Shown here in pieces: positions 1-64,000 of a stretch of 64,000 bases of DNA. Within the stretch, counting starts at the first letter, position 1, and each line of letters starts with the position of its first letter. Both the position numbers and the translations under genes were made by a program. The stretch lies in contig JAISCR010000104.1 in NCBI GenBank assembly GCA_031265435.1, positions 1 to 64,000 on the forward strand. Reading direction: 5' to 3'. Below the pieces are notes generated by a model. That model was not told the DNA's origin, searched no databases, and saw only the letters and a list, made by a program, of their open reading frames with translations. Source of the stretch: Treponema sp. (GTDB taxonomy: Bacteria; Spirochaetota; Spirochaetia; Treponematales; Breznakiellaceae).

Positions 1-247
1 TTTTGTCTCAAACAGGGTCAGATTATCGTTGCCGCCGCTTTTATAAAACAGAAGATCTTCCCGTATCGGAATACCATGCTTTCTCAGGGCGTCAAGATAG
101 CCGTTTGTTCTTTCGGCAATTTGGGATGAGATGTAGGCGTTACCCCCTACAAAGGCGATATCCCTGTGACCTAAAGAGATCAGGTGCTCGGTAATATCAA
201 AAAAGGACTGCTTTTTCTTGACAGGGATAAAAAGCGCGGTTACCATA
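1..247 (-). pseudogene. LacI-family regulator fragment (ligand-binding domain only; runs off the window edge, N-terminal HTH absent)
   Basis: Reverse-strand translation MVTALFIPVKKKQSFFDITEHLISLGHRDIAFVGGNAYISSQIAERTNGYLDALRKHGIPIREDLLFYKSGG matches the LacI/PBP1 'hLi.lGHrdIaFvgG...R..Gy..AL...gi' pattern. An in-frame TAA lies just upstream and no HTH domain precedes it. Confidence 0.6.
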
Positions 248-415
248 AGAAAATACGGCGATTTTAGAGGAAATTTGGCGGTTTAAGGCAAATTTGCTCA
301 GATTTCAGGCATTAAAGGAGGCCGCTTCTTTGTATAGGAAATTGAAGCGCTTTTATATATTTTGGCTTTCCGCGGAAGAAAGGGAGCCTGGGCCCTTCAA
401 ACGCCGGGAGCTGCC

Positions 416-1447
416 ATGAAATCCAGAGAGCGGGTAAAAAGAACCCTGGAATTTAAGAATACCGGGGCCGTACCGAGGGATCTGTGGACATTGCCGTGGG
501 CGTATAATAATTACGGCGCGGAGCTTGAGTCAATTCTGGAAGATTATCCGCCCGATATAGTGCCGGTTCCCGATTCCCACAAAATTTACGCCGAAAAGCC
601 GGTTTCATCGGGCAATGTCTACGAACCGGGAGACGCCAGGGACGAATGGGGCGTGATCTTCACGAATGTCCAGCGGGGTGTTCACGGTGAGGTAAAAAAA
701 CCAATTGTCGGGGCGGAGGACGAGGACTGGAAGGATATTTCCCGGGTACATTTTCCCGGGGAACTCCTCACGCTTGACACGAACAAAGTAAACGAATTTT
801 GCGCGGGAACGGATAAATTCGTCATTTCAAGCGATTTGGCGCGGCCCTTTGAACGGATGCAGTTTTTACGGGGCAGTGAAATGTTTTACTGCGACCTTGG
901 CTCGGAAAACAGGGGAATGTTTGCCATGCTGGAAAAGGTCCACGACTTCTACACAAGACTGGCGGAACTATGGTGCCGGGATACCGCCGTTGACGGCTTT
1001 TGGGCAATGGACGACTGGGGCGCCCAGAGAAGCCTCCTGATACATCCCGATACCTGGATAAAGTACTTCAAGCCCCTGTACCGCGACTATGTCAACATTG
1101 CCCACAGATACGGAAAGAAATTTTTCTTCCACTCCGACGGGTTTACGCTTGACATCATTCCCCATTTGATCGAACTGGGAATGGATGCCGTTAATCTCCA
1201 GATATTCTGCATCGGCATCGATAAGATCGCCCAATTCAAAGGCGCGATCACGTTTTGGGGCGAACTTGACCGCCAGCACCTGTTACCCCACGGAACGCCG
1301 GAGGAAATAGACGAAGCGGTGCGCCGGGTGTATTCCGCGGTCTGGGCGGACGGCGGCGCTATCGCGCAGTGCGAATTCGGGGCGGGGGCAAACCCCGCCA
1401 ATGTGCGTCAAATGTTTAAATCCTGGGAGTTATGTGGAAAACCATGA
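416..1447 (+). CDS. Uroporphyrinogen decarboxylase (UroD/MtaA-like) family protein
   Basis: MKSRERVKRTLEFKNTGAVPRDLW..., with ...HRYGKKFFFHSDGFTLDIIPHLIELGMDAVN typical of the UroD-like methyltransferase superfamily; internal ATG at 416 is preferred over 362. Confidence 0.8.
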   Translation: MKSRERVKRTLEFKNTGAVPRDLWTLPWAYNNYGAELESILEDYPPDIVPVPDSHKIYAEKPVSSGNVYEPGDARDEWGVIFTNVQRGVHGEVKKPIVGAEDEDWKDISRVHFPGELLTLDTNKVNEFCAGTDKFVISSDLARPFERMQFLRGSEMFYCDLGSENRGMFAMLEKVHDFYTRLAELWCRDTAVDGFWAMDDWGAQRSLLIHPDTWIKYFKPLYRDYVNIAHRYGKKFFFHSDGFTLDIIPHLIELGMDAVNLQIFCIGIDKIAQFKGAITFWGELDRQHLLPHGTPEEIDEAVRRVYSAVWADGGAIAQCEFGAGANPANVRQMFKSWELCGKP

Positions 1448-1508
1448 AAATTTATCTTGCATTATTTTAGGGTGAATGTACAATATATGATTATGGAATA
1501 TGATTATG

Positions 1509-1545
1509 GAAGCCTTCACAAAAACGGAAGTTTTGAGAAGGCTTC
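1509..1545 (+). terminator. Strong stem-loop downstream of the UroD-like gene (terminator or regulatory hairpin)
   Basis: GAAGCCTTC (1509-1517) / GAAGGCTTC (1537-1545) with inner CAAAAAC-GGAA-GTTTTG pairing; no clear U-tract. Confidence 0.4.
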
Positions 1546-1603
1546 GAAATCTGTGTAAATGAAGCCGTATAGCTTTATTATAGTAATCTTAAGGGGATGA
1601 AGT

Positions 1604-2608
1604 ATGAAAAACAAAGTTTTCGTGATGGCGATCGTATTGTTGATTCTGACGGTGCCGGTGTCGTTTGTCGCGGCAAGAGGCGCACAGGCCGGGAGCGGCG
1701 AAAAAACTGTCGCCGGCATTGTGTTTCAGGAAGACCAGTTCATGAAGCTCTTGTCGCTCGGCTATGCCGATGCGGCCAGAGAAGCGGGTTTCCGCATTTT
1801 GCAGGCAAACACCAACAACGACCAGGCGCGCGAGGCGGAACTCATCAACACCTATGTTGACCAGAAAGTTGCCGGTATCGCCATTGCCCCGCTCAGTGCG
1901 GACTCTTCCGTTGCCACGCTCAGGAGAGCGTCCGATGCCGGCGTCAGGATTGCCGTCACCAATATCAACTTATCCAACGCGCCTTTCATCGTGGGCGGTT
2001 ATACTTCTGACGACAAAAACCTTGGCAGTACCGTTGGCGCGGCGGCAGCCGAGTTTATCAGAACCAGACTGGGCGGCAAAGCGAAAATTGCGATCCTCGC
2101 CTTCTATACGCTCCTGCCCGCCCAAGCGGCAGCCCGTGTAGACGGTTTCAAGGAAGCGATTCTAAAGGTTAATCCCGATGTTCAGTTTTTGGATCCGCAA
2201 GAAGCGTGGCTGCAGGATGTGGCCGTGCAGAAGGCGGGTGACCTCCTTACCGCGAATCCCGACATCGACATTATCTACGGCGCAAACGACGGCGGTACCA
2301 TCGGCTCCGTGATGGCGGTAAAGAACGCCGGACGCGCCGGCAGGACCTTCGTCTTCGGCATCGACACGGGCGACCAGCAGATCGCCATGCTCCGTGACAG
2401 CGACAATGTGTTGCAGGCGGTTACGGGGCAGGATCCCTACTCTCAGGGCTACAATGCCATGAAGGTGCTGGCCGATGCCATCAACGGCAGAGACGTGAGC
2501 GGAACGCAGGGCAAGACCGTTATCGTCGACGGCCTCCTCGTCAGCCGCAGCAACCCGGCCGGTATCGATGAGTTTGAAAAAGAATTGGCGGCAAAGCTGG
2601 CGCGGTAG
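1604..2608 (+). CDS. Sugar ABC transporter substrate-binding protein (RbsB-like)
   Basis: Signal peptide, then periplasmic-binding-protein type 1 pattern (VAGIVFQEDQFMKLLSLGYADAAREAGFRILQANTNNDQAREAELINTYVDQKVAGIAIAPLSAD). Confidence 0.9.
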   Translation: MKNKVFVMAIVLLILTVPVSFVAARGAQAGSGEKTVAGIVFQEDQFMKLLSLGYADAAREAGFRILQANTNNDQAREAELINTYVDQKVAGIAIAPLSADSSVATLRRASDAGVRIAVTNINLSNAPFIVGGYTSDDKNLGSTVGAAAAEFIRTRLGGKAKIAILAFYTLLPAQAAARVDGFKEAILKVNPDVQFLDPQEAWLQDVAVQKAGDLLTANPDIDIIYGANDGGTIGSVMAVKNAGRAGRTFVFGIDTGDQQIAMLRDSDNVLQAVTGQDPYSQGYNAMKVLADAINGRDVSGTQGKTVIVDGLLVSRSNPAGIDEFEKELAAKLAR

Positions 2609-2628
2609 TTCTGTCCAAACATTAGGAA

Positions 2629-2714
2629 GAATCAACCGCAGATAGCACGGACAAAGAAAAGAGATGAAGATCGACAGTTTTCGGTGTTTTTCTGTGTGGT
2701 CTGTGGTTGAATTC
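2629..2714. repeat. Imperfect inverted repeat between ABC genes
   Basis: GAATCAACCGCAGATAGCACGGACA ... TCTGTGTGGTCTGTGGTTGAATTC are imperfect reverse complements. Confidence 0.55.
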
Positions 2715-2819
2715 TTTAATGATCTATCTGATTATTTAAACGAATCAGCCTATTAGTCCCTAATGAACTACCTGGAAAGCCGGGTATTACATCCGCGTTT
2801 TCCAAGAAAGGTGTACTCA

Positions 2820-4301
2820 ATGAGTGTGTTGCGGGCAGAGAATATAACGAAGATGTATCCGGGAACCGTGGCGCTGGATGCGGTGTCGCTTTCGTTTGAG
2901 AGTGGCAAGGTACACGCGCTCGTGGGCAAAAACGGGTCGGGCAAATCCACGCTGGTAAAGATTGTTTCCGGAGCTGAGCAGGCGACGGATGGCGGGGTTT
3001 TCCTGGATGACAAAAAACTCAGTTTTAAAAGCCCTATGGACGCCTTTGACAGCGGTATCGCCACGGTGTACCAGGAACTGTCCCTCGTGCAGGGGATGAC
3101 GGCGGCGGAAAACATCCTGATTGGACGACTGCCGGAAAAGAATGGCTTTATCGACTGGAAGACAACGTACAAAAAGGCGGAGACGCTGATTCGGGAACTT
3201 GGTGTTGATATCGCGCCGGATGCCTATATTTACGAACTTTCCGTGTGGCAATGCCAAATGCTGGAAATTGTCAAGGCGGCAAGCTACAACCCCAAGGTCC
3301 TGCTCCTCGACGAACCTACATCGGCGCTGGCGCAGAACGAAGTGGCGTCTCTTTTTAAAATGGTACGCCTTCTTAAAAAGAAAGACGTGATCGTTATTTA
3401 CATTACCCACAAACTGCACGAACTTTGGGAAATTGCCGATACCTGCACGGTTCTTCGTGACGGCAAATATATCGGCAGCGTCGAGATGGCGTCGGGAACT
3501 CACAAAGAAGTGCTGGGGATGATGTTTGGTGACCTGGAAATTAAGCGCCGTCCTGCCGACCTCCGTGTGGAAGACGAAGTGGTGCTTTCGGTAAAGGGCC
3601 TGTCGCGTAAGCCGCACTTTGAAAATATATCTTTCGATCTGCGCCGCGGCGAGGTACTCGGTATCGCCGGTATGCTGGGCGCCGGCCGTACCGAGTTACT
3701 GCGGGCACTGTTCGGCGCGGACCGTTCCGACAGCGGGAGCCTTATCTTTAACGGGCGGCGGGTAGACAAGCCCACGCCGGAAAAGATGCGTGATGCCGGT
3801 GTGGCGCTGACTCCGGAGGACAGAAAGCGTCAGGGCCTCAACCTGCTTGGCTCAATCAAGGACAACCTTTGTTACGCCAGTCTGCCGCTCCTCGCCGACG
3901 GCTATTTTGTTAACCGAAAACGCGAGGACGAGTTTGCCAACCGGCAGATAACAGGGCTGGAGATTAAGACGGCGTCCAGCCTCGATCCGATGACGAGTCT
4001 TTCCGGCGGCAACCAGCAAAAAGTGGTGGTGGGCAATTGGTTGAACATTAGCCCAAAGGTGATGCTGTTCGACGAGCCGTCGCGCGGTATCGACGTGAAC
4101 GCCAAGCAGCAGATTTTTCAAATCATCTGGGAGCAATCGCGCAAGGGTATTTCGAGTATCATGGTTTCTTCGGAACTTGAAGAACTGCTCGAAGTGTGTC
4201 ACCGTATTTTAATTATGCGCGCCGGCCGCATTGTTGATGAGGTGCGTCCGGAGAGTGTTACAATAGAAGAACTGTATTCATTATGTATGGGGGCCGCGTA
4301 A
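2820..4301 (+). CDS. Sugar ABC transporter ATP-binding protein (RbsA/MglA-like, two ABC domains)
   Basis: Walker A GKNGSGKST; second-domain GMLGAGRTE; LSGGNQQKV signature; start chosen at MSVLRAENITKMYPG. Confidence 0.93.
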   Translation: MSVLRAENITKMYPGTVALDAVSLSFESGKVHALVGKNGSGKSTLVKIVSGAEQATDGGVFLDDKKLSFKSPMDAFDSGIATVYQELSLVQGMTAAENILIGRLPEKNGFIDWKTTYKKAETLIRELGVDIAPDAYIYELSVWQCQMLEIVKAASYNPKVLLLDEPTSALAQNEVASLFKMVRLLKKKDVIVIYITHKLHELWEIADTCTVLRDGKYIGSVEMASGTHKEVLGMMFGDLEIKRRPADLRVEDEVVLSVKGLSRKPHFENISFDLRRGEVLGIAGMLGAGRTELLRALFGADRSDSGSLIFNGRRVDKPTPEKMRDAGVALTPEDRKRQGLNLLGSIKDNLCYASLPLLADGYFVNRKREDEFANRQITGLEIKTASSLDPMTSLSGGNQQKVVVGNWLNISPKVMLFDEPSRGIDVNAKQQIFQIIWEQSRKGISSIMVSSELEELLEVCHRILIMRAGRIVDEVRPESVTIEELYSLCMGAA

Positions 4302-4304
4302 AAA

Positions 4305-5297
4305 ATGGGTGACAAAAACAATTTTGGGAAACTGCTTTCCCGGCAGACAATAAACAAGCATATGCTTGAGGTGATACTCATCCTGTTGATACTGGTAATG
4401 TCGGTAACAACCTACGGTTTTTTTACCGTGGGCAATCTATTGAACATTCTGCGGAATATGTCGTTTCAGGGTTGTATTGCCTTTGGGATGACACTGGTCA
4501 TTATTTCCGGCGAGATTGACCTTTCCATCGGTTCTACCGTAGCGCTTTCCGGCGTGATTACGGCGCTCGTAAGCGGCGGTTTGGCCAGGGCGGGGATTAT
4601 GCCGATGGAGATTGCCGTTGTGTTAGGGATGCTGCTGTCCATCATCGTCTGCGCGCTGTTCGGTGCGTTTAACGGCTGGCTCTTAACCAGGTTTAGAATG
4701 CCGAGCTTCATCATCACCCTGGCGATGATGAATGTGATGTACGGCATTACCGCCATTATCTCCCATGGTTTCCCGGTAGTAACCCTGCCCGGGTGGTACA
4801 ACGTGATTGGCGCGGGACGCATCGGCGGCATCATCCCCATACCGGCGCTGGTACTGGTGGTGGTGTTCATCTTTAACTTCATCATTCTAAACTACACCAA
4901 GACCGGGCGCTCGGTATACGCCGCGGGTGGCAACGCGGACGCGGCGCGTCTTTCCGGAATCAATGTTGCCAAAGTTAAAATGTTCGTGATGATTAACGTG
5001 CAGATTTGCGCGGCACTCGCCGGCATTATGGTTTCCAGCCAGGTGATGAGCGGATCCTCCACCTTCGGCAGAGGCTGGGAGATGACGGCCATTTCTTCGG
5101 TTATTATTGGCGGGGCGAGTCTTTCAGGCGGTATAGGACGGGTGTCGCGTACCTTCGTAGGCCTCATATTCCTCGGTGTCATCATCAACGGCATGACGCT
5201 GCTCAACGTCAACGAGTACGCGCAGTATGTGGTACGGGGTATGCTTATTTTGTTAGCCGTGCTTATTAACACCGTACAGTCCCGGCGGAAATCCTGA
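4305..5297 (+). CDS. Sugar ABC transporter permease (RbsC-like)
   Basis: Multi-TM protein with GMTLVIISGEIDLSIGS and YAAGGNADAARLSGINV motifs. Confidence 0.92.
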   Translation: MGDKNNFGKLLSRQTINKHMLEVILILLILVMSVTTYGFFTVGNLLNILRNMSFQGCIAFGMTLVIISGEIDLSIGSTVALSGVITALVSGGLARAGIMPMEIAVVLGMLLSIIVCALFGAFNGWLLTRFRMPSFIITLAMMNVMYGITAIISHGFPVVTLPGWYNVIGAGRIGGIIPIPALVLVVVFIFNFIILNYTKTGRSVYAAGGNADAARLSGINVAKVKMFVMINVQICAALAGIMVSSQVMSGSSTFGRGWEMTAISSVIIGGASLSGGIGRVSRTFVGLIFLGVIINGMTLLNVNEYAQYVVRGMLILLAVLINTVQSRRKS

Positions 5298-5354
5298 ACC
5301 GGTCTGGAAACCGGCGTTTATTCGCATTGAGGAAAAATCAGGAGAGAGCCGTTA

Positions 5355-6407
5355 ATGAACGATTACAACCGAATAGTAGACGCCATAGGGAACAAGATGA
5401 CGGAATGGGTACCGCTCTATGACCACATTGTGGCGCCCAATGTAATAGAAGACATTGCAGGCGGAAAATTTTCGGATTTAATCAATGGGGATGATGCCGA
5501 TATACATGAATATTTTAAAAAATACAACCGTTTCTTCGAAAAAGTTGGATATGACGCCATCCCCTTTGAGTGTATTATAGCAGGCTGTCTGCCCGGAAAC
5601 ATGGCTCTCTACGGACACGAGCCCGGGGCCATTCATACCATGGATGATTTTAAAAAATATCCCTGGGAGGAGATCCCCGGTTATTTTAAAAAGAAGTACT
5701 ATCCGCTGTTCCGGGCTTTTGCGGCGAATCTGCCCCCCGGAATGAAGGGGATGGGAGGACCGGGAAACGGCGTCTTTGAATGTGTTGAGGATATAACGGG
5801 GTATCAGAATTTATGCCTTATCAAGTATGATGATGAAGAACTATTCCGTATGCTTTTTGAAAAAATGGGTATTGTCATAGAAAAGATATGGAAAGATTTT
5901 TTGGAACATTTTGCGGACGCCTATTGTATCATGCGGTTTGGGGATGATTTGGGATACCAAACCAATACTCTGTTCCCTCCCGATGATATACGCGGCAATA
6001 TCTTTCCGGTTTATAAAAAAATAATCGATATGATTCATGGAGCGGGGAAACCTTTTTTGCTGCATTGCTGCGGCAAGATATTCAGTGTTATGGATGAGTT
6101 GATTGAGCTGGGGATAGACGCGAAACATTCCAATGAGGATCTGATAGCCCCGTTTTCTTTCTGGGTCGATACCTATGGAAAACGCATAGCTCTTTTTGGG
6201 GGCATTGATACCGATAATCTGGTCCGCCTTGATGAAAAACAAATTGCCGAATTAACAAAAGATGTCTGTTCATATACAAGGGGGCGCTGCGGTTTTGCCC
6301 TGGGGTCAGGCAATTCCATCACGGAATACGTGCCCGCCTCCAAATATATGGCGATGAACCGGACGGTCAGGGAATTCAGGGGGGAAACGGATTTTTTCCG
6401 CCTTTAA
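5355..6407 (+). CDS. Uroporphyrinogen decarboxylase (UroD/MtaA-like) family protein
   Basis: ...IHGAGKPFLLHCCGKIFSVMDELIELGIDAKHSNED...; retains an HxC motif reminiscent of zinc-dependent MtaA-type methyltransferases. Confidence 0.8.
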   Translation: MNDYNRIVDAIGNKMTEWVPLYDHIVAPNVIEDIAGGKFSDLINGDDADIHEYFKKYNRFFEKVGYDAIPFECIIAGCLPGNMALYGHEPGAIHTMDDFKKYPWEEIPGYFKKKYYPLFRAFAANLPPGMKGMGGPGNGVFECVEDITGYQNLCLIKYDDEELFRMLFEKMGIVIEKIWKDFLEHFADAYCIMRFGDDLGYQTNTLFPPDDIRGNIFPVYKKIIDMIHGAGKPFLLHCCGKIFSVMDELIELGIDAKHSNEDLIAPFSFWVDTYGKRIALFGGIDTDNLVRLDEKQIAELTKDVCSYTRGRCGFALGSGNSITEYVPASKYMAMNRTVREFRGETDFFRL

Positions 6408-6472
6408 GATACTAAGTGTTCGTACACGATTGTAACAGTTCATTATAAAACATAAACACAATGGAGGATCGT

Positions 6473-6862
6473 ATGAAACAGAATTTTTCGGCAGGGATAC
6501 AGCACATCGGCATTCCCACCAATGACATGAACGCTACCATGGATTTTTACCGGAGTCTCGGTTTTGAGCCTGCCTTTGAAACCATTCTCAGGGATGAGAA
6601 TTGCAGGGTATGCTTCCTCAAGCTGGGGAACATGGTGATAGAAGCTTACGAAAACCATCAGGCACTGCATAAGGCCGGAGCCATCGATCACATCTCCCTG
6701 GACTGTACGGATATTGAGGCCGCCTTTGAGTTTGCAAAGAAGGGAGGCTACAGGCTCCTTGGAGAGGGGATTGAAGAACTTCCCTTCTGGGAGAAGGGGG
6801 TACGATTCTTCAAGATCGAGGGCCCAAACAGGGAGACGCTTGAGTTCTGCCAGCGTCTATAA
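6473..6862 (+). CDS. VOC/glyoxalase family protein
   Basis: GIQHIGIPTNDMNATMDFYRSLGFEPAFE ... GPNRETLEFCQ; GGAGG RBS upstream of the ATG at 6473. Confidence 0.85.
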   Translation: MKQNFSAGIQHIGIPTNDMNATMDFYRSLGFEPAFETILRDENCRVCFLKLGNMVIEAYENHQALHKAGAIDHISLDCTDIEAAFEFAKKGGYRLLGEGIEELPFWEKGVRFFKIEGPNRETLEFCQRL

Positions 6863-6886
6863 AAACGCTTTTGAAAGCCTCAGCCC

Positions 6887-7804
6887 CTACTCTTTTATAA
6901 TTTCCTTTATTCCCGTTACCAATCCCGCAAGGTTCTGAATATCCGAAGGAATGATGATCTTGGTTGCCTTGCCGTCCGCCACCTTTTGCAGGGCTTCAAG
7001 GCTCTTGAGTCTGATGAGGGCCTCGTCGGCGGCAACACCCTTGAGCATGGACAGCCCTTCGGCGGTAGCCTTCTGAACCGAAAGGATCGCCTGAGCCTCT
7101 CCTTCGGCCTCACGGATGGCGGCTTCCTTGGCGGCCTCCGCCTGCAGTATTACTGCGGCCTTGTCTGCTTCGGCCTTGAGTATGGCCGAGGCTTTCTGCC
7201 CTTCCGCCACAAGGATCGCCGACTGCTTCTCCCCTTCCGCCCTTAGAATGGCTTCCCGTCTCTCCCGTTCGGCCCTCATCTGCTTTTCCATGGCTTCCAG
7301 AATGCTCTTTGGAGGCGTGATATTCTTTACCTCTACACGGTTTACCTTGATTCCCCAGGGATCGGTGGCTTCGTCAAGAACACTGCGCATGCGGCTGTTG
7401 ATCATGTCCCGGCTGGTGAGGGTTTCATCCAGTTCCAGCTCCCCTATAATGTTCCTGAGGGTAGTTGTGGCAAGATTTTCTATGGCGCTGATCGGGTTCA
7501 CTACCCCGTAAGTATAGAGTTTGGGATCGGTGATCTGGAAGTAGACCACCGTGTCTATCATCATGGTAACATTATCCTTGGTGATTACAGGCTGAGGATC
7601 AAAGTCGGCCACCTGTTCCTTGAGGATTACCCGGTTTATCACCCTTTCGATGAAGGGAAGTTTGATGTGGAGTCCTACATTCCATGTAGCGCTGTAGGCT
7701 CCCAGACGTTCCACCACCTGGGCATTCGACTGGGACACAATTCTGACGTTGGCAATGATAAGCAGTACGATTAGTACCACCAGTACAATTACGGCATAAT
7801 GCAT
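6887..7804 (-). CDS. SPFH/band-7 (stomatin-like, QmcA type) protein
   Basis: IVSQSNAQVVERLGAYSATWNVGLHIKLPFIERV and A/E/R-rich coiled coil RAERERREAILRAEGEKQSAILVAEGQ. Confidence 0.92.
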   Translation of the reverse strand: MHYAVIVLVVLIVLLIIANVRIVSQSNAQVVERLGAYSATWNVGLHIKLPFIERVINRVILKEQVADFDPQPVITKDNVTMMIDTVVYFQITDPKLYTYGVVNPISAIENLATTTLRNIIGELELDETLTSRDMINSRMRSVLDEATDPWGIKVNRVEVKNITPPKSILEAMEKQMRAERERREAILRAEGEKQSAILVAEGQKASAILKAEADKAAVILQAEAAKEAAIREAEGEAQAILSVQKATAEGLSMLKGVAADEALIRLKSLEALQKVADGKATKIIIPSDIQNLAGLVTGIKEIIKE

Positions 7805-7807
7805 GAT

Positions 7808-8281
7808 TCATTTCTCCTGTTCATTGATGGAATTATTTTCAAGGGGCCGTACAATAGCCTGTACGCCCTCTATCCTGACAACGGTACATTTGCTGTTCTC
7901 GTTTATTTCCTGATTGTCTTCCCCGTGCGCCGACCAGATCTGCCCGGCTATCTTTACTTCACCCTTTTCAAATTCGGTGATCTTTTTGATAACCAGGGCC
8001 GTCTTGCCGATGAGCGCGTCAATATTGGTTTTCTCTCTGCCGATCTTCAATTTTTTTACCGCAATGGGCCGGGTAAAAACAAGGAGCAGCGCGGCAAGGG
8101 CCACAAAGATTATAAGCTGTACGATGAGAGGAACCGGCGCCATGGAAACAAAGATCAGTACCACCGCGGAAATGGCAAACCAGATGGTGGTGAGGCCCAC
8201 GGTAAAGATTTCGATGAGGGCGAGAATAACCGCAGCGGCAAGCCAGAACCAGGGGCCAAAAAGAAAAAACATAAAATTCAT
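7808..8281 (-). CDS. NfeD family membrane protein
   Basis: N-terminal TM helices then an OB-fold-like C-terminus (IGKTALVIKKITEFEKGEVKIAGQIWSAHG); adjacent to the SPFH gene as is usual. Confidence 0.88.
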   Translation of the reverse strand: MNFMFFLFGPWFWLAAAVILALIEIFTVGLTTIWFAISAVVLIFVSMAPVPLIVQLIIFVALAALLLVFTRPIAVKKLKIGREKTNIDALIGKTALVIKKITEFEKGEVKIAGQIWSAHGEDNQEINENSKCTVVRIEGVQAIVRPLENNSINEQEK

Positions 8282-8290
8282 GATACGTCC

Positions 8291-9112
8291 TTAATGAGTA
8301 AGCCGGGCGGCTGTGGTCAGAGTAACTTTCCCGCCGATGGACACCGACCGGACAAGACCGTTTTCCATGCTGACTCTTGTCTCTATCGTTCCGCCCGGCT
8401 GCCTGAGGCTGAAACAATGTTCGGCCTGTCCCTGTCCGCTGTCCGCGGCATTTCTGCTGAGCCAGACCCCCAGGGCCGCCGAACCGGAACCGCAGCTTGA
8501 CTCAAATACCAGAGTTCCCGCGGCATAGACATACACTAAAGGGATCATCTCCCGGCCTTCTTCGTCCCAGAAGAGGAGTCCGAGGGCCTGCGGAGCCTCC
8601 CCTTCAGCTTCGATAATTTTCTTCACACCGTAAAACATCTTTTCATCAGGCTTAAAACCCGGCGCTATTACATGGGTGATGCCGTCAAACACAATCACGG
8701 GCAGGGAGCGGTCTTCATACTTTATCACTTTTTCCGCGGCGGGTCCGGGTATTTCCACTTCCGCGGTCCCGGTCTCCGTATCGACCCTGACAGGAACGCT
8801 CCCCCTCATGCCGCTGATTTCGACAGAAACAGTGTGTTTCCCGCAGAGGCCGGAAAGACCTGAAACATAGAGACCGAAACTCCGGGCGGCATTGCCGCAG
8901 AACTCTCCGCCGGACATTTCAAGCCGCCAGAGTTTCTGCGCTTCCCCGTCCGGTTCGGTAACAAAACCAACCTGTTCCACCTTCAGAACCTTGTCCGCCA
9001 TAATCGTCTGAGCCAGGGAGACCCTGTCCTCCACGGGACCCGAAACAAGGGCGGTAATGTTTCCAGCGGGATCCGCGATAACCAGTTCCGGGGTGGGGCT
9101 TTCAACCTTCAT
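8291..9112 (-). CDS. DapF-fold amino-acid racemase/epimerase, CntK (histidine racemase)-like
   Basis: Two catalytic-Cys motifs MSGGEFCGNAARSF and FESSCGSGSAALGVW, plus DPAGNITALV and RQPGGTIETRV; resembles CntK from memory more than canonical DapF. Start at MKVESPTPE, overlapping the upstream gene. Confidence 0.7.
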   Translation of the reverse strand: MKVESPTPELVIADPAGNITALVSGPVEDRVSLAQTIMADKVLKVEQVGFVTEPDGEAQKLWRLEMSGGEFCGNAARSFGLYVSGLSGLCGKHTVSVEISGMRGSVPVRVDTETGTAEVEIPGPAAEKVIKYEDRSLPVIVFDGITHVIAPGFKPDEKMFYGVKKIIEAEGEAPQALGLLFWDEEGREMIPLVYVYAAGTLVFESSCGSGSAALGVWLSRNAADSGQGQAEHCFSLRQPGGTIETRVSMENGLVRSVSIGGKVTLTTAARLTH

Positions 9113-10505
9113 GCGTCTCTCCTCCATAGACAAGCCTGCCTCCGGCAATAAGAGAGCGGATACCTTCGGAGGGAAGGGCGCAGACATCAATGCCGTAAGA
9201 GGCTCTGTCGGCTATCTTCTCAAAGTCAAAGAGCACGAGATCCGCGTCGCAGCCTTCCTGCAGTCTTCCTTTTTTTTCAAGCCCGAGTCTTTGGGCCGGG
9301 TTCAGGGTAAGTTTGCGGAGTCCCTCGATCAGGGGGAAGGATTTCTTTTCCCGTACAAATTCCTTGAGGAAGCGGGCCGGGGAACCGGCGGAACGGGGAT
9401 GCCCCTTGATGTGATCCCCGCTCAGGGTGAGCAGGGCGTCGCTTCCCACACAGGCATACTCAAGTTTATAAGCGGCTTCAATGTCCTCAAAAGGCATCGC
9501 GTTATGACAGGCAACCATGGTGTCTTCCGGCGCGTTGCGGAGTTTTTCAAAAAGTTCAGGTGTGCAGTACCGGCCCGCCATCTCTCCGGAAATAAGTTCC
9601 AGATCTTCAATGCCGAAGTTGAATTCATCAACACCCTGATCAAAGACCGCGGACTGTATGGAGGTGGCCCAGACATTGTATGGATACACATCGACATATA
9701 TATCGGCGCCGCCTTTACGGGCCTCGTCAATCAGGAGGGCGGTCTTTTTAATATTATTCTCCCCCGCGGTATTTTTGCCGTACACATTGGATGCCAGATG
9801 GGAGATCTGCAGAGCCGCCCCGGTAATCTTCGCCGCCGCGATCACCTCTTCCACCCCCTCAAGCGCACGGGCGGGAACATCATAACGCATGTGAACCGCA
9901 AAAAACTTCCCCGCTTCCGCGGCGGCCGAGCACAGGGCGACAAGTTCTCCGAATTCCGTTCCCGGCGCGTATTGCAGGCCGAATGAAATTCCCGCGGCCC
10001 CTTCCTTCAATGCGGCGGCGGCCATGCTTTTCAGTGTTACAATCTGCGCGGGAGAAGCCCTGTCATAGTCCCCAAGCCCAAGCTTCTGCCTCAGACTGAC
10101 ATTGCCGACAAGACTCATGCAGTTGATGGGAAGGCCGAGGGTTTCCAGCTTCCGCAGATAGTCCCCCATGGGATAATTGCTGTACCCGCAGTTGCCTCCC
10201 ATAATAGAGGTATTGCCGGTACGCATGGCGCATGCGGAGATCGTATTCGGGAAAAAAAACTGATTCTCCAGAGGCTTGTTGAGGGGGCCGGAACCGCCTT
10301 CGATGGTATCCTCGTGAGTGTGGATATCGATGAAACCGGGCGCGAGGACGAGGCCCCCGCCGTCAATCTCCCGCTTTCCGGCGAGGCTGTTCCGGCTCAG
10401 GGCGGCAATACTGCCCCCGCTTATGCCCGCGTTGAGAATTTCGTCGGTTCCGGTTTCGGGGTCTATGACCCGCGCCCCGGCGATAACCATGTCATAAAGA
10501 GCCAT
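9102..10505 (-). CDS. N-acyl-D-amino-acid deacylase/D-aminoacylase-type amidohydrolase
   Basis: MALYDMVIAGARVIDPETGTDEILNAG ... APGFIDIHTHED ... HPRSAGSPARFLKEFVREKKSFPLIEGLRKLTLNPAQRLGL. Confidence 0.85.
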   Translation of the reverse strand: MALYDMVIAGARVIDPETGTDEILNAGISGGSIAALSRNSLAGKREIDGGGLVLAPGFIDIHTHEDTIEGGSGPLNKPLENQFFFPNTISACAMRTGNTSIMGGNCGYSNYPMGDYLRKLETLGLPINCMSLVGNVSLRQKLGLGDYDRASPAQIVTLKSMAAAALKEGAAGISFGLQYAPGTEFGELVALCSAAAEAGKFFAVHMRYDVPARALEGVEEVIAAAKITGAALQISHLASNVYGKNTAGENNIKKTALLIDEARKGGADIYVDVYPYNVWATSIQSAVFDQGVDEFNFGIEDLELISGEMAGRYCTPELFEKLRNAPEDTMVACHNAMPFEDIEAAYKLEYACVGSDALLTLSGDHIKGHPRSAGSPARFLKEFVREKKSFPLIEGLRKLTLNPAQRLGLEKKGRLQEGCDADLVLFDFEKIADRASYGIDVCALPSEGIRSLIAGGRLVYGGETHEG

Positions 10506-10586
10506 ACAAACCTCCCCCGAAATAGACCAATGTGATATTATGTGTATTATAAGGGAGGAATCCATGGTTGAAAAGGGACAGAAAAC

Positions 10587-11354
10587 ATGAACCTGATCCT
10601 GTTTGAGGAGCATGAACTCGGGAAGGCCCTTTCCCGGCGGGACGAAAGAACCGTACACCTCCTCAAGGTGCTGCACAGGAAAACCGGCGACAGTTTTGAC
10701 GCGGGCCTTCTGGGAGGGATGCGGGGTCAGGGCCGTATCGAAAAGATAAACATTGACGGCTCAATCATCGTATCCCTCAAACTGGACGAGGCCGCCCCGG
10801 AACGCCTTCCCCTGCGGATGGCGGTAGGGTTCCCCAGGCCCATACAACTCAAACGCCTCCTCCGGGATCTTTCCAGCCTGGGAATCGGCGCGGTAGATCT
10901 TCTGGAAACGGAACTGGGAGAAAAAAGTTACCGGGATACAAAGCTGCTTAAAAACGGCGGAGCCCGCGCCGCCTTTATCGAAGGGGCCGTACAGTCCCGG
11001 GATACCAGCATTCCCGAATTGGCTGTCTACGGCAGCCTTGCCGAATGGCTTGAGGCGAGACCCTGGGACAGGCAGGGGAATACAGGAAAGCTTCTTTCCG
11101 TGCGTACCGTGCCTCTTCTGGCGGCCGCGGACAATGTAAGGCCGGAAGGCGCCATGGCCCGGCTTTCCCCGGTACGGCGGCCCGTGGTAGTGGCCGTGGG
11201 AAGCGAGCGGGGCTGGTCGGACACGGAACGGGACAGGTTTGAAACCGCGGGATTTCTGCGGCTTTCCCTCGGGCCGCGTGCGCTCCGCACGGAAACCGCC
11301 TGTGTGGCAGCCGCAATTATTGCCATGGAAAAAATCGGAGCACTGGAGGATTGA
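10587..11354 (+). CDS. rsmE: 16S rRNA (uracil1498-N3)-methyltransferase RsmE
   Basis: HLLKVLHRKTGDSFD, ...VAVGSERGWSDTERDRFETAGFLRLSLGPRALRTETACVAA... (SPOUT knot signature GPERGFS...LG.RILRTETA). Confidence 0.9.
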   Translation: MNLILFEEHELGKALSRRDERTVHLLKVLHRKTGDSFDAGLLGGMRGQGRIEKINIDGSIIVSLKLDEAAPERLPLRMAVGFPRPIQLKRLLRDLSSLGIGAVDLLETELGEKSYRDTKLLKNGGARAAFIEGAVQSRDTSIPELAVYGSLAEWLEARPWDRQGNTGKLLSVRTVPLLAAADNVRPEGAMARLSPVRRPVVVAVGSERGWSDTERDRFETAGFLRLSLGPRALRTETACVAAAIIAMEKIGALED

Positions 11355-12158
11355 ATGAATCAGGATCAGGTAAAACAAAAATTGCTTTCCATTGAGGACG
11401 CCCCGCTGGAATTTTCCCTTGTCTTTTCCGGCAAGCAGAGCAAGAAGGTCAACGGCCTTTACAAGCCGGATTCCCGCGAGATCATCATCCACAACAGAAA
11501 TTTTGACAGTAGTACTGCCGCGGGAGCAGGCCTCCTTCTCTACACCGCCATTCATGAATACGCCCACCATCTGCATGCCTGCTCGCACGGAGGGAAGCTG
11601 CCGGGCAGAGCCCATACATCCGAATTCTGGGCGATCTTTCACGGGCTCCTCGAAAAGGCGGAAAAGAAAGGGATCTATGAGGATGTCTTTTCGATCTCCG
11701 CGGAACTTACGGCGCTCACCGAAAAAATCAGAAACAACTGCCTTGCCGGAAACGGGAGCCTTGTCAAGGAACTGGGGAAACAGCTCCTCAGGGCAAGTGA
11801 AATTTGCCGGGAAATCGGCGCCCGTTTTGAAGACTACGTCGACCGGGTACTCCGTATCCCCCGGCAGGCCGCGACCATGGCAATAAAAATACATGAATAC
11901 GATCTGAAGCCCGAAACCGGCGCGGACAATATGCGTTTCCTTGCGGGCATCAGAAACGACGAAGACCGGGCCGCCGCGGAAGAAGCCCTCATCAAAGGCA
12001 AAAGTCCGGACACGGTAAAGACGGCCCTGAAATCCGGGCCCGCCAAAACAATCGACCCGAGGGAAAACCTTGAAAGGGAAAAACTCCGCCTTGAGCGGAC
12101 AATCGCCTCCCTCAGCAAGCGGCTTGAAGAGGTAAACGCGGAGCTTGGGGAAAGGTGA
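11355..12158 (+). CDS. Hypothetical protein with putative zinc-metalloprotease-like motif HEYAHH
   Basis: ATG immediately follows the rsmE stop; AIHEYAHHLHACSHGGKLPGRAHTSEFWAIFHGLLEKAEKK resembles an HExxH centre; C-terminal coiled coil. Confidence 0.7.
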   Translation: MNQDQVKQKLLSIEDAPLEFSLVFSGKQSKKVNGLYKPDSREIIIHNRNFDSSTAAGAGLLLYTAIHEYAHHLHACSHGGKLPGRAHTSEFWAIFHGLLEKAEKKGIYEDVFSISAELTALTEKIRNNCLAGNGSLVKELGKQLLRASEICREIGARFEDYVDRVLRIPRQAATMAIKIHEYDLKPETGADNMRFLAGIRNDEDRAAAEEALIKGKSPDTVKTALKSGPAKTIDPRENLEREKLRLERTIASLSKRLEEVNAELGER

Positions 12159-12205
12159 ATCGGCAATTAGCGGAGCGGCCTTAATTTTTAACTAAAGTTG
12201 CCGAT
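12159..12205. repeat. Inverted repeat upstream of the secreted-protein gene
   Basis: ATCGGCAA (12159-12166) / TTGCCGAT (12198-12205), also TTAG/CTAA inside. Confidence 0.45.
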
Positions 12206-12214
12206 AATGGGAGC

Positions 12215-13240
12215 ATGAAAAGGGTACATTACGCTGTTTTACCGTGTACAATGCTTCTGTTTTTTTGTGTGTCTTTCCGGGTCTTTGCCCAGACGCCGGC
12301 GCCCCAGAGCGGCGGCGGAAATGAGATACGGTCTTCCCGGCCCCTCTTCCCGGCTCTTTACTTTTCGGAGAACCTTGCGGCGCTGCAGGCTCAGAACGCG
12401 GGGAAACCGTATGGGGCTTCCAGCTATGGAGAGATGCGGGCCGCCGCCCAGGCGAACGAAGAGTCCCGTTCCCTGCTGCTCAACAACGATATTCTGGCCT
12501 ATTACGGCCACCCCAATTCCAAAAACATGGGGATTCTGGGCCGTTATTCCATCGAAGAACTGGATTCCATGCTCAGCGGGTTAGCCGCCGAATATGAGTC
12601 GGTGAGTAACGGACGGAAGGTGAGAAAAGCCTTCTATATCATTTACGGCACGGTGTGGCCCGAAGGGGAAATCGGTATTCTGAAAGATGAAACCGTCCTC
12701 AAATATATCCGTTATGGGCTTGAAAACGACATTCTTGTGTTCCTCGATCACCAGATCGGTCGGTACGATCCCATCAGTTCCCTGAAGAAGCTTCTCCCCT
12801 GGCTGCAGTATCCCAATGTGCATCTGGCTCTTGATCCGGAATGGAGGACCGCCAGGCCCATGCAGGAAATCGGTACTGTTTCCGCCGGGGAATTGAATCA
12901 GGCCCAAAAAATAATGGAAGACTATATCATCGAACATCGTATTCCCGGTGAACGGCTTCTGGTGATCCATCAGTTCAACTGGCGGATGATCTCGGAGCGG
13001 GAACGGGTATCCACCGCCTTTGATCGGGTGCGGCTTGTACATTGCGCCGACGGTTTCGGGAATCCGCGTCTCAAGCGGGGTTCCTATGCCTTCAACGCGG
13101 AGGCGGCCAACATGCCGGTCAAGGGTTTCAAGCTGTTCTACAATTCCGGTATTCCCGGCGCAGGCTACGACAGCCCTCTGCTCAAGCCGGAAGAAGTCTA
13201 TACATTAAATCCCCGTCCGTATATCATTATGTATCAATAG
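12215..13240 (+). CDS. Hypothetical secreted protein
   Basis: N-terminal signal peptide (MKRVHYAVLPCTMLLFFCVSFRVFAQ); no family recognised. Confidence 0.7.
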   Translation: MKRVHYAVLPCTMLLFFCVSFRVFAQTPAPQSGGGNEIRSSRPLFPALYFSENLAALQAQNAGKPYGASSYGEMRAAAQANEESRSLLLNNDILAYYGHPNSKNMGILGRYSIEELDSMLSGLAAEYESVSNGRKVRKAFYIIYGTVWPEGEIGILKDETVLKYIRYGLENDILVFLDHQIGRYDPISSLKKLLPWLQYPNVHLALDPEWRTARPMQEIGTVSAGELNQAQKIMEDYIIEHRIPGERLLVIHQFNWRMISERERVSTAFDRVRLVHCADGFGNPRLKRGSYAFNAEAANMPVKGFKLFYNSGIPGAGYDSPLLKPEEVYTLNPRPYIIMYQ

Positions 13241-13248
13241 GAAATCCA

Positions 13249-14586
13249 ATGACAGAAACAGTACGTTTGAGAGAGAAAATCGCCTATGGAGCCAGCGATG
13301 TAGCGTCAAACCTTTCCTGGGGAACGGTAGGCACTTTCCTCATGATCTACTATACCGATGTGGCAAAGATTCCCGCCCTGGCGGTGGGAACCCTCTTCCT
13401 CATTACCCGTATCTGGGACGCGGTCAACGATCCCATCATGGGTATCATCATCGACAAGACTCACAGCCGCTGGGGGAAATGCCGTCCCTACTTTCTCTGG
13501 ATGTGTCTGCCCCTGGGAATCCTCATGGTGCTTACCTACTCGGTGCCGCAATTCAGCGGCATGGGCAAGCTGGTGTACGCATACATAACCTTTACGTTCC
13601 TGGGAATGGTCTATACGGCCATCAATATTCCTGTAACGGCGATTCTGCCCAGGCTTTCTTCCGATCCGGGCCAGCGTACCGTTCTGGGGGCTTTCAGGAT
13701 GTTCGGGGCTCTGATGGGCGGTATTCTGGTAAATGCCCTGACCTACCCGGCGGTCCTTGCCCTGGGAAAGGGGAGTCTCCAGCGGGGTTACACAACGACA
13801 CTAAGCATATATGCCGTTGTCGCCATCGCCCTTTTTCTCTTTGCCTTCTTCAATGTAAAAGAGATCAATCTTGAAAAATCCGAAAAGAAAGTAAGCATTG
13901 CCGAAGGGATACGCGCCGCAAAGGGCAACCTTCCCTGGGTTTTGGTTCTCCTCGTGGGCCTTGTATTGCAGCTTACCATGGGCATGCGGGGCGCCGCGCA
14001 GATATACTACTGCAAGTATGTATTAAAGAATGACGGCCTTATCGCAATTCTGGGCGCCATGGCTGTCGTCATGCTGATTCCTGTTGTCTGTCTTCCTGCC
14101 GTGGTAAAGAGACTGGGGAAACGCAATACCGTCAGCATGGGGATACTGCTGGCCCTGGCGGGCAGCATAACCGTTCTGTTTTCAGGATCATCAATTCCCC
14201 TGCTTTTTGCCGGGAATATTGTCATATTTGCCGGCTTCGGTTTCTCCTTCGGGCTTCTCTTTGTGCTCATCTCCGATACGGTTGACTACGGCGAATGGAA
14301 AAACGGCGTCCGCTCGGAAGGCTTCCTCTCCGCGGCGGCCAGCTTTGGACAGAAGCTCGGCATAGGGCTTGGCGGCGCGTTTGCCGCGTGGGTGCTTGGT
14401 TTCGGCGGCTATGTTGAAAACGCGGCTGAACAGAACCCCGGAGCGCTGGCCGCAATCCGCTTCAACTATGCGGTAGTTCCCGTGCTGGCCTGCATCGTCA
14501 TATTCATATTGATGTGCTTCTACGGCATGGACAAGATAATGCCCCAAATGACGGCGGATCTTGAAAAGCGGCATGCAGAGGCTTAG
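13249..14586 (+). CDS. GPH/MFS-type sugar:cation symporter (MelB-like)
   Basis: MTETVRLREKIAYGASDVASNLSWGTVGTFLMIYYTDVAKIPALAVGTLFLITRIWDAVNDPIMG - classical GPH family. Confidence 0.92.
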   Translation: MTETVRLREKIAYGASDVASNLSWGTVGTFLMIYYTDVAKIPALAVGTLFLITRIWDAVNDPIMGIIIDKTHSRWGKCRPYFLWMCLPLGILMVLTYSVPQFSGMGKLVYAYITFTFLGMVYTAINIPVTAILPRLSSDPGQRTVLGAFRMFGALMGGILVNALTYPAVLALGKGSLQRGYTTTLSIYAVVAIALFLFAFFNVKEINLEKSEKKVSIAEGIRAAKGNLPWVLVLLVGLVLQLTMGMRGAAQIYYCKYVLKNDGLIAILGAMAVVMLIPVVCLPAVVKRLGKRNTVSMGILLALAGSITVLFSGSSIPLLFAGNIVIFAGFGFSFGLLFVLISDTVDYGEWKNGVRSEGFLSAAASFGQKLGIGLGGAFAAWVLGFGGYVENAAEQNPGALAAIRFNYAVVPVLACIVIFILMCFYGMDKIMPQMTADLEKRHAEA

Positions 14587-14655
14587 ATAGAGCCTGTCCT
14601 GAAAATTAAAAGAATTTACCGCCGGCGAAATTCCACACCCGGCGGGCGGCGGCGC

Positions 14656-15633
14656 CTAATACCCCAGGTTTTTGTCAACGATACCGTGGAGCGCCTCTCC
14701 CCTTACATAGCGGCCCAGGTTTTCCAGCGCGATTTCCAGGGCCAGCTTACCGTAACAGGGATGCATCCCCGCATAGTGGCTCGAAATAATAACATTATCC
14801 AGATCCCAGAGGGGCGACGAAGGCGGCAGGGGTTCTGTCTCGGTAACATCCAGCAGGGCTCCCGCAATCCACCGGGTTTTAAGGGCCTCTGTCAGGGCCG
14901 CCTCATCGGTGGTAGAACCTCTGCCGACGTTGACATAGAGGCTGCCCTGCTTCATAAGGCCGAATTCCGCGGCGCCGAAAATATGCCTTGTTTCGGGAGT
15001 CGCGGGAAGAATGTTTACCACGAGATCCGCTTCCTCCAGCAATTCGCACAGCTTTTCCATTCCGGCAACCTTTACGCCGGGAAGCCCCGCCGCGGAACGC
15101 CCGGGGTTTCTGCGCAGTCCCGTTACCTTCATGTTAAAGGCTCCCGCGACGCGGGCCATCATCTCCCCGATGCGGCCATAGCCCAGAATGAGCATGTTCT
15201 TCCCTTCAAGAATCGCAGTTTCACTGTCATTGACGCGCAGCCATTCCTTCCGTTTCCGGGCCTCAAAGGCCCTGGGGAAACTTCTGTTCCAGGCAAGAAT
15301 AAGGCCGAAGGTATGCTCGGCAAGCTGCTGGCCGTGCATACCCGATGTACTGGTAAGAACAAAGGGAAGATCCTTCAATTCGGGAAACTGCTGCAGCCGG
15401 TCTGCCCCCGCCGACCAGAGCTGCACCCACGCAAGGCGGGGCATGCGGGCAAGCAGATGAAAAGGCACGTCCCCAAAACCAATTTCGATGCGGTCAAGAT
15501 TTTCTTCAATAATCCTGTCGTCAAGCGTAACAAGCAGATCCCTGCCGCCGCCTGCCTCCCTGATCTTTTCCGCGGCGCCGTGAGGTATCCGGTCTGCCTC
15601 CATCGAAAAAAGAATGATCCCGTTTTTTTCCAT
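14656..15633 (-). CDS. D-2-hydroxyacid dehydrogenase family protein
   Basis: GKNMLILGYGRIGEMMARVAGAFNMKVTGLRR; NILPATPETRHIFG; YVNVGRGSTTDEAAL. Confidence 0.88.
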   Translation of the reverse strand: MEKNGIILFSMEADRIPHGAAEKIREAGGGRDLLVTLDDRIIEENLDRIEIGFGDVPFHLLARMPRLAWVQLWSAGADRLQQFPELKDLPFVLTSTSGMHGQQLAEHTFGLILAWNRSFPRAFEARKRKEWLRVNDSETAILEGKNMLILGYGRIGEMMARVAGAFNMKVTGLRRNPGRSAAGLPGVKVAGMEKLCELLEEADLVVNILPATPETRHIFGAAEFGLMKQGSLYVNVGRGSTTDEAALTEALKTRWIAGALLDVTETEPLPPSSPLWDLDNVIISSHYAGMHPCYGKLALEIALENLGRYVRGEALHGIVDKNLGY

Positions 15634-15680
15634 GCTTTATCCCCGCATTTTTTCCAGTATGAATATTGATCCGAATACTG

Positions 15681-16460
15681 TCAAGTTAACGGAACCTCAC
15701 TACACTCACCCTGCTGCACCTTGAAGACTTCTACTTTATTTCTCAGGAGGAGTTCTTCCGCTTGTTCGGGAATAGCCTCATCGGTATACACGGCGGATAC
15801 ATCTTCCGTGCGAATCAGACCGACCACACCCTGCTGATAAAATTTTTCGGATTCGGTAAGCACAAGAATCTGCCGGGCCTGTTCGGCCAGATCCTGTACC
15901 GTCTGGGCCCGGAGGTGATCGTTGCTGGTAAAGCCGAAACCGGGAGAAAAGCCGTCGGTGCCGATAAAATACTTGTCCGAAAAGAAAACCTCTCCGCATT
16001 TGCGGGTCATGGGGCCCACCATCACCTGGGATTCACTCTGGTAATAGCCTCCCAAAAGGATAATCTTGCCGGTGGAAGCAAAACGGAGATGATTCGCAAT
16101 AAAGGCCGAATTGGTTACTATTGTTACATCCCGTTTACTGTTTACCAGTTCCTCCGCAAGAAGCGTACAGCAGGAACCGGACTCAATCATCACCGTTTCG
16201 CCTTCTTCCACACTTGCCGCCGCCAGACGGGCAAGACGCTGCTTTGTTTCATAGTGGGTTGCCATGCGCCTTCCTACATCGTCTATACCGTCAATGCAGG
16301 CATAGCCGTGCTCCCGCCGGATGAGTCCCCGTTCTTCCAGAGAATCCAAATCTTTACGCACTGTAACCTGTGAAACCTGCAGCATATTTGCAAGTACCGT
16401 AACTTCCATACGCAGGTTCCGGGTTAAAGCCTCAAGAATCTTGTTATGTCTGTTCGTCAT
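15681..16460 (-). CDS. DeoR/GlpR-family transcriptional regulator
   Basis: RHNKILEALTRNLRMEVTVLANMLQVSQVTVRKDLDSLEERGLIRREHG HTH; DeoR C-terminal domain. Confidence 0.92.
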   Translation of the reverse strand: MTNRHNKILEALTRNLRMEVTVLANMLQVSQVTVRKDLDSLEERGLIRREHGYACIDGIDDVGRRMATHYETKQRLARLAAASVEEGETVMIESGSCCTLLAEELVNSKRDVTIVTNSAFIANHLRFASTGKIILLGGYYQSESQVMVGPMTRKCGEVFFSDKYFIGTDGFSPGFGFTSNDHLRAQTVQDLAEQARQILVLTESEKFYQQGVVGLIRTEDVSAVYTDEAIPEQAEELLLRNKVEVFKVQQGECSEVPLT

Positions 16461-16757
16461 TCTTCTTTCTCCTAAATCGTTAAAAAGGTTTGCAGCGCGC
16501 TTTGGAACTGCAAGCAGAAATTAGTTTCTGTGCAAGTCCTTGCCTATAAAATAATAAAATTACTAAAATAGTCAAGAAAATAGTTTTATTTGAAGTCAAA
16601 TATGGAATCAAACATAAGAGAAGGAAAAAAGAGGCGCTTCATACTCCGCATGGTGAACTTCTTCGACTTTTTCGACTTCGAGGTGATTTTTTGCTTCAAA
16701 ATATTGCTTTTGAGGGAATTTTGATGCTGAAAAAGTAAACGTCGATACCCTGGGCGG

Positions 16758-17663
16758 CTATTCCTTCACGCCGCCCACATTGAGGCCTACCACAAAGTAG
16801 CGCTGCATGAAGGGGTAAACCACGAGAATGGGGAGGGCGGCTACAACGGTTACCGCGGCGCGGATGCTCACCGGGGTTACCATGCCGGCGGTACTCTGCA
16901 TGGACATGGAACCCACGTCTCCCGCGCTCTTCGCCTGGCTCTGGCTGGACTGGATATACTCCATCAGTTTGTACTGAAGCGTATGGAGCCTTGACTCGCC
17001 TGAGTTGTAGATGAGGGTATCGAACCACGCGTTCCAGGAATCCACCGCCACGAAGAGGGCGATTGTCGCCAGTACCGGCAGGCACAGGGGCAGAATGATG
17101 CGGATGAAGATCGGGAAGTCCCCGCAGCCGTCTATCTTGGCGGATTCGATGATGCTTTCAGGAAGGCTTTTCATGTAGGTGCGGATCACCACAAAGTTAA
17201 AGGCATTAACGATGCCCGGCACAATGTACACAAAAAAACTGTTGGTAAGGTGGAGGCTTCTCATAAGAAAATAATTCGGAATGAGTCCCGCGTTTACGTA
17301 CATTGACAGAATAAGTACCATGGTAAAGGGTTTGCGGAGCACAAATTCCCTGCGGGAAAGGACAAAGGCTACCATTGATGTAAAAAATACATTTACAACA
17401 GTGTTTATCACTGTCCGCGCTACGGAAATAAAGAACGCGTTATAAATAGTACCGGTGGCAAAAACAATCCTGTAATTCTGCAGGGAAAATTTACGGGGCC
17501 AGAATGTAATGCCGCCCCGGAGGGTATCGGTTGCCTGATTCAGGGAAACCACAATGGTGTTCCAGAAAGGATAGAGGGTACATACGATAATCAAAACCAT
17601 AACAAAGGTATTTATAGTTTGAAAAACAGTATTTTCTATTTTGGATAATGTCCGGACTTTCAT
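16758..17663 (-). CDS. Carbohydrate ABC transporter permease (LplC-like)
   Basis: EAA-like motif ESIIESAKIDGCGDFPIFIRIILPLCLPVLATIALF; multi-TM. Confidence 0.9.
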   Translation of the reverse strand: MKVRTLSKIENTVFQTINTFVMVLIIVCTLYPFWNTIVVSLNQATDTLRGGITFWPRKFSLQNYRIVFATGTIYNAFFISVARTVINTVVNVFFTSMVAFVLSRREFVLRKPFTMVLILSMYVNAGLIPNYFLMRSLHLTNSFFVYIVPGIVNAFNFVVIRTYMKSLPESIIESAKIDGCGDFPIFIRIILPLCLPVLATIALFVAVDSWNAWFDTLIYNSGESRLHTLQYKLMEYIQSSQSQAKSAGDVGSMSMQSTAGMVTPVSIRAAVTVVAALPILVVYPFMQRYFVVGLNVGGVKE

Positions 17664-18613
17664 TATATCAAACGCTCCTCTCCGGCCCGCCTTGCGATCC
17701 AGTTGGCAATAAAAATCAGGGTAACATTGACCAGGTTCTTGAACATCCCCGCGGCGGTAGCCAGGGAGAAGTTGTTATTGCGGAAACCGAAGACCAGTAC
17801 AAAGACATCAATGGTGTCGGACACATCCTGGATAAGCCCGTTCCGCAGGAGATACTGGAGTTCAAAACCGGCGTTCATAATATTGCCGATGCTCATAATC
17901 ATCATGATGATGATGGTAGGCTTTATTCCCGGCAGGGTGATATGCCACATCTTGTGGTAACGGTTACAGCCGTCGATCTCGGCGGCTTCGTAAAGGGTAG
18001 GATCGATACCCACAATGGCCGCCAGGTATATAATCGTATTCCAGCCCACCTCTTTCCATACATAGGTGGCGCCCACGATACCCCAGAAGTATTTGGGGAT
18101 GCCCAGCCATAGCAGGGGTTCCTTGATAAGGCGCAGAGCCATGAGGACTTCGTTGATCGCCCCCGAATCCGGGGATAACATATTGGATACGAGGCCCGTT
18201 ACAATGACCCAGGAAAGAAAGTGGGGAAGGTACGAGATGGTCTGAACGACCCGTTTGAAAAATACCTTTCTTAGTTCGTTGAGGAGCAGGGCAAAGGAGA
18301 TGGCCGTAATATAACCCAATGTCATGTTGATAAGGCTCATGCACACCGAGTTACGGATGGTTCGCAGGAATACCTGATCCCGGAAAAGGAAGATGAACCA
18401 GCGGAAGCCTGCCCATTCCTGATTGAAGAAGGTTCGGGCGGGCCTGAAATTCTGGAACGCCATTGTCCAGCCCCAGAGGGGAATGTAAGAAAAAAGAATG
18501 ACATAAAGGACAAGGGGCAGGGACATGAAGACAAGCTGCCTTTGGAGAACCAGTTTCCGGAAAAAAGTTTTCTCCCCGTGTATCTGTTTCTCCGCAGCCT
18601 TCATCATGTCCAC
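17663..18613 (-). CDS. Carbohydrate ABC transporter permease (LplB-like)
   Basis: IDPTLYEAAEIDGCNRYHKMWHITLPGIKPTIIIMMIMSIGNIMNAGFE. Confidence 0.9.
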   Translation of the reverse strand: MDMMKAAEKQIHGEKTFFRKLVLQRQLVFMSLPLVLYVILFSYIPLWGWTMAFQNFRPARTFFNQEWAGFRWFIFLFRDQVFLRTIRNSVCMSLINMTLGYITAISFALLLNELRKVFFKRVVQTISYLPHFLSWVIVTGLVSNMLSPDSGAINEVLMALRLIKEPLLWLGIPKYFWGIVGATYVWKEVGWNTIIYLAAIVGIDPTLYEAAEIDGCNRYHKMWHITLPGIKPTIIIMMIMSIGNIMNAGFELQYLLRNGLIQDVSDTIDVFVLVFGFRNNNFSLATAAGMFKNLVNVTLIFIANWIARRAGEERLI

Positions 18614-18674
18614 ACCCCTTTTAACAGGTTTTATATTTAGAGTCTGTCTATAATAGACACATTATGGACAGACG

Positions 18675-20330
18675 CTATTTACCGCCCCAGTCCTTGATCC
18701 GCTGGTTGAGCTGACTCTGCATATAGGCCTCGTACTGGGCCATGCCGTCGGCCTTCATCTGGTTCACATACGCGGCCCACTGGGTTTCAAACTGAGCGGG
18801 CGCGCAGGTGATCACCTGAGGCAGCATCTTCTTCATGGTTTCGGTAGCCTTCGCCATGGCCATCTGGGCTTCCGATCCATCGGGAGGATTGGGCATGCTC
18901 CAGGTGGGGAACCACAGGGTGTTGGGCGAAGGATTCTTGTCCATCAGTTCGTTGGCGCTGTTTACGCCATACGCGGCAAAGAGTTCCTTGTCTTCGGGCC
19001 TCAGCATCGCTTCCCTTTCGGGATAGTACCAGGAAAGGTCGGTGGGATACCCGTCTTTGAAGGAGCCTTCCCACTTGGGGAACACATCCCGCATCAGGAG
19101 ATTGGTGTTGGCAACCTGCCACGCATCGTTCTCCCAGTTGGCCCGCTGTTCCGCGGTTCTGTAGGGCTTCCTGCCTGAATCGTACTGCCAGTCCTGGCCT
19201 TCGATGCCCCAGCTTGCGGTGCGCTGGAATTCTTCACTCATATACGCGTTGATAAAGCGCATGATACGGGCGGGATCTTTTGCCTTGATGCTGATGCCGC
19301 CGCCGCGTCCCAGGTTGGGAATGGGGAGGTTCCGGTAGCGGGGCTTAATGCTCTTGTCGAATACAATGGGCAGACCCGCAAAGCTGCGATTGTAACGTCC
19401 CGTATCCCGCAGGGCATAATCGGCCTGGTTGAACTGCCAGTACTGGTCATGCATGCCGAGCACCCGGCCGGAAGAGAGTTTTGCCAGATACTGATCGTAG
19501 TTATCCACGAAGGCCGTCCTGTCGATATAACCCTGGGCATTGAGTTCGTTGAGTTTCCTGAACCAGCGTTTGGAAAGATCCTGGGTAAAGAAGTTTTCAT
19601 ACTTGTAGGTTCTGGGATCGACCGTGCCGTTCCCCTCGTTGGGGTAACCTGCCAGGAAGTTCGGAGGATTCCAGAGGCAGAAGGCATGCCAGTCGTAGGT
19701 AAGGATGGTGAAGGGGATGGTTGCCGCTCCGTCAATGGTGGGATGTCTCTTCGCGTAGTTAATGAGAAGATCGAAATACTCATCCATGGTAGTAATTGTG
19801 GGATACCCGGCTTCCTTGAGGACTTCTTTCTGCACCCAGAGCGCGGAATCGTTGTAAATCGGCTGTTGATACTGACCGTGAACGATACCGTAGTTGATCA
19901 GATAGTAGATGTGACCATCGCTAGGCCATTTAGCCTTTTCCCAGTTGCCGGAATCCTTGAGGTGCCATTCGACATTGGGGGCTTCCTTTACTATGAGGTC
20001 TTCAAGGGGAATCATGGCGCCCGCGTCGATGAAGGCCGTTTCATTAAGTTCAATGATATCCGGATAATCGCCGGAAGCGATCATGACGCCCCGTTTCTGA
20101 TCCCGGTCGCCGACCAGAATGTCCCATTTGATGGTGACATTGAGCTTTTCCTTCATCAGCCTGAAGAATTTGTTGTCCGCCGGGGGCTGCTGCCGCTGGG
20201 CCTGGGTGAATACCGAAATTTCAATCGGGTAATTGGGATCGCTTGAGGCTGCCCTCTGATCGTTTCTGCCGCCGGCAAAGGCCAATGCGGCAAGACAGAG
20301 GAGCGTCAACACGACAATGATTTTCTTCAT
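18675..20330 (-). CDS. Extracellular solute-binding protein (LplA-like)
   Basis: MKKIIVVLTLLCLAALAFAGG signal peptide; large SBP upstream of the LplB/LplC permeases. Confidence 0.88.
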   Translation of the reverse strand: MKKIIVVLTLLCLAALAFAGGRNDQRAASSDPNYPIEISVFTQAQRQQPPADNKFFRLMKEKLNVTIKWDILVGDRDQKRGVMIASGDYPDIIELNETAFIDAGAMIPLEDLIVKEAPNVEWHLKDSGNWEKAKWPSDGHIYYLINYGIVHGQYQQPIYNDSALWVQKEVLKEAGYPTITTMDEYFDLLINYAKRHPTIDGAATIPFTILTYDWHAFCLWNPPNFLAGYPNEGNGTVDPRTYKYENFFTQDLSKRWFRKLNELNAQGYIDRTAFVDNYDQYLAKLSSGRVLGMHDQYWQFNQADYALRDTGRYNRSFAGLPIVFDKSIKPRYRNLPIPNLGRGGGISIKAKDPARIMRFINAYMSEEFQRTASWGIEGQDWQYDSGRKPYRTAEQRANWENDAWQVANTNLLMRDVFPKWEGSFKDGYPTDLSWYYPEREAMLRPEDKELFAAYGVNSANELMDKNPSPNTLWFPTWSMPNPPDGSEAQMAMAKATETMKKMLPQVITCAPAQFETQWAAYVNQMKADGMAQYEAYMQSQLNQRIKDWGGK

Positions 20331-20480
20331 AAGTTTCCTCCTGTAGAAATAGAAAAATAATTTTCGGCATCTTATGAACACTCAAAAGACACCCGAACCT
20401 AATTTTATCATGGGCTTTGACGGGAAGGTATCAGGCGTTTTCCCTATTAAGTGCCTGTCCGCAAAGCCGGTTACTTTACT

Positions 20481-22583
20481 TCAGTTTTTGGGCCCGGCAA
20501 ACATAAGCGCAAGGGGCATGGTAATTTCCACTGCCGTGGAACCCTTCCGGGAACGGAGACGGTATTCGGCTCCCAACTGGTGGGCTCTGTATTCCATTGA
20601 ACGGAGCCCCAGGCCTTCCCGGCCGCGCCTATGCCCTTTGCCCATTCCTTTGCCGTTGTCCCTCACCTGGAGAAGCAGAAAAGAATCTTCGGCGGACAGC
20701 TTTACCCGGACAAGTTCCGCTCCCGAATGTTTCAGCACATTCTGCAGGGCCTCCTGGATGATCCGGTAGATGTTAATCTCCTGGTTGCGGTTCAGGGGGA
20801 GAGGATCGGGCGCATCCCATGAAAGGCTGCAGCGCAGAGCTCCCTCCCGGCTGATGCTGTCGCAGAGCCCCGCAACGGCCTCCCGAAGCCCGAAGGCGTC
20901 CAGATCCATGGGAAAAGAATCGTGGGCATAACGGCGTGTACGGATCAGGGTTTCATCAATAAGTTCCGACAGTTCGGGCAGAAAAACCCCCGGCGCGTCC
21001 TGAGCGGCAAGGCTCTTGCAGAACATGGAAATTCCGGCCAGCCGCTGACAGATATCGTCATGGAGGTCGGCGCTGAAACGCCGCCGTTCAAGGTCGCTGA
21101 TCCTGAGAACCTCGGCCTCCACCGCGATACGGCGTTCCCCCTCTTCCTTGAGTTTCCGGTTTACCTCAAGAAGATCCTTTGTGCGGTAGGCCACTTCCTG
21201 TTCAAGCCTGCGGGAACGTTCCTTTTCATCATCCAGTAAACGGAGCCGTTTTACCGTATTGGCAATAAAAACAGCTCCGCCGGACATCTGGGGATACACC
21301 TGATCGGGAGCCTCGTAAAGGACAAAACCCAGGTACTCGTTCCCGGAGCGGAGATGAAAAAGACAGAGATCCTGAAACTCTTCTTTGGCTTTTAATTTTC
21401 TGAAAAAGAAGCCTGTATCCATAGCCGGAGGATTTTCCGCAAAAGAGAGATCCCTGCCCCCGGATCGCTCAAAAACCAGGTATCCTGTTTCGCCGGTGTT
21501 TTCCAGGGCATCGCCGTAGAGAATAAAGTAGAAACTCCGCACATGAAGGTTGGTTAAAAAACTCTGCAGATAGGGAATCATGACGGGAAGAGAATCGATA
21601 AGGGCCAGATTGTGTCCCAGGGAATTCACATTGAGTGAATAAATTTCCGATTTGATGATGTCATAGGGAGCGGCGCTCATGCTCATGTCCGGCAGAATTC
21701 TTTCCGTGCCCCCGCTTGCGTCTTCGGGCCTTTCCGGGCATCCGCAGGAAGAACGCAGTATCAGTGTCGATTCAACATAGATGATCCCGGGCACGGCAAT
21801 TCCCCGTATAAGATCCCGGATGGCGCGGACGGCCATGCGGCCCTGTTCCGAAAGAGGCTGACGTACCGTGGTAAGGGGAGGATTCACCAGCCGGGCCTGA
21901 CTTATATCATCAAAACCCGTTACCGGACAGTTCCGCCACCGGGGATCGGACAGGCTCTGCAGCAGTTCCTGAATACCGATGGCAATATTGTCGCTTCCGG
22001 CAACAATGCAATCCGGCCTTTCAGGATGAAGGGCAATGTGATTCCGCATTATTTCCATACCGGAAAGCTCATTGAAGATACCGCTGTATACCCTTCCCCG
22101 GAGCCCCGGAAAGGCCCGTTCCCCGTCCTTAATCGCCTTCCGGAACACATCTTCCCGGACAACGTTATCCTGATGCTTTGCCGGGCCTCCCACATAGATA
22201 AAATCCCGATAGCCGTGGGTCATGATAAGGTGTTCCATGAGGAGTTCCATGGATTCCCTGTTCTTGACAATAATTGAATGATAATCGAAGAGCCGCATAC
22301 CGATGGAGACAAAGGGAACTTGGGAGGCCATGGCCTTTAGTTCCGAAGGAATAGCAATTTCACTCTCGTCGGTAAAAACCGAAGAGAGGAGGAGTATGCC
22401 GTCTGTGGCAATGAGTTTCCAGGTGGGAATGGTTCCCGCGCCGGATGCGCTCTTCCCGTTCAGCGCTTCACCCTGAACGGAGAGCAGGCCGATACCCAGT
22501 TTGCGGGCCTCTTCCCGCACCCCCCGGTACACCGAAAGCTGGTACTCCCCATCCAGGTTGTTAAGGAACAGGGCTATACGCAT
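20481..22583 (-). CDS. Sensor histidine kinase with N-terminal LacI/PBP1-like ligand-binding domain
   Basis: N-term MRIALFLNNLDGEYQLSVYRGVREEARKLG ... PVTGFDDISQARLVNPPLTTVRQPLSEQGRMAVR is LacI-like; C-term DLERRRFSADLHDDICQRLAGI (HisKA_3 H-box) and VRDNGKGMGKGHRRGREGLGLRSMEYRA (HATPase). Confidence 0.85.
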   Translation of the reverse strand: MRIALFLNNLDGEYQLSVYRGVREEARKLGIGLLSVQGEALNGKSASGAGTIPTWKLIATDGILLLSSVFTDESEIAIPSELKAMASQVPFVSIGMRLFDYHSIIVKNRESMELLMEHLIMTHGYRDFIYVGGPAKHQDNVVREDVFRKAIKDGERAFPGLRGRVYSGIFNELSGMEIMRNHIALHPERPDCIVAGSDNIAIGIQELLQSLSDPRWRNCPVTGFDDISQARLVNPPLTTVRQPLSEQGRMAVRAIRDLIRGIAVPGIIYVESTLILRSSCGCPERPEDASGGTERILPDMSMSAAPYDIIKSEIYSLNVNSLGHNLALIDSLPVMIPYLQSFLTNLHVRSFYFILYGDALENTGETGYLVFERSGGRDLSFAENPPAMDTGFFFRKLKAKEEFQDLCLFHLRSGNEYLGFVLYEAPDQVYPQMSGGAVFIANTVKRLRLLDDEKERSRRLEQEVAYRTKDLLEVNRKLKEEGERRIAVEAEVLRISDLERRRFSADLHDDICQRLAGISMFCKSLAAQDAPGVFLPELSELIDETLIRTRRYAHDSFPMDLDAFGLREAVAGLCDSISREGALRCSLSWDAPDPLPLNRNQEINIYRIIQEALQNVLKHSGAELVRVKLSAEDSFLLLQVRDNGKGMGKGHRRGREGLGLRSMEYRAHQLGAEYRLRSRKGSTAVEITMPLALMFAGPKN

Positions 22584-22617
22584 TTACCTTTAACACCATA
22601 CATAGGGAAATTATACT

Positions 22618-23295
22618 ATGGTTAAACGGTTTTTGCCAAAGTATAATGAATCCATGCCTGTGGCAAAAGTCATGATCGTAGAGGATCATCCGCTCTTTAG
22701 TAAGGGTTTAAGTTCTCTTATCACCAGCCGGGGATCTTATTCCGTGGTGGGAGAGGCAAAGGACTCCGCGGAGGCCTTCAAGCTTGCCGGAGAGGAACAG
22801 CCGGATCTCGCCATTGTGGATCTCAACCTGGGAGACGAAGACGGCCTGGATCTGCTCAAAGAGCTGCACAGCCGCTTTCCGGGGATTGCGGTGCTGGTGC
22901 TTTCCATGCACGACGAACGTTACTATGCCGAACGTGTGCTCAATGCCGGCGGGCGGGGCTACATCATGAAGGCCGAAGCGGGCAATAAAGTTATGGAGGC
23001 AATTGAAACGGTTCTGGGGGGAGAGATCTACCTCAGCAAGGCCGAACAGGAGCGGCTTTCGGAATGCCTGGAGCCCGGAGGCCCCTTTGCCTCTGTAGAA
23101 AAACTTTCCGACCGGCAGCTCCAGATATTCAACCTCCTTGGGAAAGGGCTGGGTACGGTGGAGATTGCGGCAAAACTCACTCTGAGCACAAAAACCATCG
23201 ACACCCACAAAGAGCACATCAAGATCAAACTCCACTGCAACACCACCCAGGAACTCAGGCAGCTTGCCATCGAGTGGGTCAACCGTCCCGCGTAA
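22618..23295 (+). CDS. NarL/FixJ-family response regulator
   Basis: Receiver MIVEDHPLFSKGL...DLAIVDLNLGDEDGLDLL; LuxR HTH KLSDRQLQIFNLLGKGLGTVEIAAKLTLSTKTIDTHKEHIKIKL; divergent from the kinase. Confidence 0.93.
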   Translation: MVKRFLPKYNESMPVAKVMIVEDHPLFSKGLSSLITSRGSYSVVGEAKDSAEAFKLAGEEQPDLAIVDLNLGDEDGLDLLKELHSRFPGIAVLVLSMHDERYYAERVLNAGGRGYIMKAEAGNKVMEAIETVLGGEIYLSKAEQERLSECLEPGGPFASVEKLSDRQLQIFNLLGKGLGTVEIAAKLTLSTKTIDTHKEHIKIKLHCNTTQELRQLAIEWVNRPA

Positions 23296-23347
23296 AACGC
23301 TTTCCGGAATTTGCGTATATGAACATCAGAAAGCCGGCGGCCTCTTT

Positions 23348-25132
23348 CTACAGATCCAGATCCTTGGCTTCGACCTTCTTTTGCACATAGTCCGCAAAGT
23401 CCGCGATCTTCATGGGCTCAAGCTGCCTTCCGTCCCTCAGCCGGATTGAAACCGTGCCTTCGTCCATCTCCCGCTGACCTGCCACCAGCATGTAGGGGAT
23501 CTTCCGGTTCTGGCAGTTACGGATCTTGGCGTTAAGCCTGTCGTCATCCAGTTCCGTGCTGACCCGCAGATCGCAGCCGCTTTCGCGGGACCTGGCCCTG
23601 AGGCAGTCCGTTATTTTTTTCGCGTAATCGTTGAAGCCTTCGGCCACGGGGATAACCGCTATCTGTTCCGGGGCAATCCATACGGGGAAGGCGCCGCCGA
23701 AGTGTTCGATAAGCACCCCGAAGAAACGCTCAAGACTCCCCAGCAGGGCCCGGTGAACCATGTAGGGGCGTTTGTGCTGACCATCCGCGTCGACAAAGGT
23801 CATGTCGAAGCGTTCAGGCTCGTTGAAGTCGAACTGGATTGTAGTCATCTGCCATTCCCGGCCCAGCGCGTCCTTTATCTTGAGGTCGATCTTGGGCCCG
23901 TAGAACGCGCCGCCGCCTTCGTCGATCTCGTAGGCCAGCCCTTCGGCTTCTACCGCCTTGCGGAGACTCTCCAGGGCGGCATCCCAGCGGCTCTGTTCCC
24001 CCACCGATTCGACGGGCTTGGTCGCAAGATAGGCCTTGATGTCCTTAAAGCCGAAAACCTTCCAAATCCACAGGCTGAAGCGCAGCACTTCAAGAATTTC
24101 AGCTTCCATCTGTTCGGGGGTGCAGAAAATGTGCGCGTCGTCCTGGGTAAAACCCCTCACCCGCAAAAGGCCGTGGAGAACCCCGCTCCGTTCGTAACGA
24201 TAAACCGTACCCAGTTCCGCCCAGCGCAGGGGCAGATCCCTGTAGCTTCGCTGTCTGTTTTTGTAGATCAGAATATGAAAGGGACAGTTCATCGGTTTGA
24301 TGATGTAGTCCTGCTTGTCGATCTCCATGGGGCTGTACATGTTGCTCTTGTAGAAACCCAGGTGCCCGGAAGTTTCCCAGAGCCAACTCTTGCCGATGTG
24401 GGGCGTATAGAGAATTTCGTAGCCGTTACGGTAGTGTTCCCTGCGCCAGAAATCCTCAATGGCTACCCTCATGCGGCCGCCGTTGGGATGCCAGTAGATG
24501 AGCCCCGCTCCGGCTTCCTCGTGGATCGAGTAGAGATCCAGATCTTTACCCAGACGGCGGTGATCCCGTTTCTCAACTTCATCAAGGAAGGCAAGGTATG
24601 CCTTGAGATCCTTGGGATTCTCCCACGCAGTACCGTAGATCCGGGTAAGCATGGGCCGGTTCTCGTCCCCCCGCCAGTAGGCTCCGGCAATGTTCATCAG
24701 GCGGAAGGCCGCGGAGTTGATCTCCCTGGTGTTCGCCACATGCGGGCCGCGGCAGAGATCCGCCCAGAGGCATGTGCCGAGCGAATCCCGGTTTTCGTAC
24801 ACGGTGATGGCTTCCCCCGGGGGAAGCTCGTTGATAAGTTCAGTCTTGAACTCTTCGGAGGCGAAACGCTTCAGGGCCTCCTCCCGGCTCAGTTCTACCC
24901 GCACCAGATCGAGTTTTGAATCGATGAGCTTCTTCATTTCGGCTTCAATGGCGGGGAGATCCTCATTGGCAATGGGCCCGGGGAGGAGAAAATCGTAGTA
25001 AAAACCGTTTTCGATTGAAGGCCCGATGGCTGCCTTCGTACCGGGGAACAGGGTAGTTACCGCCTGAGCCATGACGTGGCTCACCGAGTGGCGGATAAGG
25101 GATAGACGTTCTTCTTTTTGGCTGGCAGACAT
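23348..25132 (-). CDS. thrS: Threonyl-tRNA synthetase lacking the N-terminal TGS domain
   Basis: RLSLIRHSVSHVMAQAVTTLFPG; ENGFYYDF; YIIKPMNCPFHILIYKNRQRSYRDLPLRWAELGTVYRYERSGVLHGLLRVRGFTQDDAHIFCTPEQ; C-terminal anticodon-binding domain. Starts directly at the editing-domain region. Confidence 0.93.
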   Translation of the reverse strand: MSASQKEERLSLIRHSVSHVMAQAVTTLFPGTKAAIGPSIENGFYYDFLLPGPIANEDLPAIEAEMKKLIDSKLDLVRVELSREEALKRFASEEFKTELINELPPGEAITVYENRDSLGTCLWADLCRGPHVANTREINSAAFRLMNIAGAYWRGDENRPMLTRIYGTAWENPKDLKAYLAFLDEVEKRDHRRLGKDLDLYSIHEEAGAGLIYWHPNGGRMRVAIEDFWRREHYRNGYEILYTPHIGKSWLWETSGHLGFYKSNMYSPMEIDKQDYIIKPMNCPFHILIYKNRQRSYRDLPLRWAELGTVYRYERSGVLHGLLRVRGFTQDDAHIFCTPEQMEAEILEVLRFSLWIWKVFGFKDIKAYLATKPVESVGEQSRWDAALESLRKAVEAEGLAYEIDEGGGAFYGPKIDLKIKDALGREWQMTTIQFDFNEPERFDMTFVDADGQHKRPYMVHRALLGSLERFFGVLIEHFGGAFPVWIAPEQIAVIPVAEGFNDYAKKITDCLRARSRESGCDLRVSTELDDDRLNAKIRNCQNRKIPYMLVAGQREMDEGTVSIRLRDGRQLEPMKIADFADYVQKKVEAKDLDL

Positions 25133-25303
25133 ACGGTACCTCCTGCTGCACAATTCACACATTGCGGGGACGGATACAGTCTCTTCTTGAAACGGGGTAA
25201 AAAGCCTACTCGTCTCCATACAAGGCTTTCATTCACTATGTGCATTTTACCGGTCTTGTCAAGCTGACGAACAGCCTCATGTCGAACAGCCTCATTCATG
25301 TAG

Positions 25304-25320
25304 GGGTTTTGGAACAGGCT
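25304..25320. repeat. Short intergenic repeat, inverted copy of 30121-30137
   Basis: GGGTTTTGGAACAGGCT is the exact reverse complement of AGCCTGTTCCAAAACCC at 30121-30137. Confidence 0.6.
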
Positions 25321-25414
25321 CAATTGACTTATTCATACAATTTGGCACATAATGAATTTATCGAGATTTGTGGGCATCCTGAGGGTTTATGAAAAACAAT
25401 GAGGAAGGCGCTGT

Positions 25415-27616
25415 ATGAAAATCGGGAAAAAACTCATTCTAATGATTATCGCTATTACGCTGTCGGGGATTGGTATTCTTCTGGGGACTGTTTTAAACAG
25501 TTCAAGGAAACAGATCGTCTCGTTAATAAACAATGAAATGAGGAATCTGGCGGAAAAAGAAGCCAGCGATCTTGGGATATGGCTGGAGTCCTCGTTCAGG
25601 ATAGCCAGGACTCTGTCGCAGTCCATGGAGAGCTTTGAGGAGATAGAACCGGCCCAGCGTCGTTTCTTTTATAATCTGCTGCTTAAGCGGATGGTCGAGG
25701 CAAACCCGGAAATAGCCGCCATCTGGACCTGCTGGGAGCCAAACGCCCTGGACGGCCTTGACGCCCAATACGCCAACACGCCGGGGACGGACGCGACGGG
25801 CAGGTTCATCTCCTACTGGGAGCGGACTTCCGACGGGGGGGTCGGCCTGGAAGCGTCGGTGGATTACACGGTCAGCGGCGCGGGGGATTACTACCTTATC
25901 CCGATGCAAACCGGGAAAGAAACCGTGGTGGAACCTTATCCTTACGATATTAACGGGATCAGTACCCTTATTACCACCCTGGCGGTCCCGGTAAAAAACA
26001 GGGGCCGGAACGTCGGCGTGGTCGGCGTTGATCTTGCTCTGACGAGGATTCAAACCGCCGCGGAGGATATCAATCCCTACGAAGGCAGCGCCGCGTCGGT
26101 TTTTACCAACGACGGCCTTGTGGCGGGCTACTTTGACGTGGCAAGGCTTGGTAAAACAATGGACGAAGCCTACGCCTATGCGGCGGGCCCTTATTTGAAC
26201 GACATGAAGGCCGCCATTAAAAACGGGGTGGAATTTGATTTTATAAACGACATTGATGTCAACGGTACCATAATGCGCTACGATGTCCTTTCCGTTCCCC
26301 TCACCATAGGAAGAACCGATACCCCCTGGTCTCTGTCGATAGGGGTACCGCAAAAAGTTATCAACGCTCCGGTAACCAGGATGCTCCGGCTGAGTATCAT
26401 TATAAGCGTGGTGATGCTCCTCGTGATAGCCGCCGCGGCCTTCCTGCTTGCCCGCTCCATCAGCACTCCCCTGGGGCAGATGGTAACGGTTGTTTCAGGC
26501 CTGGGAGAAGGGGATTTGACCGGACAGTTACACATCAAACGCCGGGACGAAATAGGGGATATGGCTGTGGTTTTTAACGGAACCCTGGAAAAGATCAAAA
26601 ACCTCGTACTTACCATCAAAAACCAGAGTGTTGCCCTTTTCGACATCGGGAACGAGCTTGCCGGCAACATGACCGAAACCGCCGCGGCCATCAACCAGAT
26701 AACCGCGAATATTCAGAGCATCAAGAACCGGGTTATAAATCAGTCCGCCAGCGTTACCGAAACCAACGCAACCATGGAACAGATTACCGGCAATATCGAA
26801 AAACTTAACGCTCATGTGGACCGCCAGAGCGAGAGCGTTGCCCAGTCCTCCTCTGCCATTGAGGAAATGCTTGCCAATATCCAGTCCGTTTCCCAGACCT
26901 TGATCAAAAACGCCGGAAATGTCAAAGAGCTTACCGAATCATCCGAGGTGGGCCGTTCGGGCCTTCAGGAAGTGGCCGCGGATATTCAGGCGATTGCCCG
27001 GGAATCCGAAGGACTCCTGGAAATCAACGCGGTGATGGAAAACATCGCCAGCCAGACCAACCTCCTTTCCATGAACGCCGCCATAGAAGCGGCCCACGCC
27101 GGGGAAGCGGGGAAGGGTTTTGCCGTCGTGGCCGATGAAATACGGAAATTGGCTGAAAATTCCGGGGAACAGTCCAAGACTATTTCCACGGTACTCAAAA
27201 AAATCAAGGACTCCATCGACAAGATAACCAAGTCCACCGACAGCGTCCTCAACAAGTTTGAAGCCATAGACGGCGGGGTCAGAACCGTTTCGGATCAGGA
27301 AGAAAATATCCGGAACGCCATGGAGGAGCAAAGCGCCGGGAGCAAACAGATCCTGGAAGCCATCGGCCGGTTAAACGAAATTACCCGCATGGTCAAGGAC
27401 AGTTCGGTTCAGATGCTTGAGGGAAGTGAGCAGGTAATCCGCGAGAGCAGGAACCTGGAAGCCGTAACCCAGGAGATAACCAACGGAATGAACGAAATGG
27501 CCACCGGGGCGGATCAGATCAACGTGGCGGTAACCAGAGTTAATACCATCAGCAGCGAAAACAAGGAAAACATTGATGTGCTGGTCCAGGAGGTAACGAA
27601 GTTCCGGGTGGAATGA
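25415..27616 (+). CDS. Methyl-accepting chemotaxis protein (Cache-like sensor, HAMP, MCP signalling domain)
   Basis: Two TM segments; [82 protein letters not shown] hairpin tip. Confidence 0.95.
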
Positions 27617-27687
27617 GCGTATATGCCGGATCAAGCCTTTAGTTGACCTCGTGTACGCGGCATCGCGCTATATTCAGGGAGCATTGT

Positions 27688-28569
27688 ATGACCATCGGTT
27701 TTATCGGTTTAGGAATCATGGGGCGTCCCATGGCAAAGAATCTTATCAAGGCAGGCTGCAGCCTCGTAGTCTATGACAAGTTTGTCAATTTTGACGACAT
27801 CACCGCCCTGGGCGCCGGGGCCGCTTCTTCAAACAGGGATGTCGCCGCCAAAAGCGATCTTGTCATCACCATGCTGCCCAATTCGCCTCATGTGAAGGAG
27901 GCCGTGCTCGGCCCCGGCGGAGTCATTGAAGGCATCAAAAGCGGCGCCACGGTGGTGGACATGAGTTCCATTGCCCCGGCCGTCTCCCGGGAAGTGGCCG
28001 CCGCCCTCAAGGCCAGAGGGGTTAATTTTCTTGACGCGCCGGTTTCCGGGGGAGAACCCAAGGCCGTCGACGGAACTCTTGCGATCATGGCCGGCGGGGA
28101 CGAGAAGGTCTTTAATGAGGTGAAGCCTGTGCTTGAGAAGATGGGTTCCAGCGTGGTTCTTGTAGGGGATGTGGGCGCGGGAAATATAACAAAGCTGGCA
28201 AACCAGATCGTGGTTGCCCTCAATATCGCCGCGGTTTCGGAAGCCTTTGTGCTGGCACACAAGGCCGGTGTAGATCCCGAAAAGGTCTTTGACGCAATCA
28301 AGGGCGGTCTTGCCGGTTCCACGGTGATGAACGCCAAGGTTCCCATGATCCTCGACGGCAACTTCAAACCCGGTTTCCGTATTGAACTGCATATCAAGGA
28401 TCTCCAGAATGCGCTGGATACAGCCCACGATCTGGGGGTTCCCATTCCCCTTACCGCCGGTGTGATGGAAACTCTGCAGGCCCTCAAGACCGACGGCATG
28501 GCGGCCCACGATCACAGCGCCATTGTGCGGCATTACGAAAAGCTTGCGAAGACAGAAGTACGGAAATAA
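27688..28569 (+). CDS. 2-hydroxy-3-oxopropionate reductase/3-hydroxyisobutyrate dehydrogenase family
   Basis: MTIGFIGLGIMGRPMAKNLIKAG; FLDAPVSGGEPKAVDGTLAIMAGG; KLANQIVVALNIAAVSEAF. Confidence 0.9.
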   Translation: MTIGFIGLGIMGRPMAKNLIKAGCSLVVYDKFVNFDDITALGAGAASSNRDVAAKSDLVITMLPNSPHVKEAVLGPGGVIEGIKSGATVVDMSSIAPAVSREVAAALKARGVNFLDAPVSGGEPKAVDGTLAIMAGGDEKVFNEVKPVLEKMGSSVVLVGDVGAGNITKLANQIVVALNIAAVSEAFVLAHKAGVDPEKVFDAIKGGLAGSTVMNAKVPMILDGNFKPGFRIELHIKDLQNALDTAHDLGVPIPLTAGVMETLQALKTDGMAAHDHSAIVRHYEKLAKTEVRK

Positions 28570-28571
28570 GC

Positions 28572-29327
28572 GTGAAAAGGCTGGATAACAAAGTTGCCCT
28601 GATCACCGGGGCAGGGCAGGGACTGGGGGCGGCCATCGCCTCCCTTTTTGCCGCGGAAGGAGCCGTAGTATTTGTGGCGGATCTCAGGGCCGAAACAGGG
28701 AATGACACCGTTACCGTCATCAACGGCAGGGGAGGCAGGGCCTTCTTTGCCGGTCTGGATGTTACAAACGAGGAGAGCTGGATCGCCGCCCTGGGAACGG
28801 TAGAAAAGGAATGTGGGCGTCTGGATATTCTCGTGAACAATGCGGGGATCAACATCCGCGAGCCCATCGAAACGATGAAAGCTGAAAACTTCGACGCCAT
28901 GCTGGCGGTGAATGTAAAAGGCCCCTTTCTCGGCTGTAAACACTCCATTCCCCTCCTGCGCAGAGCCGGCGGCGGCTCGATCATCAACATGTCCAGCGTC
29001 TGCGGCCTCATCGGCCACCGCTACACCACGGAGGCTTACACGGTTACCAAGGGCGCGGTAACGCTGCTCACAAAAGCCGTCGCGGTGCGTTACGCCAAAG
29101 ACAATATCCGCTGCAACAGCCTTCACCCCAGTACGGTGGATACCCCGCTGATGCAGGAACTTTTTAAAGATCCGGCCCGCAAAGCCGAACGCCTCGGAGA
29201 AGTGCCCTTGGGCCGTCTTGCCTCCGCGGAAGACGTAGCCAACGCGGCCCTGTTCCTTGCCTCCGATGAGGCCGCCTTTATAAACGGTGTCGCCCTGCCC
29301 GTGGACGGAGGGACACGCGCGGATTAG
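28572..29327 (+). CDS. Short-chain dehydrogenase/reductase
   Basis: KVALITGAGQGLGAAIASLFAAEGA; ILVNNAGIN; YTVTKGAV; PVDGGTRAD. Confidence 0.93.
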   Translation: MKRLDNKVALITGAGQGLGAAIASLFAAEGAVVFVADLRAETGNDTVTVINGRGGRAFFAGLDVTNEESWIAALGTVEKECGRLDILVNNAGINIREPIETMKAENFDAMLAVNVKGPFLGCKHSIPLLRRAGGGSIINMSSVCGLIGHRYTTEAYTVTKGAVTLLTKAVAVRYAKDNIRCNSLHPSTVDTPLMQELFKDPARKAERLGEVPLGRLASAEDVANAALFLASDEAAFINGVALPVDGGTRAD

Positions 29328-29381
29328 AAAAACTGCCGGATCGTTGTTGTCCGGTACAAATTTTCGTTTTCGATGTCTTTT

Positions 29382-30095
29382 TCAATTCTTTCCCATGAAT
29401 TTTTTCCCGGTTTCGGAATTACGGAATTCGTCCGCCGTACCGTAGAAAAGCTGCCGGTTTCCCAGGTGGAGGACATGACTTGCGGCCCCGATGGCTTTTT
29501 CAATATCGTGGGATACCATGATTACGGTAAGTCCCTTTTCCCGGTTGAATTCTTCCACGATGCCGTACATTTCCGCGCTTACTACCGGGTCGAGCCCCGC
29601 GGAAGGTTCATCAAGAACAAGAAGCTGATCCGCAGCGCAGAACGCGCGGGCCAAAAGAACCCGCTGCTGCTGACCCCCGGAAAGTTCGCCGTAACATTGA
29701 TTGCGCAGGGAGGCGATTCCCAGACGTTCAAGATTTTTCTCTGCCGCGTGCTTGTCGGCATGGCTGTAGAAAGGCTTCATGCCCAGACGCCCGATTCGCC
29801 CGGAAAGGACTACTTCGTAGACCCCCGCGGGAAAAAAATTCATGAAGGATCGCCTCTGGGGAAGATAACCGGTACTGCGGGATTTCAAATCCCCGTTCCG
29901 TATAATGCTTCCCCCTTCAGGCTGCTTGATTCCCAGGAGACCCTGGATCAGGGTGCTTTTTCCCGATCCGTTTTCCCCGGTGATGCAAAGATAATCTCCC
30001 CCCTGTACTTCAAAGTTGAGCCCCTGTACTACGGTGAGCCCCTCCCATTCAAAGGATACATCACGACAGGTAAAAAGGGCGGATTGCTTATTCAT
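29382..30095 (-). CDS. Metal ABC transporter ATP-binding protein (ZnuC/MntB-like)
   Basis: Walker A GENGSGKST; LSGGQQQRVLLARA; LLVLDEPSAGLD; GYLPQRRSFMNFFPAGVYEVVLSGR typical of the zinc/manganese family. Confidence 0.85.
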   Translation of the reverse strand: MNKQSALFTCRDVSFEWEGLTVVQGLNFEVQGGDYLCITGENGSGKSTLIQGLLGIKQPEGGSIIRNGDLKSRSTGYLPQRRSFMNFFPAGVYEVVLSGRIGRLGMKPFYSHADKHAAEKNLERLGIASLRNQCYGELSGGQQQRVLLARAFCAADQLLVLDEPSAGLDPVVSAEMYGIVEEFNREKGLTVIMVSHDIEKAIGAASHVLHLGNRQLFYGTADEFRNSETGKKFMGKN

Positions 30096-30120
30096 TATTT
30101 CTCCTATACTCTATAAGGTA

Positions 30121-30180
30121 AGCCTGTTCCAAAACCCGGTTTTTCCGGAACAAGCTCTGTGTCTACATTATAGACAGACT
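30121..30180. repeat. Intergenic hairpin/repeat element
   Basis: AGCCTGTTCC...GGAACAAGCT stem with one mismatch, followed by TTATAGACAGACT shared in inverse orientation with 18640-18652. Confidence 0.5.
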
Positions 30181-30224
30181 TTAATATACGGGAATTTCGG
30201 TTTCAGGACTATAGAGGTAACAGG

Positions 30225-31274
30225 ATGGAGAAATCTCAGTTTGGTATAGATCCTTCGCCCATACAGAATGCTGAGCTTTTTTCGGGCCTCCTCAAGAAGG
30301 AGCGGGAATTTGTAATATCCCATTCCAGCCTGATTCAGCTCCGTAAGGGAGGAAGGCTCTTCTCCGCGGGCCAGAAGGCCGAACATTTTTACATGCTGCT
30401 GGAGGGCTCCATCCGGGTTTACCGGATCAGGGACGATGGGGATGAAGTTGAAATGGCGCGTTTTACCCCGGGAGACACGATAGGCGACTTTGACTTTGCC
30501 CGGAACGCCGCCTACGATGCCTTTGCCGTTGCCGCGGAAGATTCAAACCTCGCCATGTTTCCCGGTTACGGCCTCATGATGGACGATTTTGTGCTTGAGG
30601 AACCCCATGTCATCTCCCGCATACTCTTGAGTTCCATCGTCATGATGACCGGCCGTATCAAGTCCATCCGGCGGATACTTGTGGAAAACTTCTCCTGGGT
30701 TCAGGAACTGCACCGCCGGGCCTATGAAGACTCCGGCACAGGACTCTGGAAACAGGCTTTTCTTACCGACGAAATCAACCGGATTCTGGAAGATCCCATG
30801 ACCTTCATCATGTGCAAGCCGGATCGTTTCAAGATTCTGGTGGATTCCAGGGGGCATGCCGCGGGAGATGAGGCCATGGTACGGATCGCGATGGTGCTTA
30901 AAAAAATTGCCCGCCGTCATGGCCGGGGATGGTCGCTCCGTTTCAAGAGTAACGAAACCGGGCTCCTGATTAGCAAGTGTGATGCTTCCCAGGCGGAAAA
31001 GATAGCGGATGAACTGCATAAGTCCATTGCCTCCCTTGCTCCCGTTCCGGCGGCAAAGGACATTCCGGCTTTTCCTTTTTCCGCCACTGTTTCCTGGGCG
31101 GTATGGCCTGAGGATAATCATGTCTGGGACGATCTTTTCCAGGGTGTCTACGAGCAGCTTCTCGATAGCTGGCGCGGCGGCGGCGACACGATTATCCATT
31201 GCCGGAATATCCCGTCGAAGCCCGCCGGACAAGGTTCGGCTTTAGCTGAGCTTCCCCCCGGGAAGGAGGACTAG
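30225..31274 (+). CDS. Cyclic-nucleotide-binding domain protein with degenerate GGDEF-like domain
   Basis: LRKGGRLFSAGQKAEHFYMLLEGSIRVYRI (cNMP); GTGLWKQAFLTDEINRIL ... DRFKILVDSRGHAAGDEAMVRIAMVLKKIA ... SLRFKSNETGLLI (GGDEF replaced). Confidence 0.75.
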   Translation: MEKSQFGIDPSPIQNAELFSGLLKKEREFVISHSSLIQLRKGGRLFSAGQKAEHFYMLLEGSIRVYRIRDDGDEVEMARFTPGDTIGDFDFARNAAYDAFAVAAEDSNLAMFPGYGLMMDDFVLEEPHVISRILLSSIVMMTGRIKSIRRILVENFSWVQELHRRAYEDSGTGLWKQAFLTDEINRILEDPMTFIMCKPDRFKILVDSRGHAAGDEAMVRIAMVLKKIARRHGRGWSLRFKSNETGLLISKCDASQAEKIADELHKSIASLAPVPAAKDIPAFPFSATVSWAVWPEDNHVWDDLFQGVYEQLLDSWRGGGDTIIHCRNIPSKPAGQGSALAELPPGKED

Positions 31275-32285
31275 ATGCCGGACGGAAAAATGCCCTTATC
31301 GCCTGTTGCCGATCCGGTACTGATTAAAAGCCCCCTCTTCGTTGCCATGAGCGATCTTGAATTCAACGCGGTGGCGGCCTTTCTGGAACGGAGAAAGGTG
31401 AAGAAAGGAGCCCGGGTTTTCCGGGAGGGAGACATCGGGGAAGAGATGTTTATCCTCCTTTCCGGCTTGCTTTCGGCTTTTGTATCCCAGTCCGACGGTA
31501 CCGACCGCTGGATGTTCGACATCAAGCCCGGAGACTTCTTCGGGGAGATGAGTATCATCGCCAATGAGCCCCGTTCCGCCACCATAAGCGCCAAGATCGA
31601 TACGGAGATCATGGTTCTGCAGGGCATCGACTTCTACCGTATCGTCTTTGAACATCCCATGATCGGGCTGAAGCTGCTCCAGGCAATCGACACCGTACAG
31701 AATCAATGGCTGGATCAGACCAGTAAACACCTGGAGGATCTGATGCGCTGGGGTGAAACCGCCCGCCGCCGTGCCATTACCGATGAACTTACCGGACTTT
31801 ACAACCGCCGTTTTCTTGAAGAATCAATCAAAAACCGCTTTGAACATAGTTCCGTAAATCTCCGCAAGATGTCCCTCATGATGATGGATCTGGACAAGGT
31901 TCATGAAATCAATGATAAACACGGTACCCAGGCGGGGGATCAGGTGATCGTCACCGTAGCCGACATACTCCGTTCCATCATGCGTTCCGAAGATATCGCT
32001 TCCCGGCTTTCAGGAGACGAGTATGCGGTGCTGCTTCCCGATACGGATGCCGCCGAAGCCGCTCTTGTAGCAGAACGGATCAGAAAAGCCGTCGAGACTA
32101 AAGAGGTGATTGTTCCAAAGTCTCCCGGCGCGGCAGAAAAAATGCCCATCCACATCCGTACCAGCATCGGCATAGCCGTGGCGCCCACTCATGCCAAAAA
32201 TGTGGAAAGCCTGATCTTTGCCGCGGATTCCGCCCTCAGAAACGCCAAGGATCTGGGCCGGAACCGGGTGGTAGTCTGCTCATAG
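31275..32285 (+). CDS. Cyclic-nucleotide-binding domain diguanylate cyclase (GGDEF)
   Basis: VKKGARVFREGDIGEEMFILLSGLLSAFV (cNMP); DELTGLYNRRFLEE, MDLDKVHEINDKHGTQAGDQVI, SRLSGDEYAVLLPD. Confidence 0.92.
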   Translation: MPDGKMPLSPVADPVLIKSPLFVAMSDLEFNAVAAFLERRKVKKGARVFREGDIGEEMFILLSGLLSAFVSQSDGTDRWMFDIKPGDFFGEMSIIANEPRSATISAKIDTEIMVLQGIDFYRIVFEHPMIGLKLLQAIDTVQNQWLDQTSKHLEDLMRWGETARRRAITDELTGLYNRRFLEESIKNRFEHSSVNLRKMSLMMMDLDKVHEINDKHGTQAGDQVIVTVADILRSIMRSEDIASRLSGDEYAVLLPDTDAAEAALVAERIRKAVETKEVIVPKSPGAAEKMPIHIRTSIGIAVAPTHAKNVESLIFAADSALRNAKDLGRNRVVVCS

Positions 32286-32298
32286 GCAATGCGTATAC

Positions 32299-32327
32299 TT
32301 GACGAAGTTTTTTTCTTTTGGTATCTT
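32299..32327 (+). promoter_or_regulatory. Candidate sigma70 promoter for tRNA-Thr/rpmG/tRNA-Trp/secE/nusG
   Basis: TTGACG - 17 nt - TATCTT. Confidence 0.55.
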
Positions 32328-32352
32328 AATCTTACGTAATATGTGAAATTAT

Positions 32353-32425
32353 GCCCTTGTAGCTCAGTTGGCAGAGCATATCCATGGTAAGGATAAGGTC
32401 AACAGTTCGATTCTGTTCGAGGGCT
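32353..32425 (+). tRNA. tRNA-Thr (anticodon GGT)
   Basis: Cloverleaf readable by eye: GCCCTTG acceptor, D arm AGCTCAGTTGGCAGAGC, TATCC-ATGGTAA-GGATA anticodon arm, AACAG-TTCGATT-CTGTT, CGAGGGC. Confidence 0.95.
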
Positions 32426-32463
32426 GGATTCAATGAGGATTGTGGAACCAGGAGGAATGAAAA

Positions 32464-32637
32464 ATGGCTAGTAAGAAACAGGTGGTCGAATTGGTGGCCC
32501 TGCAGTGCACCGAATGCAAACGGAGGAACTATACTACCTCCAAAAACCGCCGGAATACCCAGGAAAAGCTCGAATTGAAGAAGTATTGCCCCTTTGACCG
32601 GAAGCATACCCTGCATAAAGAGACTAAAATAAAGTAG
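32464..32637 (+). CDS. rpmG: 50S ribosomal protein L33
   Basis: [57 protein letters not shown]; 57 aa, hence absent from the ORF track. Confidence 0.97.
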
Positions 32638-32644
32638 TTTTCAG

Positions 32645-32700
<56 letters not shown>

Positions 32701-32717
<17 letters not shown>

Positions 32718-33197
32718 GAACCTGTAAGCGCTCGGTAAAGTAATTACAGGGACGAAAGTACCTGGTACGGGATAAAGGCAGGCTTCGAAGGGTTTAGTCC
32801 GCCGAACGAATGTGAGGAAAAGGCGCCATGATGGCGCCGGAAGGACTAAACCCCGGCCCGGAAGGAGCCGGAAGGAGCCGGCAGGACGCCGGCGAGGGGA
32901 GGGGAAGCCTACTGCGCCTGGAACCTGTAAGTGCCCGGTAAAATAATTACAGGGACGAAAGTACCTGGTACGGGGATAAAGGCAGGCTTCGAAGGGTTTA
33001 GTCCGCCGAACGAATGTGAGGAAAAGGCGCCATGATGGCGCCGAAAGGACTAAACCCCGGCCCGGAAGGAGCCGGCAGGACGCCGGCGAGGGAAGGGGAA
33101 GCCTACTGCGCCTGGAACCTGTAAGCACCCGGTAAAGTAATTACAGGGACGAAAGTACCTGGTATCGGGGTAAAGGCAGGCTTCGAAGGGTTTAGTC
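32701..33197 (+). repeat. Tandem direct repeat, units 32701-32903, 32904-33097 and partial 33098-33197; each starts with the tRNA-Trp 3' end
   Basis: GAAGCCTACTGCGCCTGGAACCTGTAAG... recurs at 32701, 32904, 33098; units carry CCTGTAA/TTACAGG, GGTTTAGTCC/GGACTAAACC and GGCGCC-atgat-GGCGCC hairpins. Confidence 0.95.
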
Positions 33198-33221
33198 AAA
33201 ACGTCTGGAAAGGAATTTTTA

Positions 33222-33401
33222 ATGAACAAACTGATTCAATTTGTAAAGGAATCCTATGCCGAGCTCAGGAAGGTTATCTGGCCCGGCAGAGATGACGTAG
33301 TTAGCTCGGTCAAGGTGGTTGTTATATCCACCGTCATTATCGCCGCCGTACTGGGACTAGTGGATGTACTGCTCCTCTTCGGAATCCGGGCGATTTTCTA
33401 A
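33222..33401 (+). CDS. secE: Preprotein translocase subunit SecE
   Basis: MNKLIQFVKESYAELRKVIWPGRDDVVSSVKVVVISTVIIAAVLGLVDVLLLFGIRAIF; 59 aa; directly before nusG. Confidence 0.96.
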   Translation: MNKLIQFVKESYAELRKVIWPGRDDVVSSVKVVVISTVIIAAVLGLVDVLLLFGIRAIF

Positions 33402-33424
33402 CAAATAAGGAAGTAAGGTACGCT

Positions 33425-33982
33425 ATGGCTGCAGGCTGGTATGTCCTCCATACCTATTCGGGGTACGAAAACAAGATAGAAAAGACAATCCGGATGATGA
33501 TGGACATGGGGGATATCGACAAGGAGATCGTGCGGGACATTAAAATTCCCTCCGAGGATGTCGTGGAAGTCCGCGATGGCGAAAAACGGGTTCAAAAGCG
33601 GAAATTTTTGCCCGGTTATATCCTGATCGAGATGGATCTGCCGGAACTGGACTGGAAAACCACCTGTTCCAGGATACGCAAGATCCAGGGGGTTACCGGT
33701 TTTGTCGGAACTCCGGCGGACAGGCGTCCCAATCCCCTTACCGGGGATGAGGCCCGGGCTATTTTGCAGAAATCCGGGGAGATTAAGGGTGAAAGACCGG
33801 CACGGGCCCGGCAAATTTTTTCCTCAGGCGAGCAGGTCAAGATCATCGATGGGCCTTTTGAGTCCTTTACCGGTACCATAGAAGAGGTCAATCAGGAGAA
33901 AGGCAAACTCAAGGTCATAGTAGGTATCTTTGGCCGGAACACCCCGGTGGAAGTCGATCTTTTACAGGTAGAAAAATTGTAG
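33425..33982 (+). CDS. nusG: Transcription termination/antitermination protein NusG
   Basis: WYVLHTYSGYENKIEKTI; RKFLPGYILIEMDL; FSSGEQVKIIDGPFESFTGTIEEVNQEKGKLKVIVGIFGRNTPVEVDLLQVEKL. Confidence 0.97.
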   Translation: MAAGWYVLHTYSGYENKIEKTIRMMMDMGDIDKEIVRDIKIPSEDVVEVRDGEKRVQKRKFLPGYILIEMDLPELDWKTTCSRIRKIQGVTGFVGTPADRRPNPLTGDEARAILQKSGEIKGERPARARQIFSSGEQVKIIDGPFESFTGTIEEVNQEKGKLKVIVGIFGRNTPVEVDLLQVEKL

Positions 33983-33988
33983 GAAAGG

Positions 33989-34100
33989 CGGAGCGGGAGG
34001 GCTTATGGTGAAAATTCCACCCGAGGTCTTACCGTCCGCTTTAATTTGAAGTAGGAGAAGTTCTTATGAACTTCGCCAGCCCGGTTTCGGCCGGGCACAC
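33989..34100 (+). promoter_or_regulatory. Structured rplK leader (candidate L1-autoregulatory leader)
   Basis: GCGGA (33989-33993)/TCCGC (34036-34040), GGTG/CACC, then GAAGTTC-ttat-GAACTTC (34058-34075) and a CCGG/CCGG hairpin between nusG and rplK. Confidence 0.45.
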
Positions 34101-34116
34101 TACGAAGGAGTATTGA

Positions 34117-34548
34117 ATGGCAAAGAAAAAGGTAACTGTAATGATTAAGTTGCAGTGCCCCGCAGGCAAGGCCACCCCGGCCCCCCCTGTCGGCCCGGCT
34201 CTGGGACCTCACGGTGTCAGCGCTCCTCAGTTTGTCCAGCAGTTTAATGACCGGACAAAGGCAATGGAACCGGGGCTTATTATCCCGGTTGTAATCTCCG
34301 TATATGGGGACAAGTCTTTCAGTTTTATTCTCAAGACTCCGCCCGCGGCGGTTCTGATCAAGAAGGCTGTCGGCCTGGAAAAGGGTTCCGCCGAATCTCA
34401 CAAGGTAAAGGTAGGAAAGCTTCCCAGGGCCAAACTTGAGGAGATTGCTAAATTGAAGATGCCGGATCTTTCCGCCATTGATATTGACGGCGCCATGAAG
34501 ATCATCGCCGGTACGGCCCGTTCCATGGGTGTGGAGGTGGAAAAATGA
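34117..34548 (+). CDS. rplK: 50S ribosomal protein L11
   Basis: [37 protein letters not shown]. Confidence 0.98.
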
Positions 34549-35225
34549 GCCGGGGCAAGAAGTATCAGGAAAGCGCAAAGAAGTACGACAGGGCAAAGAT
34601 TTACCCTCTCGGCGAGGCGTTGGACGTGGTAAAGTCCATGTCCTATGCAAAATTTGACGAAACGGTGGATCTTTCCGTAAAAGTGAACCTTAAAAAGAAT
34701 CAGTCTGTCCGGGATACGGTTGTACTCCCCAACCAGTTCAAGGGTGAAAAACGGGTGCTGGTCTTCTGCAAGCCCGAAAAGGAAAAAGAAGCCCAGGATG
34801 CCGGAGCGGCCTTTGTGGGTGCGGATGATCTTATCGAAAAGATCAAGGGCGGATGGCTGGATTTTGATGTGGCGGTTGCCACTCCCGACATGATGAAGGA
34901 TGTCGGAAAACTCGGTATGGTTCTCGGCCGCCGTGGGCTTATGCCCAACCCGAAGACAGGGACGGTAACCTTCGACCTCAAGAGCGCCCTTTCGGAACTC
35001 AGGAAAGGCCGGGTGGAATTCCGTGCGGACAAGACCGGGGTAGTGCATCTGGCGGTGGGGAAGGTTTCCATGGAACCCGCCATGATTGCGGAAAACGTAA
35101 AGATCGTTGTTGAAGAGATCACCCGGAAGCGTCCTGCGGATGCCAAGGGTGAGTTTATCCAAACCGTTTCGGTGGCTTCCACCATGGGGCCCGGCGTATG
35201 GGTCAGCATGGGTGAAAAGGAGTAA
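34545..35225 (+). CDS. rplA: 50S ribosomal protein L1
   Basis: [60 protein letters not shown]. Confidence 0.98.
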
Positions 35226-35229
35226 GTGC

Positions 35230-35763
35230 ATGGCTATTGTTGCTAAAAAGATACAGGAATCCAAGACAGACTCCATCAGGGAGCTGAAGGAAGTCTTTGG
35301 TATTTCCAGGGACTTTATCTTTACCGATTACCGCGGCTTAACGGTGGAACAGATCACCGAACTGCGCACACGGCTTCGTGCCAAGGAAGTTCATTATAAG
35401 GTTGTAAAGAACAACTTCGCGCGGATCGCCTTCGAGGAACTCAAGGCGCCCGATGTGTCTTCCTATCTGGTTGGGCCTACCGCTGTGGCCGTTGCCCCCA
35501 GGGATTCCAACGAGGTGGCCAAGATCCTTTTGGATTTTACCAGGGAGGCCCCCGCGCTCCATGTGAAGGGCGCTCTGGTTGGAGACTCGATATACGATGC
35601 CGCCCAGACCGCGGCCTTTAGCAAGCTGCCCGGCAAGCTGGAATTGATCTCCATGCTTATGTCGGTGATGAATGGTTCTGTCCGGAATCTTGTCACTGCC
35701 CTCAACGATGTTCCCGCGCGGCTGGTGCGTACCATCAAGGCGGTCGGCGAAAAGAACGGTTAG
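35230..35763 (+). CDS. rplJ: 50S ribosomal protein L10
   Basis: [40 protein letters not shown]. Confidence 0.97.
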
Positions 35764-35837
35764 CGGAGGTGTTTTCGGGGTTTGTGTTTTTTTGTCTGTC
35801 AGGCTTCGGTGCTGTCGTCCTGTCGGGCTGTAATAAA

Positions 35838-35851
35838 CCGGGTTCGCCCGG
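35838..35851 (+). other. UUCG-tetraloop hairpin between rplJ and rplL
   Basis: CCGGG-TTCG-CCCGG. Confidence 0.5.
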
Positions 35852-35896
35852 GCGTGTCTTGTATGAGGCGCGTAAATAATTTAAGGAGAAGATAAT

Positions 35897-36280
35897 ATGG
35901 CAGCTACAAAAGAAGAAATTTTAGAGGCGATTGCTTCCATGACCGTTCTGGAGGTTTCCGAACTGGTAAAAATGATGGAAGAAAAATTCGGTGTGTCCGC
36001 CGCGGCTCCTGTGGCGGTTGCCGCTGTTGCGGCTCCTGTTGCGGGCGCTGAGGCTGTTGAGGAGAAGACGGAATTTACCGTAGTCCTCAAGGCCTTTGAT
36101 GACACCAAGAAGATTGCCGTTATCAAAGAAGTGCGGGCGGTTACCGGTCTGGGTCTCAAGGAAGCCAAGGAATTGGTGGAAGGGGCGCCCAAGCCTCTCA
36201 AGGAAAATATTTCCAAGGACGAGGCTGCCAAGATCAAGGATCAGGTTACTGCTGCCGGCGGTACGATAGAAGTACAGTAA
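35897..36280 (+). CDS. rplL: 50S ribosomal protein L7/L12
   Basis: [72 protein letters not shown]. Confidence 0.98.
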
Positions 36281-36322
36281 CACTGAAGAACCCGGAAGCT
36301 TGCTCCCGGGTTCTTCAGTGTT
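36279..36322 (+). promoter_or_regulatory. 17-bp perfect stem-loop between rplL and rpoB (attenuator or RNA-processing site)
   Basis: AACACTGAAGAACCCGG (36279-36295) perfectly complementary to CCGGGTTCTTCAGTGTT (36306-36322); 10-nt loop; no U-tract. Confidence 0.7.
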
Positions 36323-36373
36323 GAGGCGGGCAGGATTTGCCCCCTCTATTGTTCAATTAGCGGGGGTTAAGGG

Positions 36374-39300
36374 ATGGCGAAAATCAAAGCTGCAACGAAA
36401 CGGACGTATATCGGTAAGAATATTAATGATGTAATGGATCTGCCCAATCTTATTGATATCCAACTCAGTTCCTATGAACGCTTCCTGCAGCGGGAAAAAG
36501 TTGCCAAAGGCGAAAAGCCCAATTTCCAGGGTCTGGAAGAGGTCTTTAAGACGACATTCCCCATAGAAAGTCTCAACGGAGACATGATTCTGGAGTACGA
36601 GTACTACTCTCTTGATGAGGATAACATCAAGTTTACCGAACAGGAGTGTAAACAGAAGGGTCTTACCTATTCGGTGTCTCTCAAGGCCCGTGTAAACCTG
36701 ATCTTTAAACAGACCGGTGAAATCCGCCAGAAAGATATCTACATGGGGGATGTTCCCATCATGACCGAGCGGGGTACTTTTATCATCAATGGGGCGGAAC
36801 GGGTAGTTGTTTCCCAGATTCATCGTTCACCGGGTGTTATCTTTAGCCATGAAAAGGGGATCTATTCTTCCCGGATCATTCCCTACCGCGGTTCCTGGCT
36901 GGAATTTGAAATCGATCAAAAAAAAGAACTTATTTATGCCAAAATCGACCGGAAGAAGCGTATCCTGGGGACTATATTTCTCCGTGCCCTGGGTTATGAA
37001 AGCCGGGAAGACATAATCAAGGCCTTTTATCTCACCGAAACCATGGAAATTCGGGATGACCGGGAAACCAGGGAATCTATCTCCGGCAGGGTGTTGGCCG
37101 CTCCTGTCTGGATTAACAGCGGGGCGGAGGGAGAAGAGATAAAAAAGAAGCTCTACCGGGCAGGCGAGAAGCTCTACCCGCACAATGTGGATGAACTTCT
37201 TTCCAACAATATTTCTTCTATAGAGATTATCGATTTTGATGCCAACGATTCCCTCAAGTCCGACATGCTCCTTAACTGTTTTGAACGGGAGGAGATAAAG
37301 TTTGTCAAGGAAGATCCCAGCCGGGATGAACCTTCCCGGGAGGAGGCTCTTGCCGCGGTGTATACGGTTCTTATGCCCGGCGAGTCGATTACTTTCGACG
37401 CCGCGGAAAAGGATCTTAACGGTATGTTCTTTACATCCCGGCGTTACGATCTGGGCCGGGTGGGCCGCTACAAGCTCGACAAAAAGTTTCAGTTTGAAAA
37501 CAAGGGTGATACCGAAAAGAAGAACCCCGAAAAGAACGCAAAAAAAGAAGAGTTTGTCCTCACAAAGCCTGACATTATCGCTACCATGAAGTTTCTTATC
37601 AAGGTTTATGCGGGGGATGAAAATATTGATGATATCGATCACCTGGGGAACAGGCGGGTGCGGTCTGTTGGCGAGCTGATGGCGAATTCGATGAAGACAG
37701 CCTTTAGCCGCATGGAACGGGTTGCCAAGGAGCGGATGAGTCTTAAGGAAACCGATACGATCAAGCCGCAGGATCTTATTTCCATAAAGCCTCTGGTGGC
37801 CGCGACAAAGGAATTTTTCGGTTCAAGTCAGCTTTCCCAGTTTATGGATCAGGTGAATCCTCTTGCGGAATTGACCCACAAGCGAAGGCTCAATGCGCTG
37901 GGGCCCGGCGGTCTTTCCAGGGATCGCGCGGGTTTTGAAGTGCGGGATGTTCACTATACACATTACGGGCGTATGTGCCCCATCGAGACGCCGGAAGGCC
38001 CGAACATCGGGCTTATTGTTTCTCTGGCAAACTATACCAGGGTCAATGAATACGGTTTCCTGGAAACTCCCTACCGCAAGGTAGACAGGGGGGTTGCTAC
38101 CGCGGATATTGAATACCTTTCCGCCATGGATGAAGATCGCTACTTTATCGCTCAGGCTTCCGCCAGGCTCAACCACAACGGCTCTTTTGCGGATGATCAG
38201 ATCTCCTGCCGCCGTCAGGGGGACTATACTACCCGTTCTCCGGAAGACATTCAGTACATGGACGTGTCGCCCAAGCAGATCATTTCCGTGTCCGCTTCGC
38301 TTATTCCCTTTCTGGAGCACGACGACGCCAACCGGGCCCTTATGGGTTCCAACATGCAGCGCCAGGCGGTGCCGCTGGTATTCCCCGACGCTCCCCGTGT
38401 GGGGACAGGCATGGAAGGCAAGTGCGCCTATGATTCGGGTGTTCTTGTTAAGGCCCGCCGGGGAGGAGAAGTGATCCGGGTAACCAGCGGGGAAGTGGTT
38501 ATCAAGCCGGAACATCCCGGCCCCGCCAAGCCTTCCAGTCAGGCGACAATAGACTCCGGGGGCAACGATGTATACCGTCTGGTTAAATACCAGCGGACAA
38601 ATCAGGATACCTGTTACAACCAGCGGCCTGTTGTCAAACTGGGGGAGAAGATCGCCGCCGGGCAGGTGATTGCGGACGGGCCCGCCACGAGGAACGGTGA
38701 ACTTGCCCTGGGCAGGAACATTCTTGTGGGTTTTATGCCCTGGAACGGCTATAACTACGAAGACTCGATCCTTATCTCCCAGCGTGTGGTTAAGGATGAT
38801 ATGTTTACATCGATCCACATCAAGGAATTCCTCACGGAAGTGAGAGAAACCAAGCTGGGGCCCGAAAAGATAACGCACGATATTCCCAATACCTCCGAAA
38901 AGAGTCTTGATAATCTGGATGCGGAGGGCATTATCCGGGTAGGCGCTAAAGTCCGTTCAGGCGACATTCTGGTAGGCAAGGTAACGCCCAAAAGTGAGAC
39001 GGAAACCACTCCGGAATTCAAGCTGCTCAATTCGATATTCGGCGAAAAGGCCAAGGAAGTGCGGGATACAAGCCTTCGGGTACCTCACGGCATCGAAGGC
39101 ACGGTGATAGATATTCAACGGCTCAGCCGGGGGAGCGGCGACGATCTTAATCCCGGAGTAGATGAGGTGGTAAAAGTCCTCATCGCAACCAAGCGGAAGC
39201 TCCGTGAAGGGGACAAGATGGCGGGCCGTCACGGCAACAAGGGTGTTGTTGCCCGCATTCTCCCGGAAGAGGATATGCCCTATATGGAAGACGGTACTCC

Positions 39301-39955
39301 CCTCGATCTCTGCCTTACGCCGCTGGGTGTGCCGTCCCGTATGAATATCGGGCAGCTTCTGGAAACGGAACTGGGCTGGGCGGGTTCTACCCTGGACGAG
39401 TGGTATTCCGCCCCGGTGTTCCAGTCTCCTTCCACGGAGCAGATTGAAGATAAACTCAGGGAAGCCGGTCTCCCCGTTACCAGCAAGACGGTTCTCCGGG
39501 ACGGTCGGACAGGTGAACCTTTCGTAAACCAGGTTTTCTGCGGCGTGATTTACTTCCTCAAGCTTCACCATCTGGTGGATGACAAGATGCATGCCCGTTC
39601 CACAGGGCCCTACAGCCTGGTAACCCAGCAGCCGCTGGGAGGCAAGGCCCAGTTCGGCGGTCAGCGGCTCGGGGAGATGGAAGTCTGGGCGCTGGAAGCC
39701 TATGGCGCTGCCAATACCCTGCAGGAATTATTGACGATAAAGAGCGACGACATGACGGGCCGCTCAAAGATCTACGAAGCAATTGTCAAGGGAGAGCCTT
39801 CCGCCGCGGCCGGTATCCCCGAATCTTTCAACGTCCTTGTGCAGGAACTCCGCGGTCTTGCCCTGGATCTCACCATCAAAGATGCCAAAGGGAAACAGAT
39901 CCCTCTTACTGAGCGTGACGAAGAACTGATCGCAAAGTCAGGCTCAAACTTTTAA
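36374..39955 (+). CDS. rpoB: DNA-directed RNA polymerase beta subunit
   Basis: RpoB motifs throughout, e.g. [64 protein letters not shown]. Confidence 0.99.
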
Positions 39956-40090
39956 GGAGTGATTTGATTAACACTTTGTGTTAATCTCCGATTGACATAA
40001 GCGGCGATGCCGCCGCTTTTTAGGGAGTGATTATTAACACTTCGTGTTAATGTCCGATTGACATAAGCGGCGGTGCCGCCGCTATTTTAA
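39956..40090 (+). repeat. Two ~68-bp tandem repeats with hairpins between rpoB and rpoC
   Basis: GGAGTGAtt...TTAACAC/GTGTTAA...CCGATTGACATAAGCGGCG.TGCCGCCGCT occurs at 39956-40023 and 40024-40090; a third GGAGTGA (40091-40097) is the rpoC ribosome-binding site. Confidence 0.93.
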
Positions 40091-40100
40091 GGAGTGAGAA

Positions 40101-43100
40101 GTGCGGGATATACAGGATTTCGATTCGATAATGATAAAGTTGGCCTCGCCGGACACGATTCGGGCCTGGTCTTACGGTGAAGTGAAAAAACCGGAAACCA
40201 TTAACTACAGGACTCTCCGGCCGGAGAAGGACGGTCTCTTCTGCGAACGGATCTTCGGCACAACCAAGGAATGGGAGTGCTACTGCGGAAAGTTTAAGTC
40301 GATCCGCTACAAGGGTGTTATCTGCGACCGCTGCGGGGTGGAAGTAACCCACTTCAAAGTCCGCCGGGAACGGATGGGCCATATAGAACTTGCCGCCCCG
40401 GTTTCCCATATCTGGTACTACCGCTCCGTGCCCAGCCGCATGGGGCTTCTCCTTGATATGCCCCTTATCGCCCTTCGTTCCGTACTCTACTATGAAAAGT
40501 ACGTGGTCATAGATCCGGGTGACACGGATCTTAAAAAGATGCAGCTTCTTTCCGAAGAGGAATACTACGAAGCCCAGGAGCGTTACGGCGGCCAGTTCCA
40601 GGCCGGTATGGGGGCCGAGTCCGTCCGAATTCTGCTTGAAAATATTGACCTCGATCAATTGGCCGCGGAACTCAGGCGGAAGATGATCGTTAAGGGAATG
40701 AAGAGCGATAAAAGGCTTTTGAAGCGGATCGATATTGTGGAAAATTTCCGCGCGTCCAACAACAAGCCTTCCTGGATGATCCTTGATGTGATCCCGGTAA
40801 TCCCGCCGGAACTGAGGCCCATGGTGCAGCTTGACGGCGGCCGTTTTGCCACGAGCGATCTTAACGATCTGTACCGCCGGGTTATCAACCGGAATAACCG
40901 CCTTAAGCGGCTCCAGGCCCTCAATGCGCCTGATATCATTATTCGTAATGAAAAACGGATGCTTCAGGAGGCGGTGGACGCCCTCTTTGACAATTCCAAG
41001 AAGAAACGAGTGGTCAAGGGCGCTTCCAACCGGCCCCTCAAGTCTATAAGCGATATGCTGAAGGGAAAGCAGGGACGCTTCCGGCAGAATCTTCTGGGTA
41101 AACGTGTTGACTATTCGGGCCGTTCGGTTATTACCGTGGGGCCGGATCTCAAGATGTGGCAGTGCGGGCTTCCCACCAAGATGGCCCTGGAACTCTTTAA
41201 GCCCTTTATAATGAAGAAACTGGTGGACAAGGATGTGGTCTACAATATCAAGAAGGCCAAGATCTTTGTAGAACAGGAAACCCCGGAAGTCTATGCAATC
41301 CTTGATGAAGTGGTAAAGGAGCATCCGATACTGCTTAACCGCGCGCCTACCCTGCACCGGCTGGGTATTCAGGCCTTTGAACCGGTATTGGTAGAAGGCA
41401 AGGCGATTAAGCTCCACCCTCTCGTGTGCCATGCCTTTAATGCGGACTTCGATGGAGATCAGATGGCAGTCCATGTGCCCCTTACCCAGGCGGCCCAGAT
41501 GGAGTGCTGGACCCTGATGCTTTCCGCCCGGAATCTGCTTAACCCGGCGAACGGCAAGACCATTGTGTTCCCCTCCCATGACATGGTTCTGGGGATCAAC
41601 TTCCTTACCAGAATTAAGGCCAGGGCCAAAGGTACCGGACGGCGCTATACCTCCGCCGATGAGATTCAGCTGGCGGTGGAAACCAAGGATGCCAACGGTG
41701 TTCCCGTGCTGGACTGGGAGGCCCTTATCAAGGTAAAGGTTTCCAAAATGCCCATCTGGGACAAGGCAGGCCACGAGGCAGAGGCGGACAAGGACGGCTA
41801 TATCGAAACGACTGCCGGAAGGCTCGTCTTTAACGAAGAGCTTCCTCCGGAGATTCCTTTTATCAACTATGAACTTAAAGACAAGGAACTGCGCGCCCTG
41901 ATTGAGCATATCTTTGCGGTCAAAGGTTCCTGGATTACGGTCAAGATGCTCGATGTGATCAAGGCAACCGGCTACAAGTACGCAACCGTTTTCGGCGCTA
42001 CCATCGGCGTGGATGACATCGTGGTGCCCAAAGAAAAGGGCGAGATGATCGACAAGGCCAACAGGGAAGTCGAAAACATCCAGAAGCAGTACCGTTCGGG
42101 ACATATCACCCAGGAAGAACGTTACAACAAAGTCATTGACGTGTGGTCGAAGACTAACGAAGACCTTACCAATATCATGATGAAGACACTGGAATCAGAC
42201 CGGGACGGCTTTAACTCGGTTTATATGATGGCTAACTCCGGCGCCCGCGGAAGCCGCAACCAGATCCGGCAGCTTGCCGGTATGCGCGGCCTTATGGCAA
42301 AGCCTTCCGGCGACCTTATCGAATTGCCGATCCGCTCAAACTTCAAAGAGGGTCTCAGCGTTATCGAATTCTTTATCTCCACAAACGGCGCCCGCAAGGG
42401 TCTTGCCGATACGGCTCTTAAAACCGCTGAGGCAGGTTACCTGACCCGCCGTCTGGTGGACATTGCCCAGGACGTGGTTGTCAACGAGGAAGACTGCGGT
42501 ACAATCAATGGGATAGAGTATTCGGCAATTAAGGATGGCGAGGATATAATCGAGCGGCTTTCCGAACGGATTGTAGGCCGCTATACCCTGGAGCAGGTAA
42601 AGCACCCCATAACCAAGGAACTGATCATCGAAGTTAATGAAGAGATTACCGAGGAGATTGCCAGGCAGATTGAAGACGCCGGCATTGAGTCGGTACGGAT
42701 CAGAACCGTGCTTACCTGCGAGGCGGAACATGGAGTCTGCCGCAAATGCTATGGCCGCAACCTTGCGACCAACCGCACGGTTGATATAGGCGAAGCGGTG
42801 GGAACCATTGCCGCCCAGTCCATCGGGCAGCCCGGTACCCAGCTTACCATGCGTACCTTCCATATCGGAGGGGCCGCCACCAAGTTGAGTGAAGAAAACC
42901 GTACCTTCCTTAAGTATCCTGTCATGGTAAAGAGTGTTGAAGGCGTCCATGTGGAATTGTCCAGCGGACACTGGCTCTTTACCCGTAAAGGCCACGCCAT
43001 AGTGAACCGGGTGATGAAGGAATTCGTCCTTGAGGCCAGGGATCATGTCCTTGTGGAAGACGGCATGCGGGTCAACCGGGGCGCGCCGGTGATTAAACGG

Positions 43101-44423
43101 GGCAGGGAGGAGATTCTCTCCCCCGAACACGCCTTTGTATTGGTCACGGAAAGCGAAGAAGGCAAACACCTTTACCTTATCGGACAGGATCAAAAGATCG
43201 AGATTCGTAACGGTTCTGAGTTCCTGGTAAAGCAGGGCGACATGGTGAAGGCGGAAAAAACCATTGCCACATTTGATCCCTTTAGCGATCCTATCATTGC
43301 CGAAGCTTCCGGTTTCGTAAAGTTTGAAGATATTATTCCCGGCACCACCATGAAGGAGGAACTGGACGAAGAGACAGGCAATACGGAAAAACGGATTACC
43401 GATTTCCAGCTTGAAAGCAAACAGCCCCGTATATTCATTGTTGACGATGAAGGCGTTGAAGTTGCCAGTTATTTTCTCCCCAGCGGCGCCTATATACAGG
43501 TGGATGAGGACGAAAAGATACAGGCGGGACGTACCATTGCCAAAACCCTCAAGGAAAGCGCCAAGGCCAGTGATATTACCTCCGGTCTTCCCCGCGTTTC
43601 CGAGCTTTTTGAAGCCCGCAAACCAAAACTCCCCGCGGTGCTTGCGCTGGTTTCCGGGAAGGTGTATTTCCGGGGCACGATTAAAGGCAAACGGGTTATT
43701 GTTATTGAGGACAACTTCGGCAAGGAATACAAGCACCTTGTTCCCATGTCCAAACGGCTTCTGATCCGGGACGGAGACATTGTTGATGCGGGAGAGCCCC
43801 TCTGCAATGGTTCCGCCAATCCCCATGACATACTTCACATACTGGGAGAATCAACCCTGCAGCGCTACCTGATGGACGAGATACAGCAGGTTTACCGGCT
43901 CCAGGGCGTTTCCATTAACGATAAACACATCGGCGTTATTATACGCCAGATGATGCGGAAGGTAGAGATTGTGGCGGTTGGAGATACCTCCTTCATCTAT
44001 GGCGACATGGTAGACAAATACAACTTCCACGAAGAGAACAGCCGGGTTATGGCCGAAGGAGGCCAGCCTGCCGTGGCAAAGCCCATGTTCCAGGGTATTA
44101 CCAAGGCTTCGCTGAACATTGATTCCTTCCTCTCGGCGGCAAGCTTCCAGGAAACCACCAGGGTACTTACCAATGCGGCCATTGCCGGCGCGACAGACAA
44201 TCTCAGAGGCCTCAAGGAAAACATCATCATCGGGCACCCGATACCCGCGGGAACGGGGATGAAACGTTACCGGGATGTGAAGCTTTTTGATGAAGACAGC
44301 CAGGATCTTGATGAATACATGAAGGAAATCCTCGAAAAACGCCGCCTCGAAGAGGCCGCCGCGGTCGAACGATCCGGAGAGGAAGAAGAATTTGTCGTAG
44401 AGGAAAGCGAAGCGGAAGAGTAA
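40101..44423 (+). CDS. rpoC: DNA-directed RNA polymerase beta' subunit (GTG start)
   Basis: [15 protein letters not shown] catalytic motif; [23 protein letters not shown] zinc finger. Confidence 0.99.
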
Positions 44424-44469
44424 AGGGAAGCGCCTGCCGTTTCCCCGGCCCTAAAATATCCCGGTTTGC

Positions 44470-45720
44470 CTAATGCAGTACGCCGCTATATACCAGGGAA
44501 TCAACCGGGTCGTTTCTGTCGAGACCCGACACTTCGGTCAGTATTGCGGACAGGGCGGAATGAACCGCCTCGCCGGATTCGCACGTTCTACCGGTTTCTC
44601 CGGACGGGGAAACCGGCGGGCATGGCAAAGCGTATTTTTTTCTGAATTCGGCATCGGGGGGAAAGAGAACGCCGTCTTCACCCGGACAGGCAAAGTCCAG
44701 GGCGGCGCGGTACACTTCCGCAATGGCGCCGAAGGGAAGATGGTGTTTCGCGCAGAGGAGCATGGCCCCGGTAAGGCGGTCGTCCCGGCTGAGTTTTCGG
44801 GGGAGATCCCGGCCTACGCGGTGAACGGTATCGGCGAGGGCGGTATTTTTAAACCGCGCGACGAGGTCTTCAATGTGGCGGGAAAGATCCTGCTTACTGA
44901 ACACCCCGGGGTATTCGGCAGACAGGGCTTCGGCGGACTGGTTCATCGCCAGCCGGACGGCGTCCTCTATACCCGGCAGGGCCAGTACGCGGGCTATGGT
45001 TGCGCCGCGGAAATCGCCTGAGGCCCGGTAACCAAGATACGCGGCGGCGGCATGTCCAAGGTTATGAATAAAAAGTTTCCTGTCCACATAGGCTTCAATC
45101 GGTTCAACGGGACACAGGGCTTCTATATCCGGTATGGGGCCCTTGAAGCCCCGCTTGTCTACAATCAGGGTTTCGTATTCTTCGGCAAAAAGAAGAAGGG
45201 GGTCGGAAGCGAGATCCTCTTTTCGCATGATCGGAACCATCTTGCCGATACTGGTTTCAACAATGCCTACAAGTCTGTCAAGCGGATAGCCGCCGCCCAG
45301 TTCTTTTGAAAGAACGGTCCTGAAAAGTTCCGGAGCTTCTCTGGCGTTTTCCGCGATGATAATGTCCAGCGGCCTTTCCCCGCTGTGCTGCCGCCGCTTT
45401 TTAAGGCCGGCGGCGATAACAGGCAGAATCTTTACCAGGGCGTTTTTCCCTACGCTGGTAACGGCGATGTCCGCGCCGGCAAGCTCTTCGGAAATGGCGG
45501 CGGCGTCCCTGCCGTCGACGGCCCGAACCGGTCCGACACTCCGGAGTTCATCTTCCCTGCCTTCCCGTTTTATCGCCAGCGTGTAGCGTTTCTTTTCGTT
45601 TAAAAGGGAAACAAGCTTTGCGTCAACATCGACAAAGACTACGTCCCAGTGCGATCTTGAAAAAACCTGGCCGATAAAAGAACGGCCTATGTTGCCCGCA
45701 CCGAATTGAACCAGCTTCAT
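44470..45720 (-). CDS. mtlD: Mannitol-1-phosphate 5-dehydrogenase family
   Basis: MKLVQFGAGNIGRSFIGQVFSRSHWDVVFVDVD; KLFIHNLGHAAAAYLGYRAS. Confidence 0.88.
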   Translation of the reverse strand: MKLVQFGAGNIGRSFIGQVFSRSHWDVVFVDVDAKLVSLLNEKKRYTLAIKREGREDELRSVGPVRAVDGRDAAAISEELAGADIAVTSVGKNALVKILPVIAAGLKKRRQHSGERPLDIIIAENAREAPELFRTVLSKELGGGYPLDRLVGIVETSIGKMVPIMRKEDLASDPLLLFAEEYETLIVDKRGFKGPIPDIEALCPVEPIEAYVDRKLFIHNLGHAAAAYLGYRASGDFRGATIARVLALPGIEDAVRLAMNQSAEALSAEYPGVFSKQDLSRHIEDLVARFKNTALADTVHRVGRDLPRKLSRDDRLTGAMLLCAKHHLPFGAIAEVYRAALDFACPGEDGVLFPPDAEFRKKYALPCPPVSPSGETGRTCESGEAVHSALSAILTEVSGLDRNDPVDSLVYSGVLH

Positions 45721-47048
45721 CAGAATTGAACTTCCCTTTTGTACGCTTCAACAAATGGGGCAAGGAGTTCCCGTTTCTCTCCGGGCCTTTTTTCATAAAA
45801 CACTCCGCCCAGGGTAAAGCACGCGTAACCTCCCGCGGCGATTCCGGGTATGCAGATTTCCCGCAGATCGATCCCGTCCGGCGTTCCGGCGGGCCGCCTG
45901 TCCATCTCTTCGGCAAGGCCGGCGATAACGCCGCCCGCGAAGTTATCGCCGCAGCCTGTGGTGTCTCCGCGTTTTTCAGGATGGGCGGCAAGTTCCCGGT
46001 TTATCGCTTCGGAAACAGGAAGCTCTGTTTCCGCAAGCGGTTTAAAGAGCCGCGTTCCGGCCGTCAGGCGCAGCGGCTTTGTTCCTTCGGTAACGATTGC
46101 CCCTCCGCACCCTTTTTTGACAAACCACCCTGCCGCGTCAACTGCTGAGGAACAGCCCGAAGTCCGCAAAGCCTCGTCCCTGTCCGCGATAAGAAGATCG
46201 ATAAAGGGATACGCATCGTCGTTTTTTCCAAGTTTCCATTTTTTCCCCGGCGCGGCCTGTTCGCTCCGGTAATCGTAAACCAGATTCACCACTGTCCGGG
46301 CGCCCCGTTGTTTTGCCCTGCCGAGCAATTCACTCAGGCTGTCGTGTATTTTCGGAGTCAGGGCTGTGCCGCCAAACGCGACGATATCCGCGTCAAAAAA
46401 GCCGTCTCCCAGATCTTCCGGCCCAAACTCCCCCGCCGCCCCGATAAGGTTGATGAAGGTCCGCTCGCCGTGGTCGTTGTTGTAACCGGGATCGGAAAGC
46501 ACGTCGGTACGGGGTGTAGGCCCTTTACAACGTGTAAGCGTATAGCTTGCCGTGGTTCCATCTCTTTGTCCCCCGGACTCCGCCTTTGTGACGAGCGTAC
46601 CGGGGATCGGCCGGACGCCGCCGTCCGGTTTTGTGTGGGCTGCGTCCTGTCCGGCCGGGACATGCCCGGGCGGGTTTGACGGTGTAAAACCCGCCCGGAC
46701 AAGGGCTTCTTCCACCAGACACCCTGTTTCGTCGTCCCCCCGTGCGCCGTAAAAGCAAACCCGCGCCGAAACACCGGAACCCAAAACCTGGGCGGCGTGA
46801 ACAATGGGCACAACGGCAGGCCCGCCGAGGTTATGCGAAGGTGTTCCGCCGGCAATTTCCTTAAGGGCGCTTTCGTAGGACACCTTTACAAATTTCTCGA
46901 AGTTTTCCGCAAACACGAGCTTCCCGATGGCAAGCCCCCCGTCCCCGTCTTCCAGGGAAAGCTTTTCCCTGAAAGCGGGAGCGTTGAAATCGGTCGCGGG
47001 ATAAAGAAAATCAATCAGGCAGCAGCCCGTTCCGTGTATGGTAATCAT
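45720..47048 (-). CDS. PfkB-family carbohydrate kinase
   Basis: SHNLGGPAVVPIVHAAQVLG; GERTFINLIGAAGEFGPEDL; GDTTGCGDNFAGGVIAGLAEEM; start at MITIHGTGCCLIDF with GAAGGAG upstream. Confidence 0.85.
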   Translation of the reverse strand: MITIHGTGCCLIDFLYPATDFNAPAFREKLSLEDGDGGLAIGKLVFAENFEKFVKVSYESALKEIAGGTPSHNLGGPAVVPIVHAAQVLGSGVSARVCFYGARGDDETGCLVEEALVRAGFTPSNPPGHVPAGQDAAHTKPDGGVRPIPGTLVTKAESGGQRDGTTASYTLTRCKGPTPRTDVLSDPGYNNDHGERTFINLIGAAGEFGPEDLGDGFFDADIVAFGGTALTPKIHDSLSELLGRAKQRGARTVVNLVYDYRSEQAAPGKKWKLGKNDDAYPFIDLLIADRDEALRTSGCSSAVDAAGWFVKKGCGGAIVTEGTKPLRLTAGTRLFKPLAETELPVSEAINRELAAHPEKRGDTTGCGDNFAGGVIAGLAEEMDRRPAGTPDGIDLREICIPGIAAGGYACFTLGGVFYEKRPGEKRELLAPFVEAYKREVQF

Positions 47049-47058
47049 ACTCTCCTTC

Positions 47059-47727
47059 TCATAGATCATACTCATTGCAGAGGAGCCGGACCGGTTTTTC
47101 GTCTTCTTCTATATTCGCAAAGCGGCTCGTTGGTTCCGCAAAGTAGTTATCTGTTTTGTCGTCGTTCACCGACGAAACTTCGCCTATGACCGCGTCTGTA
47201 CCGGTGGCGCCGAACACATGATACAGGCCGGGCCGCAGGGTAACGCTGTTTCCCGGTTTCACTTCAAAACGCTCACCCGCCGCGTATGTCTTTGGCAGGC
47301 CGTCGCAATACACCTTTACCGGGCTCTCCCTGTCTACCGAACCGTCGGGTTTGGAATTATACAGTTCCATCCACATCAAGCCGCTTCTGGTGATGATGTC
47401 CTCTGTTTTTACCAGATGGCAATGCAGGGGCAGGCGCTGGTTCTTATAAAGGCAGATGAGCTTTTCCGCGTAAGGACTGCCTATGTCCGGCTTACCGGCT
47501 ACACCGTTGCGCAGGGTAAAAAGCACAGCCCCGATTGCGGGAAAATTGCCCGTCCCGAAATCGGTAATATCCCAGCCCAACATGGTCTGCCGTATAACCA
47601 TGGTTTCACTCCCGCGGATCTTCCATTCCTCCGGTTCCCAGGAACCGAATTCAGGCAGCCGAAACGCTATGGAATCCAGCAAGTCCTCAACATGCCGCAA
47701 GGCTTTGTTAATTTCGCTTCTCTTCAT
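47059..47727 (-). CDS. D-lyxose/D-mannose ketol-isomerase family (cupin)
   Basis: MKRSEINKALRHVEDLLDSIAFRLPEFGSW...; cupin segment KNQRLPLHCHLVKTEDIITRSGLMWMELYNS; GERFEVKPGNSVTLRPGLYHVFGA. Confidence 0.8.
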   Translation of the reverse strand: MKRSEINKALRHVEDLLDSIAFRLPEFGSWEPEEWKIRGSETMVIRQTMLGWDITDFGTGNFPAIGAVLFTLRNGVAGKPDIGSPYAEKLICLYKNQRLPLHCHLVKTEDIITRSGLMWMELYNSKPDGSVDRESPVKVYCDGLPKTYAAGERFEVKPGNSVTLRPGLYHVFGATGTDAVIGEVSSVNDDKTDNYFAEPTSRFANIEEDEKPVRLLCNEYDL

Positions 47728-47838
47728 ACTATAAACCCCTTTTCCACAATAGTATTAGTATAATCGGCCTGTTGCCTATTCAGCTACTACCACCCGAAAG
47801 CCGAAGGGAAGGAGGATGAAGTGCGGGGTCTTTCCGTG

Positions 47839-50361
47839 TTAAGGGTTTCCGGGAACCAGGTACGCGGCCTTGATGGCGGATTGCTCCACCCTCCCCAGGG
47901 CGTCCCGGATGGTGATGGTACGGATTTCTCCGGGCAGCATATCAAAGTATTCATCATCAAGACGCACATCCCCGGGAAGCCCCAGGGAAACCGCGTGGCT
48001 GTAGCCGGAACTCTTCAGGGTAACTTTGTAGTCCCTGCCCACCGTCTCAATATTCAGAACAGAAACGCTGCTTTCCGCTTTGTGGTAGTTTCTGAAAGGC
48101 CCGGTCCGCAGCATGGCCAGCGGCGCGTCCCCTCCCCGGGCAAACACGATGCCGCGGCCCGGATCCCCGGAGGGCATGACAAATTTCCGGACAATAGCTT
48201 TGCTGAAGCTTCCCAGGGTAAGCGGAGCCTTTTCGGTTTCGTATTTTCCCTCAAAACTCACCCGGCCGTACTCCAGTTCAAGGCGTATATCCTCCGGGGT
48301 ATCGTTGACACCCATGACCCGTACCGTTTTTCCGTCCTCCGAGGCCCTCAAAATAAATTTCACCGGCGCGAATGCGCGTTTGACATAATAAAATGAAGGC
48401 TTGCGATCCAGATAGTAATCTATGATGGTCCAGCCCACCTCCCCCCAGGTGTCGTTATACATCCAAAACAGCGAACCGTCGTTGCGGGGGTAGAAACGGA
48501 TCGCCTCAAGGGAATAACCGTACATCAGGCCCTGCACAAGCCGGGCGTATTGCAGATACGCGGAGAGTTCCAGCCCTTCAGGATCGATGTACTGTTTCCG
48601 GATGCCCTCGGGAACAGTGGCTTTCTCAAAAGTATTATTGTGGAGATTCCATATCCGGTCATTCCGCACTATGGGCTTGCCGCCGTAGTATTTACTGATG
48701 GTAGCCTCCGAACAGGGGCCGATGTAGCCGTATTCGGTGATAAACCGGGAAGTAACCGCGTCGTAAGCTTCGGGGCTGATGCGGTTCTCCATCTTTTCAC
48801 TCATGGTACAATCCCCCCAGTGGTGGCGGTCTCCCACGGTATTGTCGTTCGGCAGGGCTCCTCCGTAGGGGGAGGACGGCCAGTAGGGGATCTCGGGGCA
48901 ATTGGCGCGGATAATCGAGGGGATGATCTCGTTGTATATATGCAGTCCCCCCGAAACCGGAGTTCCGCTTTTCCCTCCCAGGTATTCCTCGAAGATCGAC
49001 TGGTTTTCGTTGTTGCCGCACCAGAGCCCCATGCAGGGGTGACGGCGGAGCCGCCTGGTCTGGTAGTCGATTTCCTTCCGGGCCAATTCCCGGAACCATT
49101 CCTGATCATCGGGGTACAGAGAACAGGCAAACATAAAGTCATGCCAGAGCAGGATTCCGTATTGGTCACAGAGATCGTAAAACTCGTCCCGTTCGTAGAT
49201 CCCGCCGCCCCAGATCCGCAGCATGTTAAAGTTACAATCCCTGGCTTCCCGGATAAGAGTTTCGTATTTTTCCGGGCCGACACGGGCGTAGATGGAATCC
49301 GCGGGGATCCAATCTCCTCCCTTACAGTAGATATTTACGCCGTTGACCCGCAGGGCAAAGCGGCGATCGTTATCGCCGTATTTTTCCAGGTTGAGTTCCA
49401 CCCGGCGGATGCCGAAACGCAACGGCCCGGACTTGTGTTCACCCCCGGCAGTTTTTACCGAGGCTTCCACGGTGTACAGAGGCTGTTCCCCCGCGCCGTT
49501 TGGCCACCAGAGTTTCGCGTTGGGTATCAGCGCGTCAAAGTCCGCGTAGTTCAGTCCCGACACCGCAAGGAACTGCCGTTTTTCGGTCAGTACCGTTGCG
49601 CCGTCCTGTTTCACCTCAAGGGAAATTTCCGCCTCCTGGGTTGAGATGGGGAGGAGACTTTCAAACTCAACTTCAAAGCGCATTTTAGCGTCCCGGCCTG
49701 CCTCCACCGTAATGGGCTGAACCCTCCTGATAACCGCGTCTCCGGGAAAGGCTATCCGCACATTTTTCATGATACCGATGGTAGCGACCCGGGGCCCCCA
49801 ATCCCAGCCGTAGACGTACTGGGGCTTGCGCAGGAAGGCACGGGCCTTTTCCCCCCGGTCGCCCCGGCCTCCATCGGATTCGGTGCAAATACGATCCGCC
49901 AGATAATCATAATCCCCCCGGGCTATCCGCTCCGGGCCCGCGGTAAGCCGGACGAGGAGGCTGTTTTTGCCCGGCCGCAGGCGGTCCTTGATTTCGGCAG
50001 TGAAAGGATAATGAGCGCTCGCGTGACTGCCTATGAGGCTGCCGTTTATAAAAACATCCGCGAAGAGATCCAAGCTTTCTATCTCGAGCCGCGCTGCCCG
50101 GGCGGAAAGCTCCGCCGCGCCGAGATCAAAATCCCTGCGGAACCACCAGGATTTCCGCTCCATCCATTCACAGTCGTAACTGTAATCGGCCACCACCGGA
50201 TCCTGTATGATCCCCGCTTTGATGAGGGGGATATGGACATCGCAGGGCAGCGATCCTGAATCGATGTAATCCTCCGCGGCCAAAACATCATTCACCTGTT
50301 TTTCGGTGACCGACAGATCCCGGTATAAAAGTTTCCAACCCGTGTTCAGTGAAAGATCCAT
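47839..50361 (-). CDS. GH2-family beta-mannosidase
   Basis: MDLSLNTGWKLLYRDL; INIYCKGGDWIPADSIYARVGPEKYETLIREARDCNFNMLRIWGGGIYERDEFYDLCDQYGILLWHDFMFACSLYP; FITEYGYIGPCS. Confidence 0.9.
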   Translation of the reverse strand: MDLSLNTGWKLLYRDLSVTEKQVNDVLAAEDYIDSGSLPCDVHIPLIKAGIIQDPVVADYSYDCEWMERKSWWFRRDFDLGAAELSARAARLEIESLDLFADVFINGSLIGSHASAHYPFTAEIKDRLRPGKNSLLVRLTAGPERIARGDYDYLADRICTESDGGRGDRGEKARAFLRKPQYVYGWDWGPRVATIGIMKNVRIAFPGDAVIRRVQPITVEAGRDAKMRFEVEFESLLPISTQEAEISLEVKQDGATVLTEKRQFLAVSGLNYADFDALIPNAKLWWPNGAGEQPLYTVEASVKTAGGEHKSGPLRFGIRRVELNLEKYGDNDRRFALRVNGVNIYCKGGDWIPADSIYARVGPEKYETLIREARDCNFNMLRIWGGGIYERDEFYDLCDQYGILLWHDFMFACSLYPDDQEWFRELARKEIDYQTRRLRRHPCMGLWCGNNENQSIFEEYLGGKSGTPVSGGLHIYNEIIPSIIRANCPEIPYWPSSPYGGALPNDNTVGDRHHWGDCTMSEKMENRISPEAYDAVTSRFITEYGYIGPCSEATISKYYGGKPIVRNDRIWNLHNNTFEKATVPEGIRKQYIDPEGLELSAYLQYARLVQGLMYGYSLEAIRFYPRNDGSLFWMYNDTWGEVGWTIIDYYLDRKPSFYYVKRAFAPVKFILRASEDGKTVRVMGVNDTPEDIRLELEYGRVSFEGKYETEKAPLTLGSFSKAIVRKFVMPSGDPGRGIVFARGGDAPLAMLRTGPFRNYHKAESSVSVLNIETVGRDYKVTLKSSGYSHAVSLGLPGDVRLDDEYFDMLPGEIRTITIRDALGRVEQSAIKAAYLVPGNP

Positions 50362-50370
50362 ATATTCCTC

Positions 50371-51246
50371 CTATCCTTTGATTGCTCCGGACATCATTCC
50401 CTGGATGATCTTCCTGGAGAAGGCAAAGTATATTACCAGCGCGGGGGCCATAGCAATTACCATGGTGGTCATCATCCGGGGATAGTTAGATTGGTAAATA
50501 CCCTTGAATAAAGTCAGCCCCAGGGGAAGGCTGAAAAGCCTTTGATTCTTCAGCAACACCAGGGAAAAGCTGAACTCGTTCCAACAATTAAAAAATGAAA
50601 TGATCCCCACCGTAACAAGGATAGGGGTGACCAGGGGGAATATTATGGTGAACAGCGTCCGGGAGAAACCGGAACCATCAATTATGGCGGCCTCTTCAAT
50701 TTCTCTGGGTACCGTACCTATATAACTTTCAATCAGAAAGATGGCTACCGGCAAGTTAAAGGCGATATTGGGAAGCGCGACAGTATACCAGCTGTTGGTA
50801 AGGCCGGTTCTGGTAAAAAGGATATAGAGGGGTATAAGCAGGGCGTGGATTGGCACCAGCATGCCCAGCATATACAGGGTGTACAGTACCTTGCGTCCGG
50901 GAAAGCGGAAGCGGGAAAGAAAATAACCGTTGATAAAACTAAAGATGACGATAAAGATCAGGGAGATCGCGGTATTTCGTACCGTATTGAGCATGTATAT
51001 CCCTATTTTGCCTCCGGTAAAAACCTGGATATAGTTTTCGATTTCGATTGCCCGGGGCAGTCCGATGATATTGGTTTCAAAATCACGGGAGGTTTTTAAC
51101 GAAGAATATATCATCCAGAATATCGGATAGATGCAGGTTACCGAATAGGTAATCATCACCAGGTTGGTGAAAACCCGGCCCAGTATTCTTCCCGGTGATT
51201 TTTTTATTTTTACGGATTTGGGTTTTACCCGCCCTGAGTTTTTCAT
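50371..51246 (-). CDS. Carbohydrate ABC transporter permease (MalG-type)
   Basis: VPREIEEAAIIDGSGFSRTLFTIIFPLVTPILVTVGIISFFNCWNEF. Confidence 0.92.
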   Translation of the reverse strand: MKNSGRVKPKSVKIKKSPGRILGRVFTNLVMITYSVTCIYPIFWMIYSSLKTSRDFETNIIGLPRAIEIENYIQVFTGGKIGIYMLNTVRNTAISLIFIVIFSFINGYFLSRFRFPGRKVLYTLYMLGMLVPIHALLIPLYILFTRTGLTNSWYTVALPNIAFNLPVAIFLIESYIGTVPREIEEAAIIDGSGFSRTLFTIIFPLVTPILVTVGIISFFNCWNEFSFSLVLLKNQRLFSLPLGLTLFKGIYQSNYPRMMTTMVIAMAPALVIYFAFSRKIIQGMMSGAIKG

Positions 51247-52151
51247 TCAACCTCTCCCTTCCGGCTCAGCCATGTTAAAAAACTCCGGGAAGCGATCACT
51301 AAGGTCAGGCTGAGGATCAGAATACCCAGACTCAGGGTCGAACCGTAACCCATGTTCACCTGCATAAAAGACACGTTGTAGGCGTACATGGCCATCACGC
51401 TGGATGCGTAACCCGGCCCGCCCCGGGTCATGGCGTAAATATGATCAAAGGCCCGCATATTGCCGGATATGCAAAGCATAACACAGGTGATCAGGGTTCC
51501 CCGGATCATGGGGAGAGTGATGTAGACCGCCTTTTTTATTCCCCCCGCGCCATCGATTTCGGCCATCTCAAAAATTTCGGAAGAGATAGAAGTCATCGCG
51601 GCGAGGATGATAACCAGGTATAATCCAATATACTGCCAGGTGAGGGGGATACTGACCACCGCCATGATGGTCGAAGGTTCGGAGAGCCACACCTTTGCCA
51701 TGTCCTCTCTGCCCACGGCCCGGAGCAGTAAATTCAGAATACCGTAATTGTAATCGTAGATCATCGTCCATACAAACCCTACCACCACCGCCGATACGGT
51801 TACGGGAAAATAGGCTATGGCCCGGTGAAAATTCTTAACCTTGAGGTCTCTGGTGTTAAGCAGGCATGCGAACAAAAATGCGAGCCCTATTTGACCAATC
51901 AGGCAGAATACGGTCAGGAAGATGTTGTTACCGAAGGAATGCCAAAAGATTGAATCCCGAAGCATGTCGATATAGTTCTGCACCCCGATGGGGGACATCT
52001 TCTGCCCTCCCGGCCATTTGAATGTACTGTAATAGCCGGCCGCCACAATGGGCGCGATAACCACAAATAAAAAAAGAACCAAGCTCGGCAGGAGATAAAC
52101 CGCCATCATCAGGCGGGAGGGAGCGAGCCTGTTTTTTCCCCTCTTTGTCAT
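51243..52151 (-). CDS. Carbohydrate ABC transporter permease (MalF-type)
   Basis: ISSEIFEMAEIDGAGGIKKAVYITLPMIRGTLITCVMLCISGNMRAFDHIYAMTRGGPGYASSVMAMYAY. Confidence 0.92.
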   Translation of the reverse strand: MTKRGKNRLAPSRLMMAVYLLPSLVLFLFVVIAPIVAAGYYSTFKWPGGQKMSPIGVQNYIDMLRDSIFWHSFGNNIFLTVFCLIGQIGLAFLFACLLNTRDLKVKNFHRAIAYFPVTVSAVVVGFVWTMIYDYNYGILNLLLRAVGREDMAKVWLSEPSTIMAVVSIPLTWQYIGLYLVIILAAMTSISSEIFEMAEIDGAGGIKKAVYITLPMIRGTLITCVMLCISGNMRAFDHIYAMTRGGPGYASSVMAMYAYNVSFMQVNMGYGSTLSLGILILSLTLVIASRSFLTWLSRKGEVE

Positions 52152-52229
52152 AGTAACTCCTGATTTGTTTTGCAGCAGGGCCGGGCCGGATGACGCGCAT
52201 CCCCCGCGAGAGCTGCGCGTCCGGCATAT

Positions 52230-53540
52230 TTACAGTTTGTCCTGTTCAGCCTGAATTGCGGTGGCGACTTCCTGAGGACTGGCGGTACCGCCGAGCAGCT
52301 CCTGGAGTTTTGAGTTCATGACATCAATAACGGCGCCGTCCATCTGAATATCATAGATGGGTACGAGACTGAGGGAACCAACATAGTCAAGATATAGCTG
52401 GGAAATGCCCGGCAGAGTTTCCTTGTTTTTCACCGGAACTTCACACGGCCCCAGAAGGCCGGAATCATCCATGATAAACTGACTGAATTCTACTCCCGTA
52501 GTCATTTTTACAAAATCAACCGCAGCCGTAAACTGCGCACCGGAAAGTTTTGCGCTTACACTTTGCGACCAGCCGGCCCCGCCGGAGGCGGCATTGGCGG
52601 CGCCTTTTTGACCGGGAACCGCGGGGAGGACCGAAAGCCTGGTATTGGCAAGAACGTCGGAATCGGCATTTTGGAGTAAGAAAGCTATGGTCCAGGCACC
52701 CTCGAGGATAGAGGCGGCCTTACCGGTACCGTAAAGGACATCGGCCTGTTCATTGTTGATGGCGTTAAAATCCCTGTTGAACATTGCGGCCATTTGCTGA
52801 CTGTATCCCAGGGCGGTTATAAATTCGGGATCCGTGAATTTGGCTTTTCCGTCGTTGAGGATGATGGACTGAGTCCAGTCGGTTCCGGTGAAACGGTCAC
52901 CCAAGGTAGATAAAATGCAGGATTCATAGGGCCATTTGTCTCTATTGCCATGGGCGATGGTGGTAATCCCTTTGGCTTTAAAGAGGCTGTCCGCCGCTAC
53001 CAGCTCTTCCCAGGTTGTGGGGAAGTGATCGTAGCCGATAGATTTCCACAACTCTTCGTTATAATAGAGAAGGGAAGTCAAGGTGAACTGTATGGGACTT
53101 GCGTAAATTTTTCCTCCCCTGCTAAAGGGAATAAATATACCGTCCCGGTAGAGGCTCTGGTCCATATAGGGGGTCAGATCCGCCATGAGGTTGTTGTCGT
53201 AAAAATTTTGTACCCACGAACCCTTGGTAAAATAAATATCGGGCATCTCATCAGCCGCGGCCAGGGCCATGATCTTGGTATGATAATCTACCTGCTGAAA
53301 AATGGTTTCGTTGATCGTAACATCGGGATGTTCCTGGATGAACTTTTGCTTCATCGCATGGTAGCCCTTGGCTTCACTGCTGTTATCGACGGTTTCAAGG
53401 GTGTGAAAATGCATCAACTCCAATGTGACCTTTTCTCCCCCGGATCCGCTCCCGGACCGGGACGATGCCGATTCCCTGCCTTTGCAGCCGGCAAAGATCA
53501 GAACTGCGACCGTGGTAAATACCAATACTGCTCGTTTCAT
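52230..53540 (-). CDS. Carbohydrate ABC transporter substrate-binding lipoprotein
   Basis: MKRAVLVFTTVAVLIFAGC lipobox; extracellular SBP type 1 pattern; adjacent permeases. Confidence 0.9.
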   Translation of the reverse strand: MKRAVLVFTTVAVLIFAGCKGRESASSRSGSGSGGEKVTLELMHFHTLETVDNSSEAKGYHAMKQKFIQEHPDVTINETIFQQVDYHTKIMALAAADEMPDIYFTKGSWVQNFYDNNLMADLTPYMDQSLYRDGIFIPFSRGGKIYASPIQFTLTSLLYYNEELWKSIGYDHFPTTWEELVAADSLFKAKGITTIAHGNRDKWPYESCILSTLGDRFTGTDWTQSIILNDGKAKFTDPEFITALGYSQQMAAMFNRDFNAINNEQADVLYGTGKAASILEGAWTIAFLLQNADSDVLANTRLSVLPAVPGQKGAANAASGGAGWSQSVSAKLSGAQFTAAVDFVKMTTGVEFSQFIMDDSGLLGPCEVPVKNKETLPGISQLYLDYVGSLSLVPIYDIQMDGAVIDVMNSKLQELLGGTASPQEVATAIQAEQDKL

Positions 53541-53804
53541 GAATAAATCCTCCTTACATAATGCAATAATGGAATCATTATCAGATTATTTTTCAGAAAT
53601 AAAAAGGCATAAGTATTGCTAAATTAGGAAGAAAACTTTCGTAATTCGGGACTGATTTTATATTTTAATCAACTTATACAGAAACAATACCGGATAATGC
53701 ACAAAAATATCCCGAATAATTGCCATACATCCCCAAAAATAGAAATAATATTCAAATGCACAAGGATGAATGTCGCTCGGGCATAAAGTTCCGCTCCCAA
53801 AATC

Positions 53805-53833
53805 TTGACAGGAGTCCTTTATTATTGTATATT
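53805..53833 (+). promoter_or_regulatory. Consensus-like sigma70 promoter for the histidine kinase/response regulator operon
   Basis: TTGACA - 17 nt - TATATT, ~30 nt before the ATG at 53863. Confidence 0.7.
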
Positions 53834-53862
53834 GATATTTTCTGTTTTATGGATGGATAGAG

Positions 53863-55560
53863 ATGACCAATGATCTCCGTACCAAGCTGTTCTGGTTTTC
53901 CGTGGCGGTGGTGATAATTCCCATGATCATCCTGTATCTGATCATTCTGGCCTTTTTTATCAACCGTTCAATTCGGGAAAATCAGCGTTATGCGTATCAT
54001 AATATTGTTAATGTAAGCCAGGCCCTGGACTCCGCCTTTACCGGATTGAATGAACTGTCCCTTTACTTTATCGCCAATACTTCGGTACGCAGTTATCTGG
54101 TTGATCTTCCCTCTAACGACACGTATATCCGGGTTAACACTTCCATGCAGTTTCTCCCCTTTAGTTCCAAGTATTATACATCCACGGCGGTGATCTCGGA
54201 TTTCCGTCGATCTCTTAACACGGGGCCCTTTTCTGACACCGTCTTAACCGAGACGGAGCGGAAAAAAGCCGATGCCCTTAAAGGCGCCAGTTTTTTGAGT
54301 GTGGAGCGGAATGACGTATCGCTGATACGCCTGCTGCGTGACTTCAACCGGATCTCAAGACCCCTGGGGTATATCAAAATACGGATCAATCAATCCGCCC
54401 TGTTTGAACTCTTTGCCTCTCCGGACAATCTGCCGGAAACAAGTTTTCTCTTGTTTTTTGAGGATGGGTACCTGATAGGGAACGGAGAAGTTCCCTCCGA
54501 GGCGCTGGAAAGCGAAACCCTGAAGTTTTCGAATCTCCGTGCAGTTAATGCGGACAGCAGGATTTTTGAGGCGGGGGGAAGAAACTATACTTATTCTTCC
54601 CGGACGATATTTAATGGAAAAGTAGTGGTAGTATCTCTGCTCGATCAGGCCGGGCTCTACCGGATGGATTCTCTCCTCCTTGCAAGTATCTTTGCAGCCC
54701 TTCTGATGTCCTCCTTCTTTGTATTTGTTATTTCCGCCTACTATACCAAACAGGTATTCGATCCCCTAAAACAGCTTGGGGAGATAATGTGCAGTATTGA
54801 GCAGAAAGATTTTGATTCCGATTTCCGGATTACCGGTAGCAATGAAATAACCGTTCTGGTAGATCAGTTCAACCTGATGTGCCGGCGGCTTAAAATTCTC
54901 AACGAGCAGATCTATGTGAGTGAGATAAAACTCAAGGAGGCGGAACTTGCGGTATTACAATCCGAGATAAATCCTCATTTTTTCTATAACACCCTGGATA
55001 CTATCTATTGGATGAGCGAAATGAGCAACACCTGGAAGATCAGCGAAATGGTACGTTCTCTTTCAAAGATGTTCCGCATTACCCTTCAAAAAACAACCGG
55101 TGGTCTTGTGCCGCTGCCGGTTGAACAGGAATATATGCAATGTTACCTGGCAATTCAAAAAGTCCGGTTTCAGGATGACATATCTTTCGAATTTTATGTA
55201 CAGGAAGGATTAGAGGATCTCCTGGCGCTTAAACTGCTTCTTCAACCCATAGTAGAGAACGCCATTATTCACGGCCTCGAACCCAAGGGGGGCGGCAGGG
55301 TGGTGATTAACATCTATCGCGAAGACGAGGAACTGGTATATAAAGTTTATGACAGCGGTGATCCGGTTAATATTGACGAAATGGAAACCCTTATGGCGGA
55401 GGAAAATATCAGCAAACGGGGTTTGGCTGTTCGCAATGTAAATACCCGCATCAAAATGCGGTTCGGCGATCAATACGGACTCAGCTTTGAAAACCCTGAG
55501 GCCGGCGGAGTGCTGGCTACCATACGTCAGCCCCTGGTGGTGGGGAGGCAGGGAGAATGA
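53863..55560 (+). CDS. YesM-type sensor histidine kinase
   Basis: Two TMs, HAMP, LQSEINPHFFYNTLDTIYWMSEMSNT (His_kinase domain), LLLQPIVENAIIHGLEPKGGG. Confidence 0.93.
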   Translation: MTNDLRTKLFWFSVAVVIIPMIILYLIILAFFINRSIRENQRYAYHNIVNVSQALDSAFTGLNELSLYFIANTSVRSYLVDLPSNDTYIRVNTSMQFLPFSSKYYTSTAVISDFRRSLNTGPFSDTVLTETERKKADALKGASFLSVERNDVSLIRLLRDFNRISRPLGYIKIRINQSALFELFASPDNLPETSFLLFFEDGYLIGNGEVPSEALESETLKFSNLRAVNADSRIFEAGGRNYTYSSRTIFNGKVVVVSLLDQAGLYRMDSLLLASIFAALLMSSFFVFVISAYYTKQVFDPLKQLGEIMCSIEQKDFDSDFRITGSNEITVLVDQFNLMCRRLKILNEQIYVSEIKLKEAELAVLQSEINPHFFYNTLDTIYWMSEMSNTWKISEMVRSLSKMFRITLQKTTGGLVPLPVEQEYMQCYLAIQKVRFQDDISFEFYVQEGLEDLLALKLLLQPIVENAIIHGLEPKGGGRVVINIYREDEELVYKVYDSGDPVNIDEMETLMAEENISKRGLAVRNVNTRIKMRFGDQYGLSFENPEAGGVLATIRQPLVVGRQGE

Positions 55561-57089
55561 TAAAACTCTTGATTGTAGATGATGAAGCGGTTATCCGCCG
55601 CGGTCTGCAACATTCAATTAATTGGGAAGAATACGGCATTACCGTTATCGGGGAAGCCAGAAGCGGTTCTGCGGTGCTGGAAAAATTCCAGGCCCTGCGG
55701 CCGGATATTATTATCAGCGATATCCGGATGGCCAACGGAGACGGTCTCATGATGACCAGGAACATTCTAAAGACCCTGCCGCAGGTGCGGATAATCCTTC
55801 TCTCCGGGTACAGCGATAAAGAGTATATGATGGAGGCCATTAAGCTGGGAGTTAAAGATTATCTTCTAAAACCGGCGGGTACCGAACAGATTGTCAAAAC
55901 CGTATTGAAACAGCGGGATGAAATTTTGCTTGAACGGCAAAGGGAGCAGCAAAATATCCGCATGGAAAATCTTATCAGCGAAAACATAGAAACCCTAAAG
56001 GTTCACTTTCTGGAAAAATTATTGAGCGGCGGACTATCGGTTCTCCGGGCGCAGGAGAATGCATCGTTGTTTCAAATCAATTTGCCCGGACCACGCTACT
56101 CTCTGTTTACGGTTGTACCGGAAGAGAAACGCTGCTGGGAACTGCTCCAGCTTATCAGCTGCAGGCTGGAACGGTACGATCCGGTCCTGGTTGCCCATAA
56201 AGACGGTGTTCTGGCGGCCATTCTCAATGTTACGGAAGATCTGAACCAGGCGGAACTCCAACCCCTGGCTGAACAAATCCGCGGAATGACCAGGCCGATG
56301 GTCATGCCCTGTTACGGAACGGCCTGTCAACTGGAAGAACTGCATAAACTGTACGCCGCATGCAGCGAAACCTCGGCCCGTTCAATTTGGTACGAAGGTC
56401 CCTGCCTTACCGCGGGGAAGGATTCTTCTTTTGAGACGCTGCCGGAGCTGAAACTGCTGGGGTTCGAACGCAATATTGTCCAGAATATACGCAGCGGTAA
56501 TTTTGCCGATCTGGCGGGGGAAATCGAAGAGCTGTTCGAACTCCTGGAACAAGTTAAGCCCGCCGACACACAGTTTAAAGAATTCTTTTTAAATCTCGGA
56601 CGTTCAATCCAGGTATTTAGTGAAAATAACGAGTTGTACTCCCGGTTCGAAGATCTCTTTAGCGGTCTCTACAGTCCCGGTGAAGTCAAAAATCTTCTTT
56701 TTTCAATCACCAACAATGACTATTCCCGGTATGGCCCCCAGGTAAGGAATGCCTTGAATTTTATGACAAAAAACTGCGCCGCCGATCTTTCTTTGGTGGA
56801 TCTGGCTGCCGAATTGTACATATCGCCGAGTTATCTCACCCGGCTTCTGAAGAGTAAAACCGGCCGGGGTTTCCATGAATGGCTGCATGTTATCCGCATC
56901 GGTAAGGCCAAAGAACTTCTGGAAAAGTCGGATCTGCGGCATTATGAAATCGCCGAACAGGTGGGATATAGTTCCTACAAAATATTCAGCGAGTACTTTA
57001 ACAAAATTGTCGGATGCAGTGCCCGCAGTTACCGGGAGACCGCGGGTTGCGGTTCAAAAATGTCCGCCGGAGAGGACGGAAGAATATAA
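55557..57089 (+). CDS. YesN-type response regulator (receiver + AraC HTH)
   Basis: LLIVDDEAVIRRGLQHSINWEEYGI; PDIIISDIRMANGDGL; AraC HTH LSLVDLAAELYISPSYLTRLLKSKTGRGFHEWL...IAEQVGYSSYKIFSEYFNKIVGCSARSYR. Confidence 0.94.
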   Translation: MIKLLIVDDEAVIRRGLQHSINWEEYGITVIGEARSGSAVLEKFQALRPDIIISDIRMANGDGLMMTRNILKTLPQVRIILLSGYSDKEYMMEAIKLGVKDYLLKPAGTEQIVKTVLKQRDEILLERQREQQNIRMENLISENIETLKVHFLEKLLSGGLSVLRAQENASLFQINLPGPRYSLFTVVPEEKRCWELLQLISCRLERYDPVLVAHKDGVLAAILNVTEDLNQAELQPLAEQIRGMTRPMVMPCYGTACQLEELHKLYAACSETSARSIWYEGPCLTAGKDSSFETLPELKLLGFERNIVQNIRSGNFADLAGEIEELFELLEQVKPADTQFKEFFLNLGRSIQVFSENNELYSRFEDLFSGLYSPGEVKNLLFSITNNDYSRYGPQVRNALNFMTKNCAADLSLVDLAAELYISPSYLTRLLKSKTGRGFHEWLHVIRIGKAKELLEKSDLRHYEIAEQVGYSSYKIFSEYFNKIVGCSARSYRETAGCGSKMSAGEDGRI

Positions 57090-57160
57090 AACTCCGGGAT
57101 GAATTCCTTTTATCGGCCCGGGCGGTTCCGGGATGTTTTAGGGAAAAAGGTGGTGCCCCT

Positions 57161-58333
57161 ATGATGTTATTAAAGCAAACGGATATTCTAAACTGTGGAG
57201 AGGCCGTAACGCCGCTTTACCTCCGCCAGAGAGATCATCTATACTATTGCAGAAGAGCAGGTCAGGTTGATACAACGAAGTATGGAAATAAAACGCAGGA
57301 GCAAAAGGCAAGACACAAAATGAGTATTAATAGCCCTCTGTTTGTAAATCCCGAAGCAAGCCGCCTCTTTTTCCGGGGAGTTGATCTATACCTGAAAGGC
57401 GATATTGACGAAGCTCTGGAAACATACACAAGGTCTATTATGCTTTATGACGGAATCAGCGATGCATTTCATAATCGCGGCTTGATATACGCAAGGAAAG
57501 GAATGTCTGAAGAAGCGATTGATGATTTTACCAGAACAATAGAATTAAGTCCTTGTTCTTTTAATGCCTTTTATAATCGTGGGCATGAATACCGAAAGCA
57601 GCGTCAATATGATAAAGCAAAACGTGACTATATAGAAGCGACGGCGTTGTACTACCCCGGCGAAGACGCTGAAAAAATTGTTGGTATTTTTACTGATAAC
57701 GAAAAAGCTGAGGCTGTAGAATTTGCGGTTACTATAATTAAAAATGGATTTTATTTGTGTGTTCAAGATGACTTACAGGATATTCTAATATCTCCAATGT
57801 ATTTTCGGGAAAGAGCGATACTCTTTTTTGACAGACTCCATACAGGAAAAACCATACTCCGCCATTTGAAGAATTATGGAGAACGTTATGAACTCCGTGT
57901 TGATACTGATTTTGATAGTATAGTGGATAACTGCGCAAAGCAGCATGGGACAGCCCTTCTTACTTCTTCTTTTGTGGAATGTGTCAGGGGAATGCAGGGT
58001 AAAAGCTATGAAACCAGGCCCGTCTCTTTTTCTCTTTATCTTGACAAAAAATTAGTTGCCGGGGATATAGGAATACAAACGGGCAGGATATATACAAGCT
58101 ATACCGGCTATCATGATCTGCCCTCATCCGGGACAGTCCAATTAATTTTAATGTCCCGCTGGCTTGAGCAAAACGCCTTTGCTTTCCTTGACTTGGGGCC
58201 TGGTCTAAGCGATTATAAAAAACGTTTAGGCGCTGTTGGAATGGAACATACCGTATTCAAGCAGCTTTTTCATCGGTGGACTGGTCCGCGAAAAGACAGC
58301 CGCCGCCTCTATCCCGCTCAGGGATTCTCGTAA
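57161..58333 (+). CDS. TPR-repeat protein with leucyl/phenylalanyl-tRNA-protein transferase (Aat)-like C-terminal domain
   Basis: TPRs (RGVDLYLKGDIDEALETYTRSIMLYDGISDAFHNRGLIYARKGMSEEAIDDFTRTIEL) then SPMYFRERAILFFDRLHTGKTILRHLKNYGERYELRVDTDFDSIVDNCAKQHG...LVAGDIGIQTGRIYTSYTGYHDLPSSGTVQLILMSRWLEQNAFAFLDLG...LGAVGMEH, aligned by eye to Aat. Start uncertain (57161 or 57320). Confidence 0.7.
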   Translation: MMLLKQTDILNCGEAVTPLYLRQRDHLYYCRRAGQVDTTKYGNKTQEQKARHKMSINSPLFVNPEASRLFFRGVDLYLKGDIDEALETYTRSIMLYDGISDAFHNRGLIYARKGMSEEAIDDFTRTIELSPCSFNAFYNRGHEYRKQRQYDKAKRDYIEATALYYPGEDAEKIVGIFTDNEKAEAVEFAVTIIKNGFYLCVQDDLQDILISPMYFRERAILFFDRLHTGKTILRHLKNYGERYELRVDTDFDSIVDNCAKQHGTALLTSSFVECVRGMQGKSYETRPVSFSLYLDKKLVAGDIGIQTGRIYTSYTGYHDLPSSGTVQLILMSRWLEQNAFAFLDLGPGLSDYKKRLGAVGMEHTVFKQLFHRWTGPRKDSRRLYPAQGFS

Positions 58334-60069
58334 CTCTTGTATAAAAACCTGCGTACCTTCTGCTGGGCATTTTTTTCGAAAGGCTCGGTGCGGAAAATAA
58401 AGTCGGTAATCTTCTTGTAGCCGGGAAGACCGCGGTTTATATTTTCAATTTCGGTCTTGATAAGCTTCCTGACAAACTCTTCGTCATGTTCCCTGCCCGG
58501 ATAATCCCCGGCGAGTATTTCAAAATTGGGAACCGTTACCGCCACTATCTGTTCGCCTCCGAAATCCTTCTCCTTGCGGCCGACCACGAGAATTTCACCG
58601 ATGACCCGTGAAGAGGAGAAATATTTTTCAATCTCTTCGGGGTAGATATTCTTGCCTCCCGAGCTTACGATGAGGTTCTTCTTCCTTCCGTTGATGTAGA
58701 TAAAACCGTCACTGTCCAGATAGCCCAGATCCCCTGTCTTGAGATAGCCGTCTTCGCCGAACATTTCTGTTGTGGCTTCGGGGTTTTCAAAGTACCCGAG
58801 CATGAGGGACGGCGACATTACCGCGATTTCCCCGCGGCCTTCCTCGTCCGCTTCGATTATCTTTACAAAGGTGTCTTTTACCGGGAGGCCCACAGATTCA
58901 TTGCGCCGGTGCCAGGGTGTGTTCACACTGATAAGGGGACTGTTCTCGCTCATGCCGTAACCGTGCACCATGTTGAAACCGAAGGAATCAAAAAAGTCGG
59001 CTGTTTTGGGATTGAGAGCCCCGCCCCCGGCTACCATTATCCGTATCGACGAAAGTTTTGCCTTTTTCCTGATGATGTAGAGCATCGCCCGCCCAAAATC
59101 AATCCGTCCCTTGTGCGCTTCGGCCAGGGAGATCTTCCTCAGCAGATTGAATACCGCCCTGAGGGGGAAGGGGAGTTCCTGGAAACCCTGGTTCAGGGCC
59201 ACCATGACTTTATCGTAGAGCAGGGGCACGGCAATGAGGAAGGTTCCTTTGGCGTCGTGTATATCATCCACTACCACTTTTCCCACCAGTTTTTCTACGA
59301 TGATCGTTCCGGCTCCCACCGTGAGGGGAGCGATGAAGGAACAGGTTGTGGGATAGGTATGGTGAAGGGGGAGCACATTGATAAAGCGATCCCATTCGTA
59401 TGCCCTCAGGGAGAGAATTGCCCCATTTACATTGGCGATGATCCCCCTGTGGGAGAGGGTAACGCCCTTGGCAAAACCCGTGGTACCGCTGGTAAAGACG
59501 ATGGAAACCGGATCTCTGCCGGCAATGGAGGAGGCGCCGGGAAGCGCCTGATTTTCGTTCCCCTGCCCAAAACTGTAGAAGGGGGTATCTTCATCTCCGC
59601 CGGAACCGTCCGCCTTGCTGACGCAGACTTTTACGGCAAGCCGCAGGTTTTCAGCCTCAAAGGAATCGACAAAGCTCTGTTTTCGCCCGGAATAGAAAAA
59701 AGCCCCGGCGCCGGTCATTTTGATGATATTGAGGCACTCTTTCTCCGAGACAAGAAAGTCAACCGGAACGATGACAAGCCCCGCTATTGCCGCTCCCATC
59801 CAGACCGCCATCCATTCGGGACGGTTTTCCGCCCAGAGAACTACCCTGTCTCCCTTGCCGAGACCCGCGGCCAGAAGTCCCCGGGCGATTCTGCGGCATT
59901 CACGGGCATACTTTGTATAGCTCCAAACGGTAAAATCCCTTTGCTTTCCTGCCCTGTAGAAGATGGCAGGATTGTCGGGAAACCGTTTTTCCCCGGCGTC
60001 CAGCCATTCAATAAAGTTCTGATTACTTATATCCGGCCAATCCGCCACATAGTCTTTGAATTTTAGCAT
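58318..60069 (-). CDS. Long-chain acyl-CoA synthetase/AMP-binding protein
   Basis: SIVFTSGTTGFAKGVTLSHRG; NMVHGYGMSENSPLISVNTP; GYLKTGDLGYLDSDGFIYINGRKKNLIVSSGGKNIYPEEIE. Confidence 0.93.
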   Translation of the reverse strand: MLKFKDYVADWPDISNQNFIEWLDAGEKRFPDNPAIFYRAGKQRDFTVWSYTKYARECRRIARGLLAAGLGKGDRVVLWAENRPEWMAVWMGAAIAGLVIVPVDFLVSEKECLNIIKMTGAGAFFYSGRKQSFVDSFEAENLRLAVKVCVSKADGSGGDEDTPFYSFGQGNENQALPGASSIAGRDPVSIVFTSGTTGFAKGVTLSHRGIIANVNGAILSLRAYEWDRFINVLPLHHTYPTTCSFIAPLTVGAGTIIVEKLVGKVVVDDIHDAKGTFLIAVPLLYDKVMVALNQGFQELPFPLRAVFNLLRKISLAEAHKGRIDFGRAMLYIIRKKAKLSSIRIMVAGGGALNPKTADFFDSFGFNMVHGYGMSENSPLISVNTPWHRRNESVGLPVKDTFVKIIEADEEGRGEIAVMSPSLMLGYFENPEATTEMFGEDGYLKTGDLGYLDSDGFIYINGRKKNLIVSSGGKNIYPEEIEKYFSSSRVIGEILVVGRKEKDFGGEQIVAVTVPNFEILAGDYPGREHDEEFVRKLIKTEIENINRGLPGYKKITDFIFRTEPFEKNAQQKVRRFLYKSYENP

Positions 60070-60147
60070 AATGATATACTAAACGAAATTTAATTTTTTG
60101 TCAAAATAAACCTGCTCTATTTTATGGGATTGAAACAGGCTCATCTT

Positions 60148-61623
60148 TCATTCGACAGGGGCGAAGAGGCGGAAACCGTGTTTGCCGCTCTTTTTTACGG
60201 CGTACATGGCGGCATCCGCCTGCCGGATGATCTCATTGGCTTCCATTTTGCCCGAAGGATAGGGACAGGCGCCTATACTCACCCCGCATTTCACCGAGTG
60301 CTCCCGAAGCCGCCAGCGTTTTCCAAAACGGTCAAGGAGCAGATCCCGAATACCGTCGAGGTCTTTGGGTTCCCTGTCTTCCGTAATGATCACGAATTCA
60401 TCCCCGCCGTAGCGATAGGGCATACCCAGCGCATCCCGTTCGGTATAGAGCCATTCCCCAATCGAACGGAGTAGGGCGTCTCCGGTAAGGTGGCCCAGAG
60501 TGTCATTGGTTTTCTTGAAATCGTCCAGATCCATGAAGAGGAGGTAACCTCCCCGGCTCTCCGCGTGGGCTCTCTTGAGATTATCTTCCAGATCCTGAAT
60601 GAATTTCCTCCGGTTGGGAAGCCCGGTGAGGGTATCGTGTTCCGCCATTTTACGGATCAGCTCTTCGTTCTTCTTGTTTTCGGTAATATCGATGAAACTT
60701 ACCACATGGGCAAACCGCCCGTCTACCCAGCGGCAGGGAGTATCGAGAATATGGTACCAGGTATCGTTCTTTTCATCGTGGTAATCCCAGGCAAAAAGGC
60801 CGCCTTCTTCCTCCGGTATATCCCGGTTTTTCCGGGGACAGCTATCGCAGGGTTCTCCCACATTATTTCCCACGGGAAAGAGTTCCCAGCAGCGCTTTCC
60901 GATAACCTTCTTGCTGCCCCCGTAACGGGAAACGAGGGATTCATTGGCAAAGATCACCTCGCTGCTCTGGAAATCGCTTACATAGATGTCCAGCCCCGCG
61001 TTATCCACGATGTTTTTCATGGATTCAAGGGCATATTCAAGCCGTTTCTGGTAAACCCGCGTCTTTATATGGCCCGCAAGAACGGAAAGCACCGCGTCGG
61101 CGTCGTTTATCTCCCGTTTGGAGAGACGGATGGGCCGCCGGCGATCCATGAGACCTACAAAGGCAATAGGAAGCTGAGTTTCAAAGATAACCGGCACCAT
61201 GATCAGCGTCTTTGCGGAGAAAAACTCAAGGAATTTTGAGCCCATTTTGTTTTTTCTGGAGTTGAGGTAGACAATTTCCCCGGTCTGCCCTGTAAGAAGC
61301 TCAATATCCTTGCGGGAAAGGTAGTCTGAAAGAAGAAATTCATCCTTCAGGCTGGAAGCGCCATCGTGGATATAGCGTTCAATCAAATGGAAGACCTGTG
61401 AATGATCCGCCTCATAGACAAAACCCGAGTAAAAACCAAAAAAATCGCAGAGATCGCCCAAAATATCGATGATGGACTGGTAAGGGTCCCGGTACGCGGC
61501 AAGCTTCCGGAAGATCTTCACAAAGAGATCTTTTTCCTGTTCATCAATGGTTTTTTCTATATCCACAGTATAAATTCCTACTATAACATCGGAAAAATCA
61601 AGCCCCTCCATGAGGCTCTTCAT
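60148..61623 (-). CDS. GAF/PAS-containing diguanylate cyclase (GGDEF)
   Basis: MAEHDTLTGLPNRRKFIQDLEDNL; LFMDLDDFKKTNDTLGHLTGDALL; YRYGGDEFVIITED; PAS-like region with GEPCDSCPRKN. Confidence 0.92.
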   Translation of the reverse strand: MKSLMEGLDFSDVIVGIYTVDIEKTIDEQEKDLFVKIFRKLAAYRDPYQSIIDILGDLCDFFGFYSGFVYEADHSQVFHLIERYIHDGASSLKDEFLLSDYLSRKDIELLTGQTGEIVYLNSRKNKMGSKFLEFFSAKTLIMVPVIFETQLPIAFVGLMDRRRPIRLSKREINDADAVLSVLAGHIKTRVYQKRLEYALESMKNIVDNAGLDIYVSDFQSSEVIFANESLVSRYGGSKKVIGKRCWELFPVGNNVGEPCDSCPRKNRDIPEEEGGLFAWDYHDEKNDTWYHILDTPCRWVDGRFAHVVSFIDITENKKNEELIRKMAEHDTLTGLPNRRKFIQDLEDNLKRAHAESRGGYLLFMDLDDFKKTNDTLGHLTGDALLRSIGEWLYTERDALGMPYRYGGDEFVIITEDREPKDLDGIRDLLLDRFGKRWRLREHSVKCGVSIGACPYPSGKMEANEIIRQADAAMYAVKKSGKHGFRLFAPVE

Positions 61624-61662
61624 GAGTGGACGAGGATGATTTTTCGGTATATAGTGTTATCC

Positions 61663-62454
61663 ATGATTGGTTTTTTGATAAAGAAGAACTTCTTTGACCT
61701 CTGGGACAACATGTTCAGGGTTGCATTGCTCAATTTGGGCTTCTTTGCGCCCCTTGCCTTTACCCTTCTGCTTCCCAGCCTGCTTGCGGATATCCCCGTT
61801 CTCTCCCTTGCCGTGGTTCTTGCCGGCATCCTCTTATGCTGCGTATATCTGTCTACCGCGGCCCTCTGCCTCAAAACCGTTTCCGACAACGGCGGCTTCG
61901 GCTTCCGGGAATTTTTTGACAATCTCAAAACCGCCTGGCCCGCGGGCCTCGTGATGGGAGGCCTGGCTTTCCTTGTCTTTGCCATGGTCACCATGGTGAT
62001 CCCCTTCTACCTTCAGTTGAACAGCCTCGTCGGCCTCCTTCTGGCCTCGCTGATCTTCTGGACTATGGTGGTTGCCCTTCTTTCCCTCCAGTTCTTCTTT
62101 ACCGTCTGTTCCCGGCTTGAGCCCAAACTCTCCAAGGCCTTCAAGAAGTGTTTTATCATCTTTTTTGACAATCCCGGCTTCGCTTTCTTTACCTTTATCA
62201 GTACCGTATTTGTGATGGCGCTTTCCGCCCTCCTCGCCTTCCTCTTTCCCGGTTTCGCAGGAATGTTGCTCTACCAGGACGAAGCCCTGCGCCTGCGCCT
62301 CCTCAAATACGACTGGCTTGAAGCCAATCCCGAGGCCGTTTCTTCCGCGGGAAAGAAGAGGCCCCAGATCCCCTGGGACGCGATTCTTATTGATGAACGG
62401 GAGAGAACCGGCACCCGCACCCTGAAGAATTTTATTTTCCCCTGGAAGGATTAG
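61663..62454 (+). CDS. Hypothetical integral membrane protein
   Basis: MIGFLIKKNFFDLWDNMFRVALLNLGFFAPLAFTLLLPSLL... with about six hydrophobic segments; YesL/DUF624-like at best. Confidence 0.7.
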   Translation: MIGFLIKKNFFDLWDNMFRVALLNLGFFAPLAFTLLLPSLLADIPVLSLAVVLAGILLCCVYLSTAALCLKTVSDNGGFGFREFFDNLKTAWPAGLVMGGLAFLVFAMVTMVIPFYLQLNSLVGLLLASLIFWTMVVALLSLQFFFTVCSRLEPKLSKAFKKCFIIFFDNPGFAFFTFISTVFVMALSALLAFLFPGFAGMLLYQDEALRLRLLKYDWLEANPEAVSSAGKKRPQIPWDAILIDERERTGTRTLKNFIFPWKD

Positions 62455-62542
62455 AAAACAATTTACTGCTGTACAATACCCCTTGTATAAAACTCTTAAA
62501 AATTTTATAGTAAGTGTTATCAAATCCAATAAGGAGTCCTAC

Positions 62543-62827
62543 ATGGCAGCAAAATTTGAAATTTTTATTGACCGGAAAAAACAATACCGGTTCCACCTCA
62601 AGGCAAGCAACGGGGAAACCATCGCCGCAAGCCAGGCGTATGATACCAAGGCGGCATGTATTAAGGGCATCAAATCGATTCAGAAGAATGCCCCTTCCGC
62701 CGCAATCATTGATCCCGAAGAAGCGGCAAAAAAGGCGGTCAAGGCCGCTCCCGCAAAGCGCGGCGGCAAGGCCGCCGTCGAAGCCAAAGAAAAGAAACCC
62801 CGGGGCCGCAAGCCCAAGACGGAATAG
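62543..62827 (+). CDS. YegP/DUF1508-family protein with lysine/alanine-rich tail
   Basis: MAAKFEIFIDRKKQYRFHLKASNGETIAASQAYDTKAACIKGIKSIQKNAP (YegP module) followed by AKKAVKAAPAKRGGKAAVEAKEKKPRGRKPKTE; RBS AAGGAG. Confidence 0.85.
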   Translation: MAAKFEIFIDRKKQYRFHLKASNGETIAASQAYDTKAACIKGIKSIQKNAPSAAIIDPEEAAKKAVKAAPAKRGGKAAVEAKEKKPRGRKPKTE

Positions 62828-62829
62828 TT

Positions 62830-62976
62830 TTCCGTATCGCCCGGTCAGGGCGAACACAAACTCCCGGTGTTCTTCAACGGTAAAGGTTTTATCCGCAATC
62901 TCGTCTTTGTAATGCGAAACCAGATGAATGGCGTAGGTGTTGCCCACCGCGAGCAGAACGATTGGTAGTACCATAT
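62830..62976 (-). pseudogene. Fragment of an RND/MMPL-type exporter
   Basis: Reverse-strand MVLPIVLLAVGNTYAIHLVSHYKDEIADKTFTVEEHREFVFALTGR resembles the RND 'vPilLlavGnaYaIHl...Y' motif; no full-length gene around it. Confidence 0.5.
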
Positions 62977-62985
62977 AGAAGGAAG

Positions 62986-63099
62986 ATGATTTTATCCGCG
63001 ACATTAACTGATGTAGCCAATAAAATGGGAGTAAAATATCAAGTTTATCAAAAACTTGAAAATCCTAGATTGGCAAATCCGACACTCAAAACCTTATAA
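62986..63099 (+). pseudogene. Remnant of a HicB-like antitoxin (C-terminal HTH)
   Basis: ATG-started frame MILSATLTDVANKMGVKYQVYQKLENPRLANPTLKTL*, matching the HicB C-terminal 'vaekmGvsyQ.YQkLEnP.kaNPTlkTLekia' pattern, stopping at TLKTL. Confidence 0.55.
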
Positions 63100-63291
63100 A
63101 CGATTTTTGGCCGCTTACCGCTTTGTACCGTATAAATCCTGTAAAGAAGTTTCCTAAAAGTTAATATTCTGTTTATCCCCAGTTTATTCCTGCTCTTTAC
63201 CCTTTGGTATAGCTAAAACCGGCCGCCGTTAGCGGCCGGAAATGGCTATAGTACCGTCCTTTGGGCGCGAGTCGTTTTTACAGGAGTAATC

Positions 63292-64000
63292 ATGAAAAGT
63301 AAAACGGTGAAAGGAATAGGCATTTTTATCGGAACGGTTATCGCGGCGGGAGCGTTGTTTTTCCTGCCATCGCTGCTTGCCGGAGGCAATGAGCCGCAGG
63401 CCGCCGCCGGTGCGGAACCGGCTGTTTCGGCTGTTTCGGTAAAAATCGCGGAGGCGGAAATACGCAGCCTCAGGAGGCGGCTTGAGGTGAACGGCGACGT
63501 GCGGAGCGTTCAGCAGGTCGAGGTGTTCCCCGAAGCAAGCGGGAAACTGGCCTCCGTTAGGGCTGTCCTGGGGAGCAGCGTCCGCCGGGGAGAGATTGTC
63601 GCGGAAGTAGACCCATCCCGGCCGGGCGTTCAATTTATGCGCAGCCCGGTATACGCCCCGATAAGCGGTACGGTAAGCAGGACGCCGCTTTCCGTGGGAA
63701 CGACGGTAAGTACCGGGGACAGCGTCATGACCATTTCCCTTGCCGAAAACCTTGAGGTGATGGCGCTGATCCCGGAAGGAGACATAGGCGGGCTTGCTCT
63801 GGGATTAAAAGCCGATATTTTCTTACGCGCCTTTCCCGGCGAATCCTTTTCCGCGGCGGTAACGCATATAGCGCCGGTACTGGACCCGGTTTCGCGGACA
63901 AAGATGATAACCCTTTCTTTTGACCGCCCGGACAGCAGGATTAACGCGGGTATGTTTGCCCGGATCGCCCTCACTACCGGAACCTACGATAATATCATTG
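63292..64000 (+). CDS. RND/HlyD-type efflux periplasmic adaptor subunit (partial, runs off window)
   Basis: MKSKTVKGIGIFIGTVIAAGALFFLPSLLAGG...VEVFPEASGKLASVRAVLGSSVRRGEIVAEVDPSRPGVQFMRSPVYAPISGTVSR; no stop before 64000. Confidence 0.85.
   Translation, partial: MKSKTVKGIGIFIGTVIAAGALFFLPSLLAGGNEPQAAAGAEPAVSAVSVKIAEAEIRSLRRRLEVNGDVRSVQQVEVFPEASGKLASVRAVLGSSVRRGEIVAEVDPSRPGVQFMRSPVYAPISGTVSRTPLSVGTTVSTGDSVMTISLAENLEVMALIPEGDIGGLALGLKADIFLRAFPGESFSAAVTHIAPVLDPVSRTKMITLSFDRPDSRINAGMFARIALTTGTYDNII

Follow-up and report, generated by a model that had tools for sequence, protein, structure and literature searches.

Small DNA hairpins matched to tRNA ends in Treponema and its relatives look like an overlooked family of mobile elements, similar in design to rtT of Escherichia coli

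In the 64,000 nt of Treponema sp. DNA analysed here (the window; GCA_031265435.1, contig JAISCR010000104.1, positions 1-64,000, forward strand), the gene for tRNA-Trp precedes a tandem array made of two full units, 203 and 194 nt long, and a 100-nt partial unit (33098-33197), before secE begins at 33222. Every new unit opens with the tRNA-Trp 3' end (GAAGCCTACTGCGCCTG), the tail of the gene (GAAGCCTACTGCGCCTGG) being found again at 32904 and 33098. This raises the question as to what has been multiplied behind a tRNA gene together with that gene's own end: a folded RNA domain tied to a housekeeping operon, a small mobile repeat recalling an attB duplication, both of which the original prediction had proposed, or an artefact of assembly. 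The layout itself was recovered as predicted (Table 1), including the named stems (CCTGTAA/TTACAGG, and GGTTTAGTCC/GGACTAAACC around GGCGCC..GGCGCC) and a change in copy number of GGAAGGAGCC between units; the difference in unit length is mainly due to an extra CCGGAAGGAG in unit 1. Each unit also contains an inverted tRNA-Trp end (AGGCTTCGAA), overlooked at first reading, and no open reading frame was found within the units of the window. The array is not an assembly artefact, because two genomes belonging to the same genus (G003 and G004) carry one full unit and the identical partial unit at the same place; the partial unit ends at the same cut in G001 as in these two. Among relatives, the element between tRNA-Trp and secE is present, truncated or absent. 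At the same locus of the genome G002 (L128), a spacer remnant is split by an insert of ~120 bp whose ends resemble GTTTGTCCATAATATG and CTTTGTGGACAGA and which may be a miniature inverted-repeat element.

Table 1. Features of the tRNA-Trp to secE interval, in window coordinates
Feature	Position	Strand	Source
tRNA-Trp (CCA anticodon)	32645..32717	+	ARAGORN, Rfam tRNA
D1, first tail copy, tRNA-Trp positions 56-73	32700-32717	+	ARAGORN, Rfam tRNA
Unit 1 spacer, hairpin CCTGTAA/TTACAGG	32718..32779	+	
A1, inverted tRNA-Trp T-loop/T-stem (AGGCTTCGAA)	32780..32789	+	
Unit 1 core	32790..32903	+	covariance model R1 match 32779-32920, 98.8 bits
Unit 1 core stems	P1 32790-32800/32843-32853; P3 32822-32827/32833-32838	+	
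Unit 1 core, P4 region with additional 10-nt CCGGAAGGAG copy	within 32790..32903	+	
D2, direct tRNA-Trp 3'-end copy, start of unit 2	32904..32920	+	
Unit 2 spacer	32921..32983	+	
A2, inverted tRNA-Trp end	32984..32993	+	
Unit 2 core	32994..33097	+	R1 match 32983-33114, 118.8 bits; DNA fold
Unit 2 core stems	P1 32994-33004/33047-33057; P3 33026-33031/33037-33042	+	
Unit 2 P4, GCCGGC with loop AGGAC and GA/GA flanks	33071-33076/33082-33087	+	
D3, direct tRNA-Trp end copy, start of partial unit	33098..33114	+	
Partial unit 3: spacer, A3 (33178-33187), P1 5' strand GGGTTTAGTC; stops before the remaining core	33115..33197	+	
secE, downstream gene (context)	33222..33401	+	read from sequence

Searching with the unit, as originally suggested, reveals that it is not unique to this locus. 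BLAST against the genome of origin (G000, an assembly that is 84% complete) returns more copies of a ~100-nt core next to tRNA genes, another one in each case (Tyr, Gln, His, Leu, Asp), and a covariance model built from 16 copies (R1) finds 15 matches there. Across Spirochaetota, R1 matches occur in at least 82 of 395 genomes and in 39 genera, counts that are minima since eight candidates were scored per genome; single-contig genomes hold up to 25 copies and arrays reach six or seven units. A tRNA or tmRNA gene lies upstream on the same strand of 145 of 150 R1 hits (104 of them within 100 nt, and 41 further into an array). No upstream tRNA was called for the remaining five, of which at least one (L067) lies behind a truncated tRNA end. 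The host genes comprise 31 anticodon types plus tmRNA, the tmRNA gene concerned (L074, in G402) having a tRNA-like T-arm as its 3' end. The copies, whose spread over further tRNA genes had also escaped the first reading, track tRNA genes, not the housekeeping operon to which the element had been tied.

When GTDB contigs were scanned with a pattern, most hits came from Treponema and other Spirochaetota. Others came from metagenome-assembled genomes under the labels Omnitrophota, Armatimonadetes and groundwater "Delta/Betaproteobacteria", on contigs that may be misassigned; several of these have the full tRNA-A-core-D2 plan described below. In one groundwater "Deltaproteobacteria" assembly (JACRIV), core-like copies are intergenic, have no close tRNA and are preceded by degenerate T-arm-like sequence (L168, L180, L200, L218, L219); these possibly represent a branch no longer tied to tRNA genes. 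The pattern also hit Streptomyces, Cyanobium, Rhodospirillales and Caulobacteraceae (L189, L208, L215, L223), apparently by chance and within coding sequence; the same holds for one of the two hits in viral contigs (L274), the other viral hit (L275) being a real array. Among the matches listed for a phage collection, all were tRNA matches, and a plasmid search for the element gave no match. Within the window, Rfam returned only tRNA and chance-level matches, both at gathering thresholds and at E<5, with no RF00391; the family has no Rfam entry, and no description of it was found in the open-access literature.

The copies share a common plan, tRNA-spacer-A-core-D2, with units of ~140-230 nt across the family, in which A is the inverted T-loop and T-stem of the resident tRNA, D2 is a direct copy of tRNA positions 56-73, and the core is a three-way junction of ~100 nt. 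Both arms are specific to the resident tRNA: D2 matches its end over a median of 18 nt, and over at least 13 nt in 131 of 145 copies as against 1 of 4280 comparisons with the ends of other tRNAs, and A matches over at least 9 nt in 132 of 145 copies as against 481 of 4280. The direct copy has a sharp boundary, starting at tRNA position 56 in 101 of 131 cases; A ends at position 54 in 73 of 132. As A and D2 copy the same tRNA end, one inverted and the other direct, they can pair with each other (P0), and this stem, P1 (enclosing P2 and P3) and P4 make up the three-way junction. Tandem GA/GA pairs lie inside P2 (55 of 75) and P4 (44 of 75), with Watson-Crick pairs occasionally in their place, and P4 contains a GGA/GGA internal loop in 41 of 75. 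The P3 and P4 loops of most copies (for instance 33077-33081 in the window) read AGGAY or ANGGAT and resemble CsrA-binding GGA loops; they are probably structural. Truncated units, which keep the spacer and A but just the initial 10-16 nt of the core, are found at array ends or alone (L138 in G031, L135 in G009, and the ends in L005, L006, L017 and L001), and their cuts cluster near GCCGA or the P1 5' strand.

The element is folded, and the question is in which nucleic acid. The unit is more stable than dinucleotide shuffles when folded as RNA (z -4.8), and so is the unit 2 core with its arms when folded as DNA (z -4.9). Changes on both sides affect 29 of 41 pairs, exceeding all 500 shuffles, which ignore relatedness, and all slid controls. 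In the stems of 75 distinct elements, G-U makes up 1.3% of the paired cells (36 of about 2700) and is about as frequent as A-C mismatches (30 of about 2700), whereas the acceptor and T stems of 282 tRNAs in the fetched loci have 6.6% G-U (223) and 0.1% A-C (4), in a control whose requirement of at least 10 of 12 pairs lowers A-C somewhat. Because the stems covary while G-U, which an RNA fold should tolerate, is almost absent, the fold of the element is conserved as DNA, not RNA. The compensatory changes of a structured RNA are there, but its greater tolerance of G-U than of A-C is not, and the folded RNA domain of the original prediction is not supported. The G.A motifs are confined to the tRNA-sense strand, an indication that it is this strand that folds.

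The same figures bear on the possibility of a functional RNA, where the unit would be co-transcribed with the tRNA as a structured small RNA or leader, in the way suggested for rtT RNA, acting perhaps via its CsrA-like GGA loops, with pairing of A to the tRNA or to D2 serving as a switch. The constant position on the tRNA sense strand, the conservation of GGA-type loops and the annotation of rtT as RNA all fit such a role. However, besides G-U being as rare as A-C, a terminator-like run of at least five T lies between the tRNA and the element in 38 of 104 first-in-array copies, presence is patchy, and Rfam matches nothing but rtT itself, so that a functional RNA appears quite improbable.

Comparison of sister genomes provides filled and empty versions of the same site. 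At tRNA-Arg(tcg)-Lys, G000 is empty, D being followed by the native terminator. In its sister G002, D1 is followed by a new terminator, A, the core and D2, and only then by the native terminator; the insert is framed at both ends by direct repeats of the tRNA 3' end, as in tRNA islands, and the arrangement has the geometry of a circular unit recombining with the tRNA end. Empty sites could also be losses via D1-D2 exchange. At tRNA-His, G000 has a full and a truncated unit, G002 the truncated one only. Nearest core neighbours share genome or tRNA type more than under shuffled labels, and in 60 of 104 cases the nearest neighbour sits behind a tRNA of another type, with identities of 0.87-0.92 for some; with similar cores at different tRNA types and arms that match the resident, cores thus arrive at new tRNAs, whereas the arms correspond to the tRNA that resides there. 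The mobile, att-like reading is in this way supported in its geometry (dispersal, resident-specific repeats from position 56, filled and empty sister sites), although it is not proven in action.

An explanation to which we give about an even chance is that of a family of non-autonomous DNA elements that target tRNA 3' ends and work as folded single strands. The active movement, the single-strand intermediate and the recombinase with its type are what we infer. Each unit would consist of D (tRNA positions 56-73), a spacer, A (the inverted tRNA end) and the core; A would pair with the next D into a stem mimicking the tRNA end, forming with P1 and P4 a three-way junction in which tandem G.A is abundant. 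This folded site would then be joined to the T-loop of a tRNA gene by a recombinase provided in trans, the incoming D restoring the tRNA and the former 3' end becoming D2. Repeated events or unequal exchange would produce the tandem arrays, and the arms may be rewritten at each new tRNA by template switching at the palindromic T-loop TTCGAA. Several observations speak against a mobile element: if different tRNAs simply exchanged at the T-loop, chimeric tRNAs would result, and none are seen; direct repeats reach more than 12 nt beyond the tRNA in 40 of 85 arrays, as expected from tandem duplication; and there is no recurrent neighbour gene, with Y1 transposase, reverse transcriptase and integron integrase (IntI) each missing from element-rich genomes.

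These long direct repeats, together with fractional arrays and near-identical adjacent units, would suit passive hairpins devoid of any dedicated recombination, in which slippage or unequal exchange between D repeats builds the arrays, template switching at the T-loop creates A, quasipalindrome correction perfects the stems and gene conversion homogenises the copies. Perfect stems without G-U fit such copying at the DNA level, and no enzyme has been found. We nevertheless hold a purely passive origin to be rather unlikely, as it leaves unexplained the first arrival behind 31 tRNA types and tmRNA and does not account for a strongly conserved GA-motif core over 39 genera or for the new terminator that arrives with D1 at tRNA-Arg.

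If the elements are mobile and non-autonomous, translocation would require an enzyme encoded elsewhere. The prediction that no integrase lies nearby holds for the family, as neither an integrase nor any other recurrent enzyme gene adjoins the copies: the search for an autonomous partner among recurrent neighbours returned only synteny of housekeeping genes and common paralogues, ABC proteins for instance, and no cargo-carrying copies were seen among the fetched array regions. A Y1 transposase as the required enzyme was rejected, none being present in the element-rich genomes G253, G033, G390, G163, G415, G250 and G209, and so was a reverse transcriptase (of a retroelement, retron or group II intron), absent from G262, G033, G390, G163, G198, G250 and G209. 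Each of the two enzymes was lacking in the majority of tested genomes rich in the element. Recombinases of the Phage_integrase family are present in all 14 genomes tested, in Xer-like pairs where inspected, so it is possible that a housekeeping recombinase acts in trans on the element.

A more specific proposal is that the element is a divergent attC-like site moved by an integron integrase, which would take the tRNA T-arm as a secondary site. Integron attC sites are single hairpins with R and L boxes, carry gene cassettes and are served by a dedicated integrase (PMC3607928). Both kinds of site keep structure over sequence, act or would act as folded DNA with pairing outer arms, and grow into arrays; the element differs by its three-way junction, its tRNA arms, its lack of cargo or gene cassettes and its lack of a consistent IntI. 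By raw counts that ignore ancestry, IntI matches occur in 62 of 395 genomes, and the element is present in 36 of these 62 versus 46 of the 333 others. However, the 46 of 82 carriers without an integrase match include G000, in its 84% complete assembly, and G262, which has 21 copies; conversely, G038 and G041 have the integrase and no element. Inspection of the arms, which are copies of the tRNA T-arm, did not pick out a box pair with the AAC/GTT triplets typical of attC, and T. primitia was reported in a 2013 study to lack an integron (PMC3607928). An attC-like origin therefore seems highly improbable, and IntI is rejected as the required enzyme. The same study described Treponema as the sole spirochaete clade with integrons (PMC3607928); integron-integrase-like genes are seen here well beyond Treponema, in G253, G415, G305 and genomes outside the class.

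Among other known systems, several share some properties with the element. In CTX phage, an Xer-dependent filamentous phage, inverted att copies around a folded region of attP pair in single-stranded DNA and mimic the target, much as A and the next D would imitate a tRNA end here; its target is dif and not a tRNA, and it is a phage with genes. Integrative elements and islands targeted to tRNA genes likewise leave direct repeats of the tRNA 3' end at attL and attR, but they span kilobases, encode an integrase and have one target each, in contrast to a gene-less family of ~140-230 nt spread over 31 anticodon types and tmRNA. REP/BIME palindromes with RAYT transposases are dispersed, short, folding and gene-less DNA repeats too, yet they are not tied to tRNA ends, and several genomes rich in the present element have no Y1 transposase.

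To our knowledge, E. coli tyrT is the one known site of tandem repeats with tRNA ends, and those repeats have lacked an explanation. The tyrT/tyrV locus of strain K-12 (L312, 1285800-1288200) contains four units of the 178-bp rtT repeat (RF00391). The tRNA-Tyr 3' end is repeated directly at the end of each, and the cores open with GGGGAAGGAT (GGGGAAGGGT in one), the inverted tRNA-Tyr end; the units also contain tandem-GA hairpins, and their DNA folds give a P0 stem and a junction. Inverted tRNA-Tyr ends and tandem-GA hairpins are seen in the rtT repeats of L311, L312 and L313, and Klebsiella units have the same arms plus CGAGGCGCTTTAGCGCCGAG, a GA-stem-GA hairpin. Strain SK1144 has the same locus without units, a clean empty site, and copy number ranges from 1 to 10 among the 4722 E. 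coli genomes with a match, while about 700 other genomes have none. The rtT repeats thus resemble the Treponema element in their tandem units behind a tRNA, direct copy at the unit end, inverted copy at the core start, tandem-GA hairpins, predicted DNA fold and filled and empty sites among strains. They differ in core sequence and branch order, in sitting behind tRNA-Tyr only in the copies examined, in a D2 that begins at about tRNA position 58, instead of 56, and includes the encoded CCA, and in being treated as RNA. An R1 scan of E. coli rtT gave no match, so the likeness is one of plan, not of sequence, and need not reflect common descent. The RNA annotation of rtT may describe a DNA element.

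Whether this amounts to a class of mobile DNA that has so far gone unrecognised, very small and gene-less, addressed by an inverted tRNA-end arm that is rewritten for each tRNA, present in Spirochaetota and several other phyla, and counting E. coli rtT, long taken as RNA, as a distant member, is a proposal that we advance tentatively and with somewhat more doubt than confidence. The family has the look of very small mobile DNA hairpins aimed at tRNA genes that have been overlooked, and its design resembles that of rtT. Being large, of one plan and of freely varying sequence, it turns an oddity of E. coli tyrT into a comparative problem; if the mobile-element reading is true, the RNA reading of rtT would be put in doubt, and the copying and exchange of tRNA 3' ends would have gained an added route.
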